Source of the DNA: an uncultured archaeon
Lineage (GTDB): Archaea > Thermoproteota > Nitrososphaeria > JACIWG01
Assembly (NCBI GenBank): GCA_938034445.1
Contig: CALHLD010000004.1
Location: forward strand, 1-64,000
Length of the DNA stretch: 64,000 nt
Reading direction: 5' to 3'
Position numbers and translations under genes: made by a program
Notes under the pieces: generated by a model
Told to the model about the DNA's origin: nothing
Database searches by the model: none
The model's input: only the letters and a program-made list of their open reading frames with translations
Shown: piece after piece, positions 1-64,000 of the stretch
How the letters are laid out: every line of letters begins with the position of its first letter
Numbering within the stretch: position 1 is the stretch's first letter

Positions 1-350
1 GCTCCAGGTTCACCCCATGTTATCGCATAATATGCTGCTACAGCATCATGTTCAATTAACACCCTATTCTTCTCAACCCCTATTTTTTCTACAACTTTCC
101 ATGCATTTTCCCAATCTTTTGGTGTATCAAGGTCAGCCCAACTTATTGAAATTAAATCAACGTCTTCCATTTTAAGATTTGAAATGGACAAACACTTCTC
201 TATTGCCTCCTTAACATTTTTTATTACGACTTCCTCCTTTAACCACATCCCAGAGGGTCCTGTACTACATTTTCCAAGAATGTTTCCATTATAGTCTAAA
301 GTGATTGCCAACGTCTTTGTTTTGCCAATGTCCATGCAGAGAATGACCAT
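1..350 (-). CDS. BadF/BadG-type sugar kinase (N-acetylglucosamine kinase-like), 3' end outside the window
   Basis: The first 116 residues are visible; the rest lies beyond the left edge. The product starts MVILCMDIGKTKT, the phosphate-1 loop of the ASKHA fold as used in BadF/BadG/BcrA/BcrD ATPases, a family that includes GlcNAc and glucosamine kinases. A GPSGMW segment and a later HDAVAAYYA segment match the same family and resemble the intact kinase at 4109-5098 (GDHVSAYYT). It most likely phosphorylates a sugar or amino sugar with ATP in the cytoplasm. The ATG at 350 lies 2 bases after the stop of the SIS protein at 353-1384, so the two are probably co-transcribed. Substrate is inferred from context only. 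Confidence 0.8.
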   Translation of the reverse strand, partial: MVILCMDIGKTKTLAITLDYNGNILGKCSTGPSGMWLKEEVVIKNVKEAIEKCLSISNLKMEDVDLISISWADLDTPKDWENAWKVVEKIGVEKNRVLIEHDAVAAYYAITWGEPG

Positions 351-352
351 AC

Positions 353-1384
353 CTAAAACCTTTGTATGTATCTAGAAAGGTTTCTTGGTTTATCCGGGTT
401 TCTTCCTTTACCTACTGCATAATAGTATGCTAAAATTTGGATAGGTATGATTGCTAAAAGTGATTTACTTTCAACAGTACATTCTGAAGGTATTTCTATC
501 ACATTTTCTCCAAAATCTTTAGAGTCTGTTATTAAAATGGTATCCGCATGCTTATCCATGAATTCTGTAACAAAGTTTTTTAAATAAACATGGTTTTCTT
601 CTAGGAAAGATGATATAATCAATGTCTGTTTTTCTCCTATACTAGCCATCGGCCCATGTCTAAATTCAAGTAAATGTAATCCTTCCGTCGCAACGTAAGA
701 TGTCTCCTTAATCTTTAGTGCTCCTTCTAATGCGATTGGATATGATGGTCCAGAGCCTAAGAAAACAAATCTTTCAACATTTTCAGCAACAAGTCTATTT
801 GATACAGGTATAATTTTATTCTCTTCACTTAAAATGTTTTCTGACAAAGAGCATATACTCTTACTCTCATCTAAAAACCTTTGTTTCCTGCTAGAAAGTT
901 TTTCGCTTAAAATAGTTGAAAAAAGGGCAGTGGCAAGTGAAAATGATGTGAAACTTTTTGTCATTATAATACTCTTTTCTTCTCCAATATCAAATGCAAT
1001 CTGCTCATCTGTAATATTAAATATTTTGCTTTCCTTCTCAATTGTAAACCCTATCGTATGTGCTCCATTTTTCTTACATTTTTCAAGGGCTGTAATTGTT
1101 TCAGCCGTGTTTCCTGACCTTGATACTCCAACAACTAAACTACTTTTGTCAACTTTTTCCATATAATAGAATAATAGCTCAGAGGATGGTAGTGCATATG
1201 TTAAAATGTCATCATTTTTTAAAAGAGGCCAGGAACCATATAATGCTGCATAATATGATGAACCACATCCAATAAGAAAGACTTTTTTAAACTCTTTTCC
1301 AACATCCCCTAACCTCTCTATTTTCTCCATCTCTTTTATAACCGCTTTTAGTGCAGCCGATGTTTCTCTAACATCCTCTATCAT
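353..1384 (-). CDS. Double SIS-domain sugar-phosphate isomerase/deaminase (GlmS isomerase-domain or GlmD-like)
   Basis: This 343-residue protein has two SIS domains and no glutaminase domain. SIS 1 shows GCGSSYYA (39-46) and VSRSGNTAET (87-96). SIS 2 shows FLGSGPSYPIALEGALK (208-224) and EFRHGP (240-245). The C terminus, NPDKPRNLSRYIQRF, is the tail typical of the isomerase half of glucosamine-6-phosphate synthase. Without the amidotransferase half it cannot use glutamine, so a catabolic glucosamine-6-phosphate deaminase (GlmD of Thermococcales is of this type) or a related sugar-phosphate isomerase/deaminase is most likely. It sits directly upstream of a GlcNAc-kinase-like gene, which fits amino-sugar breakdown. 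Confidence 0.85.
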   Translation of the reverse strand: MIEDVRETSAALKAVIKEMEKIERLGDVGKEFKKVFLIGCGSSYYAALYGSWPLLKNDDILTYALPSSELLFYYMEKVDKSSLVVGVSRSGNTAETITALEKCKKNGAHTIGFTIEKESKIFNITDEQIAFDIGEEKSIIMTKSFTSFSLATALFSTILSEKLSSRKQRFLDESKSICSLSENILSEENKIIPVSNRLVAENVERFVFLGSGPSYPIALEGALKIKETSYVATEGLHLLEFRHGPMASIGEKQTLIISSFLEENHVYLKNFVTEFMDKHADTILITDSKDFGENVIEIPSECTVESKSLLAIIPIQILAYYYAVGKGRNPDKPRNLSRYIQRF

Positions 1385-1515
1385 ATTATATTCTTTAATT
1401 CTTTTTATATTCTTTTAATGTCATAACGCTTGTATATGAACTAAATTAATATATTAAAATTTTTTAACACATATGCAACGTACAGTTTAAATTTCACCCT
1501 TTTTAAGGGAAGCGT

Positions 1516-2256
1516 ATGAATGGGATAATAAAAACCTATAAAGATATTATTTTAGAAACAATTGAAAAGGTTTATAACGAAGAATCTTCTTCTATCGAAA
1601 AAGCTTCAGAATATATTGTGAACTCTATCTCTGAAAACAAGCTTGTATACATATTTGGTACAGGGCATTCGATGATGCTTGCTATGGAAATGTTTACTAG
1701 GTCAGGTGGGCTTGTTCAAGTTTATCCATTGCTTGATTCAAGTGTATCCGGGTATAATGGTGCCCTTAAAGCCACTTATATTGAGAGGCTTTCAGGATAC
1801 GCAAAAGCACTGCTAGACTATTATAGTCCTGAACCTGGTTCAACACTAATTATTGTATCAAATTCTGGAAAAAATGCTGTTCCGGTTGAAATGGCTTTTG
1901 AAGCAAAATCTAGAGGTCTGCATGTTATAGCTCTTACATCTTTGGAATATTCTAAAAGTGTTCCGCCAACAAATCCATTAAATAAGAAATTGTATGAGAT
2001 TGCTGATGTTGTTGTAGACAATAAGGTTCCAACAGGTGATGCTGCAGTTTATGTTAAAGGTTTAGACCAAAGAATGGCTCCACTGTCTACTATAATTAAC
2101 TCTTTCATTTTACATTCTATTGAATTAAAGGTTGCTCAAAGGCTTCTTGAAAGGGGTGTTAAGCCAAAGATTTGGATGGAAGGTAATGTTCCTGGTGGAG
2201 ACGAGTATAATAGGGTATACTATCAAGAATACTTTGGGAGGATAAAGCCTTTATAA
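1516..2256 (+). CDS. Single SIS-domain protein, UPF0309-like
   Basis: This 246-residue protein has one SIS domain with [14 protein letters not shown] near residues 47-60 and a [13 protein letters not shown] phosphosugar-binding segment near 117-129. The pattern matches the UPF0309 group, often found beside BadF-type kinases and MurQ-like etherases. It probably binds or isomerises a phosphorylated amino sugar; the reaction is not known to me. It is transcribed away from the SIS/kinase pair across a 131-base gap. A TTTAAATT box about 26 bases upstream of the ATG suggests a near-leaderless transcript. Its 3' end overlaps the convergent gene at 2251 by 6 bases. Confidence 0.8.
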
Positions 2257-4041
2257 TCTTATCAGTGCTTTAACAACTTTAGCGATACCTTCTCCTAGAT
2301 TTACTATTTTATACCTTCCAACACTTGCGGGCACAGTCAAAGTATCTGGAAAACATAGGGTATACTCTCCCCCATTTTCAGACTTCACTAAAACTTTTTC
2401 TCCCTCTACAAGTGTAATCATATGAAATTGTCCATTAGTGTTATCTTCGATTTCTTTTTCAAATTCTAATCTGTATGTTTTAAAATACATATCTTTTCTC
2501 TCTCCTATAAGATATTCTGTCCAACCTTTACCTTCTCTCACTACTTTAGGCTTCTGTTTTAGGTTTTCCAAAACCCATTTCTCTCTTCTATAAGTCTTCA
2601 ATACATTGAATGAATGTTCTATATGTATTGCACGTAGGCTTCCATCTAAATCTGGTCTCAAATAATCGTATATGTGAAATGTGTAACCTGAACTGTATGC
2701 GCTTATTCCACCATCAATTTCTAGGACTACTTGGTTTCTTCCAGAAGCGTGGACCGTCCCAGCTGGTATTAGAAAGTAGTCCCCCGGTTTTGTTGGAATA
2801 CTGTAAACGTATATGTTGTGGTCAAATGGTATATGCTCCCTTTCAGCCTTCAAAGCCTTTTCATAAAATTCTTTTACATCAATATTTTCTCTAAGTCCTA
2901 AATATGTTTTAGCACCCTCCTCAGTATAAACAATATAATAGCTTTCATCCTGTCTTATTTTCTCATTAAATTTTTCTTTTAAATATTTTCCGTTTGCGTG
3001 AACTTGTATTGCCATATCTCCTCCATTTATTTGGTCGTCGTACCAGTATGTGAACGGAAATTCTCCTCCAAATTTTTTGTTAACTTTCTCTCCTAATATC
3101 TTTTCAGAATAAGCTAGGAGCAGATTTTGGAAGGGTATTTCAATTAAAATTTTTCCGTTAACATTTATTCTAATACTATTTTCTGAAGCAACTATACATC
3201 CTTGACCAGAATTTGGCATTTCTTTTGGAAGCCTTTTTATTTTTTTAAGCCAGTTTCCTCCCCATGGTACTGGATAATATAATGGTTTTATTCTAAATGG
3301 TTGTTCAGACACTTTTAAGAGGATTGATAGGTATGTTTCTTTCGGGATAAGCTTCAAGTTTTCTATGCTATTGCATTCAACATACCAATTAATGTATTTT
3401 AAAATATATTTTTTATGGTTTTCGAGAATTGGTCCGTCAAAGTAATAAAATCTTCTCATTAACTGGTGTACTGCAACCTTTCCTCCAATATAATATATGG
3501 GTCTTTTCTCTGAATTGTTAAACAATGTTTCTCTTGTAATATCAAAATAGAATATTATGTCATAGTATTTTCTTAGAATTGGATTTGCTGAACCAGGACC
3601 AAAGCATATTATTGCGTCATTATCTTTGCTATCCTCTAATAATCTAGACCTCAGTTTTCTAACATTTTTGATGTTAAGTACCGTTAATATTTTTCCTCTA
3701 TAAACATATCCAAATGTTTTATCTGCTGAAAGAGATTTTTCAACAATTTTATTCAATGCATTAATATTATAATGTTCTAAAAAATTATATGTTTTGATTT
3801 TTAAACCTTTTAAAATTTCGTTTACTTTTGAAAGAATGTTGTCCCAGTCTATTCCAAGATATCCATCAAAAGCGATTCTACATGCCCTTCTCCTTTTTTT
3901 CTTAAAGGTTTGAATTTCTTCTACAAGTTTTTCGATAAACTGGTCTTCACCAACTACTATGCTGTCAAATTCTTTGTCAGAAACTCTTATAATATTATCT
4001 GCTTCTTCTATAGAATAGTAGATTTTCATATGCAAGTCCAT
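2251..4041 (-). CDS. Class I mannose-6-phosphate isomerase-like protein with a long N-terminal extension
   Basis: From the chosen ATG at 4041 the protein has 596 residues; the open frame extends up to 4170 (639 residues) but would then overlap the divergent kinase. The C-terminal half is a cupin-type class I mannose-6-phosphate isomerase, with the metal-site segments AIQVHANG and [20 protein letters not shown]. The usual activity is interconversion of mannose 6-phosphate and fructose 6-phosphate. About 240-270 N-terminal residues lie outside the isomerase core; I see no P-loop there and cannot name it. Other starts are ATG 4125 and ATG 4029. Position 4041 was preferred because an AT-rich box sits just upstream and overlap with the kinase is avoided. 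Confidence 0.82.
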
Positions 4042-4108
4042 TAAAGTTTTGGAATAAAAATTTTTATCATGAAAATTTTTAATATAAGCTTGAGGTGAAA
4101 AAATTAGG
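4042..4108. promoter_or_regulatory. Divergent promoter region between isomerase and kinase, with ribosome-binding site
   Basis: The 67-base gap between two divergent genes contains a near-palindromic AT block, AATAAAAATTTTTAT (about 4054-4068), that could serve as TATA element in both directions. GAGGTGA at 4092-4098, about 10 bases before the TTG at 4109, is a clear ribosome-binding site and decides the kinase start. Assignment of the shared TATA element is inference. Confidence 0.5.
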
Positions 4109-5098
4109 TTGAATGCATCTGACATTTTTTTAGCGGTTGAATGTGGTGCCTCAAACACGGTTTCAGCCATATTCGATTCTAGGGGTAATGTTTTAGGTAT
4201 GGGTTTTTCTGGTCCAAGTAGCCATCATGCTGTTAAAATTGATGTGGTTAAAGCAAATTTGCTTAAGTCTTTAAAGAATGCTTTCGAATCAGCAGGGTTG
4301 GCTGAACGTATTGTAGAATCTGGTTGCTTTGGTATGGCTGCACTTGACACTAAACAAGATTTTGAAATTGTGTCTAAACTTTTAAGTGAATTGAACATTG
4401 TTAAAAGACCTATTATTGTTGGAGATCATGTGTCTGCCTACTATACTGTAACGTTTGGTAGCCCTGGAATTGTGGTTATTTCTGGTACAGGCTCTATAGC
4501 TTATGGCGTAAATGAAAGAGGTGAGGCTGCTAGGGCTGGTGGCTGGGAATGGCTTGTTAGTGATGGTGGAAGCGCATATTTTATTGCAAGGGAAGGTCTT
4601 TGTATGGCTGTAAAATCTTATGATAATATTGGTGAAAAGACGGTTTTATTGAAACTTTTTATGGAAAGTTTGGATGCTAAAGATTTTGACGATTTTATTC
4701 AAAAAATTTATGAGAATACAGAAAAAGCTAGGATTGCGTCACTTGCTCCTGTGGTTGTTAGGGCCTACAGGATGGGGGATAAGGTTGCGAGGGATATCCT
4801 AATGAGGGCTGGTGAGGAACTTTCTCTACTTGCAGTTTCTGTTGCAAGAAAGCTTGGAATGGAAGATTCTAAAGTTATTATTGGTTGTGTTGGTGGTGTG
4901 TTTAAATCTGGACTGATTGTATGGCAGTATTTTAGACGTTATGTGAAAAGTTTTTTACCCTATGCTAATGTGAAAAAGCCTAATCCTACCACAATTGAAG
5001 GTGCTATTTTGTTGTGTCTGAAGGAAAATGGTTTTAAGCTTACAGAGAATGTTGTACGTAATGTTAAAGATGGTGTTAAAAAATTTGTTCCACGCTAA
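4109..5098 (+). CDS. BadF/BadG-type sugar kinase (N-acetylglucosamine kinase-like)
   Basis: This 329-residue ASKHA kinase shows the family signatures in order: phosphate-1 loop VECGASNTVSAIFD, then GPSSHH, GDHVSAYYT, phosphate-2 loop ISGTGSIAYG, and GGWEWLVSDGGSAYFI in the substrate/adenosine region. Eukaryotic GlcNAc kinase and archaeal glucosamine kinases belong here, so ATP-dependent phosphorylation of an amino sugar or related hexose is the best guess. It starts with TTG, supported by GAGGTGA about 10 bases upstream. It resembles the partial kinase at the left edge, so the locus has two paralogues. A uroporphyrinogen-decarboxylase-like gene follows within about 40 bases and is probably in the same operon. 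Confidence 0.85.
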   Translation: MNASDIFLAVECGASNTVSAIFDSRGNVLGMGFSGPSSHHAVKIDVVKANLLKSLKNAFESAGLAERIVESGCFGMAALDTKQDFEIVSKLLSELNIVKRPIIVGDHVSAYYTVTFGSPGIVVISGTGSIAYGVNERGEAARAGGWEWLVSDGGSAYFIAREGLCMAVKSYDNIGEKTVLLKLFMESLDAKDFDDFIQKIYENTEKARIASLAPVVVRAYRMGDKVARDILMRAGEELSLLAVSVARKLGMEDSKVIIGCVGGVFKSGLIVWQYFRRYVKSFLPYANVKKPNPTTIEGAILLCLKENGFKLTENVVRNVKDGVKKFVPR

Positions 5099-5139
5099 TT
5101 ATGAAATCCTTAATTATGATTTTAGGGATGCTTTTGGTT

Positions 5140-6132
5140 ATGTATGGTAGGGATCTTGTTGTTGATGCGATTGATTTTTCTAGTCCAGAGCGTGTACCGA
5201 TATGGTTTACTGAATTAAATGAAAGTGATGTAATTGAATTGTCAGCAAAATTTGTCGGTGGCTATAAGAGGACTTGGGATCCATTTAATGGTGTCTCTGG
5301 ATTTGATGAATGGAGCTGCTATTGGTCTGTACCATTGTCTGGTGAATGGAAAACTATGGGTATTGTCACAGGTCATCCTATGGAGGATTGGAGTAATTTA
5401 GAAAATTATCGTTTCCCAAAATTTAAAATTGTTTTAAATTCCTCTCAATCTACTTTTGATAAAAGTAAATATGTTGTTGGAAGTGTTCCCTTCACCCTTT
5501 TTGAAAGAATGCATTTTTTAAGAGGTTTTAAAAACCTGCTTACAGACTTTTACAAGTATCCTGAGAAGGTGTCTCTTTTAGCTGATTATGTTCTTGACGT
5601 TCAATTGGATCTTGTTAAACAATGGTGTGAAATTGGTGTTGATGGCATATTCTTTACTGATGATTGGGGTTCACAGCAAGGACTTTTTGTTGCTCCCCAA
5701 ATTTTTAGGCGAATTTTTAAGCCAAGATATAAGATTCTTTTTGATACCTTACATGAATACGGTGTGCATGCGATACTACATTCCGATGGAAAAATTCATT
5801 CTATCATCGGAGACTTTATTGATGTTGGTTTAGATGTAATAAATATTACACAACCTACATCTTTATTCTCATTACCATTTTTAAGTAGTAACTTTGGAGG
5901 AAAAATCTGTTTTCTAACTAATGTTGATAATCAGACAACAATATATGGTTCGAAGGATAAAATGAGGTTTGAGGCAAAAGAAATCATATATTATCTAGGT
6001 AAGTTTAATGGTGGCCTCATAGCTGGATGGATAGATCCATGTGACACTATAGCCTTAAAGGTTCCATTAGAAAATATTAGAGTTGCATGTGATGCATTTA
6101 AAGAGTTCGGTTTATATTCTAAAAGATTTTAG
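5140..6132 (+). CDS. Uroporphyrinogen decarboxylase-like (COG0407-type) protein
   Basis: From the ATG at 5140 the protein has 330 residues; an in-frame ATG at 5101 would add a hydrophobic stretch not usual in the family. The start MYGRDLVVDAIDF followed by SPERVPIWF aligns with the N terminus of uroporphyrinogen decarboxylases and corrinoid methyltransferases of the MtaA type. Near residues 215-225 it has LHSDGKI where zinc-dependent methyltransferases carry His-x-Cys-Gly, so a methyltransferase zinc site is doubtful. No haem or corrinoid gene is nearby. The gene follows a sugar kinase directly, which suggests a role in sugar or glycoside metabolism, as for other unassigned members. True activity unknown. 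Confidence 0.75.
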   Translation: MYGRDLVVDAIDFSSPERVPIWFTELNESDVIELSAKFVGGYKRTWDPFNGVSGFDEWSCYWSVPLSGEWKTMGIVTGHPMEDWSNLENYRFPKFKIVLNSSQSTFDKSKYVVGSVPFTLFERMHFLRGFKNLLTDFYKYPEKVSLLADYVLDVQLDLVKQWCEIGVDGIFFTDDWGSQQGLFVAPQIFRRIFKPRYKILFDTLHEYGVHAILHSDGKIHSIIGDFIDVGLDVINITQPTSLFSLPFLSSNFGGKICFLTNVDNQTTIYGSKDKMRFEAKEIIYYLGKFNGGLIAGWIDPCDTIALKVPLENIRVACDAFKEFGLYSKRF

Positions 6133-7152
6133 CTAAAGAAATCCAAGCTCTTTTCTTCGGTCTATTGTAGCTTCTGCTTCAGCTCCTGTGCTGATTATTG
6201 TAACAGGAACCCCAGTCTCCTCCTCTATTTTTTCAATCATCTCTTTTGCCTCCTTTGGCAGCTGAGAAAATTCGCGTACATTTTTTGCTTGAGGATAAAC
6301 TACGTCTAACTTTGTTATAGCGATCTGTGTTGCAGAATTTAACATTACCGCCCTTTTTGCAAGCTCATAATTGAATGGTGCACTTCTTCTAACCCTGCCA
6401 GTAACTGTAGCCTTCTCAAGCCACCCCCTCCTCTCAGCCTCCTCTGTAGATAATTCTCCTGGCAACTCTCCTGCACCAACTCTTGTAACATATGCTTTGA
6501 ATACTACAATAACGTCATCTACAACTTTTGGGCCTATTCCCACATCAGAGCATATTGCTGAAGCTGTAACATCCTTGGACGTCACAAAAGGATATGTTCC
6601 ATGGAACAGAGAAATGAATGTTCCTTGTGTTCCTTCAACATGCACGGTCTCTCCTTTAGAAATGGCGTCGTTAACCAAGTAGGGTACATCGTCAACATAT
6701 CTTGAAAGAGCCTCTATATCTTTACAAACTTTTCCAACTCTTCTTACTCTGTCAACGTTTGCTGGACCACAGCCTGTTCCAGTAGTACCTATCTTCCCCT
6801 TCAAGTATGCATCCGCTCTATCCATTTCAATATGCTTTTGTTCTATAACACCACATTGTCTATCAATTTTAACTCTATCCTGTGCACTAAATGTCTCTAT
6901 CTCTTTGAGTAGAACATTCGGATCTACAAGAACACCAGGCCCGATCATAAGCTTTGTACTCTTATTTATTATGGCGCTTGGAAGCATTCTTAGCTTAAAC
7001 TCTTTTCCCTCGAATACTACTGTATGTCCAGCATTTGGGCCTACCCCTCCTCTTACTGCAATCTTTGGATTATCCTTAATTGAAAGGTAGGACATTATCT
7101 TGCCTTTTCCCTCATCTCCAAAAAATCCTCCTACTATGACACTACAGGGCAT
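6133..7152 (-). CDS. purA: Adenylosuccinate synthetase (short archaeal form)
   Basis: Joins IMP and aspartate using GTP to give adenylosuccinate, the first step from IMP to AMP. The 339-residue length matches the compact archaeal enzyme (bacterial forms are about 430). The N terminus carries GGFFGDEGKGK (8-18), the phosphate-binding loop, followed by GGVGPNAGHTVVF. TGTGCGPANVDR and SAPFNYELAKRA are further conserved segments. The gene converges on the uroporphyrinogen-decarboxylase-like gene with stop codons almost touching, and starts back to back with the AIR-synthase-related gene. Highly confident. Confidence 0.97.
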   Translation of the reverse strand: MPCSVIVGGFFGDEGKGKIMSYLSIKDNPKIAVRGGVGPNAGHTVVFEGKEFKLRMLPSAIINKSTKLMIGPGVLVDPNVLLKEIETFSAQDRVKIDRQCGVIEQKHIEMDRADAYLKGKIGTTGTGCGPANVDRVRRVGKVCKDIEALSRYVDDVPYLVNDAISKGETVHVEGTQGTFISLFHGTYPFVTSKDVTASAICSDVGIGPKVVDDVIVVFKAYVTRVGAGELPGELSTEEAERRGWLEKATVTGRVRRSAPFNYELAKRAVMLNSATQIAITKLDVVYPQAKNVREFSQLPKEAKEMIEKIEEETGVPVTIISTGAEAEATIDRRKELGFL

Positions 7153-7184
7153 ACTCCAACATCTATTTGGTTGAAAAAAGTTAT

Positions 7185-7194
7185 GATATAAAGA
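7185..7194 (+). promoter_or_regulatory. TATA-like box for the AIR synthase-related gene
   Basis: GATATAAAGA centred about 35 bases upstream of the ATG at 7224 supports that ATG over an in-frame TTG at 7167, which lies upstream of the box and only 15 bases from the divergent purA start. Confidence 0.4.
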
Positions 7195-7223
7195 TTAAAT
7201 CTAAATGTTTTGAAGCGTATAAT

Positions 7224-8216
7224 ATGAAAACATATGGTAAACTTAGTGAAAACCTGTTGAGGAAATGCATTTTTCCATACACGGGGGTTAAATATTCGGA
7301 TGTTACTGAATCTGCTGGTATAGGTGTTGACTTTGCTGTAATAAAATGTTCTGACAAGTTCATGATAGTCTCAACTGACCCGATAACTGGTGTTGGAAAA
7401 AATATTGGATGGTATGCTATTAATGTTAACGCAAACGATGTTGCTACAAGTGGAAACAGGCCAAAATTTGCTGTAAATGTTATGCTTCTTTCAGAATATG
7501 AGGGTAGGAATTCGATAAAGGAGATTGCTAAAGAAATAGATCGTGCATGTAAATCATTAAATATTATGATTGTTGGCGGACATAGTGAGGTTGTTAAAGG
7601 TCTCGAGAATACAATTCTTGTTGTAACTGCATTCACTTTCGCCGATAAGTATGTTACTTCAAAAAATGCTTTAGATGGCGATCTGATTATGATGACAAAG
7701 ACTGCTGGGCTGGAGGGTACAAGTATTTTGGCAAGAGAATATAAAAGGTATCTCTCGGATCTTGAACCAAATATTATAAAACGTGCTGAAAACATGATTA
7801 GGGAAATTAGTGTTGTCCGTGATGCTGAAATTGCTTTCTCAACAGGATATGTTCATGCAATGCATGATCCTACAGAAGGTGGCGTATTAGGAGGCTTATA
7901 TGAAATGAGCGTTGCCTCTGGTTTAGGTTTTAGTGTAGACGCTAAATTGATTCCTGTAGCTGAGGAAACAAAAAAGGTTTGTAAGATATTAAATGTCGAT
8001 CCATTAAAACTGATTAGTTCAGGTGTTCTTTTAATGGCCGTCGACCCTAAAGGGGAAACATATGTTAAAGAAGAATTGGAGAAAAATGGTATAAAAGTTT
8101 CCAAAATAGGCTACTTTAGAAAAGGGGAAAGAACAATATTAGGGAGAAGAAAAAGTTTTGTGGCTAGAAAAAGTCCTGTTGACGAACTATGGCTTCTTAA
8201 AAAACGATTTTCATAA
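7224..8216 (+). CDS. AIR synthase-related (HypE-like) protein
   Basis: This 330-residue protein has the PurM/HypE/SelD/ThiL fold. MKTYGKLSENLL followed by FPYTG is the start seen in archaeal AIR-synthase-related proteins; then come TDPITG, a NVNANDVATSG segment where HypE has its VNGTVNDLA-type motif, VGGHSEV and MHDPTEGGVLGGL. These proteins use ATP to activate a carboxamide, carboxylate or formyl group. It lacks the C-terminal Cys that true HypE needs for nickel-iron cyanide ligand synthesis (it ends KKRFS), and no other hyp gene is nearby, so hydrogenase maturation is unlikely. Exact substrate unknown. The 3' end overlaps uppS by 6 bases, convergently. Confidence 0.82.
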   Translation: MKTYGKLSENLLRKCIFPYTGVKYSDVTESAGIGVDFAVIKCSDKFMIVSTDPITGVGKNIGWYAINVNANDVATSGNRPKFAVNVMLLSEYEGRNSIKEIAKEIDRACKSLNIMIVGGHSEVVKGLENTILVVTAFTFADKYVTSKNALDGDLIMMTKTAGLEGTSILAREYKRYLSDLEPNIIKRAENMIREISVVRDAEIAFSTGYVHAMHDPTEGGVLGGLYEMSVASGLGFSVDAKLIPVAEETKKVCKILNVDPLKLISSGVLLMAVDPKGETYVKEELEKNGIKVSKIGYFRKGERTILGRRKSFVARKSPVDELWLLKKRFS

Positions 8217-8993
8217 GCCAAACCTTCTACTTCTCTTTTGATAAATTCTTATTGCTCTCATTAAATCGATCTTCCTAAAATCTGGCCAATAAACATCAAA
8301 GAACACAAGTTCACTGTAGGCGCTCTGCCATAGGAGGAAGCCACTTAATCTTTCTTCTCCAGACGTTCTAATTATAATATCTGGTTCGGGATTTGGAAGA
8401 TGTGCCGTGTAAAGATATCTGGTTACAAGTTGTTGGTCTATTTCCTCAACCCTTACCTTAGCATTTTGGACATCATGTACAATGTTTTTTACCATGTCAA
8501 CGATTTCTTGTCTACCTCCATATGCCATAGCAATGTTCAAGAAAAATGAATCATATTCTTTCGTCGCTTCCTCAATTTCTCTAATTAGCTTTTGAATTTT
8601 TTCTGGAAGGAGATCTATTTTTCCAATAAACTTTATCTTAACCCTGTTCTCATGAAACTCTTTGTTCTCTTTTACTCTTGAAAGATATTCTTCTGCTAAC
8701 GATATGATATGTCCTACTTCTACAGGGTCTCTTTTAAGATTTTCAGTTGAAAGTACATATAATGTCATAGTTTTTATTCCTAAACTTTTTGCCCACTTCA
8801 GAATCTTTTCTGCAACCTTTGCTCCAAACTCGTGGCCAACGTAAGGTGGTAGGCCCTTACTTAATGCCCATCTTCTATTCCCATCCAATATTAATCCAAC
8901 ATGGGATGGAATAGGTTTCCCAGCGATCTGCCTGCTTAGCCAATACTCGTACAACCTATACACTCCCAGTATCTCCAGAATCCTTCTTAACAT
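8211..8993 (-). CDS. uppS: Cis-prenyltransferase (polyprenyl diphosphate synthase, UppS family)
   Basis: Adds isopentenyl units in cis to make the polyprenyl diphosphate from which archaeal dolichol-like glycan carriers are formed. LDGNRRWA at residues 36-43 holds the catalytic Asp; TLYVLSTENLKR and RTSGEERLSGFLLWQSAYSEL are the other signature blocks. At 260 residues it is normal size. Its start overlaps the end of the upstream DUF373 gene by 38 bases, so the two are almost certainly co-transcribed and perhaps translationally coupled. Sugar-nucleotide and glycosyltransferase genes occur further along the window. Confidence 0.95.
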   Translation of the reverse strand: MLRRILEILGVYRLYEYWLSRQIAGKPIPSHVGLILDGNRRWALSKGLPPYVGHEFGAKVAEKILKWAKSLGIKTMTLYVLSTENLKRDPVEVGHIISLAEEYLSRVKENKEFHENRVKIKFIGKIDLLPEKIQKLIREIEEATKEYDSFFLNIAMAYGGRQEIVDMVKNIVHDVQNAKVRVEEIDQQLVTRYLYTAHLPNPEPDIIIRTSGEERLSGFLLWQSAYSELVFFDVYWPDFRKIDLMRAIRIYQKRSRRFGL

Positions 8994-10116
8994 TTTCTAC
9001 CCTCTCCCTTCTTTTCTCACTCACTCTAATGTATGTGAATGAAATTATAACGAACAGTAGTGATAAGCCTATCAAAATTGTTGAAACTACTGAAAACGGG
9101 CTCCTGTTAGGATCTTTTAAAACTTGTGATAATTCTAAAAATGGAAAATATAAGAGTATAAGTGTTACGATCCCAATAGTGTATCTGAAAATTTTATAAA
9201 AAGTATCCTTTATGAATGCTCTAAGTATTTGGCCAACATAGTATATTCCCGCACCAAACCACATGTATATTAGAGCATTTTCTAAGAATACTCCTAAAAG
9301 GAATGGAAAATATTCTAAAAACTGTGATGGATCTGCAATGACATTCTTAAACTCTGTTGTAGCTCCTAAACCAACTCCCCCCCTATAGAATGCGATAACA
9401 TACATAATCAGCATACCAAATATTGAAAATATTCTAATATAGCTTGAGGGTGTCAGTTTCTTAACTTCTCCAACAATCTTATCTATATTAAATCCTCTAA
9501 TAATAAAAAGTATGCCTAAAAAGAAGAGTATACCAATTAATGCCTCAGTAACTAGATTAAAGTAGACTAAGGTTGCAAAAATAAGTAAGAAGACTCCAGG
9601 TAATCCAAGAAAGTATCTTGAATATCTAGGATCAAATACAAGCATCTTGAGATATTTTCCAATGATCATATAAGATTCTTCTACACTTTTACTATGCTTT
9701 ATAACAATCCTTTTGACAGACAAGATTGGTGCAAGAGACTGAATTACTGGGACAAGTATTTCGTCTTCGACTCCATCGCTAACAAAAATTATTCCATCAG
9801 CCTTAAATTTTTCTAGAACATTACTTAACTCCTTCCTTATTTTGATGTCCGCTTCAACACCGCCTTCAAATGTTCCTGTTACAATTGCAATCTCAGACCT
9901 TAATCCTTTTTCAGTAAGGCTGTCATATTCCTTTATTGCGGCAAATATGGCATTAGCATCTGCTTCTTCAGGGTCTGCAATTGCAAGTTTTTCTGCCGCC
10001 CTTAAGCATTCCCCCCTTCCAACCACAGGTGAAGGTATTCCTGTCTTCTGATAAAGGTCGTTATCTCTATCCACACATAATACTAGTACTCTTTCCTGTA
10101 ATTTGTCCGCCATCAA
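8956..10116 (-). CDS. DUF373 family membrane protein
   Basis: A 386-residue protein with a soluble N-terminal half and a membrane C-terminal half. The first 155 residues (VLVLCVDRDNDL, GRGECLRAAEKLAIADPEEADANAIF) match DUF373, a conserved archaeal family of unknown role. From about residue 165 there are roughly six hydrophobic segments (for example GVFLLIFATLVYFNLV and LIGILFFLGILFII), then a basic, charged C terminus. It is upstream of and overlaps uppS, a pairing I recall from other archaea, which hints at a role near polyprenyl-lipid metabolism. No catalytic residues can be named. Confidence 0.9.
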   Translation of the reverse strand: MMADKLQERVLVLCVDRDNDLYQKTGIPSPVVGRGECLRAAEKLAIADPEEADANAIFAAIKEYDSLTEKGLRSEIAIVTGTFEGGVEADIKIRKELSNVLEKFKADGIIFVSDGVEDEILVPVIQSLAPILSVKRIVIKHSKSVEESYMIIGKYLKMLVFDPRYSRYFLGLPGVFLLIFATLVYFNLVTEALIGILFFLGILFIIRGFNIDKIVGEVKKLTPSSYIRIFSIFGMLIMYVIAFYRGGVGLGATTEFKNVIADPSQFLEYFPFLLGVFLENALIYMWFGAGIYYVGQILRAFIKDTFYKIFRYTIGIVTLILLYFPFLELSQVLKDPNRSPFSVVSTILIGLSLLFVIISFTYIRVSEKRRERVENVKKDSGDTGSV

Positions 10117-10165
10117 ATAAGATACATTATTCTTAAATTAAAAACTTTAAATGACGGGTGTATAC

Positions 10166-10702
10166 TTAAAATTCTATACCTTTACGAGCAACCTGTCCTC
10201 TACTGAAGGGGTGGCGGAGACAATCTATTTTAATCAAGTAATCTGCATAGTCGAATAGCTCTTGAGGAGCATTTCTACCAGTTAAAACCAGTTCAATATT
10301 CTCTGGTTTTGATTTTATTAGAAAGATAATGTCATCAATCTTTAAAAGACCAAAATGTAATACAATGTTAACTTCGTCTAAAATTACTAGATCAAATTTT
10401 CGAGATAATATGATTTTCCGAGCATATTCTAGTCCTTTAATTGCAAGTTTTATATCTTCTGGGCTAACGATTCCCTTGTTAACAAAGGTTTTTGTTCCAA
10501 ATTGTCTGATCACAATATTTTTACGATATCTCTTAAAAAAAAGGATTTCACCTGAAGTTCTTCTTTTCAAAAACTGTATGACACATACTTTTAAGCCCCA
10601 ACCAAGTGCTCTTACTGCAAGCCCAAAGGCTGTAGTTGTTTTTCCAGGCCCATCCCCTGTTATTATATGAACGTATCCTTTATCTAATTTATACTTTTTC
10701 AC
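10166..10702 (-). CDS. cobA: Cob(I)alamin adenosyltransferase, CobA/BtuR type
   Basis: Transfers the adenosyl group of ATP to reduced cobalamin or cobyrinic acid diamide to form the coenzyme B12 precursor. The P-loop GDGPGKTT is at residues 16-23, in the unusual CobA orientation near the N terminus; the following AVRALGWGLKVCVIQFLK and the DLVILDEVNIVL segment (Walker-B-like) are diagnostic. Length 178 is typical. Its ATG is 40 bases downstream of the stop of the coiled-coil gene, so an operon with its upstream neighbours is possible. No other cobalamin gene is in the window, so salvage or an unlinked pathway is implied. Confidence 0.92.
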   Translation of the reverse strand: MKKYKLDKGYVHIITGDGPGKTTTAFGLAVRALGWGLKVCVIQFLKRRTSGEILFFKRYRKNIVIRQFGTKTFVNKGIVSPEDIKLAIKGLEYARKIILSRKFDLVILDEVNIVLHFGLLKIDDIIFLIKSKPENIELVLTGRNAPQELFDYADYLIKIDCLRHPFSRGQVARKGIEF

Positions 10703-10741
10703 ATAAAAAGATATTTTTTAGTAAAATATATTTTTTTCTAA

Positions 10742-11602
10742 CTATAGTTGATTCTCTTCTTCGTAAAGTAGTTGGAGTTCTTGGAATGTTAGACTCTCTC
10801 CTCTTTCTAACTTCTTTCTTATCTCTTCTTTTACCATCTGTTTCTTTTTCGCCAAAATTCTATTGTATATTGTATTCTCTTTTTCCCTAATTTTGTGTAC
10901 TGTCTCCTTTTTTTCCGCACTTAACCTATCCAATTCTCCCTGAACCTTCTCGATCTCATTTTGAAGGGTTGAAATGTTCTCAAAGTACTCTTTTTCTTGA
11001 TTAATGTAGTTTCCTAACGTTTCTTTAACCTGTCTTATTTCATTCTTTAAATTTTCTATATTCTTTTTAATCTCATCAATTTTAGTGTTTATTTCATCAA
11101 TTTTTGCATCATGTGCTTCAAGCTCCTCCTTTAACCTTTTTATCTCATTATCTGTTTCAAGCGCCTTCTTCTTTTTTGCAAGTTCTCTACGTATTTTGTC
11201 TGCTTCCTCAGCATACTTAAGTTCCATACCCTTTGCTTTTGGTTCTGTTTGAAGCTTCCACTCTATACTTTCTAATTTCTTTTCAAGATTAATGATCTCC
11301 TCCAAACTCACTCTTTTTCCTGAATCCTTGTAAGAGGAAAGTTTCTTGTTTAATGTGCTTCTTATCTCATTTTTTTCTTCAATAAGTTTCTTCTTCTGAT
11401 CAACCAACTCATTAAATTGTTTATCTAGTTCTTCTCTTTTAAAGTACAGTTCATTTAACCTTTTTTTATTAAATTTTATGTTCTGGCTTAGTTCCTCAAG
11501 TTTACTCTTTAAAATATTAAACTCATTTACAAGCTCTCTTTTTTTATTAAAGAGCTGTTGTATATTTTCTGTTATCTCCAAAATTTTTGTTGTCGGCTCC
11601 AA
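10742..11602 (-). CDS. Archaeal coiled-coil protein (COG1340-like)
   Basis: A 286-residue, highly charged protein that is almost entirely heptad-patterned coiled coil, rich in Lys and Glu, without membrane segments or Cys clusters. The size and the segments LEKKLESIEWKLQTEP and GESLTFQELQLLYEE near the C terminus fit the conserved archaeal family COG1340, whose function is unknown. It starts 91 bases after the GPN-loop GTPase gene, on the same strand, and may be transcribed with it. Related SMC/Rad50-like coiled coils are excluded because there is no ATPase head. Confidence 0.8.
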   Translation of the reverse strand: MEPTTKILEITENIQQLFNKKRELVNEFNILKSKLEELSQNIKFNKKRLNELYFKREELDKQFNELVDQKKKLIEEKNEIRSTLNKKLSSYKDSGKRVSLEEIINLEKKLESIEWKLQTEPKAKGMELKYAEEADKIRRELAKKKKALETDNEIKRLKEELEAHDAKIDEINTKIDEIKKNIENLKNEIRQVKETLGNYINQEKEYFENISTLQNEIEKVQGELDRLSAEKKETVHKIREKENTIYNRILAKKKQMVKEEIRKKLERGESLTFQELQLLYEEENQL

Positions 11603-11693
11603 ACACGGTCCTTACCATAACCCATCAAAGTTTAATAAATAAATTTATTTGTTTTAAATAAAATTTTAAAATTTGTACCAACTTGTATTTTGT

Positions 11694-12452
11694 TCATTCG
11701 CTATATTCTTCTCCCCCTCTTAGAATGTTTGCTATCGCGGAGCCTAGGTTTACCATTCCATCCCAGGTAATGGCTGAAACTGGTACTGGCACAGGTATCA
11801 AAGATAGTCTAGAGAATGCTCTAAAGATTTCTGTAGCCAAAAGGTACCTTTCCCCTTCCCTTTCAATTGAAATGTCCTTTTCTAATGTTTTGGGTTCTGT
11901 GCACCATTCCATAATCTTTTTAGCAATCCTTCGATTCATGTCTATTTTTGTAAGTACAGGTATTTGTGGTAGATTTAATCTTAGCTTTAACGAATTATAT
12001 AACAGGACTGTGGAAAGGAAATTAAATGGGTTTGCTGAAATGGTGAAATCGAATAGGAATAGAACCACTTTTTCTTCACCACTTAAGTTATGTGCAACAT
12101 AGGGTCCACTTTCTCTGAACGCAAAAAGTTCAAGTTGTCCTGGTGTATCAACTATAACATAATCTGGATTACATTCTTCAACCTCCTCTATTACCTTCGA
12201 CAAGTTTACAGCTATTAAATCTGATGCCGCAACCATCGCACCATTTGGTCCAAGTTCATATTCTTCCATTATCTGCTGAACATCAATATACTGACGTATG
12301 TCAACATCAGGTTCATAGGGTAGTTTAAGGGCGCCTGGGTCCAAATTTAATGTTATTGCATAGGATTCCCTTTCCTCATACCATTTTTTCAAAACTGATG
12401 TAAGTGTAGATTTTCCTGAGCCAGCGGTTCCAGTTAAAAATATTGTGTACAT
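11694..12452 (-). CDS. GPN-loop GTPase
   Basis: A 252-residue P-loop GTPase of the GPN family (PAB0955-like in archaea, Gpn1-3 in eukaryotes). Visible are Walker A GTAGSGKST (8-16), LDPGA, the defining GPN triplet at 68-70 within LGPNGAMV, the G3-like DTPGQLELF and the LTKID guanine-specificity segment. GPN proteins form GTP-closed dimers and, in eukaryotes, help assemble and import RNA polymerase II; the archaeal role is unknown. RNA polymerase subunit genes K and P are elsewhere in the window, not adjacent. The ATG is at 12452 with P-loop spacing normal for the family. Confidence 0.94.
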   Translation of the reverse strand: MYTIFLTGTAGSGKSTLTSVLKKWYEERESYAITLNLDPGALKLPYEPDVDIRQYIDVQQIMEEYELGPNGAMVAASDLIAVNLSKVIEEVEECNPDYVIVDTPGQLELFAFRESGPYVAHNLSGEEKVVLFLFDFTISANPFNFLSTVLLYNSLKLRLNLPQIPVLTKIDMNRRIAKKIMEWCTEPKTLEKDISIEREGERYLLATEIFRAFSRLSLIPVPVPVSAITWDGMVNLGSAIANILRGGEEYSE

Positions 12453-12496
12453 TTTCTACAAAACTTCCCTTTCCTATCAATTTAAGTTTTTGCAGT

Positions 12497-13270
12497 CTAC
12501 CTTATCTTTGTTACATACTGTCCGAACCTTTGATTAATAACCTGCACTACCTCATTAACATGCTCTATGGCTGTAGGTGAAAGTGTATCTCTAACGTATA
12601 CGTGTAATATTAATCTATATTTTCCACGATAGGATCTTGGATGCGTTTTCAAATATATGTCAGTATATTTCCTTACAATCTCCTTCAAAGTTTCCGCTAA
12701 AAATGACTCACCTACACCCTCTAAGCTCATCTTCTTCTCATAATATTTTCCAAGATCCGGTAAAACCTTAAGAACATACTCTTTCATCATACACTTCATT
12801 TCTGATGGAACGCCTGGAAGCACAAATATCCTTAGCCCATTTACTCTAACATCTACTCCAGGCGCTACTCCTTTACTGTTTGGTATGATATCACAGTCTT
12901 TTGGCACATACGCCATCTTCTTACTTGCTTCAGCAAGAGGATGGCCCCTTGCTTTCGCCCTTTCTTCCAGTTTCTTTAATGTTTCATGGTGCAGTATAAG
13001 TTCTTTTCCTATAATCTTTGCAACACTTTCCATTGTTATGTCATCGTAAGTAGGCCCTAATCCTCCTGTTAGGATGAGATATTTTACGCCATCTCTTTTT
13101 GCATCATTAATTGCCCATAAAATCTCCTCATAATTGTCCCTTACACATATTATTCTATCCACAAAATATCCCTTTCTATTTAATTGTTTTGCAATGTATG
13201 TTGCATTTGTGTTAATAACCTCTCCTATAAGAAGTTCATTTCCTATACAGACTATCCTACACTTGCTCAT
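12497..13270 (-). CDS. CinA-like molybdopterin-binding-domain protein (NMN amidohydrolase-related)
   Basis: A 257-residue protein made only of the MoCF/MoaB-Mog-like domain of CinA. RIVCIGNELLIGEVINTNA at the N terminus and LILTGGLGPTYDDITMESVAK are the two family signatures; GVAPGVDV and LPGVPSEMKCMMKEYV follow. The separate deamidase domain of bacterial CinA is absent, as is usual in archaea. Members of this family act on pyridine nucleotides, ADP-ribose or unknown substrates. A zinc-ribbon gene ends 20 bases upstream of the start, so the two are likely an operon. Confidence 0.92.
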   Translation of the reverse strand: MSKCRIVCIGNELLIGEVINTNATYIAKQLNRKGYFVDRIICVRDNYEEILWAINDAKRDGVKYLILTGGLGPTYDDITMESVAKIIGKELILHHETLKKLEERAKARGHPLAEASKKMAYVPKDCDIIPNSKGVAPGVDVRVNGLRIFVLPGVPSEMKCMMKEYVLKVLPDLGKYYEKKMSLEGVGESFLAETLKEIVRKYTDIYLKTHPRSYRGKYRLILHVYVRDTLSPTAIEHVNEVVQVINQRFGQYVTKIR

Positions 13271-13289
13271 ATTAGCCCATCTTTTGACA

Positions 13290-13490
13290 TTATTTTTTTG
13301 AAAGCCACCAACTTAGTATTTCGCTTTGCTGTTTCTTCTTCTTACTTTTCTCATCAGACTGTCTCATCTTTTCACGTAATTCTTCTAACTGCTCTTTTGT
13401 TGCATATAGTCCACACGATTTACACAAATAGCTTTTTGTCGAAACCTCATATGACATTATTGCTCCACATTCGGGGCATCTTTCCACCAT
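13290..13490 (-). CDS. Small zinc-ribbon protein
   Basis: The 66-residue product starts MVERCPECGA; the open frame extends upstream to 13562 but that part lacks family-like sequence and runs into the neighbouring promoter. C5, C8, C23 and C26 form two CxxC knuckles (CPEC, CKSC), a classic zinc ribbon. The rest is a charged helix (KEQLEELREKMRQSDEK) ending in a Lys/Gln-rich stretch and WWLSKK. It probably binds nucleic acid or protein; no role is known to me. It precedes the CinA-like gene by 19 bases on the same strand and is divergent from the radical SAM gene. Confidence 0.75.
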   Translation of the reverse strand: MVERCPECGAIMSYEVSTKSYLCKSCGLYATKEQLEELREKMRQSDEKSKKKKQQSEILSWWLSKK

Positions 13491-13541
13491 ACATCTACAC
13501 CAACTTAACCTTTCTAGAAACTTCTTAATTAAGATTGACAA

Positions 13542-13551
13542 CTTATATATA
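13542..13551 (+). promoter_or_regulatory. TATA box for the radical SAM gene
   Basis: CTTATATATA is centred 28 bases upstream of the ATG at 13575, the spacing expected for a leaderless archaeal transcript. No ribosome-binding site is seen before that ATG, which agrees with this reading. Confidence 0.55.
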
Positions 13552-13574
13552 TCTATACACAAAACTTTAATTGT

Positions 13575-14690
13575 ATGATATGGATATTTAGACCTGATGC
13601 TGAAACAGTTTGGTATGACGATGAAGTTAAGCGTAGGCTTTCTTGGTATAGAAGTGTAATGGTTGGCGAAAAGCCTGCAAAATTTTTCATTTGCAAAAAT
13701 GTTCCCGTTGAAGATTTTAGTGGATTAAGTGAACAAGAACTTTGGTCACTTCATGAAAAAACTAGAAGTGTTTTTGTTAAATTGTATGAAAAGATTGTTG
13801 AAGGTTCTGAAAAAATTGATTTTAGGCATGAGGTTTCACCAAGCTTTCTAGACCTTAAAATTGAATTGGCTGAAAGAATTGTGGAGCATTGTATATTTTG
13901 TGAGCGTAGGTGTTCAGTGAATAGGAAAGCTGGCTTTAAAGGATTTTGCAGAGTTGGATATAATTCAAGGGTTTCTACATGGTTTCATCATTTTGGTGAA
14001 GAGGGTCCACTCTTAGGTAAAGGTGGTTCAGGTACAATATTTTTTGCTGGATGTAACTTTGGTCCTTGCGTCTATTGTCAAAACTGGGACATCTCCTCTA
14101 ATCCAGAAAATGGTGTGGAAGTGTCTCCTAAAACACTTTCTCTAATCTGTGAAGAGCTTAAAGATGGTGGTGCTGCGAACATAAATTATGTTGGAGGGGA
14201 GCCAACTCCAAATTTGCATACAATACTTGAATCAATGAAATTCTTGAAGCATAATATTCCTCAGCTTTGGAATAGTAATATGTATTGTTCTATTGAAACT
14301 ATGAAACTTTTGTCTGATGTCATAGACATATGGTTGCCTGATTTCAAGTACGGTAATGATGTTTGTGCAAAATCTCTTTCTAATGTTGAAAACTATTTTG
14401 AAATAGTGTCGAGGAACCATTTGATTGCATCAAAAAATGGTGACATGATTATAAGGCATCTTGTTTTACCGGGGCATATAGAATGCTGTACTAAACCAGT
14501 ACTCAAATGGATTTCAGAACATCTTACAAATGTTCTAGTAAATATTATGAGCCAATATCATCCAGACTATCTGGTTGAAAAGTTTCCTCAAAAATATAAA
14601 TCTCTTTACAGACATGTTTCACGAGAAGAGATGATGGAAGCATATTCCTATGCAAAAAATCTTGGTATAGTTTATGAACCTGTTTCATAG
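13575..14690 (+). CDS. Radical SAM protein, PflX/COG1313-like, with a CX4CX2C cluster
   Basis: A 371-residue radical SAM enzyme. It first shows a four-Cys block (C106, C109, C113, C125) typical of COG1313 proteins, then GSGTIFFAGC and the cluster-binding Cys 160, 165 and 168, in GCNFGPCVYCQNWDIS. This spacing is CX4CX2C instead of the usual CX3CX2C of the family, because of an extra residue (Gly-Pro). YVGGEPTPNL (GGE motif) and PDFKYG follow as in relatives. COG1313 proteins resemble pyruvate formate-lyase activases but their targets are unknown. An additional N-terminal ~95-residue segment precedes the family core. It is leaderless and stands alone, divergent from the zinc ribbon. Confidence 0.88.
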   Translation: MIWIFRPDAETVWYDDEVKRRLSWYRSVMVGEKPAKFFICKNVPVEDFSGLSEQELWSLHEKTRSVFVKLYEKIVEGSEKIDFRHEVSPSFLDLKIELAERIVEHCIFCERRCSVNRKAGFKGFCRVGYNSRVSTWFHHFGEEGPLLGKGGSGTIFFAGCNFGPCVYCQNWDISSNPENGVEVSPKTLSLICEELKDGGAANINYVGGEPTPNLHTILESMKFLKHNIPQLWNSNMYCSIETMKLLSDVIDIWLPDFKYGNDVCAKSLSNVENYFEIVSRNHLIASKNGDMIIRHLVLPGHIECCTKPVLKWISEHLTNVLVNIMSQYHPDYLVEKFPQKYKSLYRHVSREEMMEAYSYAKNLGIVYEPVS

Positions 14691-14740
14691 AAAATTTTTT
14701 AACTTTTTGCGGAAAATTCCATCAGATATGAATGGTTGTT

Positions 14741-16300
14741 TCACTTACAGTTTATTGCCCAACTAAACTTTTCTCTAAGACTCTTTGAATACATTTTTTC
14801 GATAGGCAACTTATTTTTTCTCGCATACTCTATAACCAGTCTTGGGTCTATGTAGGATGTTAGTGAGGTGTTTAGATTCCATTCAGCTGTATCCTTATAT
14901 ATTTGAAGTTCTAAAAGCGTTTTCCTATACTCATTTTCTACCTTTTCCAACCTTTCAATTAACTTTTTCCTCCTTTTTTCGCCGGCCTCCATTATTTTCC
15001 TTTTAATAATATCCATCTTCTCCTTTTTTTCTTCAACCTTTAACTCTTTCCTTTTAACTTTCTCATCAAATTTTTCTGGAAGCTTCCTTTTATGATTTAG
15101 CCTTTTTGCTACAGCTAAATTAATATACTTGAATCTTATCAGTTTCTCGAATTCGTTTTTTCCAAATTTTCCAGCTGTTTCCCTTAAAGTTTTCTTAAAT
15201 GTTTGTCCAGCTATCATTGTTCTAAAAGTCTTAGCAGAAACTCCTGGAACCACTTCTTGCAAAAATTTAGAAACTTTACTCGAATTTATTCCATCAAATA
15301 CTAGCCCATTTTCTGTATTTTCAATAAATTTAATAACATTTTTTAAAACCCTTTTAGGCAAAACTATCTCACGATGCCAGTGCACGTAATCTTTGCCAAC
15401 AAAATCTAAGACTAGTATGTTTTCCTCTACTTTTAAGTTTTCAACTCTTAAAGTTGTACATCCAATAGTACCTGTTTCACCAGCTATTCTTTCATCACCA
15501 ACCCTTATACCTGTTTCCTTGATCAAATAAACAACGGTTGCAACCTTTTTCCTCAGATAGTCCTTGGCTGCAAGATTTTTGCGAATATGCTTTTCAACTT
15601 CGCCTATTCTTTTCTCAAGTTCTATCGCCTTATCCCATTTACTTCTTTCCTTTTCTTGCCTTAAACTACTATTCGGTGAAAACCATACATACTTCATTTT
15701 ACCATTTATTGGGTTTCGCCAGCAAGCTATCCACATACAGTCACTTTTCCAAACGATATCCTTCCATCCGTCTTCAAGGTCCTTTGGTTTCTCACTTAAG
15801 TTTAGTATTATGTCGTCTCTTTTAATTGCCTTTTTCCATCTTCCCCTAATTGGATTTTTACCTTTTGACATGAAGATGCCTGCTGGTTCAACGGCCCAAT
15901 TCTGTAGCTCAACCTTTTTTCCATCAACTACCGCATACCCATACTTTTCCTTTAGTAGTTGGCGTAATCTTTTACGTTCTTCCGATAATCTTTTTCTCTC
16001 TTCCCTACTCATTTTCTCTTTCTTCTTCTCCTCTTTATCAATATACTCTTCGATTTCACTCCAGTCTATTTCCTCTTTTCTGCAAACTTTGTCTATTCCA
16101 ACCTTTTTACAAAAATCTTCAAGAAAATTTTTAACAAATACTTCATCGTTTATGTAAGGTGTATTAAATTTTTTAACAAAAGCTAAAGCCATCTGTTCAG
16201 CTTCAGCATCAAGCAATATCTTATTCCCATTATATTTTATGCTTAATCCTACCGGACTATATTCTGGAATATAAACACCATGGTGTATGAGTTGTCGCAT
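14741..16300 (-). CDS. DNA topoisomerase IB, eukaryotic type
   Basis: This 519-residue enzyme relaxes DNA supercoils through a 3'-phosphotyrosyl intermediate. The core shows MFMSKGKNPIRGRWK-like DNA-cap features, then KETGIRVGDER (first catalytic Arg region), the VSAKTFRTMIA segment (second Arg), and the C-terminal domain with SLTSYIDPRLVIEYARKN, where Tyr483 matches human Tyr723. The linker between them is Lys/Glu-rich coiled coil (about 395-470). Eukaryote-like topoisomerase IB in archaea is known mainly from Thaumarchaeota and Aigarchaeota, so this is a good lineage marker. It is shorter than the human enzyme because the disordered N-terminal domain is absent. Single gene, convergent with the radical SAM gene. 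Confidence 0.95.
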   Translation of the reverse strand: MRQLIHHGVYIPEYSPVGLSIKYNGNKILLDAEAEQMALAFVKKFNTPYINDEVFVKNFLEDFCKKVGIDKVCRKEEIDWSEIEEYIDKEEKKKEKMSREERKRLSEERKRLRQLLKEKYGYAVVDGKKVELQNWAVEPAGIFMSKGKNPIRGRWKKAIKRDDIILNLSEKPKDLEDGWKDIVWKSDCMWIACWRNPINGKMKYVWFSPNSSLRQEKERSKWDKAIELEKRIGEVEKHIRKNLAAKDYLRKKVATVVYLIKETGIRVGDERIAGETGTIGCTTLRVENLKVEENILVLDFVGKDYVHWHREIVLPKRVLKNVIKFIENTENGLVFDGINSSKVSKFLQEVVPGVSAKTFRTMIAGQTFKKTLRETAGKFGKNEFEKLIRFKYINLAVAKRLNHKRKLPEKFDEKVKRKELKVEEKKEKMDIIKRKIMEAGEKRRKKLIERLEKVENEYRKTLLELQIYKDTAEWNLNTSLTSYIDPRLVIEYARKNKLPIEKMYSKSLREKFSWAINCK

Positions 16301-16404
16301 GTAGGGACGCCATTTCTACTCTATTATTTAAAAATATTTAAAAATGGTTAATAGCTTTATACAGAAGGTTTATATTCAATCTTTAATTAATATTTGAACT
16401 AGAT

Positions 16405-17667
16405 TTATTTAATTAATGATTTGACAAGTGGTAGTAGCATGTTTCCCTCTTCCAGTACACCGAATCTGCCTTTTGCACATTCTTTTTCAGTGAATCTACA
16501 TATCATGTCTTTTTTAAGTACTTCGGAGGAGATAATGAATGGTACGGGGTCGTCTGTATGTGCCTTTAATGTTACTGCTGTTGTATGGTCTGATGATACA
16601 ACTAACAGTGTCTCCCTTAAGTTTAAAGTCTCTTTCAATGTTCCAAAAAATTCTCTATCAATTTCTTCAATAATTTTCTTTTTTGCAGTATAGTTTCCAT
16701 CGTGCGCTGGCTCATCCGGTCCCTTCAAGTGTACATAAACGAGTCCATAATCTCTAAGCAATTTTATTATCTTTTCAGCTTTTTCTTTAAATTCTGAAGG
16801 TGTGCCTATGGTAAATACGTCTGCTTTAAGTGTTTTCGCTATCCCTATCTCTACTGGCATGTCTGCAGCTATCGCAGTTCTTAATCCGAACTTTTCCTCC
16901 AATGGTACAAGCTTGGGTAAGGTACAGCCGGCATCCCTTAATAGTATCATATTTGCTTCAAGTTTTCCCTCAACCTTTCTTCTTCTATTTATTTCATCGT
17001 CCTTTAATATTTCGTAAACCTTTTCTGTAAACTCGTTCACGAGTTCAGCGGAAGTCTTTGACTCTATTGTATCATCTAATGGCTCACACTTTGCAACCTT
17101 CATTTCCTTTTCACCTGTAACCGCTACACCCATCCCATGAATTTTTAGATATGCGGGGTCTGTGTTAGTTATGTTCTCACTTAATCTAGTATCTTCTGCC
17201 CTAAAAACTACTACACATCTATGTCCCACCGTTGCTTTGACAGTAACACTTTTTCTCTTATCCGATAATTTTATCTTCATGTTTATTTTTTCAGCTAAAC
17301 TTTTTGCTTCATCTGATGTAAGTGTTCTCCCAACCCTCCTGTCAACTATTGTCATATCATTATTTACTGTTGCAAAGTTCCCTCTTAATGCAAGGTTTCC
17401 GTCCTCGAACTCTACTCCTGCACCTAATGCTTCAACAACCCCTCTACCAATGTATCCTTCTCTCACCTTATATCCAAGCATACTGTATACTGCTACATCA
17501 GATTCTGGAGCTATACCTTTTCCCACAGTATACACTAATCCTCCAACTGATTTTCTTGCAAAATAATCTAAATTCGGTGTATAAGCTGCCTCCAATGTTG
17601 TTATATAGTTCAGTTGTGGAATAGGTCTATCTGCTGCTCCATCTAATATAACATAAAGTATCTTCAT
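16405..17667 (-). CDS. apgM: 2,3-bisphosphoglycerate-independent phosphoglycerate mutase, archaeal type
   Basis: Interconverts 3- and 2-phosphoglycerate in glycolysis and gluconeogenesis. The 420-residue length matches archaeal ApgM of the alkaline-phosphatase superfamily. MKILYVILDGAADRP holds the first metal Asp (D9), and GIAPESDVAVYSMLGY carries the catalytic Ser (S56). VYVHLKGPDEPAHDGN and VVSSDHTTAVTLKAHTDDPVP supply the remaining metal ligands. It begins a run of carbohydrate genes on both strands, with the GH57 amylase just upstream on the same strand (51-base gap), so the two may be one operon. Confidence 0.96.
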   Translation of the reverse strand: MKILYVILDGAADRPIPQLNYITTLEAAYTPNLDYFARKSVGGLVYTVGKGIAPESDVAVYSMLGYKVREGYIGRGVVEALGAGVEFEDGNLALRGNFATVNNDMTIVDRRVGRTLTSDEAKSLAEKINMKIKLSDKRKSVTVKATVGHRCVVVFRAEDTRLSENITNTDPAYLKIHGMGVAVTGEKEMKVAKCEPLDDTIESKTSAELVNEFTEKVYEILKDDEINRRRKVEGKLEANMILLRDAGCTLPKLVPLEEKFGLRTAIAADMPVEIGIAKTLKADVFTIGTPSEFKEKAEKIIKLLRDYGLVYVHLKGPDEPAHDGNYTAKKKIIEEIDREFFGTLKETLNLRETLLVVSSDHTTAVTLKAHTDDPVPFIISSEVLKKDMICRFTEKECAKGRFGVLEEGNMLLPLVKSLIK

Positions 17668-17718
17668 CTTTGAACGGTTTATGGTTTAAAATTTTAAGTT
17701 AAAAATCTTTAAATTTTT

Positions 17719-19032
17719 CTATCTATTGTATGTTCCATATGTTTGTTGATATCTTGGCTGAGATGGTGGTGTAGGTGTAGTTGGTGTTTTAGCTTTCTTT
17801 ATCCTATAATATAATGTTCCTATCTTGCCTTCGAAGTCCGATAGTATGCTGTCGAATGTTGCATAAGCCTCTGCCGGTGAACTGAATGGACTAAAATATT
17901 TATGAACTGCTTCAGGTGAACCACTTTTTGTTGACATGTAATAGAAGTGGTCACTTTGCTGTAGGAATCTCCAGATCTTGTACATGCCTGCATCGTTTAT
18001 TTCTTTTAAATAGGGTTCAAGTTTACATAGCCTATCAAATGCTATACGTTGCATTGAATTGTCTATCCATGCACTAATATCCTTTTCGATGTCAGCCCAA
18101 GATATGGTCTTCTCCACTGGCACACTTATTGCTCCAGAAGATGGTACATTGTCTATAACTTCTGTTGGTGTAGCCCACTGTAGGTTCCCCATTTTTGCAA
18201 CCTCTTTAGGAAGATATTTGAGGAAATCAAATATTCCTGTATCACTCCAATGGTGTTCCCCAAATGTTTCTATGTCAACTGCTATAAGTATAACATCTCC
18301 TCTTGTTTGGGAGAGCCAGGTTGCATATTTTTCTGCAGTTAGTGGATACTCGCTCCAAGTTTTTAATGAAAATCTGAAGCCTATGTCATCGGATAAAATA
18401 TAGTGGCGTAGGATAAGTTTTATAGTTTCTGTTCCTATGGCTGAGTAAACGTATGTTGGTGTACGCCATTCCAGAATTTTTGGCACACCCTCTGTTAGTA
18501 TTCCCTTAAACCCCAACCCCTCTACAGTTTTCGCGATCACGTCATTATAAATGTATTCTGTATTCTCGAAGACTTTCACCTCGTATCCAAAAACCTGTTT
18601 TATAAGATCTTTATGTTCTTTCACTTGTGATATGAATTCGTTCATTCCAAGGTTTGATAAGGATGCTAGGGAATGATAATATGTTCCTCCCAAAAGTTCC
18701 ACATTTCCTGTCGAAACAAGTGCCTTAAGCTTTTCTATTAATTGTGGTTCATACAATGCAGCCTGATATAGAAACATTCCACTCATTCCTAAAGCTACCT
18801 TAAATGGCTTATCTGTGCTTGAAGTTTCCTTTATTTTCTCAAGTAGGATGTCAAATGTTGGGTTATAGCATTTTTTTGAAACTCTAGTAAATATTTCTCT
18901 ATTAAGTTTGTCATCAAAGTATTTTTCCATTACAGATTCCCCTGAAGCGATCCTTTTTATCCTCTCATAAGGGAACATTCTATTTAATCGTCTAGGCTGA
19001 TGTATTTCAAAAGCAAGTACAATGTATGTCAT
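17719..19032 (-). CDS. Glycoside hydrolase family 57 alpha-amylase-like enzyme
   Basis: A 437-residue GH57 protein close in layout to the alpha-amylase-like MJ1611 group. It starts YIVLAFEIHQPRR, the first GH57 block; HSLASL lies near residue 120; VFENTEYIYND (about 153-163) contains the nucleophile region, GILTEGVPKILEWR the next conserved block, and VDIETFGEHHW the acid/base region. It has no signal peptide, so it acts in the cytoplasm on glycogen or maltodextrin, not on external starch. A Pro/Thr-rich tail (PTTPTPPSQPR) ends the protein. It is divergent from a glycogen-synthase-like gene, which supports a storage-glucan role. Confidence 0.93.
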   Translation of the reverse strand: MTYIVLAFEIHQPRRLNRMFPYERIKRIASGESVMEKYFDDKLNREIFTRVSKKCYNPTFDILLEKIKETSSTDKPFKVALGMSGMFLYQAALYEPQLIEKLKALVSTGNVELLGGTYYHSLASLSNLGMNEFISQVKEHKDLIKQVFGYEVKVFENTEYIYNDVIAKTVEGLGFKGILTEGVPKILEWRTPTYVYSAIGTETIKLILRHYILSDDIGFRFSLKTWSEYPLTAEKYATWLSQTRGDVILIAVDIETFGEHHWSDTGIFDFLKYLPKEVAKMGNLQWATPTEVIDNVPSSGAISVPVEKTISWADIEKDISAWIDNSMQRIAFDRLCKLEPYLKEINDAGMYKIWRFLQQSDHFYYMSTKSGSPEAVHKYFSPFSSPAEAYATFDSILSDFEGKIGTLYYRIKKAKTPTTPTPPSQPRYQQTYGTYNR

Positions 19033-19137
19033 TTCACATCATATACTCTGCTATCACTAATAAAGTTTACTTGAAAAATAATATACTTTTCTGTCAATTT
19101 TTTTTTACCTAGAACAAAAATTGTGTGCCCTCTAAAT

Positions 19138-19147
19138 TTTTATAAAA
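19138..19147 (+). promoter_or_regulatory. TATA box for the glycosyltransferase operon
   Basis: TTTATAAAAA centred about 33 bases upstream of the TTG at 19176, in the 143-base gap between divergent GH57 and glycosyltransferase genes. It fits transcription of the glycosyltransferase-galT pair. Confidence 0.5.
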
Positions 19148-19175
19148 AGGCAGATATAACCCTAAAAGGATAGTT

Positions 19176-20420
19176 TTGAAGCTCGCAGTATTCTGCTGGG
19201 AATTTCCACCACGTATTGTTGGAGGGCTTGGATCCTACATTGCGGAAATAGCTCCAAGGATCGTGGCAAGAGGCAATGATGTGAGCCTATTTACCTTTAA
19301 TGATGGAAAATTAAAGACTCACGAAATGTACAGGGGTGTTGAAGTTCATCGGCCGACCGTTGTTGACATCGAAGACATATTTCCATCGGTTGTAAGGGAA
19401 GATATTGCCAGATGGGGTAGTGGCATAAGATTTTTTGCTAACGTGATGACAAGCAATATATTGTGTGCGACAAAGCTCGTTAACCAGCTTGTAAAATTGG
19501 ATAGTAGAGAATTTGACCTGATAGTCGCACACGATTGGCTATCTTTTATTGGCGGCATTGTTAGCAAGAGAGAATTAAAGCTTCCTCTTGTCGCACATTT
19601 CCATTCTACTGAAAAGGGTAGAAGTTTAGGTAATGGCTCAAAGACTATTGTAGAGCTTGAAATGATGGGTGGAAAGGTGGCTGACAAGATAGTGACGGTG
19701 TCTAATGCAATGCTTGATGACCTCACCAATCTTGATATTCCGAAAGAAAAGGTTCAGGTTGTATACAATGGTGTTGACCCTAAAAAGTATGATCCTAAAG
19801 CAATTGGTGATGATGCTAAGCAGTATATTAGGAGAAAGTATGGTATCAAAGATGATGAGCAGATGATACTATTTGTTGGACGACTTGTTCCAGTTAAGGG
19901 TGTTGACAAACTAATATATGCTATGAAACATGTTACAGAAAAATATCCTAAGGCCAAACTTGTGCTCGTTGGAACTTCAGAAAATGAAGTATACTATTCG
20001 AATCTTATATCTAATCTCTGTTTAAACGAATGTGTTAAGGCAAGGTTCGAGTTTATCGAAGAGGAAGAGAGAATATTACATTATGCTGCCTGTGACATGG
20101 CTGTCTTTCCAAGTCTCTATGAACCCTTTGGAATAGTAGCACTTGAAGCTATGAGCATGGAAAAGCCTGTTGTTGTTGGTGCACGTGGTATTTCTGGACT
20201 AAGAGAAATTGTTATACCTTCTGGACCAAATCAATGTGGTGTCCACGTTAACCCCTACGATCCATCTGATATTGCTTGGGGAATAAACGTGCTTTTAGAG
20301 GATCTTGAACGGGCTAAACAGTTTGGGAAAAATGGTAGGAGAAGGGTTCTTGAAAAATTTACTTGGGACAACGCTGTAGAGGAAACAATTAAGGTTTACA
20401 GTAGTCTTCTATGTGGGTGA
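19176..20420 (+). CDS. Glycogen synthase-like glycosyltransferase (GT4/GT5, GT-B fold)
   Basis: A 414-residue GT-B enzyme. The N terminus LAVFCWEFPPRIVGGLGSYI has the Gly-Gly-Leu-Gly loop of starch/glycogen synthases. The C-terminal domain has LFVGRLVPVKGVDKLI, then FPSLYEPFGIVALEAM, the E-x7-E nucleotide-sugar motif. It probably extends an alpha-glucan from UDP- or ADP-glucose, or makes a glycoside. The start is TTG. The galT gene starts inside its last codons (10-base overlap), so expression is coupled. The GH57 amylase is its divergent neighbour. A glycogen synthase role is inference; trehalose or glycolipid synthesis is possible. Confidence 0.88.
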   Translation: MKLAVFCWEFPPRIVGGLGSYIAEIAPRIVARGNDVSLFTFNDGKLKTHEMYRGVEVHRPTVVDIEDIFPSVVREDIARWGSGIRFFANVMTSNILCATKLVNQLVKLDSREFDLIVAHDWLSFIGGIVSKRELKLPLVAHFHSTEKGRSLGNGSKTIVELEMMGGKVADKIVTVSNAMLDDLTNLDIPKEKVQVVYNGVDPKKYDPKAIGDDAKQYIRRKYGIKDDEQMILFVGRLVPVKGVDKLIYAMKHVTEKYPKAKLVLVGTSENEVYYSNLISNLCLNECVKARFEFIEEEERILHYAACDMAVFPSLYEPFGIVALEAMSMEKPVVVGARGISGLREIVIPSGPNQCGVHVNPYDPSDIAWGINVLLEDLERAKQFGKNGRRRVLEKFTWDNAVEETIKVYSSLLCG

Positions 20421-21475
20421 ATTTTTTGGGGGAGTTAAGAAAAGATTATTTTCTTGAAAGATGGGTTGTTATAGAGCCTGCTAGAGCGAAGAGGCCTTCT
20501 GATTTTGAAAGAATTGATGAGGAAATTAATGAGGGTCTCTGCTACTTTTGTCCAGGCAATGAACATCTTACTCCACCGTCCATATACACTCTTGTGCTCG
20601 AAAATAACATTTTTATTAAAAAACAGGATAGTGAAGAGGAGCGGGTTAAAAATTGGACTGTTAGAGTTTTTCCCAATAAGTATCCAATAATGTCTCTTGA
20701 ACCAAATGCTGAATATGCAAATTATCCGACTGAAAGTGAGCCTGCATATGGGTACCATTATGTTGTGGTTCCAACACCAAATCATGATGACAAGTTCATT
20801 TCCTTTTCTAAGGAAAAATGGGTGACTTTTATTGAAGTGTTAAGAGACATAACACAGTTCTTGTACAGTAATAAGGTTAAGGGTGTAGGATATGTCTCAA
20901 TATTTATTAATAATGGTAGAACCGCTGGCGCCTCAATAAGGCATCCCCATGCGCAAATAGTTACAACACAAAATATTCCACCAATAATTTCAAATGAAAT
21001 AATGGCGTACAAAACTCATCCTTCGTTTGAAAAATGTGTGCACTGTAACATATTAAGAGTTGAAACCGGTGGACCTAGACACATATTTTCAACCAAAAAT
21101 TTTATGTCGATAACTCCTTGGGCTTCAGTTAACCCATACGAATTCTGGATATATCCAATAAAACATGAAACAAAATTTTCTGAAATAAATGCTGAAAAGA
21201 TTGAAGATCTTGCTATAATACTTAGAGTAATGTTCAGTGCATTAGGTTCGACATTAGGAAACATTCCATTTAATATAGTCTTCCACATTTCTCCAGAAAA
21301 GAAGACTACTAAGCTACTACACTGGCACATTGAAGTCTACCCCAGATTAACTACATACGCTGGCCTCGAACTCGGTTCAGGCATATATGTGAACCCCGTT
21401 CCTCCCGAACATGCGTGTAGCGTTTTGGCTGTGGCTGCAAAAAAAGAGTATGCTAAGTTGCATAATGTAGAATAA
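20411..21475 (+). CDS. galT: Galactose-1-phosphate uridylyltransferase-like protein
   Basis: A 354-residue enzyme of the GalT branch of the HIT superfamily. RKDYFLERWVVIEPARAKRP is the GalT N terminus, CYFCPGN (C44, C47) supplies zinc-site Cys residues, and SIRHPHAQIV holds the HPHxQ active site (178-182, with His180 as expected nucleophile). LLHWHIEVYPRLT is the second HIT half. It exchanges a hexose 1-phosphate with UDP-hexose. It overlaps a glycogen-synthase-like gene, so it may supply or turn over the nucleotide sugar for glucan synthesis and not galactose as such. Related ADP-glucose phosphorylases share this fold, so specificity is open. Confidence 0.9.
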   Translation: MWVNFLGELRKDYFLERWVVIEPARAKRPSDFERIDEEINEGLCYFCPGNEHLTPPSIYTLVLENNIFIKKQDSEEERVKNWTVRVFPNKYPIMSLEPNAEYANYPTESEPAYGYHYVVVPTPNHDDKFISFSKEKWVTFIEVLRDITQFLYSNKVKGVGYVSIFINNGRTAGASIRHPHAQIVTTQNIPPIISNEIMAYKTHPSFEKCVHCNILRVETGGPRHIFSTKNFMSITPWASVNPYEFWIYPIKHETKFSEINAEKIEDLAIILRVMFSALGSTLGNIPFNIVFHISPEKKTTKLLHWHIEVYPRLTTYAGLELGSGIYVNPVPPEHACSVLAVAAKKEYAKLHNVE

Positions 21476-21476
21476 G

Positions 21477-21701
21477 TTAACTATAATCTTTTTGTGACAC
21501 GAGAAAACCCTTGTATGAAAGCCAAACTTTTTTCCCATCAGAATATATCATTTCTTCCCCCTCAAGTTTTTTAATAGCTTCTTTAACAAATTCTTCATTT
21601 TCTCCTAGATATCTTCCAATATTATCCAAGAATAGTCCTCTCTCACTATCTAATGCGTTAGCATATCGAAGCATAGCAATAATTCGATATTCTCTACTCA
21701 A
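21477..21701 (-). CDS. Small winged-helix-like protein
   Basis: A 74-residue protein with a helix pattern like a winged helix: REYRIIAMLRYANAL, then FLDNIGRYLGENEEFVKEAIKKLEGEEMIY, then a beta wing SDGKKVWLSYKGFLV. No membrane segment or Cys. Its ATG overlaps the stop of the upstream glycosyltransferase by 4 bases (ATGA), so it is translationally coupled. It may be a small DNA-binding regulator of the polysaccharide genes; function is unassigned. Confidence 0.65.
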   Translation of the reverse strand: MSREYRIIAMLRYANALDSERGLFLDNIGRYLGENEEFVKEAIKKLEGEEMIYSDGKKVWLSYKGFLVSQKDYS

Positions 21702-22867
21702 ATTCTATCACAACTTTTTTTATATGTTTCAATAGTTTTTTCTGCTATAACATTCCAACTAAATTTTTTATCTACGCTTTCTCTAGCCCTTTTTTTAATA
21801 GATTCTGCTAGAGATGAATTTGATAATATGGTATCAATACCCCAGTATATCGAGTAAGGGTCTCGAGGAAAAACTTTTATCCCATTAACTTCATGTTCTA
21901 TAATTTCAGAAAGTCCATCAACGTCTGAGGCTATAACTGGGACTCCGGCAGCCATGCCCTCTAATGCAACTATGCCAAATGGCTCATAAACGGATGGTAC
22001 AACAAGGACATCGGTGCTTTTTAAAAGTTTTATCATTTCATCATCAGGTAAGAAGCCTGTAAAAATTACTCTACCTGATAAGCCAAGTCTGTTAGCTTCT
22101 GACTCTAGAAATCCTCTTGAGGGGCCGTCGCCAACTATGACAAGTTTTGCATTATACTTTCTCAAGACATATGTCATTGCGCGAATTAGATACTCGCAAC
22201 CTTTTTGAGGTGTAAGTCTTCCAATAAATAATATCATAATCTCCTTCCAAAAAACATTATATTTTCTCCTTGTTTCTGAAACGTCTACCATCACGTTTAA
22301 CCTTGCAGGATCTATACCGTTTGGTATAACAACCAACTTTTCTTCTGGAACACCAAATCTTTCAATAACATCTTTCTTCATGGAGTTACTGCATACTATA
22401 ATCTTCTGTGCATCATAGGAACCCCACCATTCTATGCTTTCTATCATCCTTGATTCAAGAGTCTGCGCACCTTGGCTTCTTTTAAATTCCAAGCTATGGA
22501 ATGTGAGTATAAAGTTAGATCCTGTATAAAGCTTAGCTTCACTCGAGCATGGCACTGTCATCCAATCATGTGCATGTATTATATCAAAAGTTTTCGCTTC
22601 CATTGTTAATTGAGCTATTTTTTTGCTAAAAAAATGGTTTAAAATAAATATCCAAGTGTAGAAGTTTGGAGCTGGAATCTGTATAGGGACCCTGAAAACC
22701 CTCACCCCATCTTTCACCTCATATAATGGTGCTCCAGAAACTTCTGGAGTAACAATTGTCACCTCAACATTCTTCTTTGCCAAAAATTTTGAAAGTTCAT
22801 CCACGTGTCTTGCGATTCCCCCAACTATATTTGGTGGATACTCCCAAGAAAGCATTAGTATACGCAA
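21698..22867 (-). CDS. Glycosyltransferase family 4 protein, glycogen synthase-like
   Basis: A 389-residue GT-B protein, a paralogue of the enzyme at 19176-20420. It opens RILMLSWEYPPNIVGGIARHV, with the nucleotide-sugar loop, and has LFIGRLTPQKGCEYLIRAM and VPSVYEPFGIVALEGMAAGVP carrying the E-x7-E motif. Cytoplasmic, with no signal peptide. It converges on galT and is followed by the small winged-helix gene in a 4-base overlap. The two glycosyltransferases around galT suggest cooperation in one glucan pathway, for example initiation and elongation, but this is inference. Confidence 0.88.
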   Translation of the reverse strand: MRILMLSWEYPPNIVGGIARHVDELSKFLAKKNVEVTIVTPEVSGAPLYEVKDGVRVFRVPIQIPAPNFYTWIFILNHFFSKKIAQLTMEAKTFDIIHAHDWMTVPCSSEAKLYTGSNFILTFHSLEFKRSQGAQTLESRMIESIEWWGSYDAQKIIVCSNSMKKDVIERFGVPEEKLVVIPNGIDPARLNVMVDVSETRRKYNVFWKEIMILFIGRLTPQKGCEYLIRAMTYVLRKYNAKLVIVGDGPSRGFLESEANRLGLSGRVIFTGFLPDDEMIKLLKSTDVLVVPSVYEPFGIVALEGMAAGVPVIASDVDGLSEIIEHEVNGIKVFPRDPYSIYWGIDTILSNSSLAESIKKRARESVDKKFSWNVIAEKTIETYKKSCDRI

Positions 22868-22934
22868 AACAACCTCTCCCTCTAAATAATAAAAAATTTT
22901 TATTAAAATTCGAGTCCAAGCATTTTAGTATAAT

Positions 22935-23990
22935 TTACTCTTCATCCAACCTCTTTTTAAGATAATCTATGCTTGCTGTTTTAGACGGGTCTACACCATT
23001 CATCACAGCCAAATATATTGTTGAAGTATCAAGAAAATAAAAGTATGCAACAATAGTTTCTATCATTTTATCACATTCTGGTTTTAACTCCATTAACTCG
23101 TGTCCTGAACTCCTTATAAGGTCCTTAACTATCTCGAATCTTTTGAAAATTTCCTTAGACTCATTTCTTGTTCTTAAAATCACAATCTTCGTCTGTGGAC
23201 AGTATAATTCATATGATACAATCTCGTTATGGCATAGTTCTGGAATTATATCTGACATCGCATGCCATTTTCCATTTTCGCTAACCATTCTTTCAAATCT
23301 TTCTACAACACATTTTATATCATTACTTCCATAAACTGTTGGAAAACTCTTGTAAATAAAGGCTGCAACTTGCTTTGAAACATTTTCTCTTAAATCTGTT
23401 TCGGGAAAAATTTTTTTAGAATATTCAGAAAACTGGTTTATAGAATTTTTTGCTTCATCAAATTCCCTTTTTTCTATGACACCAATTTCGTGGAATATGG
23501 CGACTAGAGTGTAAAAGAGTTGTGGGAAAGCTGCTCTTGGTGCGAGACCTGCTACAACACTATTATGCGGTACATTATCCCTTTTTGACACTCTTTCAAG
23601 AATTCCCCCAGATGAAACTGTTATCAAAGGTAAACCCTTTTTGTATGCCTCAATGTAGCAGCTTAAAGTTTCTTCTGTGTTTCCAGAGTATGATACGGTA
23701 ATAACTAAATCATTTTTTTGAACCCATAAAGGTAAATGATAATCTTTTACTACAACAATATCCAATTCTTTAAAACAGTCTCTTACTGCATCACATGCTG
23801 CCGCTGAACCTCCCATTCCACACAAAATTATCTTTCTAACCTCTTTCTCTTTTACCACATAAATGTCCTTTTCAAAAACTTCTTTTGCAAGATCATACCA
23901 TTTTCTGTAATCGTTTAAAATTTTTGTTGCATTAAACCTTTGTATACGATCATATGACAAAAGTTTTTCAACTTCATCTAAATTATTCAT
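22935..23990 (-). CDS. Bifunctional phosphoglucose/phosphomannose isomerase (SIS family)
   Basis: A 351-residue SIS-fold isomerase of the archaeal PGI/PMI family, interconverting glucose 6-phosphate or mannose 6-phosphate with fructose 6-phosphate. ILCGMGGSAAACDAV and VITVSYSGNTEETLSCY are the sugar-phosphate sites; ELCHNEIVSY contains the conserved Glu and His, and IDYLKKRLDEE the C-terminal catalytic Lys region. It is one of three SIS proteins in the window, and its products feed the adjacent glucan block. Upstream on the same strand, 101 bases away, is Alba. Single gene or first gene ahead of the glycosyltransferase. Confidence 0.94.
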   Translation of the reverse strand: MNNLDEVEKLLSYDRIQRFNATKILNDYRKWYDLAKEVFEKDIYVVKEKEVRKIILCGMGGSAAACDAVRDCFKELDIVVVKDYHLPLWVQKNDLVITVSYSGNTEETLSCYIEAYKKGLPLITVSSGGILERVSKRDNVPHNSVVAGLAPRAAFPQLFYTLVAIFHEIGVIEKREFDEAKNSINQFSEYSKKIFPETDLRENVSKQVAAFIYKSFPTVYGSNDIKCVVERFERMVSENGKWHAMSDIIPELCHNEIVSYELYCPQTKIVILRTRNESKEIFKRFEIVKDLIRSSGHELMELKPECDKMIETIVAYFYFLDTSTIYLAVMNGVDPSKTASIDYLKKRLDEE

Positions 23991-24091
23991 GTCATCTATT
24001 TTACAATTTTATGTATATAAAAATTTTTTAGAAAATTAAAAAAAAGAAAGCAGGATGCCCCTTTTAACTAACGCCTCATATAATATGAAGT

Positions 24092-24448
24092 TTACGCCTT
24101 CTTTGAAACAACGATGTCAATGGTTGAAACGTTTCTTGAAGTACCATCTGGTGCCTGTAAGGTTTCTGTTCCTAGGTTAACTTCTTTGACATAGTACTTT
24201 CCGTCTCCGAATCTATTTATGAGTACTTGTGAAACGTCAACTGCTTTGCTAATTGCTCTTCCTCTTGACTTTAGAACAACGAAAGATGATTGGGAAAGCT
24301 GTAGTACTGCAGAAAGCACATAGGCCATAACACCTTTTTTGCCAATGTAAATGACGTTAGGCTCAGACTTCTTTTGTGGAGCTGAAGGGGCTGCTTCTTT
24401 TGCTACTTCAACACTTTCTTCTTCAGTTTTTTTGTTTGCCTTGGACAT
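24092..24448 (-). CDS. albA: Alba chromatin protein
   Basis: DNA/RNA-binding archaeal chromatin protein. The Alba core starts at about residue 30 (NVIYIGKKGVMAYVLSAVL) and includes LKSRGRAISKAVDVSQVL with the DNA-contacting basic residues and a C-terminal beta strand NVSTIDIVVSKKA. The 118-residue length exceeds the common 90-95 because of a charged, Ala/Pro/Lys-rich N-terminal tail of about 30 residues. The Alba-regulating acetylation Lys would be in VIYIGKKGV. Standard house-keeping gene; rpoK lies upstream on the same strand with a 54-base gap. Confidence 0.96.
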   Translation of the reverse strand: MSKANKKTEEESVEVAKEAAPSAPQKKSEPNVIYIGKKGVMAYVLSAVLQLSQSSFVVLKSRGRAISKAVDVSQVLINRFGDGKYYVKEVNLGTETLQAPDGTSRNVSTIDIVVSKKA

Positions 24449-24502
24449 ACTTTTCTCGTATACAAAGGCATATAATTCTTATTAATAACTTTTTTGAATT
24501 TT

Positions 24503-24772
24503 TTAGAGAAGGTATTGAATTGGTATATCCTGATATGTTCCATCAGGCAATTGTCTTCTTATTGAAATTGGTAAAGCTTTCATCTCAAGCTCTTTTTTTG
24601 CAATTTCTGTGACACTTTCTGTTCCACTTATTGGTATAAACGGTGGTGCTCCATATGATAGTTGGAGTGCGCGTGCTCCAATTATTCTTGCGCGCTCATA
24701 TTTTGTAAGCTTAGGTGGGCCAATAAGAATTTGGAAACTGATTTGAGCTTTTTGCAATTTTTTTTCGTTCAT
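24503..24772 (-). CDS. rpoK: DNA-directed RNA polymerase subunit K (Rpb6 homologue)
   Basis: An 89-residue RNA polymerase subunit, homologue of eukaryotic Rpb6 and bacterial omega. The conserved core is LTKYERARIIGARALQLSYGAPPFI, followed by a helix with IAKKELEMKALPISIRRQLPDG, the expected C-terminal layout. It clamps the assembled polymerase. Divergent from the cyclophilin-like gene across an 83-base AT-rich gap and upstream of alba on the same strand. Confidence 0.95.
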   Translation of the reverse strand: MNEKKLQKAQISFQILIGPPKLTKYERARIIGARALQLSYGAPPFIPISGTESVTEIAKKELEMKALPISIRRQLPDGTYQDIPIQYLL

Positions 24773-24855
24773 TATAAATTATTCACCATTCTTAACGTAG
24801 AACCCTTTAACTTACCCCTTTTTGAAATTTTCGGTGCCATTTTATTATATTTTAA

Positions 24856-25299
24856 ATGGATTGCTTCAGAGATAAGGTTAATAAAGATGTTTACTTAATA
24901 GTTTCCGTATCAAAATTGTCAGTTAACCAAAGTGTTTCAAGACAGAGGTTTAGACTACAGATTATTAGGAAAGGGGATGTTATTTTAAACTTGTATAAAC
25001 ATCTGTCTCCTTTAACATTATTACATTTAAGCAGAAAAATGCCTTATGAAACTCATGCTATTAGGCAAAGGGATACTATTGTTATGCCATTCAACATTGT
25101 TGTTGGAAAGGAAAAGGCGAGAGACAAGTACAAAAGAGGTGATGTTGTATACAGCCCTCAGGATAGTGCAATAATAATATTCCTCCAAGATACAGTTTCT
25201 TCTAGGTCCTACAATATTATTGGTGAAGTTGAAGAGGGTATAGAACTTTTGGATTCAATAAAATATGCTGAAAGTATAAGGATCGAGAAAATGGAGTAG
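24856..25299 (+). CDS. Cyclophilin-like fold protein (TM1367/DUF3830-type)
   Basis: Core residues of about 115 match the cyclophilin-like TM1367 group: FRLQIIRKGDVILNLYKH, then KRGDVVYSPQDSAIIIFLQDT, a loop, and YNIIGEVEEGIELLDSI. These proteins are not proven isomerases, and their role is unknown. The ATG at 24856 gives 147 residues. An AT block (TTTATTATATTTTAA) touches that ATG, so it may be the TATA box of a shorter form starting at the in-frame TTG 24916, which begins closer to the conserved core. The end meets S25e, on the other strand, with no gap. Confidence 0.72.
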   Translation: MDCFRDKVNKDVYLIVSVSKLSVNQSVSRQRFRLQIIRKGDVILNLYKHLSPLTLLHLSRKMPYETHAIRQRDTIVMPFNIVVGKEKARDKYKRGDVVYSPQDSAIIIFLQDTVSSRSYNIIGEVEEGIELLDSIKYAESIRIEKME

Positions 25300-25629
25300 C
25301 TATCCCTTAGAAGTAAACTTGTAGATGTAGTGGCCACTGAAACCGCCTGCCTTAACAATTATACCCTTAGATTCAAGTGACTTTAAAAACATGTTTGCTA
25401 TTGACGCAGGAACATTTAATGCTCTTGCAACAGAATATAATGTTAAAGCCTTAATGTTCTTGATTTGGTTGATTGCACTTTCCTCATCAACAATTTTAGG
25501 CCTAAACTCCTCACTTTTTGTTTTAGTTTGCACTGTCTTTTTCTGCTTAGCCTTAGCTGCTTCTTCAGCCGCCTGTCTAGCCTGCGCCTTCTCCTGCGCT
25601 GTTACCGGTCTCTTTTTTACGCCACCCAT
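25300..25629 (-). CDS. rps25e: Ribosomal protein S25e
   Basis: A 109-residue protein with a basic N terminus (KKRPVTAQEKAQARQAAEEA) and a C-terminal winged helix, LTLYSVARALNVPASIANMFLKSL followed by GFSGHYIYKF. This is the S25e family, present in TACK archaea and eukaryotes but not in Euryarchaeota. It binds the head of the small ribosomal subunit. Ends exactly where the cyclophilin-like gene ends on the other strand. Confidence 0.93.
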   Translation of the reverse strand: MGGVKKRPVTAQEKAQARQAAEEAAKAKQKKTVQTKTKSEEFRPKIVDEESAINQIKNIKALTLYSVARALNVPASIANMFLKSLESKGIIVKAGGFSGHYIYKFTSKG

Positions 25630-25748
25630 ACTTTAATCATCCAAAATGGATTTTATGTGGACATAAATTAAGTTTTCTATTATCGCATGATATATTGAAC
25701 TTTTGGAAAAGTTTAATTAATGTGTCCCACTAAAATTTTTTGACTAAT

Positions 25749-27530
25749 ATGCTGTTTAGTGATTTTGCAGAAGCCTTAGCGAAGCTTTCTGAGACAACCA
25801 AGAGGTTAGAGATGATAGATATTTTAGCTGGCCTTTTTAGAAAAACTGACAAAAATTTGATAGATAAAGTTGTTTACATGATCCAAGGTAAAATTCACCC
25901 AGACTATATGGGTCTAGAGATTGGTGTTGCAGAAAAGCTTGCAGCAAGGGCGATATCAAATGTTTCAGGTGTAAGTGTTGAAAAGATTGAGGAACTTGCT
26001 TCAAAGTTAGGTGATTTAGGATCCGCTGCAGAACAGCTTTTAATGAAAAAGGCTCAGCTTACTCTCTTCAGCGAACCTCTTACAGTTGAAAAGGTCTATA
26101 GTGCATTGGATAGGGCTGCTAGATCTTCAGGCTCCGGCGCTCAAGAAACTAAGCTTAGAATTCTTGCTGGTCTTTTAAATCAAAGTAGTCCTTTGGAAGC
26201 TAAGTTCATAATTAGGCTTGTTGTCGGCACTCTGCGGCTTGGTGTTGCTGACTATACAATATTAGATGGTTTAGCTGAAGCCTTTGTTGGAGGAAAGGAG
26301 AATAGAGATGTGATTGAAAGGGCTTATAATCTTTCTAGTGATTTAGGGCTTGTTGCTAGAGTTTTGGTCGATAAAGGCTTTGATGAATTAAAAAAATTCG
26401 GCCCACAAATTGGTAGACCCATCAGACCTATGTTGGCGGAGAGACTTACTACAGCTAAGGAAGTTCTTGATAAAATTGGAAATGATGTTTCTGTTGAATA
26501 TAAGTTGGATGGTGAAAGGGTTCAAATTCATAAAAATGGTGATAGTATTATGCTGTTTTCGAGAAGGCTTGAAAATATAACTCACCATTATCCTGATGTT
26601 GTTAGAATTGCTAAAGAGTCTATCGTTGCAGAAAGGTGTATAGTTGAAGGTGAAATTGTAGCATATAACCCTGAATCTGGTGAACTTTTGCCTTTCCAGG
26701 AGCTTATGCATAGAAGGAGAAAGTATGATGTTGAAAAGGTTATGGAGGAAATTCCTGCAATGATTTACCTCTTTGACATGCTCGTGGTTGAAGATGTTGA
26801 CCTAACAAATCGGCCATATCTTTATAGAAGAAGCATGCTTATAAAATATGTTAAAGAAAATCTTTATGTAAAAATTGTTCCCAATATTGTTACAAGAAAT
26901 CCTGAAGAGATTGAAGTTTTCATGAACCAAGCTATTTCGGATGGCTGTGAAGGTGTTGTGGTAAAGGATGTTAATAGTGTTTATAGGGCTGGTGCAAGAG
27001 AATTCAGCTGGATAAAATTAAAGAGAGAATATAGAAGCGAGTTAGCTGACACATTAGATCTTGTAATAGTTGGCGCCTTTTATGGAAAGGGACGTAGGAC
27101 TGGAAAATATGGTGCTTTCTTGCTGGCAGCATACGATAAGGAGAAAGATATGTTTGAATCAATAAGTAAGGTTGGAACAGGTTTTAAGGATGAAGATTTT
27201 GACATATTTCAAAAGCTTCTCGAACCATATAAAATAATGCATAAACATAGTAGGGTTGATTCAAAGATAGAGCCTGACATATGGTTTGTTCCCTCCATAG
27301 TAATTGAAGTTATAGCTTCAGAGATTACCTTAAGCCCAATACATACTGCAGGATATGGTTTGATAAAAAAGGATACTGGCCTTGCACTACGTTTTCCAAA
27401 GTTTACTGGGCGAATTAGAGATGACAAGGGTCCCGAAGACGCTACAACAGTTGATGAAGTAATAGAACTTTATAAGAGAAAGCTTACAAAGATTACGGCT
27501 GAAGAAGTTGATGTCGATAAAATTAGTTGA
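25749..27530 (+). CDS. lig: ATP-dependent DNA ligase
   Basis: A 593-residue archaeal/eukaryal-type ligase that seals nicks in replication and repair. The start MLFSDFAEALAKL is the family N terminus; an in-frame TTG nine bases upstream is less likely. Order: N-terminal DNA-binding domain (1-220), adenylation domain with motif I KLDGER (Lys252 takes the AMP), VVKDVNSVYRAGAREFSWIKLKR-region motifs IV-V, and the OB-fold C terminus with GRRTGKYGAFLLAAYD and LRFPKFTGRIRDDKGPEDA (motif VI). Length is normal. A TTTAATTAA box about 33 bases upstream supports its own promoter. Confidence 0.97.
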   Translation: MLFSDFAEALAKLSETTKRLEMIDILAGLFRKTDKNLIDKVVYMIQGKIHPDYMGLEIGVAEKLAARAISNVSGVSVEKIEELASKLGDLGSAAEQLLMKKAQLTLFSEPLTVEKVYSALDRAARSSGSGAQETKLRILAGLLNQSSPLEAKFIIRLVVGTLRLGVADYTILDGLAEAFVGGKENRDVIERAYNLSSDLGLVARVLVDKGFDELKKFGPQIGRPIRPMLAERLTTAKEVLDKIGNDVSVEYKLDGERVQIHKNGDSIMLFSRRLENITHHYPDVVRIAKESIVAERCIVEGEIVAYNPESGELLPFQELMHRRRKYDVEKVMEEIPAMIYLFDMLVVEDVDLTNRPYLYRRSMLIKYVKENLYVKIVPNIVTRNPEEIEVFMNQAISDGCEGVVVKDVNSVYRAGAREFSWIKLKREYRSELADTLDLVIVGAFYGKGRRTGKYGAFLLAAYDKEKDMFESISKVGTGFKDEDFDIFQKLLEPYKIMHKHSRVDSKIEPDIWFVPSIVIEVIASEITLSPIHTAGYGLIKKDTGLALRFPKFTGRIRDDKGPEDATTVDEVIELYKRKLTKITAEEVDVDKIS

Positions 27531-27533
27531 ATT

Positions 27534-27551
27534 GACAAAATTTTTATTGTC
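27534..27551 (+). repeat. Short inverted repeat over the TATA box of the hexulose-phosphate synthase gene
   Basis: GACAA, an 8-base AATTTTTA loop, then TTGTC, a perfect 5-base inverted repeat. The AT core lies 26 bases upstream of the ATG at 27572, where the TATA box should be, so a dimeric regulator could bind across it. It is also just downstream of the ligase stop, and chance is possible in such AT-rich sequence. Confidence 0.35.
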
Positions 27552-27571
27552 CAAAAAGGATAGCATTGTCA

Positions 27572-28240
27572 ATGAGTATAGTAGAAAAATTCATGTTCCC
27601 AAAACTTCAACTTGCACTAGACCTACTTGAGGCTGAAAAAGCGTTAAAGGTTGCTTTAGACACCAGAGATTATATTGACATACTCGAAGCTGGCACACCA
27701 TTAATAAAATCTACCGGTATATCTATAGTAAGATTGCTAAAAAATCTTTTTCCAGACAAAATTATTTTAGCTGACATGAAAACTTTAGATGTAGGATATG
27801 TTGAAGTATCTATGGCTGCCTCTGCTGGCGCAGACATAGTTTCAATATCTGGCTTAGCTCCTGATGAAGTTGTAAAAGAAGCGGTTAGAGCTGCAAAAGA
27901 GAAAAATGTTTTTCTAATGGCCGACCTGTTGGGTGTAAAATTCCAGGTTGAAAGGGCTATAGAATTAAAGAATCTTGGTGTAAACATGGTGTGCGCCCAC
28001 ACTGCAATAGACCAAGAAAAGAGTGGTGTAGATATTAAAGAAAAAGTTGAAATGGTTAAAAGAATTGTTGATTCCACTAAACTCATAGTTTCAGCTGCTG
28101 GTGGAATCACATTGGAAACCGCCGGCATGATGGTTAAGGCTGGTGCAAAGATTATTGTTGTTGGACGTGCTATAACATCGAATCTTGAACCAAGAAAGGT
28201 TGCTGCGGACTTCAAAAACATAATATTAAAGCACTACTAA
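27572..28240 (+). CDS. hxlA: 3-hexulose-6-phosphate synthase / OMP-decarboxylase superfamily
   Basis: A 222-residue TIM-barrel enzyme of the OMPDC suprafamily. LQLALDLLEAEKALKVA, YIDILEAGTPLIKS and the signature ADMKTLDVGYVEV (D-x-K-x-x-D) match hexulose-phosphate synthase and keto-gulonate-phosphate decarboxylase. In archaea without transketolase/pentose-phosphate enzymes, HPS run backwards makes ribulose 5-phosphate from fructose 6-phosphate with release of formaldehyde. Its partner isomerase (PHI, hxlB) is not in view, though two other SIS-fold proteins are. ATG 27572 follows an in-frame TTG at 27566; the TATA spacing prefers 27572. Confidence 0.88.
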   Translation: MSIVEKFMFPKLQLALDLLEAEKALKVALDTRDYIDILEAGTPLIKSTGISIVRLLKNLFPDKIILADMKTLDVGYVEVSMAASAGADIVSISGLAPDEVVKEAVRAAKEKNVFLMADLLGVKFQVERAIELKNLGVNMVCAHTAIDQEKSGVDIKEKVEMVKRIVDSTKLIVSAAGGITLETAGMMVKAGAKIIVVGRAITSNLEPRKVAADFKNIILKHY

Positions 28241-28322
28241 TCATAAAAATTTATTTTTCTTCTCATATGTAAAATTAAAAAGAGTTATAAATTGTAATTT
28301 TATAGTATATGTAGACTCGAAT

Positions 28323-28976
28323 ATGTATGAGGGGGAAGCAGAGCTTAGAGCTAAAAGAAAAACTCTTTCGCTGCTTACTGATGAAGCTAGAAAAGTTGTT
28401 GAAGGTGTAAGAGTTATTTTAAACACATATGATGAACTCTTGAACGGGAACCAGGATAATGTTAAAGCCTATATCGGGGAAGCGAAAAGAATTGAGGATG
28501 AAGTTGAAAGGTATAGGCGGAGTCTGGTTAAAGAGCTTATGAGCATGGGTAATATGGTCATAAATAGGGAAGACGTGCTAAGAAGCGCCTTTTCTATAGA
28601 AGATATAGTCGATTATGTTTACTCGATAACATTTAGGTTGGGTCAAGTTGACCCAAATATTTTTAAAAAATATAATGTTGAAAAGGATGTTGAAGAACTT
28701 ATTTTAATGTCAATAGATGTTGTGCAAAAGATGAGTGATGTTGTAAGGATGTTGACAATAAATCCTCAAAAGGTTCCAGAAATCGCCTTAGAAGTAGAAA
28801 ACATAGAAAAGCAGATAGACGAGAAGTATAGGACATTAAGCATGCGTTTACCTCCACTAATTTCAAATACTACAGGTGCATTTTTGCTACTTGACATTTT
28901 AGATAGGATTGAAGCCCTGTCAGACGCCTGCCTTAAGGCAACTGACGCTGTAACAATACTTGCTCTAGGCATATAG
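28323..28976 (+). CDS. DUF47/PhoU-like protein
   Basis: A 217-residue helical protein with PhoU-like repeats: AKRIEDEVERYRRSLVKELMSM and VENIEKQIDEKYRTLSMRL, each holding the acidic cluster (E-x-x-x-D/E) seen in the DUF47 and PhoU families. Members bind metal and modulate phosphate uptake. The usual partner, a PiT-type phosphate transporter, is not next to it here. The endA gene follows after 10 bases, so both are probably co-transcribed. Confidence 0.8.
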   Translation: MYEGEAELRAKRKTLSLLTDEARKVVEGVRVILNTYDELLNGNQDNVKAYIGEAKRIEDEVERYRRSLVKELMSMGNMVINREDVLRSAFSIEDIVDYVYSITFRLGQVDPNIFKKYNVEKDVEELILMSIDVVQKMSDVVRMLTINPQKVPEIALEVENIEKQIDEKYRTLSMRLPPLISNTTGAFLLLDILDRIEALSDACLKATDAVTILALGI

Positions 28977-28986
28977 TGTTCTTAGA

Positions 28987-29526
28987 ATGTTTACTGGACA
29001 CATTTTAGGTAATAGAATTGTTATATGGGATATTAACGAGTCTAGAGAACTTTATAGGCTAGGCTTTTACGGTAAACCTCTTGGAATACATAAGCCCAAA
29101 AATTTTGAGTTCCAAGCACCACTTATTCTAGACCTTATTGAAGGACTATATTTGGTTGAGAAAAAATTTTTAAAAGTAGTGGACAAAAATGGGAAAGAAG
29201 TTTCATATGAAACGCTTTTCAAGATATGTGAGAAGGATTATATTGATTTTGGAAGAAAATATGCCGTTTACAAAGACCTTAGAGAAAAAAACTATATTGT
29301 GTTACCTGGAATAAAGTTCGGTTGTGATTTTGCTGTATACGAAAAAGGTCCAGGTATTGATCATGCACCGTATATTGTGCGTGTTGTTAAAGATACAGAT
29401 AAGTTGTCAGCAACATATCTTGTTTTATCTGGACGGCTTGCAACTACTGTGAGAAAACGATTCATTATTGCGGTAGCGGATGATGTTTGTCCAAAATATT
29501 TGGCGTTTGAATGGTGGAAAGGGTAG
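28987..29526 (+). CDS. endA: tRNA-splicing endonuclease, homomeric archaeal type
   Basis: Removes introns from pre-tRNA at bulge-helix-bulge sites. The 179-residue size fits the single-domain archaeal form. The catalytic triad is visible in the C-terminal domain: Tyr118 (FAVYEK), His126 (GIDHAPYIV) and Lys157 (VRKRFIIA). The N-terminal domain is FTGHILGNRIVIWD. It follows the DUF47 gene by 10 bases. No second subunit gene is in the window, so a homodimer/homotetramer or a split partner elsewhere remains open. Confidence 0.93.
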   Translation: MFTGHILGNRIVIWDINESRELYRLGFYGKPLGIHKPKNFEFQAPLILDLIEGLYLVEKKFLKVVDKNGKEVSYETLFKICEKDYIDFGRKYAVYKDLREKNYIVLPGIKFGCDFAVYEKGPGIDHAPYIVRVVKDTDKLSATYLVLSGRLATTVRKRFIIAVADDVCPKYLAFEWWKG

Positions 29527-29583
29527 CTAGTTTTAGAAAACTTTTAATCCATCCCTTTAGAAACTATTAGGCAGTAGTGAATA

Positions 29584-29883
29584 ATGATGGCTGAAATTTC
29601 CACGGCCAAACCTTGCACAGCTAGATGCGAGTTCTTCCGCTGCGGCCGTAAAATGTTATCCTTTAAAGGAGGGCGGCCTTGGTGCAACTTTGTTAATGAA
29701 CCATGTAATCCTCAAACATGCGCCTACGTAACCTGTTTAAGGGGGAAACTTATTTCTGGAAACAGGTGTGGCTTAACGGTCAAAAGATTAACTAGTGAAA
29801 CAACATCACCAAACGACTTTAAACTAAACATTAAACTACGCAGTAAAGATATTAAAAGATTTGGAGGAGATGACTTAGTATAG
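29584..29883 (+). CDS. Cys-rich small protein of unknown function
   Basis: A 99-residue protein with Cys-rich N-terminal two thirds: PCTARCEFFRC, WCNFVNEPCNPQTCAYVTC and NRCG. These nine Cys could bind zinc or an iron-sulfur cluster. The C-terminal third is Lys/Arg-rich and short on Cys. Not recognised as a known family; two tandem ATGs (29584, 29587). It follows endA after 58 bases on the same strand. It may be a lineage-specific nucleic-acid-binding protein, but this is a guess. Confidence 0.6.
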   Translation: MMAEISTAKPCTARCEFFRCGRKMLSFKGGRPWCNFVNEPCNPQTCAYVTCLRGKLISGNRCGLTVKRLTSETTSPNDFKLNIKLRSKDIKRFGGDDLV

Positions 29884-29908
29884 CTAATGTCTACACCCTC
29901 AAATTTTT

Positions 29909-30856
29909 TTAATCTTGTATGTCCTTAAACTGGAAACCATACATTTCCTTGTAAAGAATAAATATTCCCTGAGGTGGAAATATTCCTACTTCAGTGATTA
30001 TAGCGTCAACATATTCAGCTGGTGTGATATCGAATGCTGGGTTTGAAACCTTAACACCTTTGTTTCTAGAAAGCCAATCTTTTGAAACAATCTCGTACTT
30101 TGGCCTTTCCTCAATGATAATAAGGTCTCCATAGAATGTTTGAGGACTAATTTTATAACTTTCTGCTGCAACCATAAATCTACTTCTAGACTCCTTAGCC
30201 GCTAAAGCAATCAGCGAAGTACCTATCTTGTTAACTACAGCCCCGTTTGCTGTAATAGCGTCTGCTCCAACTATAACTTGATCAATTTTATTCATAAAAT
30301 ATCTTACTGCTGAATCAACTATGAGTGTAACATCCACTCCATTTCTTGAAAGTATTGAAGCAGATGTTAGTCCTTGAAATTTTGGCCTTGTTTCTGTACA
30401 ATATACCCTAATATTTTTACCCAATTTATGAGCAGACAGAATAACTGAAAGTGCTGCCTCACTGTTACAGTGTGTTAAAAGGACATCACCATCTCTTACA
30501 CGCTTTGCACCAATAATCCCAATCTTTTCAATTGCGTTAACGCTTTTTTCAATAAAGTCCTCGCATGATCTTCTAAACGCTTCTATCCAAGCCTCTCTAT
30601 TTTCTAACTTATACAACTCTCTCTTGAAGTTTGATATAACATAATTTATTGCATTAGGAAGTGATACGGCAGTCGGCCTAGAACCTTTTAAATATTCTCC
30701 AGCATCCTCTAAACTTTTAATAAACTCTTCTTTTGAAGAAACATTAAGTGTCAAACTATATTCTTCAAGTGCCTTAACAGCAGCCCTCGCAATTCTTCCA
30801 GCCCCCCTAACTCTCATTTGCCTTATATCATTAAAGGTTTTTTCTAAAATACTCAT
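29909..30856 (-). CDS. Ribose-1,5-bisphosphate isomerase (eIF2B-alpha-like)
   Basis: A 315-residue protein of the eIF2B/MtnA-like family. It isomerises ribose 1,5-bisphosphate to ribulose 1,5-bisphosphate in the archaeal AMP salvage route that ends in type III Rubisco. RGAGRIARAA (17-26) binds phosphate; Cys130 in THCNSEA and Asp199 in GADAITANG are the catalytic pair, at the positions expected from the Thermococcus enzyme (Cys133, Asp202). Translation initiation factor and methylthioribose isomerase are the alternatives; the Cys/Asp pair alone does not exclude them. AMP phosphorylase and Rubisco genes are not in the window. Stands alone between the Cys-rich and TRAM genes. Confidence 0.86.
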   Translation of the reverse strand: MSILEKTFNDIRQMRVRGAGRIARAAVKALEEYSLTLNVSSKEEFIKSLEDAGEYLKGSRPTAVSLPNAINYVISNFKRELYKLENREAWIEAFRRSCEDFIEKSVNAIEKIGIIGAKRVRDGDVLLTHCNSEAALSVILSAHKLGKNIRVYCTETRPKFQGLTSASILSRNGVDVTLIVDSAVRYFMNKIDQVIVGADAITANGAVVNKIGTSLIALAAKESRSRFMVAAESYKISPQTFYGDLIIIEERPKYEIVSKDWLSRNKGVKVSNPAFDITPAEYVDAIITEVGIFPPQGIFILYKEMYGFQFKDIQD

Positions 30857-30942
30857 ATAATAGGTTAAAATTGGGGTTAAATAAAAAGTTAATAGAGAAA
30901 AAGATGGGGCCTGAAGATTTTCTTCAGGTATTAGAAAATATT

Positions 30943-31203
30943 TTATGCTACTACCTCGCCAACTGCGTGGCTTGGAAGTACCTGAGTAATTTTAGCTTTT
31001 ACAGTGTCACCCTTGCTTGTGTTTGGTACAAAGATGACGTATCCTTGAACTCTTGCTAGACCGTCTCCCCTTCTACTAATCTCTGAAATTGTTAGTTCTA
31101 CTACGTCTCCGACTTTCACCGGCTTTTCTCTGAAATAAGATGATGGAAATCTTCTTTTTCCTCCTCTTCTGCCACGCGGCTGGGCATTTCCTTCCTCTTC
31201 CAA
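30943..31203 (-). CDS. TRAM-domain RNA-binding protein
   Basis: The product from the TTG at 31203 has 86 residues: an Arg/Gly-rich N terminus (RGRRGGKRR) and a TRAM domain KPVKVGDVVELTISEISRRG, AKI and SHAVGEVV in the 3' part. TRAM domains bind RNA; the small stand-alone archaeal ones act as RNA chaperones or translation-linked factors. The start was chosen because GAGG lies about 10 bases upstream of the TTG and an AT box lies about 40 bases upstream; longer in-frame starts (ATG 31251, and a frame up to 31488) are unlikely. Divergent from the tRNA methyltransferase gene. Confidence 0.75.
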   Translation of the reverse strand: MEEEGNAQPRGRRGGKRRFPSSYFREKPVKVGDVVELTISEISRRGDGLARVQGYVIFVPNTSKGDTVKAKITQVLPSHAVGEVVA

Positions 31204-31303
31204 GTGAATCTTTGCCTCAGTCCCATATCGATAAATATGGTATTTAAACATTAGTGAACCCGTTTGACAGTGTTTAAAAACTGGTTCCTGTAAAGCATAT
31301 TTG

Positions 31304-32131
31304 ATGCTGAAGCATTTAATAGAAGATGGTAGTACTGTTTTATTGTATAGTTTGAAAGGCAAAAGTTGGCTTGTTAAAGTAGTCTCTAAAAACGAATTCC
31401 ATACGCACTTTGGTGTCGTAAAATTTTCTGATATTGTTGGAAAAAGATATGGTGATGTTGTGCAAACAAATTTAGGCCAAGAACTCATATTGCTTGAGCC
31501 ACTCCTAGTAGATTATTTGATGAAGAGTGAAAGAAGGACTCAGATTGTTTACCCAAAAGACATAGGCATAATTATCTTGGAAACTGGCATCGGTCCTGGT
31601 TCAATGGTTATTGAAGCTGGCACTGGAAGCGGTGTATTAACTACTGCTATTGCAAACTTTGTTAGGCCAACTGGAAAAGTATACTCCTATGAAATAAGAC
31701 CAGAATTTATTGAAATAGCTGAAAGGAACTTGAAGAAAGCTGGACTACAAGATTATGTAGTAATAAAAAATAAGGATGCCTCACAAGGTTTTGATGAAAC
31801 AGAAGCTGACGCGGTCTTGATCGATGTCGGTGCACCTTGGTCTCTAGTTAAGCCTGCATTTAATGCATTAAAAGGTGGTGGTGCATTAGCAGCCATCCTT
31901 CCAACAATAAACCAGGCTGAAAAGCTTGCTGTAGAATTGAAGAAGGCTGGTTTTGTAAAAGTTCATACAATAGAACTTTTGTGTAGAAGTATTGAAGCTA
32001 GGGAAGGTATGAGCCGTCCTTCCACTAGAATGATCGCTCATACCGCATATCTTATGTTTGCCAGAAAGTCTTTCCTAAAAGTTAATACATCCTGTAAAGA
32101 ATACCCTTGTGAAGGAAGTGAATTAGCATGA
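31304..32131 (+). CDS. trmI: tRNA (adenine-N1)-methyltransferase, TrmI type
   Basis: Methylates A58 (and in some archaea A57) in the tRNA T-loop, using S-adenosylmethionine. The Rossmann core has VIEAGTGSGVLTTAIANFV (SAM motif), YSYEIRPEFIEIAERNLKKA and ADAVLIDVGAPWS, and REGMSRPSTRM is the family's C-terminal signature. The 275-residue length is right. ATG 31304 directly follows an in-frame TTG at 31301. The next gene starts inside its stop codon (ATGA), so they are coupled. Confidence 0.94.
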   Translation: MLKHLIEDGSTVLLYSLKGKSWLVKVVSKNEFHTHFGVVKFSDIVGKRYGDVVQTNLGQELILLEPLLVDYLMKSERRTQIVYPKDIGIIILETGIGPGSMVIEAGTGSGVLTTAIANFVRPTGKVYSYEIRPEFIEIAERNLKKAGLQDYVVIKNKDASQGFDETEADAVLIDVGAPWSLVKPAFNALKGGGALAAILPTINQAEKLAVELKKAGFVKVHTIELLCRSIEAREGMSRPSTRMIAHTAYLMFARKSFLKVNTSCKEYPCEGSELA

Positions 32132-32721
32132 AACAAAGTCTGTCTAAAATATTGTATTCTATACCACTATTATCATTTGTAATCGGCTACACATACTATT
32201 TTATGATATTGGATTCCAGTGACAGACTGCCTTATACTATAGTTGAAATGGTTTTTAAAGATCCTCTATTCTTCATATTAGGTTTTACGGGAATTGTGGT
32301 AGGAACATTTGTTGATAAAATTAATGGCTTTAAAACAGAAATTATAGTAGAAAGGGTTGAAAAGGTTGCTTTAATCTGGTTGGTGATTGAATTTATAATT
32401 TCAGTCTTTGTAACCAATTTTCAGCCGATTAAAATATTTTATCTTGTGATCGAAGGAAAGTTTCTCATCTTACAGCCGCTAATGATAATATTTTATTCCC
32501 TAATGTTCCCTTTAGGAAAAGATTTATTTGCAAACATTGGGCTAAAAAATATTTTGAATGCAATTATTTTAATACTAATGGCATCTTCACCAGCATACAT
32601 TTTCTACATGAGTTTAAAGGAAGGCCAAAGTATGCAAAATTACGTGAACGGTCTAACAATATTCACTATAGCCTTCGTTCTTTATCTTCTATTAAATAAT
32701 TTAAAAATTAAAAATTATTAG
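32128..32721 (+). CDS. Membrane protein of unknown function
   Basis: A 197-residue protein with about six hydrophobic segments, for example LSFVIGYTYYFMIL, FFILGFTGIVVGTFV, LIWLVIEFIISVFV and LTIFTIAFVLYLLL. I see no catalytic or transport motif. It overlaps the trmI stop by 4 bases, so both are read from one transcript, though the roles look unrelated. Convergent with the A-ATPase genes across 12 bases. Confidence 0.75.
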   Translation: MKQSLSKILYSIPLLSFVIGYTYYFMILDSSDRLPYTIVEMVFKDPLFFILGFTGIVVGTFVDKINGFKTEIIVERVEKVALIWLVIEFIISVFVTNFQPIKIFYLVIEGKFLILQPLMIIFYSLMFPLGKDLFANIGLKNILNAIILILMASSPAYIFYMSLKEGQSMQNYVNGLTIFTIAFVLYLLLNNLKIKNY

Positions 32722-32733
32722 ATTAGAAAAAGA

Positions 32734-33036
32734 TTATCCTAATAGGATGAGGAACGCTAGCACTAGACCGTAAATTGCTATAGCTTCTACAAACAATAAT
32801 ATCATCAAAACTTTGCTTAGCATTTCAGGCTTTTCAGCCAGTACTGATATTCCTGTAGAACCTATTTGTCCCATTCCAATTGCAGCACCAGCGGCAGCGA
32901 TAGAAAATGCTATTGCCGCACCGATTTCCTTAAAGCTTGAAGTTTTAGTAGGTGTTTCTTGTGCATAAGCACCGTTACATATTATTGCTGTAGCGCATAG
33001 GATTGTGAGGCCTAAAACATATTTTAAAGACTTCAA
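32734..33036 (-). CDS. atpK: A-type ATP synthase subunit K (proteolipid)
   Basis: Membrane rotor ring subunit. A 100-residue product with a cleavable-looking signal peptide (LGLTILCATAIICNGAYAQ, about 8-26) and one helical hairpin, SFKEIGAAIAFSIAAAGAAIG and a second helix ending LVLAFLILLG. The ion-binding Glu is E84 in FVEAIAIYG, with Gln57 in the loop-side of helix 1. Two helices per subunit, as in the shorter archaeal proteolipids. Last gene of the I-C-K series on this strand, 16 bases after atpC. Peripheral subunits A, B, D, E and F are not in the window. Confidence 0.94.
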   Translation of the reverse strand: MKSLKYVLGLTILCATAIICNGAYAQETPTKTSSFKEIGAAIAFSIAAAGAAIGMGQIGSTGISVLAEKPEMLSKVLMILLFVEAIAIYGLVLAFLILLG

Positions 33037-33051
33037 TTTTCCCCACTTGTT

Positions 33052-34089
33052 TTAGAAAAAAATTGGCAGTATTAAAACTTTTTTTAAATTTTCTATACTT
33101 ACTGGAAGTAGCTTAGCTTTCAGCATATTCATTACATCATTAATTTCGTACCTTTTTAGGATTATGTAACCGTATGCTATGTCTGGTTGGAATGGGTATG
33201 CTAAGAAAACCTTGTATGCTTTTCTAGCTATCATCCTATTATATTCTGTCTCTAATTCGTCTGCCTTAAAATTTGGTATCTTTTCTATAAACTCTTTTAG
33301 TATCACACTATATTCTTCAGCAGTTGACGTGGCAAATGTTGTAATGTCTTGTGCCATTAATATTTTTTCAAATGTTTTTTCTTCATCTAGTGAAAACGGT
33401 GTTATGTATTGTTTAATTAGACTATTTGGTGCACCTATGCTTTTTAAACGTACTATTAACATTATATTTTCCTTTAAAAGTTGCATTTGAAATATTTCTG
33501 TTAAAAGTTTTTGTCTTCCTATTTTTTCTTTTACCACTTCTAAGAATGTTTTCCAAAATGTACATTTTATTTGAAGTGTTAGACGGTTTATATCGTTAAC
33601 AGTTTCTGATATCATCTGTTTTAGTTTGGGTATCAAAGTTTTTTCTTGAAACAATTCTAGTATAGTATCAAGTTTCTCATACGATATTTTATTTTTCTCT
33701 AAAAATATTTTCCTTGTTAACGTGTTATGGAAGCTTTTAAAGTCTACTCCATAATATTTGGATCTCAAAAGGTCAGCTAGTATTGATATTAGTTCATAAT
33801 CGTGTAAAAAGTTTAGGAAGATTTTTCCTTCTTCTGGAGAATATTTTATGCATTTATTTAGTTCCTCATAATAGTATTCAAAGAGTGCTTTTTCTATTTC
33901 TAATGTAGATGGTGTTGTCTGCGAAAATTTTGATAGATAGTTCCAATAGTCTGTATTATTTAAGTATGATATTGCAATATTAAAATTTTCTGCATAGAGT
34001 ATGGCATTATACTTTTGTTTATCTAAAAGTTTCCCTTTTCCAACTCTTACTTTTGCAAGTACTGGACCATAGTTTTTTGTCATGGCCAT
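33052..34089 (-). CDS. atpC: A-type ATP synthase subunit C (V-type subunit d family)
   Basis: Central-stalk adaptor that sits on the proteolipid ring and links it to subunits D/F. The 345-residue all-helical protein begins YGPVLAKVRVGKGKLLD and has ELISILADLLRSKYYG, the helical-repeat style of the family, and a C-terminal RYEINDVMNMLKAKL. Its size matches archaeal subunit C. The ATG directly follows the stop of a tiny membrane ORF (34091-34267) and precedes atpK by 16 bases. Confidence 0.9.
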   Translation of the reverse strand: MAMTKNYGPVLAKVRVGKGKLLDKQKYNAILYAENFNIAISYLNNTDYWNYLSKFSQTTPSTLEIEKALFEYYYEELNKCIKYSPEEGKIFLNFLHDYELISILADLLRSKYYGVDFKSFHNTLTRKIFLEKNKISYEKLDTILELFQEKTLIPKLKQMISETVNDINRLTLQIKCTFWKTFLEVVKEKIGRQKLLTEIFQMQLLKENIMLIVRLKSIGAPNSLIKQYITPFSLDEEKTFEKILMAQDITTFATSTAEEYSVILKEFIEKIPNFKADELETEYNRMIARKAYKVFLAYPFQPDIAYGYIILKRYEINDVMNMLKAKLLPVSIENLKKVLILPIFF

Positions 34090-34090
34090 C

Positions 34091-34267
34091 TTACTTTTCC
34101 CTCTTAAGCTTATAGTATAGGTATATGTTTCCTATAAAAAGTATACCTACCCCTAATATGAGAGAGAATATTGCTGCTAAAAGTTTTGAATTCATGTATG
34201 TGAAGATTACAAAAAATACTATTGGTGTTAAGATTAATGAAAGTATGAATGGTGAAAATATTATCAA
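34091..34267 (-). CDS. Tiny two-helix membrane protein between atpI and atpC (possible)
   Basis: Reading from a TTG at 34267 gives a 58-residue membrane hairpin: MIIFSPFILSLILTPIVFFVIF, a short MNSK turn, LLAAIFSLILGVGILFIGNIYLYY and basic tail KLKREK. The frame continues upstream to 34414, but that part is antisense to the plus-strand ORF at 34319 and has no ATG. Its stop is one base before atpC. It could be a small A-ATPase-associated membrane subunit. Not recognised. Confidence is limited by size, weak start and lack of homology evidence. Confidence 0.4.
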   Translation of the reverse strand: MIIFSPFILSLILTPIVFFVIFTYMNSKLLAAIFSLILGVGILFIGNIYLYYKLKREK

Positions 34268-34318
34268 GTATTTTTTCCAAAATGGTTTTATTCTAGTTAT
34301 GCGTATTTGTTGGATGCT

Positions 34319-34498
34319 ATGAGCGTAAGGGAAGGTTTTGAATACTTTGGCCTCTCTTTCACAATATTGGTTTTCGCTATAGCCGGCTATCTTATTGGTA
34401 AAGAGATTGGCCAAACTGTTTTAGTCACTCTCCTTGCTACACTCTTTGGAATTTTTATCACCTTCTATGAAGCTTGGAGGCTTGCTAAAAGAAAATAA
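34319..34498 (+). CDS. Small AtpZ/AtpI-like membrane protein on the opposite strand (possible)
   Basis: A 59-residue protein from ATG 34319: MSVREGFEYFGLSFTILVFAIAG, then LVTLLATLFGIFITFYEAWRLAKRK. Two helices with a Gly-containing LIGKEIG turn and a basic end resemble bacterial AtpZ/AtpI, the small ATP-synthase assembly or magnesium-associated proteins. It is divergent from the minus-strand hairpin ORF, and lies in the gap between atpI and atpC. Homology is judged by eye only. Being on the opposite strand of the A-ATPase genes argues against a simple operon role. Confidence 0.45.
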   Translation: MSVREGFEYFGLSFTILVFAIAGYLIGKEIGQTVLVTLLATLFGIFITFYEAWRLAKRK

Positions 34499-34507
34499 AA
34501 TCAAGGG

Positions 34508-36052
34508 TTACACCAGTTTTAGAGGCTGAAATGTTGTTCCCGTGCCAGAATAGAATTTCATGAACCATTCTACCCAATGTAGCCTGAGACAGTGTAAGAA
34601 TGCTAGTAAGCCTTCAAATCCCATAATGATTATTGTTCCAAGTGTTAGAATGGGAATAAATAGGAAAATGTTTAATGTGCTTCCTGTGTCAAAAATCATT
34701 TTACTGAATAGTGCATGAGCTGCGCCTATAGCTAGAATTCGGAAATAGGAGAATGTGTTTGAAATCAAAGATATAACTTGCTCCATTGTTTCAAGTAAAC
34801 CATTTACTTTTTCTTCAATTATTCTACCAACAATCATTACAATCATTGGAGGCAATAGAAAGTATAATATTGTATTAAAGTTTAGGATAACTGAAATAAC
34901 GTTTCTTCCGTGAATAAAGAAAAGGTATGCGATTGAAAGGTAAAGGGTAACCCATCCTATATCTCCCACCACCTTCCATATTCTTCTGGTATAGAATGCG
35001 TTCACCATTGAAAGAATTATTCCAAAGGAAACTTGGAAAAATGCTATTAGAAGTGATAGTCTGGCAAGTCTTAATGGTGTTTCTATTGGGTTCAACCTTA
35101 ACGGAATATATGTTATTCCCAAGAGTAAATTTTCTGGAATCTCTGGAAGATGTAATGTTTCATATATCGTTTGCGCTAACTCATGGCTTCCAAACGCCTC
35201 CCTGTACATGAATAGGCCTACAAGTGATGAGGTTATGCCAAGTATTATGTAAAGTTTTGCTCCCGAAACTATAAGTGATAATGTTTCTCCAAATTTGGCC
35301 CCTCTTTTTTGTAATAGTAGGAGGTACACCCCAAAAATGGTTAGAAGTAGTCCATGCCCAAAGTCTCCGAACATGAGTGCAAAAATTATGGGATAAGTTA
35401 TTGCCATAAAGGCTGAAGGTTCAAGCTCATTAGATTTTGGTGTTCCAAAGGATAGCACAAGTTTTCTAAAAACTTGAGGTATCCTTGTTCTTTCAAGCAA
35501 CGTTGGCGACTCTGTTTCACCATGCTCACTTTTCTCTTCAACAATTTCGAAGGCAGCCTTATCTTCAACCTTTTTAACAGAATCTATAACCTTTTCCACA
35601 TCAACAGTTTTTACCCAAACATCTATAATTGCAACCTTGTCTGTTTCAGCAACCTTTTCTAGTGTTGATTCAAGGTTGCAGAATGCTTTTAGTCTTACAT
35701 AAGCTTTCATGTACTCGTCCCAGTTTCCAGCACCTTTCCTCAATTCTTCATCAAGTTTTTCAATATATTTAATATCTTCTTCACTTAAGCTAATTAATTT
35801 CTCATCCAGTTTAATGTTTGGTGTCGGTTTATCTTTTACGTATTTTTCCATACGCTGTAATAGGTTTAGTGCTCCTGCTAGTAAGCTTGAAGGTTGGACT
35901 GGTTTTGCGTTTTCTGCAATAGCCCTATCGTAAAATGAGGAGTTAAGTTGAATACAGCATTCATTCGATAGGTTTAAAAGAATTTTTCTAGCCTGCTCTT
36001 TTGGAGCATATATTATCATGTGTGTAAGTGGTTTAGGAAACATTCCCAACAT
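34508..36052 (-). CDS. atpI: A-type ATP synthase subunit I (membrane stator, subunit a family)
   Basis: The membrane stator that carries ions past the K ring. About 200 N-terminal residues form the cytoplasmic arm, then about seven helices follow, including the YPIIFALMFGDFGHGLLLT block. Conserved Arg438 in SYFRILAIG and Arg490 in CLRLHWVEW match the two key Args of yeast subunit a (735 and 799). At 514 residues it is shorter than the usual 620-700, mainly in the cytoplasmic arm. First of the I, C, K genes on this strand. ATG 36043 is a plausible alternative start three codons in. Confidence 0.93.
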   Translation of the reverse strand: MLGMFPKPLTHMIIYAPKEQARKILLNLSNECCIQLNSSFYDRAIAENAKPVQPSSLLAGALNLLQRMEKYVKDKPTPNIKLDEKLISLSEEDIKYIEKLDEELRKGAGNWDEYMKAYVRLKAFCNLESTLEKVAETDKVAIIDVWVKTVDVEKVIDSVKKVEDKAAFEIVEEKSEHGETESPTLLERTRIPQVFRKLVLSFGTPKSNELEPSAFMAITYPIIFALMFGDFGHGLLLTIFGVYLLLLQKRGAKFGETLSLIVSGAKLYIILGITSSLVGLFMYREAFGSHELAQTIYETLHLPEIPENLLLGITYIPLRLNPIETPLRLARLSLLIAFFQVSFGIILSMVNAFYTRRIWKVVGDIGWVTLYLSIAYLFFIHGRNVISVILNFNTILYFLLPPMIVMIVGRIIEEKVNGLLETMEQVISLISNTFSYFRILAIGAAHALFSKMIFDTGSTLNIFLFIPILTLGTIIIMGFEGLLAFLHCLRLHWVEWFMKFYSGTGTTFQPLKLV

Positions 36053-36162
36053 CCTAACGTTAAAGGTTAGTAAATATATTTTTTTTAAAATTTTTCAACA
36101 AATATGGCAACTATTTTAAAGTTAAAATTTTTTTTGGGACAATCACTTTCACTCTGATCAAA

Positions 36163-36195
36163 CTTATATTGTAGCCTTCTATCGTACAATATAAG
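36163..36195. repeat. Perfect 11-base inverted repeat upstream of proS
   Basis: CTTATATTGTA (36163-36173), an 11-base spacer, and TACAATATAAG (36185-36195) form a perfect inverted repeat in the 199-base gap between atpI and proS. The arms are complementary over all 11 positions. As RNA it is a stem-loop with an 11-base loop; as DNA it is a candidate operator about 57 bases before the proS ATG and about 16 bases before its likely TATA box (TTTAAAAAAA, 36211-36220). It could also act as a terminator for nothing on the plus strand, so regulation is favoured. Confidence 0.6.
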
Positions 36196-36251
36196 ATTTT
36201 TGTTGGCGAGTTTAAAAAAATTAAAATTCTTATCTAATTTTACTGTCTGCG

Positions 36252-37694
36252 ATGGTACAGTTGCAGCCAGAAAAAGCTTTTCCTGATAAGGAGAAAAATT
36301 TTAGTGAATGGTACTCCCTAATTTTGGAAAGGGCTGAACTTGTAGATATAAGGTATAATGTTAAGGGATTTGTTGTATATAGGCCTAATCTTATGCGGCT
36401 GATTAATCTTATACGAGATGAATTGGAGCGTGGGTTGACTGAAACTGGGCATCAGCCTGTCCTCTTTCCTTTAGTTATTCCTATGTCCTATCTTAGGAAG
36501 GAGGAAGAGCATATTACAGGTTTTGAGGCCGAAGTTTTCAAGATAAAGGGTGAGGAAGGTGAAGAGGATCTTGCTCTTAGACCTACTTCGGAGACAGCAT
36601 TTTATCCCATGTACTCTTTATGGATTCACAGCTATAGGGATCTTCCACTAAAGCTTTTTCAGACTGTAACCGTGTACAGGAAGGAGACTAAGGCTACAAG
36701 ACCCCTTATTAGGGGTAGAGAATTCTTGTGGATTGAAGCTCATGACGCTTTCTCGAGCAAGGAGGAAGCTTTGAATCAGGTTTCTGAAGATATTAGGATA
36801 ACAAGGAATGCTTTAGAAAAGTTTGGTTTAGCGTTCATTGTTGTTGAAAGGGAAGAATGGGATAAGTTTCCTGGTGCTGAAAAAACTTTTGCATTTGACT
36901 GTATAATGCCTGAAGGGAAAGTTTTACAGATAGCGACCACACACTATCTTGGAACAAAATTTTCTGTACCCTTTGAAATAGTTTTTCTCGACAGGGATGG
37001 TTGTAAAAAGCATGTTCACCAAACATGTTTCGGTCCAGGGCTTTCAAGGATGGCTGCTGCAATAATATCAACTCATGGTGATGAATTTGGTCTAGTTTTG
37101 CCTTTTGAAGTCGCTCCTATACAAGTTGTTGTTGTACCAATTCCTAAAGAAGGGTTTGAGGAGAAGATTTTCGGAAAATGTTTTGAAATCGGTGAAAGGT
37201 TAAGAAAATTAAATGTCCGTTTTAAGGTTGACGACTCTGAAGACAGGCCTGGCTCCAAGTTCTATAAGTGGGAACTGTTTGGTGTACCTCTTAGGATTGA
37301 AGTCGGTATTAAAGAGGTTGAGGAAAAAAAGGTTACATTTTTTAGAAGGGATTTGAGGAAAAGATGGCAGGTTGATGAACACCTTCTTGAACAGGAGGTC
37401 CTGAACGTTAAAGAGGATATTTTAAAGGTTCTGAAGAAGAAAGCTTACGATAGACTCGAAAGCTCTCTTGTTAGAATAAATAGTAGGAGTGAAGGAATAG
37501 AAGCTAGTAGGAATGGAAAAATAATTTTAATGAACTTTTGCGGTAGACAAGAATGTGCTGAAAAGGTTAAGGAAGACACTGGAGGATATGAAATTAGAGG
37601 TAAGAGGATTGATGTTGAAGAAAAGGTTTGGGGTTCTTGTGCTTGGTGTGGCAGGTCAGCTGAAAAGGTTGTTGTAGTAGCAAAAGCTTTCTAG
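36252..37694 (+). CDS. proS: Prolyl-tRNA synthetase, archaeal/eukaryotic type
   Basis: Charges tRNA-Pro. The 480-residue length and layout match the archaeal-type class II enzyme without the bacterial editing domain. KEEEHITGFEAEVF, LRPTSETAFYPMYSLW (motif 2 region), TRPLIRGREFLW and HQTCFGPGLSRMAAA (motif 3) are visible. The anticodon-binding domain starts about residue 285, and the zinc-like C terminus ends FCGRQECAEKV and GSCAWCGRSAEK, as in the family. Preceded by the 11-base inverted repeat. Confidence 0.97.
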   Translation: MVQLQPEKAFPDKEKNFSEWYSLILERAELVDIRYNVKGFVVYRPNLMRLINLIRDELERGLTETGHQPVLFPLVIPMSYLRKEEEHITGFEAEVFKIKGEEGEEDLALRPTSETAFYPMYSLWIHSYRDLPLKLFQTVTVYRKETKATRPLIRGREFLWIEAHDAFSSKEEALNQVSEDIRITRNALEKFGLAFIVVEREEWDKFPGAEKTFAFDCIMPEGKVLQIATTHYLGTKFSVPFEIVFLDRDGCKKHVHQTCFGPGLSRMAAAIISTHGDEFGLVLPFEVAPIQVVVVPIPKEGFEEKIFGKCFEIGERLRKLNVRFKVDDSEDRPGSKFYKWELFGVPLRIEVGIKEVEEKKVTFFRRDLRKRWQVDEHLLEQEVLNVKEDILKVLKKKAYDRLESSLVRINSRSEGIEASRNGKIILMNFCGRQECAEKVKEDTGGYEIRGKRIDVEEKVWGSCAWCGRSAEKVVVVAKAF

Positions 37695-37738
37695 AAAAGA
37701 ATATTAGTGTACATCTACTACATTATTACGATTAGGAT

Positions 37739-38986
37739 ATGGTTTTAGAGCATGCTATTAGAGACCCCTCTCTAGCCCCAGAGGGTAGAAAGAAGCTTGA
37801 ATGGGCTTGGGCTAGAATGCCTGTTCTAAAAAGGCTTAGGGAAAAGTTTCTGGAAAAAAGACCTTTATCGGGGAAAAAGGTTGGCGTTTGTCTTCACTTG
37901 GAAGCGAAGACAGCGCTTTTGGCAATAACTTTGCAGGAGCTTGGTGCAGAAGTTTCTATAACATCATCTAACCCATTGACTACACAGGATGATGTTGCGG
38001 CAGCATTAGCTGAAAGGGTTTCACATGTTTACTCATGGTATAATGAAACTTTAGAGGAATATGAAATGAATGTTTTACGTGTTGCCGAAAATAGGCCTGA
38101 CCTAATTGTTGACGATGGAGGCGATCTTGGTGTCCTTTTGCACAAAAGAGGTTGGGCTGAAAATGTTTTGGGTGGCACAGAAGAGACTACAACAGGTGTT
38201 TTGAGGTATAAGGCTATGGAGAGTGATGGTGTACTAAAGTTTCCTGTTATTGCAGTAAATAATGCCAAAAGTAAGCGTATATTCGATAACAAGTATGGTA
38301 GTGGCCAAAGTGTGGTTGACGGTATTATGAGGACAACGAACATGCTTATTGCAGGAAAGTACGCCGTTGTAGTGGGATACGGTTGGGTTGGCAGGGGGAT
38401 TGCGTCAAGGTTAAAAGGTCTTGGTGCTAAGGTTATTGTCTGTGAGGTTGACCCATTTTCTGCACTTGAAGCACACTTAGACGGTTTTGAGGTTATGAGA
38501 ATGGAGGATGCTGCATCAATAGGGGATCTTTTTGTTACGGCAACTGGAAACATTAAACCAATAACGGTTGAACATTTTTATAGGATGAAGGATGGTGCAA
38601 TACTAGCTAATGCTGGACATTTTGATGTAGAAGTTGATGTTAAAGGATTAAAGTCTATTGCGAAAGAAAAGAGGAGTGTTAGAAAAAATATCGACGAATA
38701 CATTTTACCCGATGGACGTAGGCTTTATCTTTTAGCTGAAGGCCGGCTTGTTAATATCGCTGCAGGAGACGGGCATCCTATTGAAATCATGGACTTAAGC
38801 TTTGCAACCCAGCTTCTCTCAATAATATATTTGTTAGAAAATTGTGAAAAAATGGAGAACAAGGTGTACGAGGTTCCTCAAGAAATTGATAGGGAGGTTG
38901 TTTTACAGAAGCTTGAATCAGAAAATATTAGAATTGACGTTTTAACGGAAGAGCAGAAGGCTTACCTTAGGCAATGGTCTATTTAG
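37739..38986 (+). CDS. ahcY: Adenosylhomocysteinase (S-adenosylhomocysteine hydrolase)
   Basis: Hydrolyses S-adenosylhomocysteine to adenosine and homocysteine, removing the inhibitor left by SAM-dependent methyltransferases. The 415-residue protein shows CLHLEAKTALLA, SSNPLTTQDDVAAAL, ETTTGVLRYKAM and NAKSKRIFDNKYGSGQS, and the NAD-binding VVGYGWVGRGIASRL. The C terminus is somewhat shorter than in eukaryotes, as in other archaea. Convergent with the amidohydrolase, with a 4-base overlap of ends; functionally both act on SAH. Confidence 0.96.
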   Translation: MVLEHAIRDPSLAPEGRKKLEWAWARMPVLKRLREKFLEKRPLSGKKVGVCLHLEAKTALLAITLQELGAEVSITSSNPLTTQDDVAAALAERVSHVYSWYNETLEEYEMNVLRVAENRPDLIVDDGGDLGVLLHKRGWAENVLGGTEETTTGVLRYKAMESDGVLKFPVIAVNNAKSKRIFDNKYGSGQSVVDGIMRTTNMLIAGKYAVVVGYGWVGRGIASRLKGLGAKVIVCEVDPFSALEAHLDGFEVMRMEDAASIGDLFVTATGNIKPITVEHFYRMKDGAILANAGHFDVEVDVKGLKSIAKEKRSVRKNIDEYILPDGRRLYLLAEGRLVNIAAGDGHPIEIMDLSFATQLLSIIYLLENCEKMENKVYEVPQEIDREVVLQKLESENIRIDVLTEEQKAYLRQWSI

Positions 38987-40299
38987 TTGGTGGTGCTCAA
39001 GAGTTTTAAAGCCCTATCATTAAACTCATCCATAATCTTTTCTATATCAATGTTAGAAAATTTTCCCCTATTATAAAGTATTTTACCATTCACTATCGTA
39101 AACATTATGTCTGCTGGAGTGCACGAGTAGACAATATTCGATACAATGTCATATTCTGGATATAGTCTTGGACTTTTTCCATTTACGACAACTATGTCTG
39201 CCTTCTTACCAGTTTCGATTGAGCCAATGTGTCTGTCGAGTCCAAGTGCTTTTGCACCATTTACTGTAGCCATTAAAAGCGCGTCTTTGGCGTTTGGAAA
39301 TTCTGGGTCAAGGTTCACTCCCCTTTGTAAAAGAATGGCAGTCCTCATTTCGTTAATGAGGTTTAATGAGTTTGAGCTTGCTGAACCATCTGTTCCCAAA
39401 CAGACGTTAACATTTGCTTTTAGTAATTCTGAAAGTGGCATTATACCGTCTGCAAGCTTAAGATTGGATGAAGGATTGTGTACACAGTTTACCCTCCTTT
39501 CTCGTAATATGTTTATGTCTTTGTCTTTTATGTGAACACAATGTGCTGCTATCATTCTCTCATTCAATATACCTATTTTATCCAAGTATTCTATGGGTGT
39601 TAAACCAAATTTTTCTTTAGAAAAATGAACTTCGTCAAGAGTTTCAGAGACATGCATGTGTACTAGCAGATTATGCTTTTCCGAAACCTCAACTATCTTC
39701 TCCAAAAGTTCTCTGCTACAAGTGTATATGGCATGTGGTCCTAACGCAATCTTAACAAGTCCATCTTTTATAGAGTTAGCCATGTCAAAATATTTTTGAA
39801 GCTCTTTAAATCTTCTCCAATAAGCTTCTCCATCAGGCACTTGGTCAAGAAATGCTATGGTTGCAATGGCCCTCAACGGTATAACCTTTAATGCGTCTAT
39901 AAGCTCATTAAAATAGTAAAAATCTACAAAAGTTGTTGTACCACTAGAAAGCATTTCTAGAAACGATAAAAGATTTCCATAGAAGAGGTCCTCTGAAGTT
40001 AACTTTGACTCTAGAGGCCAAATCTTTTTTTCCAGCCAAAGTTTTAGAGGTAGATTGTCACACGCTCCTTTAAATAGGTTCATTGCAGCATGTGTATGGC
40101 AGTTTATTAATCCGGGTATAGCGATACCATGTTCTTCTACAATAATATTATCAAAGTACGATTTATAATATGGTATATTCTTGTTTGAGCCAACATATGT
40201 TATTTTCCCATTCTCAAATGCTATTGCCGCATTCTTTATTATATCAAAATTCCTGTTACATGTTATAGCATATTTTACCTCAATGAGGGTTTTTTCCAT
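38983..40299 (-). CDS. mtaD: Amidohydrolase: methylthioadenosine/SAH deaminase-like
   Basis: From ATG 40299 the protein has 438 residues and the amidohydrolase metal layout: INCHTHAAMNLFKGA (HxH), AIYTCSRELLEKI, LLVHMHVSETLDEV, MIAAHCVHIKDKD and CLGTDGSASSN (Asp). This is the MTA/SAH deaminase group of the ATZ/TRZ family, which deaminates SAH, 5'-methylthioadenosine or adenosine. A TATA-like ATTATAAGCT (plus strand, 40322-40331) sits 26 bases upstream and prefers 40299 over ATG 40314. Convergent with ahcY, so both SAH-handling genes meet end to end. Other deaminase substrates possible. Confidence 0.86.
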   Translation of the reverse strand: MEKTLIEVKYAITCNRNFDIIKNAAIAFENGKITYVGSNKNIPYYKSYFDNIIVEEHGIAIPGLINCHTHAAMNLFKGACDNLPLKLWLEKKIWPLESKLTSEDLFYGNLLSFLEMLSSGTTTFVDFYYFNELIDALKVIPLRAIATIAFLDQVPDGEAYWRRFKELQKYFDMANSIKDGLVKIALGPHAIYTCSRELLEKIVEVSEKHNLLVHMHVSETLDEVHFSKEKFGLTPIEYLDKIGILNERMIAAHCVHIKDKDINILRERRVNCVHNPSSNLKLADGIMPLSELLKANVNVCLGTDGSASSNSLNLINEMRTAILLQRGVNLDPEFPNAKDALLMATVNGAKALGLDRHIGSIETGKKADIVVVNGKSPRLYPEYDIVSNIVYSCTPADIMFTIVNGKILYNRGKFSNIDIEKIMDEFNDRALKLLSTTN

Positions 40300-40384
40300 A
40301 GCATTATATACCATGTAACCGATTATAAGCTTAATTTAAGAAAATTTTTTTATATTACCTAATAGGTAGTTTGATTGAGCGAAT

Positions 40385-40660
40385 TTGGCGAAGAAAAGAA
40401 AGAGCAGAGGGCGTGGCAAGGGTGGTAAAGGGAGGTCTGAAATGGTTCAGTGTACAAACTGTGGTGCTATGGTTCCAAGAGACAAAGCTAAGAAGGTGAC
40501 TGCGAGACTAAGTTTTGTAGACCCAACTTTGGCAAAGGAGTTAAAGGCTGCTGGAACATATATTCCTTCTGAAAAGACAGTAAAATACTATTGTATATCC
40601 TGTGCAGTTCACTTTGGCGTTGTAAAGGTAAGGGCTAAAGAGGAAAGAAAATTTAAGTAA
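40385..40660 (+). CDS. rps26e: Ribosomal protein S26e
   Basis: A 91-residue small-subunit protein found in TACK archaea and eukaryotes. The N terminus is Lys/Arg/Gly-rich (AKKRKSRGRGKGGKGR); the zinc site is C23/C26 (CTNC) and C70/C73 (CISC). RDKAKKVTARLSFVD is also S26e-like. It starts with TTG, 25 or so bases downstream of a TTTATATT box. Its S25e partner is at 25300-25629. Confidence 0.92.
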   Translation: MAKKRKSRGRGKGGKGRSEMVQCTNCGAMVPRDKAKKVTARLSFVDPTLAKELKAAGTYIPSEKTVKYYCISCAVHFGVVKVRAKEERKFK

Positions 40661-40661
40661 G

Positions 40662-41246
40662 CTACCTTAAAGCATCCATTATAATAATACATCTTTGAAT
40701 GAATGTAACCACCGCTAGCACTGCTACTATCACTACCCCATAATATGGCTGTCCAAAAATACTTGATAAAGATAATACGAGCATCCTTTCAGCCCTTTCC
40801 CCCCAACCTCTTCCCTTAATTTCTATGCTAAGAGATTCTGCTTTTGCTCTAACATAGCTTACTAAGAGGGAAAATGTTATTGCTAAAAAGATGATATCAG
40901 GTGGCGCCCAACCTCCAACCATGAGCCCAAAAAAGACTATAATTTCTGTAATCCTGTCCGCTGTCGAGTCTATGAAGCTTCCCATTTTAGATGCTGTCCC
41001 TGTGTAGTTTGCTACTGCGCCATCTACTACATCCATAAATCCTGAAAGTAGGTAGAATGTTCCTCCCAAAAACGAGTTCAAAAAGCCTTTTTGCATATAG
41101 AATGACATCGCTACTAACGCGAACATTATACCAAATAGTGTCCAGAACCATGCGGGGGTTCCTGTTTTTGAAAAATATTTTCCAATGCCTGTAATAACCG
41201 GTTTTATTTTTTCCCTAACCTTATTTAGTACCATCTTAATCCGCAC
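40662..41246 (-). CDS. CDP-alcohol phosphatidyltransferase with altered signature
   Basis: A 194-residue membrane enzyme of the CDP-OH-P transferase family, which in archaea builds archaetidylinositol- or related phosphate headgroups. The signature is D72-x2-D75-G76-x2-A79, then N80 where the family has Arg, then 8 residues, G89, D93 and D97. All metal Asp residues are kept but the Arg is replaced by Asn. Three to five further helices follow. Substrate unknown; the neighbour S26e converges on it with 1 base between. Archaetidylinositol phosphate synthase is the best guess. Confidence 0.82.
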   Translation of the reverse strand: MRIKMVLNKVREKIKPVITGIGKYFSKTGTPAWFWTLFGIMFALVAMSFYMQKGFLNSFLGGTFYLLSGFMDVVDGAVANYTGTASKMGSFIDSTADRITEIIVFFGLMVGGWAPPDIIFLAITFSLLVSYVRAKAESLSIEIKGRGWGERAERMLVLSLSSIFGQPYYGVVIVAVLAVVTFIQRCIIIMDALR

Positions 41247-41293
41247 AACTTATATTTTGAGATTTAATAACAGTTTAGGTTGGAGGGACTGTA

Positions 41294-41497
41294 ATGGGTA
41301 AGGTTGATAAGGGTGTAAAGTGTATGGTTAAAGACTGCAGTAATTTCGCAGAAAGGTCTCTTAGTGCTGAACAGGTTTCGAAGAGTAGTCTTAGTGTAGA
41401 AGGCGACGCTAGACGAGTTTACCTATGTCATGAACATTATAAGCAGTGGAAGAAGGAGACTAAGAAAGCGAGGGAACTCGAACACATATCATATTGA
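41294..41497 (+). CDS. Small zinc-binding-like protein
   Basis: A 67-residue protein with a probable zinc site: C10, C15, then C45, H46 and H48 (LCHEHYKQWKK). A GGAGGG ribosome-binding site lies 7 bases upstream of the ATG at 41294, so it is likely translated. Its stop overlaps the ribosome-binding site of thrS, so they are probably an operon. The C-terminal helix is basic. Not recognised beyond the metal ligands. Confidence 0.65.
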   Translation: MGKVDKGVKCMVKDCSNFAERSLSAEQVSKSSLSVEGDARRVYLCHEHYKQWKKETKKARELEHISY

Positions 41498-41502
41498 GGT
41501 GA
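41496..41502 (+). promoter_or_regulatory. Ribosome-binding site for thrS
   Basis: GAGGTGA, six bases before the TTG at 41509, overlaps the stop of the small upstream gene. It decides the TTG as the thrS start and matches the site in front of the TTG kinase at 4109. Confidence 0.7.
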
Positions 41503-41508
41503 ACTTGG

Positions 41509-43368
41509 TTGAAGATTTTACAACTTCATACAGATTTTATAGAGTTTAGGCTTGTTAAAAAGGAAATAGATGCAGCGGAAGATTGTGAATTGAAGGAGTT
41601 TAAATATGACAATATTCTTGTCCTTTTCACTTCAGTTGAAGAAGGTGATGATGAAAGTGTCGTTTTAAAGGCTATTGAAGATGTTAAGAGCTCACTTAAC
41701 CAGCTTGGATTAAATAGGATACTAATCTACCCATTCGCCCATTTAAGCTCAAACCTTGCTAACCCGTTTGAAGCATATAAGGTTCTCAAGTTTATGGAAG
41801 ATTCTGCAAAAGGTGCTGGTATTGAAACTTATAGGGCTCCATTTGGCTGGAATAAACAGTTTTCTTTATCCATTAAGGGTCACCCTTTAGCTGAACAGTT
41901 TAGGTCAATATCTAAGCAGGAGGCTTTAGAGGAAAAGGTTCCGCAAGCTTTGAAGGCTGAAGAGAAGATAAAATCCTATTGGTATATTATTACTGTCGAA
42001 GGCAACCTTGTTCCTGTGGAAAAGTTTGATTTCAAGGGTCATGAGAACCTTGAAAAGTTTGCACGCTATGAAATGGCTAAGGTTAGAGCTGTTAAAGGCA
42101 CTCCTCCGCATGTGACTCTAATGCAGAGGCTTGAGCTTGCAGATTATGAGCCGGCAAGTGACCAGGGTAACCTTAGATGGTATCCTAAGGGGCGTTTGAT
42201 TAAATCTCTTATTGAAGAATTTGTTACTTCTAAGGTTATAGAATATGGTGCGATGGAGGTTGAAACGCCGATAATGTACGATTATCAGCATCCAAGCCTT
42301 TACGAATACTTGAACCGTTTTCCAGCAAGACAGTATACACTAAACTCTGATGACAAAGAATTTTTCTTAAGATTTAGTGCATGTTTTGGACAGTTTTTGA
42401 TGGCTCACGATGCTATAATATCATATAAGAATCTTCCAATTAGGTTGTATGAGCTTACAAAATACAGTTTTCGGAGGGAGAAGAGTGGTGAGCTTACAGG
42501 ATTGAGGCGTTTAAGGGCTTTCACTATGCCAGACTGTCACGCTATTTGCGCTGACCTCGAACAGGCTAAAGAGGAATTTGTAAAAAGGTTTAGGTTAAGC
42601 ATGGATGTATTGGGTAGCCTAGGGTTAAGTAAGGACGATTACGAGCTTGCTATAAGATTTACTAGAGACTTTTATGAAAATAATAAAGACTTTATAGTTT
42701 CCTTAATAAGCATGTACGGTAAACCTGCTTTAGTGGAACTTTGGGAGGAAAGATTCTTTTACTTTGTTCTAAAATGGGAATTTAATTTTATAGATAGTCT
42801 TGACAAAGCTTCCGCTCTCTCGACAGATCAAATAGATATTGAGAACGCTAAAAGGTATGGTATAACCTACGTTGATGAAAACGGTGAAAAAAGGCACCCC
42901 CTTATACTACATAATTCTCCTAGTGGTGCGATAGAAAGGGACATTTACGCGATCCTTGAAAAAGCGTACATGTTACAGTCAAAAGGTCTTGTTCCAACAT
43001 TACCGTTATGGCTTTCTCCAACACAGGTTAGAATTGTGCCTGTATCAGAAAACTTTTACCAGTATTCAATAAACTTATGTGAACAGATAGAGTCACATAA
43101 AATTAGAGTTGATGTAGACGACCGTCCCCTTACATTAAATAGGAAGGTTTTGGATGCTGAAAGAGAATGGATTCCATACATTCTTGTTGTTGGTGAAAAA
43201 GAAGTTCAATCGAATATGCTTACGGTAAGGGTGCGTGGTGAAAAAGAGTTTAAGAAGATGTCTATAGAAAACCTTTTAATTGAAATAAAGTCTAAGACGT
43301 TAGATAAGCCCTTTAAGCCGCTACCTTTACCAAGGCTACTGTCAAAGCGTCCAAAGTTTTATGGTTGA
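41509..43368 (+). CDS. thrS: Threonyl-tRNA synthetase, archaeal type
   Basis: Charges tRNA-Thr. The 619-residue protein begins with the archaea-specific editing domain related to D-aminoacyl-tRNA deacylases (about residues 1-140, with LVLFTSVEEGDDESV and AHLSSNLANPFEAYK). The class II core follows: KGRLIKSLIEEFV, then FRFSACFGQFLMAHD with the zinc Cys, FRREKSGELTGLRRLRAFTMPDCHAI (motif 2) and the anticodon domain. It starts with TTG behind GAGGTGA. Convergent with the agmatinase (10-base overlap). Confidence 0.96.
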   Translation: MKILQLHTDFIEFRLVKKEIDAAEDCELKEFKYDNILVLFTSVEEGDDESVVLKAIEDVKSSLNQLGLNRILIYPFAHLSSNLANPFEAYKVLKFMEDSAKGAGIETYRAPFGWNKQFSLSIKGHPLAEQFRSISKQEALEEKVPQALKAEEKIKSYWYIITVEGNLVPVEKFDFKGHENLEKFARYEMAKVRAVKGTPPHVTLMQRLELADYEPASDQGNLRWYPKGRLIKSLIEEFVTSKVIEYGAMEVETPIMYDYQHPSLYEYLNRFPARQYTLNSDDKEFFLRFSACFGQFLMAHDAIISYKNLPIRLYELTKYSFRREKSGELTGLRRLRAFTMPDCHAICADLEQAKEEFVKRFRLSMDVLGSLGLSKDDYELAIRFTRDFYENNKDFIVSLISMYGKPALVELWEERFFYFVLKWEFNFIDSLDKASALSTDQIDIENAKRYGITYVDENGEKRHPLILHNSPSGAIERDIYAILEKAYMLQSKGLVPTLPLWLSPTQVRIVPVSENFYQYSINLCEQIESHKIRVDVDDRPLTLNRKVLDAEREWIPYILVVGEKEVQSNMLTVRVRGEKEFKKMSIENLLIEIKSKTLDKPFKPLPLPRLLSKRPKFYG

Positions 43369-44240
43369 ATCACTGCCCTTCTTCTTATACAGTAGGAGAA
43401 TATTTCCATCATCAGCTTAGCCGCTAATATGCTAGTGTTACCGTTATCATATGGTGGGCAGACTTCAACTATATCGAATCCAACAACCTCCATGTCCTTT
43501 AGGTTTGATAAAATTTCGATAAAGTTTTTCGGTGCAAGTCCACACGGTTCAGGGTTTCCTACACCCGGTGCAAAGGCTGGGTCGAAAAAGTCCATGTCTA
43601 TGGAAAGGTAAACTCGCCTATACTTTTTAAGGAACTCATTTTCTAAAATATCTTTTACATTAAATTTTGATGCTTCAATAACATTCAGTTTTTCTTTTTC
43701 CATAAGTTTCCATTCTTCTGCGCATGCCGCTCTGGCTCCTAAATGTAAGAATCTTTCTTTATCCATCTTCTCAAGCAGTCTTCTGTAGAATGTTGCATGT
43801 GTAAATTTTGAACCATTCATTTCGTCACGTAGGTCAAGGTGTGCATCAAATATTATTATACCAACATCATTTGGAAGCACATTTATTGTTCCATATGAAA
43901 TTGTGTGTTCTCCACCAAGCATGCAGAAAGCCACATCCTCCATTAATAGTTCCTTAGAAATCTTTGAAATTTGGTCTAAGCATTCTTCTATATTAAGTGG
44001 TATAATCATGTCCCCTAAGTCCTCTATTAGCTCTTTCTCTAAATCTATGTTAAATGTTCTAGAATATATTTCAATGTTGTTGAATGCTTCTCTTATAGTG
44101 TTTGGTGCAAACTTTGAGCCAGGCCTATATGTGCTTGTGGAATCAAATGGCACTCCAAATACTCTTCCACATGGTATACTTTTCTCTGTAAGCTTTAGGA
44201 TCTTACCTGTTTCTTGAAGGTACAGTTTTCTATAACTCAT
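43359..44240 (-). CDS. speB: Agmatinase/arginase family hydrolase
   Basis: A 293-residue ureohydrolase. The two manganese-binding blocks are visible: GIIIFDAHLDLRDEM (DxHxD) and YLSIDMDFFDPAFAPGVGNPEP (DxD), with GGEHTISYG before them and DIVEVCPPYD after. Its usual job in archaea is conversion of agmatine to putrescine and urea. Convergent with thrS by 10 bases. Downstream of polB on the same strand, 37 bases away, so both may be one transcript. Confidence 0.93.
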   Translation of the reverse strand: MSYRKLYLQETGKILKLTEKSIPCGRVFGVPFDSTSTYRPGSKFAPNTIREAFNNIEIYSRTFNIDLEKELIEDLGDMIIPLNIEECLDQISKISKELLMEDVAFCMLGGEHTISYGTINVLPNDVGIIIFDAHLDLRDEMNGSKFTHATFYRRLLEKMDKERFLHLGARAACAEEWKLMEKEKLNVIEASKFNVKDILENEFLKKYRRVYLSIDMDFFDPAFAPGVGNPEPCGLAPKNFIEILSNLKDMEVVGFDIVEVCPPYDNGNTSILAAKLMMEIFSYCIRRRAVIQP

Positions 44241-44277
44241 GATTTAGCCTTCTAATTGAAATTATATAAAATTTGAT

Positions 44278-46815
44278 TTATGGCCAAAAGAAGTCTTCAA
44301 GTTTTGTGGAAGTTATTATTTCATCGAATTCGTATCCTAGTGCGTCCAATAATTGTTCAAATGTACTTCTCATGTAATCTATGTACTTGTTTACGTCGAT
44401 GTCTTCTGGTTTAGCTAATATTGTAGGCTTAACACCGTCTGGTGAAACAGTTTTCACAAAGGATATTATGTCTCCTCTTTTAACCTTTTTACCGCTTCTC
44501 TCAAGCTGTTTTGCTGCCTTAACATGCTGTGGTGTTGTGTCAACGTACTCGTCTAAATCTTTGCTTACCATAACATTGAATGCAAGGTCCTCTAGTGGAA
44601 CCTTCTTCTTTCTTAAATCGTCGACTATATTCTTCAAATATTTTTTGACGTCTTCTCTTGCGATCTCAAATTCTGAAGGCGAGTTCACTTTGCTTAATCT
44701 TTCAACCACGTTATAGAAAGCATTTTTTATCAGGTTTGGTGTATTGCTCTTTTTGCCAGTAAAACCTTTTAGTATAAAGTTTCCGTCTGGAAGTACACCT
44801 AAATAGTTCTTTTTCCTTTTACTGAATGCGACATATCTATACACTTTGTCTAAGTCAAGTTCTATGCCTAAATTGTTTTCAGCCCATTCTGTCATCTGCT
44901 CTATATCATTTTTAGATATTCCTGCAATAAATAGCGAATCTGTGTCCCCGTAAACGACCTTAAAGTTTCTTCTTCTACACTCTTCTATTGTCTTCATGAT
45001 AAGGTATCTTCCTATTGCTGCTGTCGATTCTGCAACCGGTGGGCAGTATAATGGGAACGCCTCTGTACCGAATACACCGTAACTGGCATTCAATATCACT
45101 TTTAGGACTTGTGAAATTGTATTAAATAGTACTCCTTTGTCAGAATTTGGAGGATACTTTTTGGAAAGTGGCTTGTAAAGCTTTACTCTAAGGTCCCTTA
45201 AAGAGCCTATGAGCAGTGATGTTATACCATATCTTTTTTTGCAGACCCAGTGTGGTGTGTCAGGGATAATGTTACTCTTGCATTCCCCATGTGGGCAGAG
45301 TATTGTCTCATAAGAAAGGTTGTAGACTTTTATTATGCTCGGGTATAGGCTTGCAAAGTCCAATACTGCCACATTAAAATGCACTCCCGCCTCAGGTTCT
45401 AGAACATATGCTCCACGATACTTTTTACCTTTTGTGATGGCTGTCGATGAAATTGTTCCCCTTAAAGACACTTCCTCGCTTGAAGGTATTAGTGCGTTTA
45501 TTCTTCTATGCTCAAAATACATTAGGCTCCGTATCCAGTTGGATACTCCCAGTCTCCCAATATCCTCTAATGGCATTTTCGCAACCCTTGCTATCATTAT
45601 TAGAAGACGCATTACTAAATCGTCATTGTAGCTTGTTAGCTTGTACGTGATTCTTGCATCATTGAAACAGTAGTTTGCGAGCTCCATTAAGGGTAAGCTG
45701 CTTATTGACCCCTCAAATTCTATCTTACACTCGTTTATCAGAGCCTCACATACTGAGTCAAGTGTGTTTTCAACATATTTTGATTCAAAGACATAAACTT
45801 TTAGTGCATGGTTTGAGAAGAACTTGTAAAGGTCAATATGTACTCCATGCTTTATCCAAGCCTGGTCTCTGCCAAGATTTATTGGTATCGCTTCTTCTCG
45901 AAAGCCTAGATTTTTTGCCCTATGATAGAGGTAGTTTAAGTCGAATTCGTCACCGTTATAGGTTACTATGAAAGGATAATCTAACATGTTCAAAAATACT
46001 GCTTCAAGAAGCGTTTTCTCGTCTTCAAAAAATATTATTTCTGCGTCATTAACCTTCTTCTCCCCGACTGGCACGTCCTCTCTTTTTAGGAGAAAAACCT
46101 TTTTCACTCCATCACTTCCATACATTGCTACAGCAATAACCTGATGCTCTGCCTCTGAAGGGGATGGTATATGTGATTCGTCTGGTGATGCTACCTCTAT
46201 GTCAAGTGAAGCTCTCTTTAATCGTGGTAGGGGCTGGGTTAGTAGGTCACACCATGATTTAACATATGGAATAAATTCTTTTTTAGAAGAATTTTCCAAC
46301 TTCTCTCTCTCTTGCTGGAGTAATGGGTCAACTTCTAACTTTATTGGAATAGGCTTATCTTCTTTTATTTCATAAAATATTCCTGGCGTCAGCTGAAAAT
46401 CGTAAAGGTAATTCTCATAATATTTTATATCTGACTCATATGTTGGTATAATGTTTCTTATACTCTGCTCACCTTTGCCACCGCCTATTGAGAGTGGATT
46501 TGATACAACAATCTTTTTAACTAAAATCTTTTCCATTGTAAACATGCTAACTTTTTCTACCTCCTCAATTTTTATCACATCCTGTCTAGACCTTATACGC
46601 TCTAATTGTCTATCGTCAACCCTTGTATAACAGTATGGCTTGTGGCCTGTATTATCTTTCCAGATAAAGTTTCTCTCAAACTTTGGTGAATAAAATACAA
46701 GGTAAACTCTTTTTTCGTCGCCATCGTATCCTGCGGAAACAAGCAGTCCCTCATCTAATGAAGTCGTGTGTGCTGTAAGAACTGCTAGTTTTTGCTTTAA
46801 CTGTTCAAACACCAA
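44278..46815 (-). CDS. polB: Family B DNA polymerase
   Basis: An 845-residue replicative polymerase with exonuclease. In order: exonuclease I RASLDIEVASP, exonuclease II TYNGDEFDLNYLYHRA, exonuclease III YCFNDARITYKLTSY, motif A AVLDFASLYPSIIKVYNLSYET, motif B KVILNASYGVFGTEAFP and motif C VYGDTDSLFI. The N-terminal domain lacks a clear uracil pocket that I can confirm. Size is typical for archaea. Agmatinase follows at 37 bases. Organism-level PolB paralogue content cannot be judged. Confidence 0.97.
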   Translation of the reverse strand: MVFEQLKQKLAVLTAHTTSLDEGLLVSAGYDGDEKRVYLVFYSPKFERNFIWKDNTGHKPYCYTRVDDRQLERIRSRQDVIKIEEVEKVSMFTMEKILVKKIVVSNPLSIGGGKGEQSIRNIIPTYESDIKYYENYLYDFQLTPGIFYEIKEDKPIPIKLEVDPLLQQEREKLENSSKKEFIPYVKSWCDLLTQPLPRLKRASLDIEVASPDESHIPSPSEAEHQVIAVAMYGSDGVKKVFLLKREDVPVGEKKVNDAEIIFFEDEKTLLEAVFLNMLDYPFIVTYNGDEFDLNYLYHRAKNLGFREEAIPINLGRDQAWIKHGVHIDLYKFFSNHALKVYVFESKYVENTLDSVCEALINECKIEFEGSISSLPLMELANYCFNDARITYKLTSYNDDLVMRLLIMIARVAKMPLEDIGRLGVSNWIRSLMYFEHRRINALIPSSEEVSLRGTISSTAITKGKKYRGAYVLEPEAGVHFNVAVLDFASLYPSIIKVYNLSYETILCPHGECKSNIIPDTPHWVCKKRYGITSLLIGSLRDLRVKLYKPLSKKYPPNSDKGVLFNTISQVLKVILNASYGVFGTEAFPLYCPPVAESTAAIGRYLIMKTIEECRRRNFKVVYGDTDSLFIAGISKNDIEQMTEWAENNLGIELDLDKVYRYVAFSKRKKNYLGVLPDGNFILKGFTGKKSNTPNLIKNAFYNVVERLSKVNSPSEFEIAREDVKKYLKNIVDDLRKKKVPLEDLAFNVMVSKDLDEYVDTTPQHVKAAKQLERSGKKVKRGDIISFVKTVSPDGVKPTILAKPEDIDVNKYIDYMRSTFEQLLDALGYEFDEIITSTKLEDFFWP

Positions 46816-46899
46816 TTTCCTTCCTATATGCCATACGTTATAGTTTTTGATAAACCTTTTTGAAAAACCTTAAATCATATTTTATTAGAGTCTTTAAAG

Positions 46900-47241
46900 A
46901 TGGAATCAAAAAGTCTTATACTCACACCATATAACATTATCATATTATTGATAAGTGTGTTCTTTCTCATATTACCAATATTAAATATTTCGCCTCAAAC
47001 TTCAGCGTTTATTGGTATTGTTAATCTTATCGCGTTTTTGATAAACTTGAAGTTTAAAAGGCTTGAACTTTTTGCAAAATTTTTTGTCCCAATCTTCAAC
47101 ATAATCGTGTTTTCATTTCAATTATATAATACGCTCCCCTTTTTTAGTATAGGATTAAATTTGAACGTCTACATTACAATATTTTCGGCCTCAATCTTCC
47201 TCGTACTCAATATTATACTCTTACTCTTTTATGGAAGTTGA
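46900..47241 (+). CDS. Small membrane protein of unknown function
   Basis: A 113-residue protein with about four hydrophobic helices: IIILLISVFFLILPIL, FIGIVNLIAFLINL, FFVPIFNIIVFSFQL and a final ISVFLVLNIILLLFYG-like helix. No catalytic motif. It lies between the divergent polB gene and tyrS, with 36 bases to the latter. A TATA-like TATTTTATTAG is upstream. Unassigned. Confidence 0.65.
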   Translation: MESKSLILTPYNIIILLISVFFLILPILNISPQTSAFIGIVNLIAFLINLKFKRLELFAKFFVPIFNIIVFSFQLYNTLPFFSIGLNLNVYITIFSASIFLVLNIILLLFYGS

Positions 47242-47277
47242 ACAAAACCCTTTAATATAATTTTATTATGATCTTTT

Positions 47278-48324
47278 ATGTTGAATAACAAGATCGGACT
47301 TGTCTTCAGGAATGTGGAAGAAGTTGTAACAAGAGAAGAGCTTGAAAACCTTGTTTTAACTAACTCTGGTGTAGGCTACTATGGCACTGCACCTACGGGG
47401 CCATTTCATATAGGCTATCTTGTGCCTCTTGGAAAGGTCACTGACCTTATTAAAGCTGGCGTTAGGATGAAGATACTTTTGGCAGACATACATGCCTACA
47501 TGGATGATAGGAAGACCGATTGGAGCCTATTAAAGGTTAGAACAGAATACTACTATAAATGTATAAGTTTACTATTAAAGGACATTAGTGTAGAATACTA
47601 CATTGGTTCAAGCTTCCAATTTGAAAAAGAATATTTTGAAAAACTTTACAGAGTTAGTGCTCTTATAACTGTATCCAGAGCTCAGCGGGCTGCCTCAATG
47701 GTTACTAGGATGAAGAAGCCTAAGGTTTCTGAACTAGTTTATCCCATAATGCAGGCGATCGACTGTGATGCTCTAAAGGTTAACATAGCTCTTGGAGGGA
47801 TTGACCAGCGACATATTTACATGCTTACAAGAGAATATTTTCCTCTTCTTGGGCTTAAGCCTGTAACATGTGTTTTTACTCCACTGATACCTTCACTTAA
47901 GGGTCCTGATGTAAAAATGTCCGCTTCTATTCCAGAATCAAATATACAAGTTTATGAGCCAGAAGAAAGTATAAGGAGAAAGGTTTTGAAGGCATACTGT
48001 CCGATGAAGGAGGTTAAAGGCTCGAGTCAACAGTATACTAATCCGATTGTTGCAATAGCTTCTCTTGCACTGCTTCCTATGCTTGGAAGATTTAAGATTG
48101 AAAGAGATCCTTCAAAGGGTGGTGACATCATATACACAGATGCTGAGACAATGGAAAGAGATTATGTTGAAGGTAAGATTCATCCACTGGATTTAAAGAA
48201 TGCTGTAGCGAATGTACTAATAGATTTTCTTAAGCCGGTTAGAGACTATTTCAAGTCTAGACATGATTTAATAGTCGAAGCCTATCCTGAAGAAGTTAAG
48301 AAAGGCTTGATCCCCTTACCTTAA
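47278..48324 (+). CDS. tyrS: Tyrosyl-tRNA synthetase, archaeal type
   Basis: Charges tRNA-Tyr. A class I enzyme of 348 residues without the bacterial C-terminal S4 domain. TAPTGPFHIGYLVPL (HIGH motif, about 38-50) and PDVKMSAS (KMSKS) are visible, with YPIMQAIDCDALKVNIALGG in between. A TTTAATATAA box 20-27 bases upstream supports the ATG at 47278. The DegT aminotransferase follows in the same direction after 13 bases. Confidence 0.95.
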   Translation: MLNNKIGLVFRNVEEVVTREELENLVLTNSGVGYYGTAPTGPFHIGYLVPLGKVTDLIKAGVRMKILLADIHAYMDDRKTDWSLLKVRTEYYYKCISLLLKDISVEYYIGSSFQFEKEYFEKLYRVSALITVSRAQRAASMVTRMKKPKVSELVYPIMQAIDCDALKVNIALGGIDQRHIYMLTREYFPLLGLKPVTCVFTPLIPSLKGPDVKMSASIPESNIQVYEPEESIRRKVLKAYCPMKEVKGSSQQYTNPIVAIASLALLPMLGRFKIERDPSKGGDIIYTDAETMERDYVEGKIHPLDLKNAVANVLIDFLKPVRDYFKSRHDLIVEAYPEEVKKGLIPLP

Positions 48325-48337
48325 AGGTTTGATTAAA

Positions 48338-49444
48338 ATGATTCCAATAAACAAGCCTGCCATAGGGGAAGAAGAAAAGAACGCCGTCCTAAAAGTGTTA
48401 GAGTCTCTCCAGCTAACAGATTCAAGTTTCGAGGGTGGAAAGTTTGTTAGAGAGTTCGAAAAAATTTTTGCTGAATATGTTGGTGTAAAGCATGCTATTG
48501 CAGTAAATTCTGGTACCTCAGCGATACTTGCTGCCCTAATGGCTCTTGAAGTAGGAAAAGGCTGTGAAACATTAACATCAGGCTTTACCTTTGCATCAAC
48601 CGCTACAACAAGCCTCTTACTAGATGCTAGAGTGAAATTTGTTGACATAGAGCTTGAAACATACTCTATTTCTGTTAACGACCTCGCTAGAAAATTGTCT
48701 GGGGCTGCTAAAGTAGTTTTGCCTGTCCACTTATATGGCCATCCTGCACAATTAGATGAAGTAATTGAAGAGGCTGAAAAGTATGGTGTGTTCGTGGTTG
48801 AGGATGCTGCTCAATCTTTAGGTTCAAAGTATAGGGGTAAGATGACTGGAAGTTTAGGTATTATGGGCTGTTTTAGTCTGTATGCTACAAAAATTGTGAC
48901 ATGTGGAGAGGGTGGTGTGATTACGACAAACGATGACGCCCTGGCTGAAAAGTTGAAGATGATAAGGTCCCATGGGCAAGTTAAAGGCTATGATTCTAAA
49001 GTTCTTGGTCTGAACCTTAGGATGCCCCAAATAGAGGCTGCAATTGGTATAGAGCAGCTTAAAAAGATAGATTCTTTCATTAAAGCGAGGAGAAAAAATG
49101 CTTTATTCTATAATGAAGAGTTTAGTAAGCTTGAAAATATAAGGTTGCCCATAGAAAAGGATTATGCTGAAGCAAACTGGAGCATATACACCGTGTACGT
49201 TAAGAGGAGGAGAAATGAAATTCTCCAATATTTGAGGGAAAGAGGTGTAGGTGCAACAGTTTACTATCCTATACCATTGAACAGGATGGAGGTTTTCATG
49301 AAACATGTTGAATTTGAGCCTCTTCCAAACTGTGAAGATGCTGCTGAACACGTTTTATCTCTTCCAGTTTATCCAACTCTTACTGAAAAGGAGCTGAACT
49401 ATGTTGTTAAAGTTTTTAAGGAGGCTATTAGAACATTTTTATAG
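48338..49444 (+). CDS. DegT/DnrJ/EryC1/StrS aminotransferase
   Basis: A 368-residue PLP enzyme that aminates nucleotide-linked keto-sugars, or acts as their dehydratase. MIPINKPAIGEEE is the standard start; an in-frame TTG at 48329 is less likely. VNSGTSAILAALMAL, VVEDAAQSLGS and SLYATKIVTCGEGG, where the Lys forms the aldimine, are clear. YYPIPLN is typical of the C-terminal half. It lies between tyrS and rpoP, not in a sugar cluster, so the sugar substrate is unknown; S-layer or glycan synthesis is possible. Confidence 0.9.
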   Translation: MIPINKPAIGEEEKNAVLKVLESLQLTDSSFEGGKFVREFEKIFAEYVGVKHAIAVNSGTSAILAALMALEVGKGCETLTSGFTFASTATTSLLLDARVKFVDIELETYSISVNDLARKLSGAAKVVLPVHLYGHPAQLDEVIEEAEKYGVFVVEDAAQSLGSKYRGKMTGSLGIMGCFSLYATKIVTCGEGGVITTNDDALAEKLKMIRSHGQVKGYDSKVLGLNLRMPQIEAAIGIEQLKKIDSFIKARRKNALFYNEEFSKLENIRLPIEKDYAEANWSIYTVYVKRRRNEILQYLRERGVGATVYYPIPLNRMEVFMKHVEFEPLPNCEDAAEHVLSLPVYPTLTEKELNYVVKVFKEAIRTFL

Positions 49445-49467
49445 CGTAATGTTAGAGGATGGTTGGT

Positions 49468-49632
49468 ATGAGCGAGCAAGCCAAAGATGAAGTATACTAT
49501 GAATGTGTAAGATGTGGTACAGTTGTAACTTCAAGTGAGCTTTCAAAGCTTTTAGAAATTAAATGCATATGTGGATACAGGATTTTGAGGAAAAAGAGGC
49601 CTCAAGTTGTTAAGGTTATAAAGGCAGTTTAA
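49468..49632 (+). CDS. rpoP: DNA-directed RNA polymerase subunit P (Rpb12 homologue), CxC variant
   Basis: A 54-residue protein starting MSEQAKDEVYYECVRCG and continuing LEIKCICGYRILRKKRPQVV. This is RpoP, a zinc ribbon of RNA polymerase: CVRC supplies the first CxxC, but the second pair is CIC, a CxC, where relatives usually have CPYC or a similar CxxC. The GYRILRKKRP tail is diagnostic. A GAGGAT site lies about 10 bases before the ATG. Small enough to be missed by length filters. Downstream of the aminotransferase, upstream of glyS. Confidence 0.88.
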   Translation: MSEQAKDEVYYECVRCGTVVTSSELSKLLEIKCICGYRILRKKRPQVVKVIKAV

Positions 49633-49660
49633 AAGTTATTTCTACATATATGTTCATAGG

Positions 49661-51352
49661 ATGTGGCGGGAAAAGTTGGATGCTAATGTCACAGAAAAGG
49701 TTATAGCTCTCGCTAAAAGAAGAGGCTTCTATTGGCAAGCCTATGAAATATATGGTGGTGTAGGTGGCTTCTATACTTTAGGCCCTCTTGGAACAAGGCT
49801 TAAAGATAATATAATAAGAGTTTGGAGAAAAATCTTTTTAGAACCATACGATTTTATTGAGATAGAATCTCCTACGATTGCACCATATATTGTCTTTGAG
49901 GCTTCAGGTCATGTTGGCTCGTTTAAGGATGCGATGGCTGAATGTTTGAAATGCGGTAACAAATATAGGGCTGACCATTTGCTGGAAGAAAATGGTGTTA
50001 AGGTTTCTGAGGCAACAAGCCTAGATGTGTTGGAAAAATTGTTGAATGAAAAAGCTGTACGCTGTCCTGATTGTAGTGGCACCAGCTGGAGGGTGAGCTC
50101 CTTCCTAACAATGTTTCAGACAAACATTGGACCTTATAAAGAGAATGTCGGCTTTTTAAGGCCTGAAACAGCTCAAGGAATGTTTGTTGAATTTAGACAA
50201 CTTTATGAAATAAATAGGGCTCGAATGCCTTTTGGTGTAGCACAGATAGGTAAGGCTTATAGGAACGAAATTTCTCCAAGGCAGGGGCTAATAAGGTTGA
50301 GAGAATTTTCTCAAATGGAACTTGAACTCTTTTTTAACCCATCAGATAACAAGTGCCCGTATTTGGATGATGTTAAGGATATTAGAATGAATATTCTTGA
50401 TGAGGAAAAGGTCAGGAAGGGTGATACTGTACCACATGATGTTAACGCTAGAGAGGCTGTAGAAAGAGGTTTTGTCAAAGAGGAATGGCTTGCTTTCATG
50501 ATGGCTCTTTCACAAAAGTTTCTTTGCAGATTAGGGATTAAGCCGGAGTTTCAAAGGTTTAAGGCGAAGTTGGAGGGTGAAAGAGCGCATTATTCAGCAC
50601 AAACATTTGACCATGAAGTTTTAACTGGAAAGTTTGGTTGGATAGAGGTCGCTGGCCACGCATATAGGCAGGATTATGACCTAAAGTCTCATGCGATAAA
50701 GAGTAAGAGTAGTATGGAGGTTGTTGAAGAGCTTGATCAACCGGTAAAGGTTAGGAGAAGGTTAGCTTATGTTGACCCGTTAAAGGTTAAAAAGGACTTT
50801 GGACAGGCTTCTGAAATATTCAAGCATATATCAAGTCTAAAACCTTGTGAGCTTGCTGAATTGCTTGATAGAGAAGGGAAAATAGATGTTAATGATATGG
50901 TTGTTGGAAAAGAATATTTTATTTTCAAAGAAGTTGAAGAAACAGTTTCAACAAGAAAATATATACCGCACGTTATTGAACCAAGTTTTGGAATAGAGAG
51001 AATAATACATGCTGTTCTAGAGCATGCTTTTCATGAAAAAGGAGATCGAGTAATACTTTCTCTGAATGAAGAAATTGCACCATACAGGTATGCAGTATTT
51101 CCCTTGGTAAAGAGGGATGGTCTAGATGTTAAAGCAAAAGAAATATATTCAATTTTAAAATTTAGGGGCTTTACAGTATTATACGATGATGATGGCTCTA
51201 TTGGAAGAAGGTATGCTAGAGCGGATGAGATAGGTGTCTGTAAGGCTATAACTGTTGATTATCAAACATTAGAAGATAATACCGTTACAGTAAGAGATAG
51301 AGACAGTTGGCTCCAGAAGAGGATAAAAATTGATGAAATAGAAAAAAATTAG
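49661..51352 (+). CDS. glyS: Glycyl-tRNA synthetase, archaeal dimeric type
   Basis: Charges tRNA-Gly. A 563-residue class II enzyme of the alpha2 type. YGGVGGFYTLGPLGTRLKDN opens the core, and ASGHVGSFKDAMAEC follows; CLKCGNKYRADHLL with CPDCSGTSW is a zinc insertion. LRPETAQGMFVEF (motif 2), NEISPRQGLIRLREF and GIERIIHAVLEHAF (motif 3) are present, then the anticodon domain. Preceded by rpoP with 28 bases between. Confidence 0.96.
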   Translation: MWREKLDANVTEKVIALAKRRGFYWQAYEIYGGVGGFYTLGPLGTRLKDNIIRVWRKIFLEPYDFIEIESPTIAPYIVFEASGHVGSFKDAMAECLKCGNKYRADHLLEENGVKVSEATSLDVLEKLLNEKAVRCPDCSGTSWRVSSFLTMFQTNIGPYKENVGFLRPETAQGMFVEFRQLYEINRARMPFGVAQIGKAYRNEISPRQGLIRLREFSQMELELFFNPSDNKCPYLDDVKDIRMNILDEEKVRKGDTVPHDVNAREAVERGFVKEEWLAFMMALSQKFLCRLGIKPEFQRFKAKLEGERAHYSAQTFDHEVLTGKFGWIEVAGHAYRQDYDLKSHAIKSKSSMEVVEELDQPVKVRRRLAYVDPLKVKKDFGQASEIFKHISSLKPCELAELLDREGKIDVNDMVVGKEYFIFKEVEETVSTRKYIPHVIEPSFGIERIIHAVLEHAFHEKGDRVILSLNEEIAPYRYAVFPLVKRDGLDVKAKEIYSILKFRGFTVLYDDDGSIGRRYARADEIGVCKAITVDYQTLEDNTVTVRDRDSWLQKRIKIDEIEKN

Positions 51353-51361
51353 GGGAATTTT

Positions 51362-54300
51362 TTATATTCTTCTATAGAATGTTGTGAAGTCGAAAAAGTA
51401 ATGGTCTGTCTCAAGCGGACCATAATAGGTTGTTCCAACTCTATAGTATACGTTTGCAGTTCTCATAGCACCAATTATGACAACTGTTCCAGGTGACCCT
51501 ATCGGATATACTTCCAGCCTCTCACCATATGTTCCAAAGTCTATTGTAGATGGTGCCGGTGTACCAGGTAAGTTTACACTTATACCAATTGCACCTATTC
51601 CACCCCCTCTAATGGTTCTCACATACCCTGGGTCTACTTCAATCTGATACCATCTCCATGTTGAAGTGAATGGGTAAACGTATTTTGATGAAACTTTAGA
51701 CCATGTGTTTAATGGAAGGTATAATCTATCAGGAAGTCTTATGCTTCCAGCTATACTTGATACTGTAACGTTTAAGTCTTCTGAAATTGATTGCCCTCCA
51801 TGGAGAACTTGATGCACAAGTATTGTGAATACTGCTGGAGGTTTAATTTTAGGTTTTGCTATAAACAGGGAACCGTACACTGTTGTGGTGTAAACTGTCA
51901 GCCTTTTTGTTGGTGCAGTATCTTCTGATGTGCAGTGCCAAATATATATTCCTGCTGAATAATAAAAGTATGGATTGTAGCCTACTCCTCCTCCAATGCT
52001 ATAGCTTGCAAATTCTCCGTCAGGTCCAATAACATATATATCGAGTGTTGAATTTGGTTGGCTCCATGTTAGGTCTATTTTGAAAAGGTAATCTTTTATG
52101 CTTTGAACCTTAAATGAATAAACTCTCCAGTCTCCTGATTCAGCCCTCCATGTCCAGTCTATGGCTCCTCTTACTACACCCAAATCGTATAATTTATTTT
52201 CACCTGATGGTTTTGTTGTAAGTTCACCTATCTTGCCAACGACCATGTAAGAGTATGGAATATACTTAGTTACTGTTCCATCGGCTGTCTTAAACTCGAA
52301 TCCTATAAGTCCCTCTACAACTCCTGAAACGGTTTCAGTTGGAACCTTGAGTGTACCTGAAATGCTTGCTGAAGCTCCTGAGCTTATAGAATATGCTGTG
52401 GTCGTAAACGTTATCGAAGTATCCTTTGTTCTAGTATATTTTAGAACTTTAAGTTCGAATGGTATTGAAAAGTAAGGCCCAAAATATCTTGTATGATATA
52501 CTCTTACTACAATTTTAGAGTTTTGTGAATGAAGTCTATCCACTATGTTTCCGACTGTTGCCTCTTCTGTTGTACCATGGTTGTATGCTGCATTAACTAC
52601 TATAAGCTCACTATACTCTATTATCCCGTTTGTGTTTAAGTCAATCCACTCGAATATGAAAAGTGAAAGCCTATTATCTCTATAATAATTGAAGTTGTAG
52701 TCGAAGTATTTGAAGTTAAAACTTAATGTAAACCTTGTTAGGTCTATGTTAGAGAACTCGTCTGGGTCGAAAATGTACCATACCGGTCCACCACCTACAG
52801 GTGTTGTACCAAAAATTGTCTCAGAATCTACAAGCTTGTATGTTAGTGCTCTTAAATTGCTTAATGTTCCAGGCTTACTGTTCAAGTTTGTAACCCTAAA
52901 ATTGAATGTCTTTGACACTCCACTACTAAGATATCCTAGGAACATGCTTGAAGTCTCCATTAGTGTGAAACTTGGAACATTATATGGTAATATTAGAGGT
53001 TCACCAGTAAACCATTCACTAATATATTCTGGGATACTGTATGCGAACTGTCCTATCCATGCATCATTCAATTTATCCTGTAAAACTTTGCTCGTCTCAA
53101 TTGAAGAAACCTTTACTGTAACTGGTCCAGGAGTGTTTAGGTTGAAGAGCCTTTTTACCGCTACCACTGCAGAGTAAGCGTCAACCCTGCCCGCTCCTTG
53201 AACGAGACCATTATATGAAATGTCTTTTGCAGTGCTCATTATCAAAGTTTTTGCTTGAGATGGTGTAAGCATTTTGTTTGAAGCCTGAAGCATTAGAGCT
53301 AATGCTCCAGCTGTTAATGGTGTTGCCAAACTTGTACCACTAAATATGCCATACCATCCCAAACTTATTGGCGCCGTATCCCAGCATCCTAAACCAACAT
53401 TAACCACGTCAGGCTTTATTTCTCCAACAGGCGTTGGTCCCCTAGCGCTCCATGAGATAACGTCGTCTACTGAGCCAATAGGATTGTATCCTGCAAAGCC
53501 ATAGAAGTGTGTTGCTGTCGAAGCACCTACTGTTATTGCAAATGATGCTGAACCCGGTGCGGTTACGGTGCCATAGCCAAATCCACCATTTCCAGCAGCC
53601 TGTACAACTATTATTCCAGGAAAGTTCGGGTCAAGAAAGCCTGGAACTGAAAGACCATTTATTATCATACTTTCCATATCGTATCCGAAAGCATAGTAGT
53701 CATACCATTGATACGATATACCCCAACTATTGCTTATTATGTCAGCCCTCTTGGTTCCAGAATAAACCATTCTAACACCATCTTCTTCCACCTGTTCATC
53801 GAATCCTGCTGCCCAAAGCATTCCAAGCTCCGTATTACCATACCAGAGTGCCTTAACTCCAACAATCTTTGCCTTCGGCGCTATTCCCGGAAGTGTTTTG
53901 AAACCATAGCCTGGAATATAATATTGGATAATCCCTCTTGAAGCTATGCTTCCGGCACAGCTTGTACCATGCCCATAGAAGTCGTAGAAGATAGAAAGAT
54001 ACTCGCCACTAAGATCCCATCCTCTAATAAAGTCCCCTGGATAGGTAAAGTACCATCCTATATCGTAAAAGAATCCTCCTAAAACTCCAGCATAATATCC
54101 CGTATTATCTAAGTCTTCAGCCACCCTGTCCCCATCATAGTATATAGGCTTGTCGTCAGTAAAGTTTGCGTTCATGTTAAAGTCTATGTATGCTACTGTA
54201 TAGTTTCCTGGAGAAGTTGGATCAACAAGTAGTACACCAAAATTGTATACGTTGTAGTCTGGAAGGTACAAGTCCGTAAGACAGAATCGATATACTCCAC

Positions 54301-55081
54301 TAGCTGATTCAATAGAGCCTACATAATAGTCTTCAGTAACAATTTTCCATTCACTCCACGGCTCAATAATCATTGCATATGTATTTTTTGTCTGAATCCA
54401 GCCTGTAGTGTTCTTAGTGAAACCTTGCATTATCATAACATGGCTTTCGTCAGCATCTAGTACAAGCGGCTCCCTAAACCCTCCAGGTAAAATTACATAA
54501 TCTAATGCCTCTCTTAAGTCTGGGTGCGCATATTCTACACCAGTATCGACGACCGCGACCCTTACACCTTCACCTTCTAAACCGAAGGTACTGTTGACTT
54601 GATTTACTCCAGTAAAATCTCTTACAATGAACATGTCGGGTAACGCTTCTGAAGAAAATTCTTCTTTAGGAAATAAGGCTGTTTGAAGTTGAGGTACCTT
54701 ATTTAGAGTAACCTTATATAAGCCTTTTATGTTCTCAAGCAGGCCAAGCTTGTCCTTGTGTATTAGAAACTTTATCGAATAACCATCTTTTAGTTTTACA
54801 GGGTTTGTTGTAGCTTTTGCTAACGTCTTAACCTGATTTACTGCATCTAATGAGCCTATAGCAGTACCCATAATATGTTCTTGAAATCTTATATGTATCG
54901 CGAGTTTCTCGTTTCCCACCACTTTAACCTGATCATACCTTACATATTCTCCAGATTTCATTTGAGTTAAGGGTGATGCGTAAGCTACCGATATTGATGA
55001 AGGTGAAAGTATGAGTAGAATTAGAAGGATGGTTGCAAAAATTGTTTTCATATTCTTCTTTAAATCTGCATGTTTGCTCAT
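51362..55081 (-). CDS. Large secreted subtilisin-like serine protease (pyrolysin/TPP II-like layout)
   Basis: A 1239-residue extracellular S8 protease. The signal peptide is MKTIFATILLILLILSPSS onward (start at 55051 also possible); a propeptide runs to about residue 165. Catalytic residues: Asp179 (VVDTGVEYAHPDL), His371 (YGHGTSCAG), Asn498 (AAGNGG) and Ser583 (FSGTSLATPLT). About 190 residues separate Asp from His, against roughly 30 in subtilisin, like the insert of pyrolysin and tripeptidyl peptidase II. The long C-terminal part has beta-rich repeats and a PPC-like domain (about 950-1050). No transmembrane anchor. Probably digests proteins outside the cell. Confidence 0.92.
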   Translation of the reverse strand: MSKHADLKKNMKTIFATILLILLILSPSSISVAYASPLTQMKSGEYVRYDQVKVVGNEKLAIHIRFQEHIMGTAIGSLDAVNQVKTLAKATTNPVKLKDGYSIKFLIHKDKLGLLENIKGLYKVTLNKVPQLQTALFPKEEFSSEALPDMFIVRDFTGVNQVNSTFGLEGEGVRVAVVDTGVEYAHPDLREALDYVILPGGFREPLVLDADESHVMIMQGFTKNTTGWIQTKNTYAMIIEPWSEWKIVTEDYYVGSIESASGVYRFCLTDLYLPDYNVYNFGVLLVDPTSPGNYTVAYIDFNMNANFTDDKPIYYDGDRVAEDLDNTGYYAGVLGGFFYDIGWYFTYPGDFIRGWDLSGEYLSIFYDFYGHGTSCAGSIASRGIIQYYIPGYGFKTLPGIAPKAKIVGVKALWYGNTELGMLWAAGFDEQVEEDGVRMVYSGTKRADIISNSWGISYQWYDYYAFGYDMESMIINGLSVPGFLDPNFPGIIVVQAAGNGGFGYGTVTAPGSASFAITVGASTATHFYGFAGYNPIGSVDDVISWSARGPTPVGEIKPDVVNVGLGCWDTAPISLGWYGIFSGTSLATPLTAGALALMLQASNKMLTPSQAKTLIMSTAKDISYNGLVQGAGRVDAYSAVVAVKRLFNLNTPGPVTVKVSSIETSKVLQDKLNDAWIGQFAYSIPEYISEWFTGEPLILPYNVPSFTLMETSSMFLGYLSSGVSKTFNFRVTNLNSKPGTLSNLRALTYKLVDSETIFGTTPVGGGPVWYIFDPDEFSNIDLTRFTLSFNFKYFDYNFNYYRDNRLSLFIFEWIDLNTNGIIEYSELIVVNAAYNHGTTEEATVGNIVDRLHSQNSKIVVRVYHTRYFGPYFSIPFELKVLKYTRTKDTSITFTTTAYSISSGASASISGTLKVPTETVSGVVEGLIGFEFKTADGTVTKYIPYSYMVVGKIGELTTKPSGENKLYDLGVVRGAIDWTWRAESGDWRVYSFKVQSIKDYLFKIDLTWSQPNSTLDIYVIGPDGEFASYSIGGGVGYNPYFYYSAGIYIWHCTSEDTAPTKRLTVYTTTVYGSLFIAKPKIKPPAVFTILVHQVLHGGQSISEDLNVTVSSIAGSIRLPDRLYLPLNTWSKVSSKYVYPFTSTWRWYQIEVDPGYVRTIRGGGIGAIGISVNLPGTPAPSTIDFGTYGERLEVYPIGSPGTVVIIGAMRTANVYYRVGTTYYGPLETDHYFFDFTTFYRRI

Positions 55082-55189
55082 ACATTTTATGTTAAAACAA
55101 TTTATATAAAAATTTTTTTAAGTGATATTTTTAAAGTACAAAAAATTTTTATTTTATCTTATAAATGGTGCTTGCATAAAATTAGCATA

Positions 55190-56605
55190 TTACCTCACTT
55201 GCTTCCATTTTACGCCTGCGATAGAAAAGAGTACTCCAACTAAACATAGTGCCGAAGATATCAAGAAAGAATAGTTTATACCCTGCACTAAAAGCGGTTG
55301 AGGCACTTTTGATAATTCTTCCGCTCCAACAAAATATGTTAGTGTTGTTGTTGAAATTATTGTGCTCATTATCATGCCTATTTGGCGCATTGTTGAAAGA
55401 ACTGCGTTGGCTACTCCAAAACTTTCTTTGCTCACAGAAGACATTAGTGCAGTTGTGTTTGGTGCACTGAATAATGCAAAGCCTACACCCATAAAAATCA
55501 AATCTGCCAATATAAAGTATAGGCTTGTATCATTGTCTAAGGATGTTAGAAGGAATATTCCTACTGCATTAATGCCCATTCCTGTGGACGCTATTATTCT
55601 TGGCTGGATTTTATCAGATAGTGTTCCTGCAGCTGGTGATAGGATTGATTGTACTAGAGGTTGTGATACAAGTATTAGGCCAGCTGTTTCTGGGCTGAAT
55701 CCTTTTACCGTTTGAAGATATATGCTCAATAGGAAAGAAAGCATGTATGTTGCACTATAATTTATTAATGCTGCCAAGTTTGAGCAAGTAAAAGGTTTGT
55801 TGTACCTGAATATTCTGACATCAATTAGTGGTTCACGGTTCTTTAACTCCCAAATAGTGAATATAATTAATGATATAATGCCTATAGATAATATTAGAAT
55901 TGAGTTTATAGACATGTTTAAGGACTTTAACTCAATATATGTTGTTCCGTACACAATTGCTGCTAAAGCGGTTCCGTAAAAAATCATGCCAATATAATCA
56001 AACTTACTTTTGTACTCACTTTTCCACTCAAAACTAATTTTGGACAATGTTAATAGGAGGGCAATGGCTCCTACGATAACACTTGTGAGGAAAATGCTTT
56101 TCCATCCAAAATTTTGTGTCAAAAAGCCTCCAATATAAGGCCCCACTGATAATCCCACATAAAGTACTGCAGTGTTTATTCCAAGTGCCTTTCCAAGACC
56201 ATTTTTTGGAAATGCGGAAGAGATTATTGCAACAATCGTAGTTACCACCATAGAAGCTCCAGCACCTTGAATAAAACGGAATATATAGAATACTTCTTTA
56301 GAAGGTGTAATATATGTTAGGAAAGAAAATATTATGAAAAGAAATAATCCTGTTAAGAAAATCTTTTTCCTACCCTTTATATCCGCTAGTCTACCAAATG
56401 GTATAAGGAAAACTACTGAGGCTAGAAGGTAAGTGTTCTGTATCCAGCCAACTTCTGTAGGTGATAAATTGAATTCTACTCCTATGGTTGGAAGGGCTAC
56501 GTTTACCGCTGAAATTGTATAGGAAACCAGAAAAGATGCCATTGTCGTTGAAAGTAAAATTATTCTTCTCTGTAGAAGATTCAAGTTTTCATTTTCTTTA
56601 AGCAA
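55190..56605 (-). CDS. MFS exporter, 14-helix DHA2 (EmrB/QacA) family
   Basis: A 471-residue membrane transporter with about 14 helices. WIQNTYLLASVVFLIPFGRLAD and KGRKKIFLTGL form the family motif A; GAGASMVVTTIVAIIS is the central antiporter segment (motif C region). Such proteins export drugs or metabolites with protons. Neighbour of the subtilase (108 bases) on the same strand, so export of a peptide product could be considered, though this is conjecture. Confidence 0.88.
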   Translation of the reverse strand: MLKENENLNLLQRRIILLSTTMASFLVSYTISAVNVALPTIGVEFNLSPTEVGWIQNTYLLASVVFLIPFGRLADIKGRKKIFLTGLFLFIIFSFLTYITPSKEVFYIFRFIQGAGASMVVTTIVAIISSAFPKNGLGKALGINTAVLYVGLSVGPYIGGFLTQNFGWKSIFLTSVIVGAIALLLTLSKISFEWKSEYKSKFDYIGMIFYGTALAAIVYGTTYIELKSLNMSINSILILSIGIISLIIFTIWELKNREPLIDVRIFRYNKPFTCSNLAALINYSATYMLSFLLSIYLQTVKGFSPETAGLILVSQPLVQSILSPAAGTLSDKIQPRIIASTGMGINAVGIFLLTSLDNDTSLYFILADLIFMGVGFALFSAPNTTALMSSVSKESFGVANAVLSTMRQIGMIMSTIISTTTLTYFVGAEELSKVPQPLLVQGINYSFLISSALCLVGVLFSIAGVKWKQVR

Positions 56606-56704
56606 TTGCTGTCCACATTATAGCTCAAAAATTTATTTTATTAAAACTTATTTTCTGAAAAAATTTTTTGAAAAAGTTTTTATTCTAACCTTACAAAATT
56701 TTAT

Positions 56705-57064
56705 GTGGTCACTTTGGTGCTTCCAGAAATCGTTAGTCTAATAAATCGTGGAGAATATGGTTCTGCAATATCGATTATGGAAAAGATTGTGAAAGATAAA
56801 AGTAGGCCTTTTAGCGAGCGTATAGAATATTGTACATGGATTGCAGAATGTTATAAGAAATTGAATGATCTAAAACTTAGTGGAGACTGGTATCTTGAGG
56901 CAGTAAAAATAATATTGTCTCAAGAGATTGAAATGAAGTTTAAAGCAAAACAGGCTATACCATACTGTGAAAAGGCTCTAGAAAACTATAGGGAAGGCGG
57001 TGACGCCTTAGATGTCATGGAGGCTGTCAAGCTTAAACAAAGGCTTCAAGAACTATCAAAATAA
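56705..57064 (+). CDS. Small helical protein, TPR-like, unknown function
   Basis: A 119-residue protein with paired helices resembling tetratricopeptide repeats: LINRGEYGSAISIMEKIVKD, then ERIEYCTWIAECYKKLNDL and SGDWYLEAVKIIL. The start is the GTG at 56705. No metal or catalytic motif. It is divergent from the MFS gene across 99 bases and stands alone. A protein-protein adaptor is possible. Confidence 0.6.
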   Translation: MVTLVLPEIVSLINRGEYGSAISIMEKIVKDKSRPFSERIEYCTWIAECYKKLNDLKLSGDWYLEAVKIILSQEIEMKFKAKQAIPYCEKALENYREGGDALDVMEAVKLKQRLQELSK

Positions 57065-57115
57065 TTTGGATTAATAAGAATATTCTTTATTTTCCTAATT
57101 CTATAATGCTTCTGT

Positions 57116-57805
57116 CTAAGACAAGAGTACTGCTAATATTCCACTTAAGAATATTCCGTCGAAGGTTCCAGCTCCTCCTATGCTTGCATATGGTGTTCCT
57201 AGGGATCCGATTTTTCCAAGATTGGTTAAGTCCGCTCCTATAAGTGTTCCAAGTACACCACTTACATATGCAATAATGGGCTGCTGATTTGTTGGTAAGA
57301 TCATTGCAACTAGTGCGGCTGTTAATGGTGGAATGAATGCTGGTGTAACAATTCCCACTCCAGGTTTTGGTTTTGCAATCAAATGTGTAATAAATGCAAC
57401 AATACATGTGCCTAGTATGCTGTAAATTATTATCTGATTATCTTTTATCATAAAATATAAGCTTACCAGTACTGGAATTATTGCTCCTCCCAAGTTTACT
57501 GCAATAGTCGTATATGCCTCGATTTCACTAACTTCTGGAACCCTTATTAGGATTCCGAAGAAGCTTATCTCCCTAACTCTAACCATTGGAACCTGTGACC
57601 TTATTTTAAAAAGTGGAATGTTCACGTAGCTTCCAATTAATGTTGCTAAAAGTAGTAATGCTACTGTAACTGTACCAAATCCTATCTTTCTGAACGCGTA
57701 TCCAATTAATCCGTAAAAGAAGAATAAAATTGTGATAATAAAAATGACTGTCAGAAGTGTAATATAAATTGGAGGGTGGGGTGCATAAACAACTTTCCTA
57801 TACAT
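57116..57805 (-). CDS. DUF1614 membrane protein
   Basis: A 229-residue protein with six to seven helices (FIITILFFFYGLIGYAF, TVTVALLLLATLIGSYV, LAKPKPGVGIVTPAFIPPLTA, VAMILPTN). The GGAGTFDGIFLSGILA end and the G-rich helical loops match DUF1614. Function unknown. It is divergent from the HPr-kinase-like gene over 61 bases, so the two may share a control region. Confidence 0.82.
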   Translation of the reverse strand: MYRKVVYAPHPPIYITLLTVIFIITILFFFYGLIGYAFRKIGFGTVTVALLLLATLIGSYVNIPLFKIRSQVPMVRVREISFFGILIRVPEVSEIEAYTTIAVNLGGAIIPVLVSLYFMIKDNQIIIYSILGTCIVAFITHLIAKPKPGVGIVTPAFIPPLTAALVAMILPTNQQPIIAYVSGVLGTLIGADLTNLGKIGSLGTPYASIGGAGTFDGIFLSGILAVLLS

Positions 57806-57835
57806 TAGCTCACATTATATGGTTTTTGAATAAAG

Positions 57836-57844
57836 TTTTTAAAC
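57836..57844 (+). promoter_or_regulatory. TATA box for the HPr-kinase-like gene
   Basis: TTTTTAAAC centred 27 bases upstream of ATG 57867, in the gap next to DUF1614. The spacing supports a leaderless transcript and argues against the upstream GTG at 57849. Confidence 0.5.
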
Positions 57845-57866
57845 TTATGTGCAACAAAATTACGTA

Positions 57867-58814
57867 ATGAGTTATAGTGTAGAAATAATATCTCCAATAG
57901 AAAAAGATTCACTAGTAGACACTTTCTCAAAGATTTTCCTATATGAAAGGAAGGCTGAAATACATGGTGCATGCATCAAACTTCTAACTAACGTTAAACA
58001 GTTTTATGAAATGTGGATTGAAAACTTTAAACCAATTTCGGAAGAGATTAGGCCTCATGGTAGGCTTTTTGTCATAAATAGTGGGGAAGTAAGTCCTTTA
58101 AGGGTAAAATATGAGCCCGTATCAAAAACTTTGATCATCTTAGACTGTGACTACTATGGGCTTGTAAAGAGTCTTGCATTATCATTAACCTCAGACTTTT
58201 TTGAAGAATATCATAGTGAGCATAGGAGATATTCTGTTCATGGTTCATTAGTTGATAGGCAGGGAAGAGGGCTTGTTATTATGGGCCCATCAGGAAGTGG
58301 TAAAACAACCCTAACCTACGGTCTGCTTACCAACAGCATGTACAATTATGTTGCAGACGACTGGTTTTTTGTAAGAATTATGGGAAGTGACCTTATAGGA
58401 TATGGTTCCGAAAAAAATTCATATATTAGAGAGGATCTTGCAACAAACTGGCCTGTTTTTAAGAAAAGATTAGAAGACATTAAAATAGATGGTAAAGGAA
58501 GAGCTGTTTTAAACGTTCACCTTCTTTTCGGAGAATATAGGATAAGGGAGTCAACTCACATTAGGGCTGTTATCCTCCTACAAAGGGATAAAAGTAATTC
58601 AAAAGTTTTTTCAGAACTCGATCCACATACGGCGTTAAATTATCTTGCAGAGAACCAGTTCTTCAACCCACATCAGCTTGTCAGAGATGAAAGAAAGATT
58701 TTGCTGAGAAAACAGTTTTTTAAAGAAGTTTTCGAATTAGTTCCAGTCTACCTACTTAACACTATAGAGTCTCCTGAAAGTTCATTAAATCATATTCTCT
58801 CGATAAAGGTTTAA
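57867..58814 (+). CDS. HPr kinase/phosphorylase-like P-loop protein (unknown substrate)
   Basis: From ATG 57867 it has 315 residues. A kinase domain occupies the C-terminal half: VHGSLVDRQGRGLVIMGPSG with Walker A GPSGSGKTT (140-148) and YVADDW (162-166), the order and wording of HPr kinase C-terminal domains (GPSGIGKS and LVADD). The N-terminal domain of about 120 residues is unrelated to the bacterial one. No HPr or phosphotransferase gene is present. A serine-kinase activity on a small molecule or unknown protein is possible. Convergent with the gamma-glutamyltransferase-like gene (1-base gap). Confidence 0.7.
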   Translation: MSYSVEIISPIEKDSLVDTFSKIFLYERKAEIHGACIKLLTNVKQFYEMWIENFKPISEEIRPHGRLFVINSGEVSPLRVKYEPVSKTLIILDCDYYGLVKSLALSLTSDFFEEYHSEHRRYSVHGSLVDRQGRGLVIMGPSGSGKTTLTYGLLTNSMYNYVADDWFFVRIMGSDLIGYGSEKNSYIREDLATNWPVFKKRLEDIKIDGKGRAVLNVHLLFGEYRIRESTHIRAVILLQRDKSNSKVFSELDPHTALNYLAENQFFNPHQLVRDERKILLRKQFFKEVFELVPVYLLNTIESPESSLNHILSIKV

Positions 58815-58815
58815 G

Positions 58816-60354
58816 CTAAAAGATCTGCCCTAATGGTATACCATCTCCCCTAAAATCACATGCCGCCCACCTAACATTATCCCTAACTTTAACTGCTTGG
58901 GCTACACCTAAACCATAATTTTTTAGAGTAGAAATTCTAAGCATGTCTTCGTGTATGCTCATATTTATGTTATCTTCTAACAAGATTTCTTTGTTTCCAT
59001 TCCACACAAATCTTGGCATATCTAAAGCCTCTTGAAGTCCCTTCCTGTAATCCACATAATTTGTTATAAGCTGTGCATATATTTGTGGTCTATAATCTCC
59101 TGCACTTGCTCCTAAGGCTAAAATTTCATCCCTATTTTTTAGGATAGTAGCTGAAAGTGTATGTGCGGGTCTTTTTCTAGGCTCAAGTTTATTGACGCCA
59201 TCAAATTTAAAGCCTCTTGCCCTACAATTTAATGTTATACCATATTCTGGTACAGTTAAGCCTGAACCGAAGCCAAGGTATAAACTTTGTATTGCGGAAA
59301 CTAGGTTACCATCTTTATCTGCTACTGCAAAATAAGTTGTATCACCTTCAGTAACGTTTGTTTTTCTGAAAAAATTTTCTTTCCTTAAAAGGCAGCCTGC
59401 ATATTCTTTAGATAATATTCTTTCTAAATCTATTTTAACAAATTTTGGGTCAGAAAGCATTTCATCCTTAACTTTGTACGCTATCCTAAATATTTCATAC
59501 AATCTTTTCACATACTCTTTAGAAAAGTGTTCAATATTCTCTAACCCTATACCTTCAATCATATTCAGTGTAAGTAATGTGATCATACCCATACTATTTG
59601 GGGGTATCTCAAAAACTTCATAGTCTCTATAAAACACTTTTATCGGCTGTACCCATTCTGGTCTATAATCCAATAAATCTTCTTCTAACAAGATTCCCCC
59701 ATTCTCTTGAATATAATCGACCATTCTTTCACATACTTCTCCTCCATAAAATCCTCTAGGTCCATGCTCCCTAATAATTTCTAATGTCCTCGATAGTTGA
59801 GGAAATTTTAGTACTTCTCCTTCACTTGGCATGTGAGCATTCTTTAAAAAAATTTTTGATGAACCTTTATCTTTTGCTAGCAATTCATAATTCCTTTTTA
59901 TGGCCTCAGAGAATCTTTTGCTTATAGGAAACCCTTTCTCTGCTAAATTAATAGAAGGTTTTATCAAATCATTAAACTCTAGTGTCCCAAACCTTTTATA
60001 AAACTCGTAAACCCCATACAAGTATCCTGGAACGGTTATTGAAAGTGGGCCCCTGTCAGGCATTTGCATATATCCTCTTTCCTTCAAATATTCTATGGTC
60101 AATTTTTTTGGTGCATAACCAGAAGAATTTATACAGTAAACTTTGCCACTATTATTTTCATAATATAGTGCGAAAAAATCCCCTCCTAATCCACATAAAT
60201 TTTGGCATGTTACAGAAAGGGTTAAGCTTGTTGCAACTGCAGCATCAGCTGCATTTCCCATTTTATCTAATACTTCGACACCAATCTTTGAAGCAAGATA
60301 GTGTTCACTTGCAACGACTCCACCGCAAGTTAAGAAGGGTGTCTTATACATCAT
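58816..60354 (-). CDS. ggt: Gamma-glutamyltransferase-like (Ntn-hydrolase) protein
   Basis: A 512-residue GGT-family precursor. Residues 1-334 form the large subunit (GGVVASEHYLAS, GNAADAAVATSL, NLCGLGGDFFALYY); Thr339, in the EGDTTYFAVADKDGN block, is the autoprocessing nucleophile. LSATILKNRDEILALGASAGD is in the small subunit. Canonical GGTs are secreted, but this one has no signal peptide and begins straight with the family core, so it is probably cytosolic. Other Ntn hydrolases of this family, such as oxamate amidohydrolase, share the fold, so the exact substrate is uncertain. Confidence 0.88.
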   Translation of the reverse strand: MMYKTPFLTCGGVVASEHYLASKIGVEVLDKMGNAADAAVATSLTLSVTCQNLCGLGGDFFALYYENNSGKVYCINSSGYAPKKLTIEYLKERGYMQMPDRGPLSITVPGYLYGVYEFYKRFGTLEFNDLIKPSINLAEKGFPISKRFSEAIKRNYELLAKDKGSSKIFLKNAHMPSEGEVLKFPQLSRTLEIIREHGPRGFYGGEVCERMVDYIQENGGILLEEDLLDYRPEWVQPIKVFYRDYEVFEIPPNSMGMITLLTLNMIEGIGLENIEHFSKEYVKRLYEIFRIAYKVKDEMLSDPKFVKIDLERILSKEYAGCLLRKENFFRKTNVTEGDTTYFAVADKDGNLVSAIQSLYLGFGSGLTVPEYGITLNCRARGFKFDGVNKLEPRKRPAHTLSATILKNRDEILALGASAGDYRPQIYAQLITNYVDYRKGLQEALDMPRFVWNGNKEILLEDNINMSIHEDMLRISTLKNYGLGVAQAVKVRDNVRWAACDFRGDGIPLGQIF

Positions 60355-60415
60355 ATCATAGGATTGTTTCTAGATAAAAATTAATTTTATTATCAAAAAA
60401 AGAGGAAAAAGGGGT

Positions 60416-60559
60416 TTAAAGTTTTTTGCCTACAACAAACATTTTTGTTCCACAAACGCTGCATGCTCCCTGTACTGCAGGCTTCCCGTTCTTTAGAGTC
60501 ACTTGTGTAGGGTTCTTTATTTCCCTTTTTGCTTTACATTTAACGCAGTAGCCTTCCAT
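60416..60559 (-). CDS. DUF5679-like mini zinc ribbon
   Basis: A 47-residue protein, MEGYCVKCKAKREIKNPTQV and a second part ending in ACSVCGTKMFVVGKKL. C5/C8 and C33/C36 make a zinc ribbon as in DUF5679, a tiny family common in archaea. Role unknown, possibly nucleic-acid binding. Too short for many gene callers. It is 61 bases downstream of the ggt-like start, and divergent from DUF99. Confidence 0.8.
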   Translation of the reverse strand: MEGYCVKCKAKREIKNPTQVTLKNGKPAVQGACSVCGTKMFVVGKKL

Positions 60560-60644
60560 ATATCTCGTCAACTGGGTAAAGTAGGCTATTATATAAAGGA
60601 ATTTGTTTATACACTTATATGCTCATAAGCTTGTATACTGTTTG

Positions 60645-61232
60645 ATGCATGTTCATTTGCAGAAAAAAGCTATAAGATGTTTTGGTGTTGCTGAAAGTTT
60701 CAGAAAAGGTGCATTACCCTACTCTATTCTATCTGGTGTAGTTATGAGGGCTGACCTTATTGTAGACGGCTTCTCTTTTGGCAAAACTACCTTGGGTGGT
60801 GATGATGCCACCGACTCAATTATCAACATGTTTCTGGCACTAAAGAGGAAAGATGTCAATATTATTATGTTAGGAGGAACTATTATTAGTCTCTTTAACA
60901 TTATAGATGTTGATAGAATATACGATTCACTTTCGATTCCAGTAATTTCTGTAACATACAATGTTTCAGAGGGGTTAGAGTCTCATATACTGCACCATTT
61001 TAGGGACACAGATTATGAAAGGAAGCTTGAAGCCTATAGGCGGCTTGGTGAACGGAAAAAAATATTTTTGCACACTGGAAAGCATGTTTTTATAAGATGT
61101 GCTGGTATAATGGAAAAGGATGCATCCTCAATCATAGACAGATTCACTTTACAGGGCGCTGTTCCTGAACCAATAAAAGTTGCACGATTAATCTCAAGAA
61201 GCTTACTAAATTTTCTTACTACCCTTAAATAG
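60645..61232 (+). CDS. DUF99 (UPF0215) protein
   Basis: A 195-residue protein of the archaeal DUF99 family (endonuclease-V-like fold in some analyses; function unproven). From ATG 60645, the core begins KKAIRCFGVAESFRKG, then DLIVDGFSFGKTTLGGDDATD and MLGGTIISLFNIIDV. A TTATAT box 25-30 bases upstream supports this ATG over the longer ATG at 60603. It overlaps the convergent OGG1-type gene by 27 bases. Confidence 0.82.
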   Translation: MHVHLQKKAIRCFGVAESFRKGALPYSILSGVVMRADLIVDGFSFGKTTLGGDDATDSIINMFLALKRKDVNIIMLGGTIISLFNIIDVDRIYDSLSIPVISVTYNVSEGLESHILHHFRDTDYERKLEAYRRLGERKKIFLHTGKHVFIRCAGIMEKDASSIIDRFTLQGAVPEPIKVARLISRSLLNFLTTLK

Positions 61233-62129
61233 ATTTCTGCTCGCCATATAAATGTATAGTTGTGCGTATCCCGCATATTTTCCAAATATTTTCCTAGCAA
61301 CATTACCCATTAACAAATATTTCTTTTTATCTAATTTTGGTCTTCCAAAATATTTTTCTCCATACAAGTTTTCATCAATAAACTCTTTTAGAGCCGATGG
61401 ATACGCTTTTAAAACCCAAACGTCTATTGGAAATGCCTCTAATTTATGGAATCCGTATAAAAGTATACAGTCTGCAACCTTTAATCCGACCCCATATAAC
61501 TTCATATTCCCTGAAGTCATAGCATGCAAGGCTTCAATATAATCCATTTTTCTAATTCTATCACTGTACATTTTATCTTCTAAAATTTTCTTTGCAGTAA
61601 ATAGAAGATATTTTGCCCTATACCCCAATCCATTTTCCAAAAGCTCTTTTAAAGAGCTGTTAGCTATCTTTTCAATATTAGGCGGTCCAAAAAATGTTGT
61701 TTCATCAATCTTTGCTCTTTCACCATACTTTAAAGAAAGTTTTTCAATAATCTTTTCTATTGCAGGAATATTCTTGTTTTGCGCACAAATAAACTCGACT
61801 ATTGTGTCAATTGGATTCTGTTGTAAAATCCTAACACCAGAATATAATTGTATAGCCTTCTTTAAGAAATCGTTAACCATAATTTTTTCATTTATCATCT
61901 CTATATCATCATTCAAACTAAAAAAATTTATTATATCCTCTTCTTCTAATTCTTTGTTTGAATAAACAATCAACTTATCATCTTCTTGATAAATTCTAAC
62001 GGGTACGTTGTTTAAAAATCCGTACCATCTTTTATCAACACTAGTCCATCCAAAAACCTGACCACTTCCCATACATAGTTCTAGGTTGAATTTAAAATAT
62101 TTATTTAAACTGATTTTAATCATCGACAC
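61206..62129 (-). CDS. ogg: 8-oxoguanine DNA glycosylase, OGG1-type
   Basis: A 307-residue base-excision glycosylase/lyase that removes 8-oxoguanine. GSGQVFGW (21-28) and ICAQNKNIPAIEKII are OGG1-family segments; the helix-hairpin-helix GPD motif has LYGVGLKVADC with Lys217 (Schiff-base Lys) and PIDVWV with Asp236. The C-terminal LLMGNVARKIFGKYAGYAQLYIY is normal. Archaeal OGG1 of this length is typical. Divergent from the channel-like gene with a 107-base gap. Confidence 0.92.
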   Translation of the reverse strand: MSMIKISLNKYFKFNLELCMGSGQVFGWTSVDKRWYGFLNNVPVRIYQEDDKLIVYSNKELEEEDIINFFSLNDDIEMINEKIMVNDFLKKAIQLYSGVRILQQNPIDTIVEFICAQNKNIPAIEKIIEKLSLKYGERAKIDETTFFGPPNIEKIANSSLKELLENGLGYRAKYLLFTAKKILEDKMYSDRIRKMDYIEALHAMTSGNMKLYGVGLKVADCILLYGFHKLEAFPIDVWVLKAYPSALKEFIDENLYGEKYFGRPKLDKKKYLLMGNVARKIFGKYAGYAQLYIYMASRNLFKGSKKI

Positions 62130-62236
62130 TTATCATGAGCACATTTAAAACACTTTATTAATATTATCATGTAAAATAAAAAATATATCCAGAATAATTA
62201 ATTAAAAATTATTTATATTACTTAACCAAGTAGTAG

Positions 62237-63310
62237 TTGGCGATAATCTTGAAGCAAATTATCTTTAATAATATTGGTATTATTAATAGTATAAACATCA
62301 TAGACATACTTAATAAGTTTTGGTCTACTTTGGTCGAAATTTTACCTAGAACTATTGCAGCCATATTAGCCCTAATAATAGGATGGTTTGTGGGACGGGT
62401 AGTTGGCTTAGCTGTGTCATCAGCTATACGGAAGAGTGGATTTGAAGAAACTTGGGAAAAAACTAGTCTCGGAAGAAGCTTAAAACAATCAGGTTTCACA
62501 TTAAATAAAATTGCTGATTTCATTGCACGTTGGTCCATATACTTGGTTTCAATTTATGTGGCTATAGAATTTCTAAATATTGAAACATTAAAACTTTTTA
62601 TGGGTTCAATAATAGGCTATATTCCTTATCTTATCGGTGGAATCATTATATTTGTGGCAGGTTTTATTATTGTTGAACTAGTGGCTAATGTTGTTTCTAA
62701 TACCGTTAAAGATTTAGGTTTAAGATATTATATGTTTATTGGACATTTAATTAAAATATTAGGTTTTCTTATTGTTATCGTAACTGCACTTACAGAAATG
62801 AAAATCGAAGTTTACATATTAAATTTGTTTATTACTGCAGCTGCTTTTGGAATTGCAATAGGTCTTGCATTAGCTTTTGGTATAGCTTTTGGCTTAGGTC
62901 TAAAAGATACTGTTGCCAGGAACGCTGAAAGATGGTTTTATGATCTAAAGATTAGCGTAGGAAGGGCACAAGAATCAGTAGAAATAAAATCACTGCAAGA
63001 TAGAATAAGGGAACTGGAAGAGTCTCTCAAGGAATATAAGCTGAAACTTGAATCTATAGAAAAAATTAAAAAATTTAAGTTAGAGGATTTGAAAATACCT
63101 ATTGAAAATTTATCTGCTTGGCTTAGTGAAACAATCAGTGATAGAGGTCAAGTAATTGAAGTTTATGGAGGATATAAAATAATAGTTTTAGATGAAATAG
63201 GCTTTCCATGGCATGAAATACTACTTGTATTATCTTATCATGGTTATGATGTTTGGCTTTCAAGAGAAAAAGATAAAATAACTATTGAAAGTAGGTTGCG
63301 TACTGAGTGA
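62237..63310 (+). CDS. Membrane channel-like protein with conserved TM-helix repeats (PF05552-like)
   Basis: A 357-residue protein with about five helices, including IAAILALIIGWFVGRVVGLA, the GSIIGYIPYLIGGIIIFVAGF repeat and a Gly/Ala-rich final helix ending AFGIAFGLGLKDTVARN, the layout of MscS-like channels and the conserved-TM-helix family. The C terminus is coiled coil (LQDRIRELEESLKEYKLKLESIE) plus a small domain. It could sense osmotic or membrane tension; proof is lacking. Starts with TTG (62237). The next gene starts 6 bases after its stop, so they are likely an operon. Confidence 0.8.
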   Translation: MAIILKQIIFNNIGIINSINIIDILNKFWSTLVEILPRTIAAILALIIGWFVGRVVGLAVSSAIRKSGFEETWEKTSLGRSLKQSGFTLNKIADFIARWSIYLVSIYVAIEFLNIETLKLFMGSIIGYIPYLIGGIIIFVAGFIIVELVANVVSNTVKDLGLRYYMFIGHLIKILGFLIVIVTALTEMKIEVYILNLFITAAAFGIAIGLALAFGIAFGLGLKDTVARNAERWFYDLKISVGRAQESVEIKSLQDRIRELEESLKEYKLKLESIEKIKKFKLEDLKIPIENLSAWLSETISDRGQVIEVYGGYKIIVLDEIGFPWHEILLVLSYHGYDVWLSREKDKITIESRLRTE

Positions 63311-63316
63311 AACAGA

Positions 63317-64000
63317 ATGAGCAGTGTAAGTGAAATATTCAAAAATCTTCCTGTATTAAACATTTCTGTAGTAATATTATCTACACTTTTAATTACAGGT
63401 CTTGCATCACTTTTTAATTTTTCATTTACTCAAAATGTTGCTCTAACTGTGTTCGCCTTTAAAACTGCCGCTGCATTAATGTTTTGGAGATATAGAGTAC
63501 CTTTTGCAACATTTGGTCTTGCTATGCTTTTCCTTTTTGGAGTATTAGATGTACCACATATGGTTGAATTTGCATCACTTGACATCGTTTTATTCCTTAT
63601 TGGTATGATGATCGTAATAGGTTTCCTTGAGGAAAGGGGATTTTTTGAATATTTAACTCAGGTTTTCCTAAAATTTGCAGGTCAAGATGGGAAGAGAATC
63701 GTTATTGTAATTATGATTTTTTCCGCTCTATCAGCAGCCCTTATAGATGAAGTTACATCGATTCTAATATCTGTGAGCTTAATTTTACGCATAACAAGCA
63801 AGTGTAAAATTAATGCAATACCTTTAGTTTTGATGTCAGTTTTTGCAACTAACATTGGTTCCGCCGCCACTGTTGTTGGAAATCCAGTTGGCGTTCTGAT
63901 AGCATTTAGGGGTGGTCTCACTTTCCTAGATTTTATACGCTGGTCTACTCCCATATGCATAATAGCTTTATTAGTAACAATATTGATATGTTTGAAATAT
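63317..64000 (+). CDS. ArsB/NhaD-type ion permease, partial at the window edge
   Basis: The first 228 codons of a larger transporter; it runs off the window without a stop. MSSVSEIFKNLPVLN is followed by several hydrophobic helices, including DIVLFLIGMMIVIGFLEERGFFE and the signature ATNIGSAATVVGNPVGVLIA of ArsB/NhaD (SLC13-like) permeases. The substrate could be arsenite, sodium/proton or dicarboxylate. The start codon is 6 bases after the previous gene's stop. No arsenic gene is in the window. Confidence 0.82.
   Translation, partial: MSSVSEIFKNLPVLNISVVILSTLLITGLASLFNFSFTQNVALTVFAFKTAAALMFWRYRVPFATFGLAMLFLFGVLDVPHMVEFASLDIVLFLIGMMIVIGFLEERGFFEYLTQVFLKFAGQDGKRIVIVIMIFSALSAALIDEVTSILISVSLILRITSKCKINAIPLVLMSVFATNIGSAATVVGNPVGVLIAFRGGLTFLDFIRWSTPICIIALLVTILICLKY

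Follow-up and report, generated by a model that had tools for sequence, protein, structure and literature searches.

Two back-to-back membrane hairpins encoded among the A-type ATPase genes of an uncultured Thermoproteota archaeon as candidate rotor assembly factors

Results

In the window (the whole stretch of 64,000 nucleotides that was analysed), the genes for the membrane sector of an archaeal A-type ATPase enclose two small genes on opposite strands, here named Z and X, each of which is predicted to encode a two-helix membrane protein. Comparison with related genomes indicates that both are real genes, and we consider the odds slightly better than even that their products are membrane proteins of the A-ATPase, most likely factors for the assembly or stability of its rotor (K ring and subunit C). 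The genome to which the window belongs (G000), that of a hot-spring archaeon, is metagenome-assembled and carries the D, B and A subunit genes on a different contig; its A-ATPase genes are thus split, with those of the membrane sector in the window. The features of the locus are as follows.

31301..32131, plus strand: trmI-type tRNA methyltransferase, a neighbour of K that is conserved in the distant genome G303 too
32734..33036, minus strand: atpK, rotor-ring subunit (PF00137, 58.3 bits)
33052..34089, minus strand: atpC, A-ATPase subunit C (PF01992, 106 bits), with its ATG 1 base past the stop of X
34091..34291, minus strand: X, two-helix membrane protein of 58 aa from TTG 34267 or, read from ATA 34289-34291, of about 66 aa
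34277..34296, plus strand: conserved CCAAAAnGGTTTTATTCTA stretch, TATA/BRE-like, from the upstream sequences of five genomes
34319..34498, plus strand: Z, AtpZ-like two-helix membrane protein, 59 aa, ATG at 34319, stop included
34508..36052, minus strand: atpI, A-ATPase stator subunit I/a, 514 aa (PF01496, 177 bits)

From left to right, the order is trmI-type methyltransferase (+), a 197-aa membrane protein (+), atpK (-), atpC (-), X (-), Z (+), atpI (-) and prolyl-tRNA synthetase (+). The 197-aa protein, between the trmI-type gene and atpK (32128-32721, plus strand), is without a Pfam family. The first-pass annotation had described a plus-strand frame of 59 aa and a minus-strand frame of 58 aa, 51 bases apart and flanked by atpI and atpC. 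These run from ATG 34319 to the stop at 34498 and from TTG 34267 to the stop at 34091, respectively, and frames, spacing and flanking genes (PF01496 and PF01992) are all as it described, except that the start of the minus-strand frame is probably set too short, with conserved coding upstream of it. The order I, Z (reversed), X, C, K is kept, strands alike, in 5/5 members of this family of Nitrososphaeria, and a single distant genome of another class (G303) repeats the K-C-X-Z-I order of the window. Among plasmids, no relatives of the locus were found. Subunit I is compact in this lineage (511-514 aa in the genus and 563 aa in the sister genus); by comparison, its length is 831 aa in G303 and spans about 520-820 aa among genomes of the G477 class.

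Z was present in 5 of the 41 genomes searched, namely its own, three of the genus and one of the family (E <= 8e-26; next best 0.016), and X in the same five (E <= 1e-6; next best 0.05). Across these five genomes the variable sites at first, second and third codon positions number 15/8/47 in Z and 34/21/52 in X. Within the genus (six pairs), pN/pS is 0.04-0.08 for Z and 0.18-0.34 for X, while the values for the four pairs to the sister genus, 0.17-0.21 and 0.42-0.51 respectively, are rough because these distances are near synonymous saturation. The pattern indicates strong purifying selection on Z in the genus and purifying selection on X that is weaker than on Z. Between G000 and its three congeners, amino acid identity reaches 93-95% for Z, compared with 79-89% for I, 82-87% for K and 63-80% for C; by this measure Z is better conserved at the protein level than I, C or K. 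The first-pass annotation had left it between two real genes and one gene with a chance frame, and had proposed synonymous bias as a check: change is biased to third positions with pN/pS below 1 in each frame, both frames are kept in place in 5/5 genomes and neither was seen broken in close relatives; both are real.

No ATG, GTG or TTG start of X is common to all five genomes, and in G001 the stretch from codon -53 to codon +7, numbered from the FSPF motif, contains none of the three. A TTG found near codon -53 in four genomes sits opposite codons of Z. All five genomes have ATA AAA at codon -11, which aligns with window position 34289-34291, and after the ATA the protein keeps I-K-[PS]-F-W-K-x-Y-L while several third positions vary; moreover, the aligned X homologue of G303 starts with its TTG exactly at the ATA position. 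Conserved coding of X thus probably starts about 8 codons upstream of TTG 34267, and the ATA would be the likeliest and simplest, though unproven, start, possibly as a non-standard start codon. The conservation around the ATA could alternatively be explained by a TATA-like element on the other strand, 33-39 bases before Z: the CCAAAAnGGTTTTATTCTA stretch overlaps the 5' codons of X, its T-rich part starts, across the genomes compared, at this distance ahead of the Z start codon, and it is a putative promoter of Z. At the other end of the gene, atpC starts 1-2 bases past the X stop in four genomes and 7 bases past it in G004, a spacing as expected for translationally linked genes.

An AlphaFold2 model of Z is a helical hairpin with helices at residues 3-25 and 28-58 (mean pLDDT 75.8), and the sequence has two hydrophobic maxima; positive residues at both ends predict that both would be cytoplasmic. 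X is likewise predicted as a helical hairpin (mean pLDDT 85.6). Searches of PDB structures with the two models gave best E-values of 3.5 and 7.9, which are meaningless, and neither profile matched the sequences of solved structures at a meaningful E-value.

The proposal that the plus-strand product is AtpZ-like holds. PF09527 (ATPase_gene1, AtpZ) is the best Pfam family for 5/5 Z orthologues; two of them pass its curated gathering cut-off of 26.6 bits (G002, 28.7 bits; G003, 27.9 bits), and G001 (25.5 bits) and G004 (26.3 bits), like the Z of G303 (25.2 bits), score below. The window copy misses the threshold by 1 bit (25.4 bits as a 63-aa form, 25.6 bits as the 59-aa form), and we therefore name it AtpZ-like and not a member of the family. 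It has the family traits of a short protein with two membrane helices and of linkage to rotary-ATPase genes, here A-type and not F-type. PF09527 presumably also carries a G..LD-type motif before the loop; the window Z has GYLIGKEIG at this place, with no D, and the Z of G303 has GYLVDKHFG. In a 14-row alignment of Z only G23 and G44 are invariant, and no acidic residue is. PF03899 (AtpI/UncI) did not come up for the window Z at E <= 1; the Z of G492 gave it a weak score (16.7 bits, E 0.0099). A search of NCBIfam returned nothing useful, and window X has no Pfam family.

A match of 53.7 bits to PF09527 in G000 itself was rejected as evidence, since it probably lies on a bacterial contaminant contig. 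This contig (C37, 3.3 kb; locus L001, 1-2942) carries the AtpZ-type gene together with F-type a, c and b genes and an SMC gene, and is probably an alphaproteobacterium-like contaminant of the archaeal assembly.

How far Z extends was followed with profiles of increasing breadth. Across 300 genomes of the class, the family profile scored strongly only in the family's five (E <= 4.1e-37; next 0.0034). A profile built solely from the family and G303 found 8 further genomes of the phylum (E <= 1.2e-4); G505 apart, each of these matches (7 of 8) adjoins genes for I, K, C, H/E, D or F. With a 12-row profile, strong matches came from 13 of 398 Thermoproteota genomes in 7 families (E <= 1.7e-8; next best 5.1e-4), a count that is partly circular because most of these genomes fed the profile, unlike the count from the family and G303. 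All 13 strong matches lie beside A-ATPase genes as far as the contigs reach, and the Z groups match one another by profile (E 1.9e-8 to 1.1e-11), the score of Zf1 against Zcren being reached by 0/150 column shuffles. The weaker matches examined, in G505, G476, G469, G348, G375, G341, G321 and G099, had no ATPase gene near and were dropped as noise. Both Z and atpI are visible in 12 of the 13 genomes, on opposite strands in 10 (the exceptions being G436 and G492), and in G373 and G464 Z diverges from I and heads a run of H/E, F and D genes. PF09527 on its own is a poor probe for Z: at E <= 0.001 it matches in 7/398 Thermoproteota, and of the six matches outside the window's own genome only that of G303 could be linked to ATPase genes (four examined; G364 and G382 left out). 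Such a protein beside an A-type ATPase had been expected to be unusual, and rarity stands, with strong matches in 13/398 genomes; it is not unique, because PF09527 also matches the control genomes of Methanocaldococcus jannaschii and Methanosarcina acetivorans.

Within the G477 class, Z occurs in 7/40 genomes, including 6/6 of family f54; atpI was matched in 34 of the 40, and 30 neighbourhoods were taken. Family f25 of this class has I, K, C and D with no separate Z gene in these neighbourhoods (30 atpI loci with 1.5-kb flanks). Given f25 loci with I, K and C that lack Z, and 385 of the 398 sampled Thermoproteota with no strong match, Z is not required by all A-ATPases. Taken together, the profile searches mark Z as real and ATPase-linked but patchy, and its association with A-ATPase genes is well supported by gene neighbourhoods.

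In f54, of which five members out of six are readable, Z forms the N-terminus of a protein of 376-387 aa (353 aa in one, at a contig end), where a domain of about 305 residues follows the Z hairpin in frame (L147, L151, L186, L187, L188); the gene order is K-X facing the Z-fusion, then I. Against a profile of eight C subunits the fused domain gave E 2.3e-4 in local and 3e-7 in global mode, compared with at least 0.05 for six unrelated controls. When single sequences were run against the C profile, four of the five scored between E 2.3e-4 and 4.3e-3, while the remaining one stood at 0.79 and the best control at 0.35; a 71-sequence C profile matched more weakly (E 7.7e-4 local, 5.7e-5 global). 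The Pfam C model did not match the f54 domain, and neither did the divergent subunit C of G303 (E 0.18). On this profile evidence the fused domain is probably C-like. That it is the genome's missing subunit C was considered and rejected: G408, read whole, encodes an ordinary C elsewhere (E 2.5e-73), which leaves the fused domain as a second, C-like protein at most. As for the G303 subunit itself (L113, 3127-4143), it is missed by Pfam and recognised only by a large C profile (E 1e-6 local). In G436 a single A-ATPase locus (L148) holds two subunit C genes, at 3138-4217 and 4728-5723, and the second C gene (PF01992, 60 bits) begins 2 bases after Z.

Hairpins that resemble X adjoin I, C or K in G492, G477, G408, G388, G403, G487, G497 and G365. 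By profile these eight, the X-like hairpins of the G477 class, are similar to Z (E 1.4e-5, 0/150 shuffles), and X and Z may be old duplicates. For the window family itself the signals are mixed: Xf1 against Zcren was reached by 0/150 shuffles and against all Z by 6/150, Xf1 against Xc2 gave E 0.016 (reached by 2/150) and Xf1 against the X of G303 E 0.041, and the observed scores of window-family X against X-like hairpins elsewhere were reached in 2/150 and 7/150 shuffles. By sequence, window X has no firm tie to these hairpins; position and shape agree.

Discussion

The Z hairpin most likely acts in the membrane with the rotor part of the A-ATPase, which comprises the K ring and, as cap, subunit C; X, a second hairpin, encoded with subunit C, would share this rotor-side role. 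Since Z is associated with C or with a C-like protein, and X with both C and K, the rotor would be the target, and we infer that the two proteins bind the ATPase. Their role in assembly or stability would be modelled on that of UncI/AtpI in bacterial F-type enzymes; they would act in assembly and not as permanent subunits or ion channels. Overall, archaeal A-ATPases probably have helper parts that have been overlooked.

A bolder form of the rotor proposal, clearly unlikely in our estimate, would have Z serve the K ring as template or plug, with a C-like cap holding Z, and would make Z and X together dedicated builders of rotor rings. The cap would be fused to Z in f54, encoded by the adjacent gene in G436 and be C itself in the window, and capped Z would seal the free Ao sector as long as A1 has not docked. 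With a covalent link to a rotor-capping protein, such a hairpin would be expected in the lumen of the ring and hardly outside it next to the stator; eukaryotic V-ATPases have accessory helices within the ring lumen.

Several other explanations have to be weighed against assembly or stability factors. The stable neighbourhood and a conservation of Z above that of I, C and K would also be consistent with Z and/or X being permanent small subunits of the mature Ao, as a plug of the ring or a helper of stator subunit I, for which the excerpts of PMC4350412 offer a precedent in AhaG of Methanosarcina mazei; the patchy presence of Z argues against this, as does the failure of both profiles to match solved-structure sequences at a meaningful E-value, and we judge such permanent subunits to be somewhat unlikely. 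The similarity of Z to PF09527 recalls AtpZ of Bacillus pseudofirmus, for which a role as Mg2+/Ca2+ transporter is reported, and AtpZ is tied to Mg2+ acquisition in passages of PMC4453477 and PMC10598746. Nonetheless, that Z, with X, is a Mg2+/Ca2+ transporter travelling with ATPase genes seems improbable to us, given that a transporter would have no evident use for being fused or adjacent to C-like proteins and that the 14-row alignment holds no invariant acidic residue.

We regard it as very improbable that Z and X are real genes functionally unrelated to the ATPase and merely lodged in its locus. Z stands opposite the atpI strand in the 10 of 12 genomes mentioned above, which places it outside the atpI transcript there, yet an accidental lodger would hardly be expected beside A-ATPase genes in 13/13 strong matches, across 7 families and several gene orders. 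It is scarcely credible, finally, that just one of the two is a gene, with the other open by chance as an antisense or intergenic frame: X does lack a conserved ATG, GTG or TTG start and its 5' codons do overlap the conserved TATA-like stretch before Z, but third-position-biased change and purifying selection are seen in each frame separately, and the open frame of X runs up to a stop that precedes the atpC start by 1-2 bases in four genomes and by 7 in the fifth.

Regarding earlier accounts, our literature search, which covered open-licence papers only, did not turn up any description of Z or X for archaeal A-ATPases; within the same scope, no assembly factor is described for the A-type ATP synthases of archaea, in contrast to bacterial F-type enzymes (AtpI/UncI). 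The excerpts of PMC9264385 and PMC6131620 held nothing on a possible extra archaeal ATPase subunit. Proteins of this kind are known, but their fixed position at the A-ATPase locus in Thermoproteota, the back-to-back pairing and the fusion to a probably C-like domain are apparently undescribed as far as we have searched. Found at A-ATPase loci in 7 Thermoproteota families and joined in one of these to a probably C-like cap, Z provides named genes for testing the assembly of archaeal rings; it would also suggest that both branches of rotary ATPases have small accessory proteins of this type.

Among known systems, AtpZ (AtpQ, or 'gene 1'; PF09527) of bacterial F-/N-type operons is likewise a protein of about 60 aa with two helices and ATPase linkage, and Z shares its glycine-patterned hairpin. 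Unlike AtpZ, Z accompanies an A-type ATPase, lies between I and C on the opposite strand and is fused in one family (f54) to a probably C-like domain. AtpI/UncI (PF03899), like Z, is small, sits in the membrane and is encoded next to the membrane-sector genes; it is a larger protein, however, and Z has no family-level match to PF03899. A passage of PMC4154653 cites UncI/AtpI as chaperone of the F-type c-ring and proposes duplication for the bacterial pairs of gene 1 with AtpI/AtpR. Those pairs are likewise two small membrane proteins per locus, unlike which Z and X stand back to back on opposite strands and the X of the window family is weakly Z-like.

As for the two control genomes matched by PF09527, M. 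jannaschii has, to our knowledge, an A-type enzyme only. The match in M. acetivorans may be explained by the bacterial-type operon atpDCIHBEFAG, which appears in the available text of PMC2838876. Within archaeal A-ATPases, a close parallel by description is AhaG, a tiny hydrophobic protein of the locus: as far as the respective excerpts go, it is a 6.3-kDa product of the aha operon in Methanosarcina mazei whose membership is debated (PMC4350412), it is listed for Methanothermobacter too (PMC3087415) and it is absent in Thermoplasma-type archaea (PMC3750248). Its gene stands at the end of the operon beside ahaD (ahaHIKECFABDG), unlike the position of Z and X; AhaG could be the methanogen counterpart.
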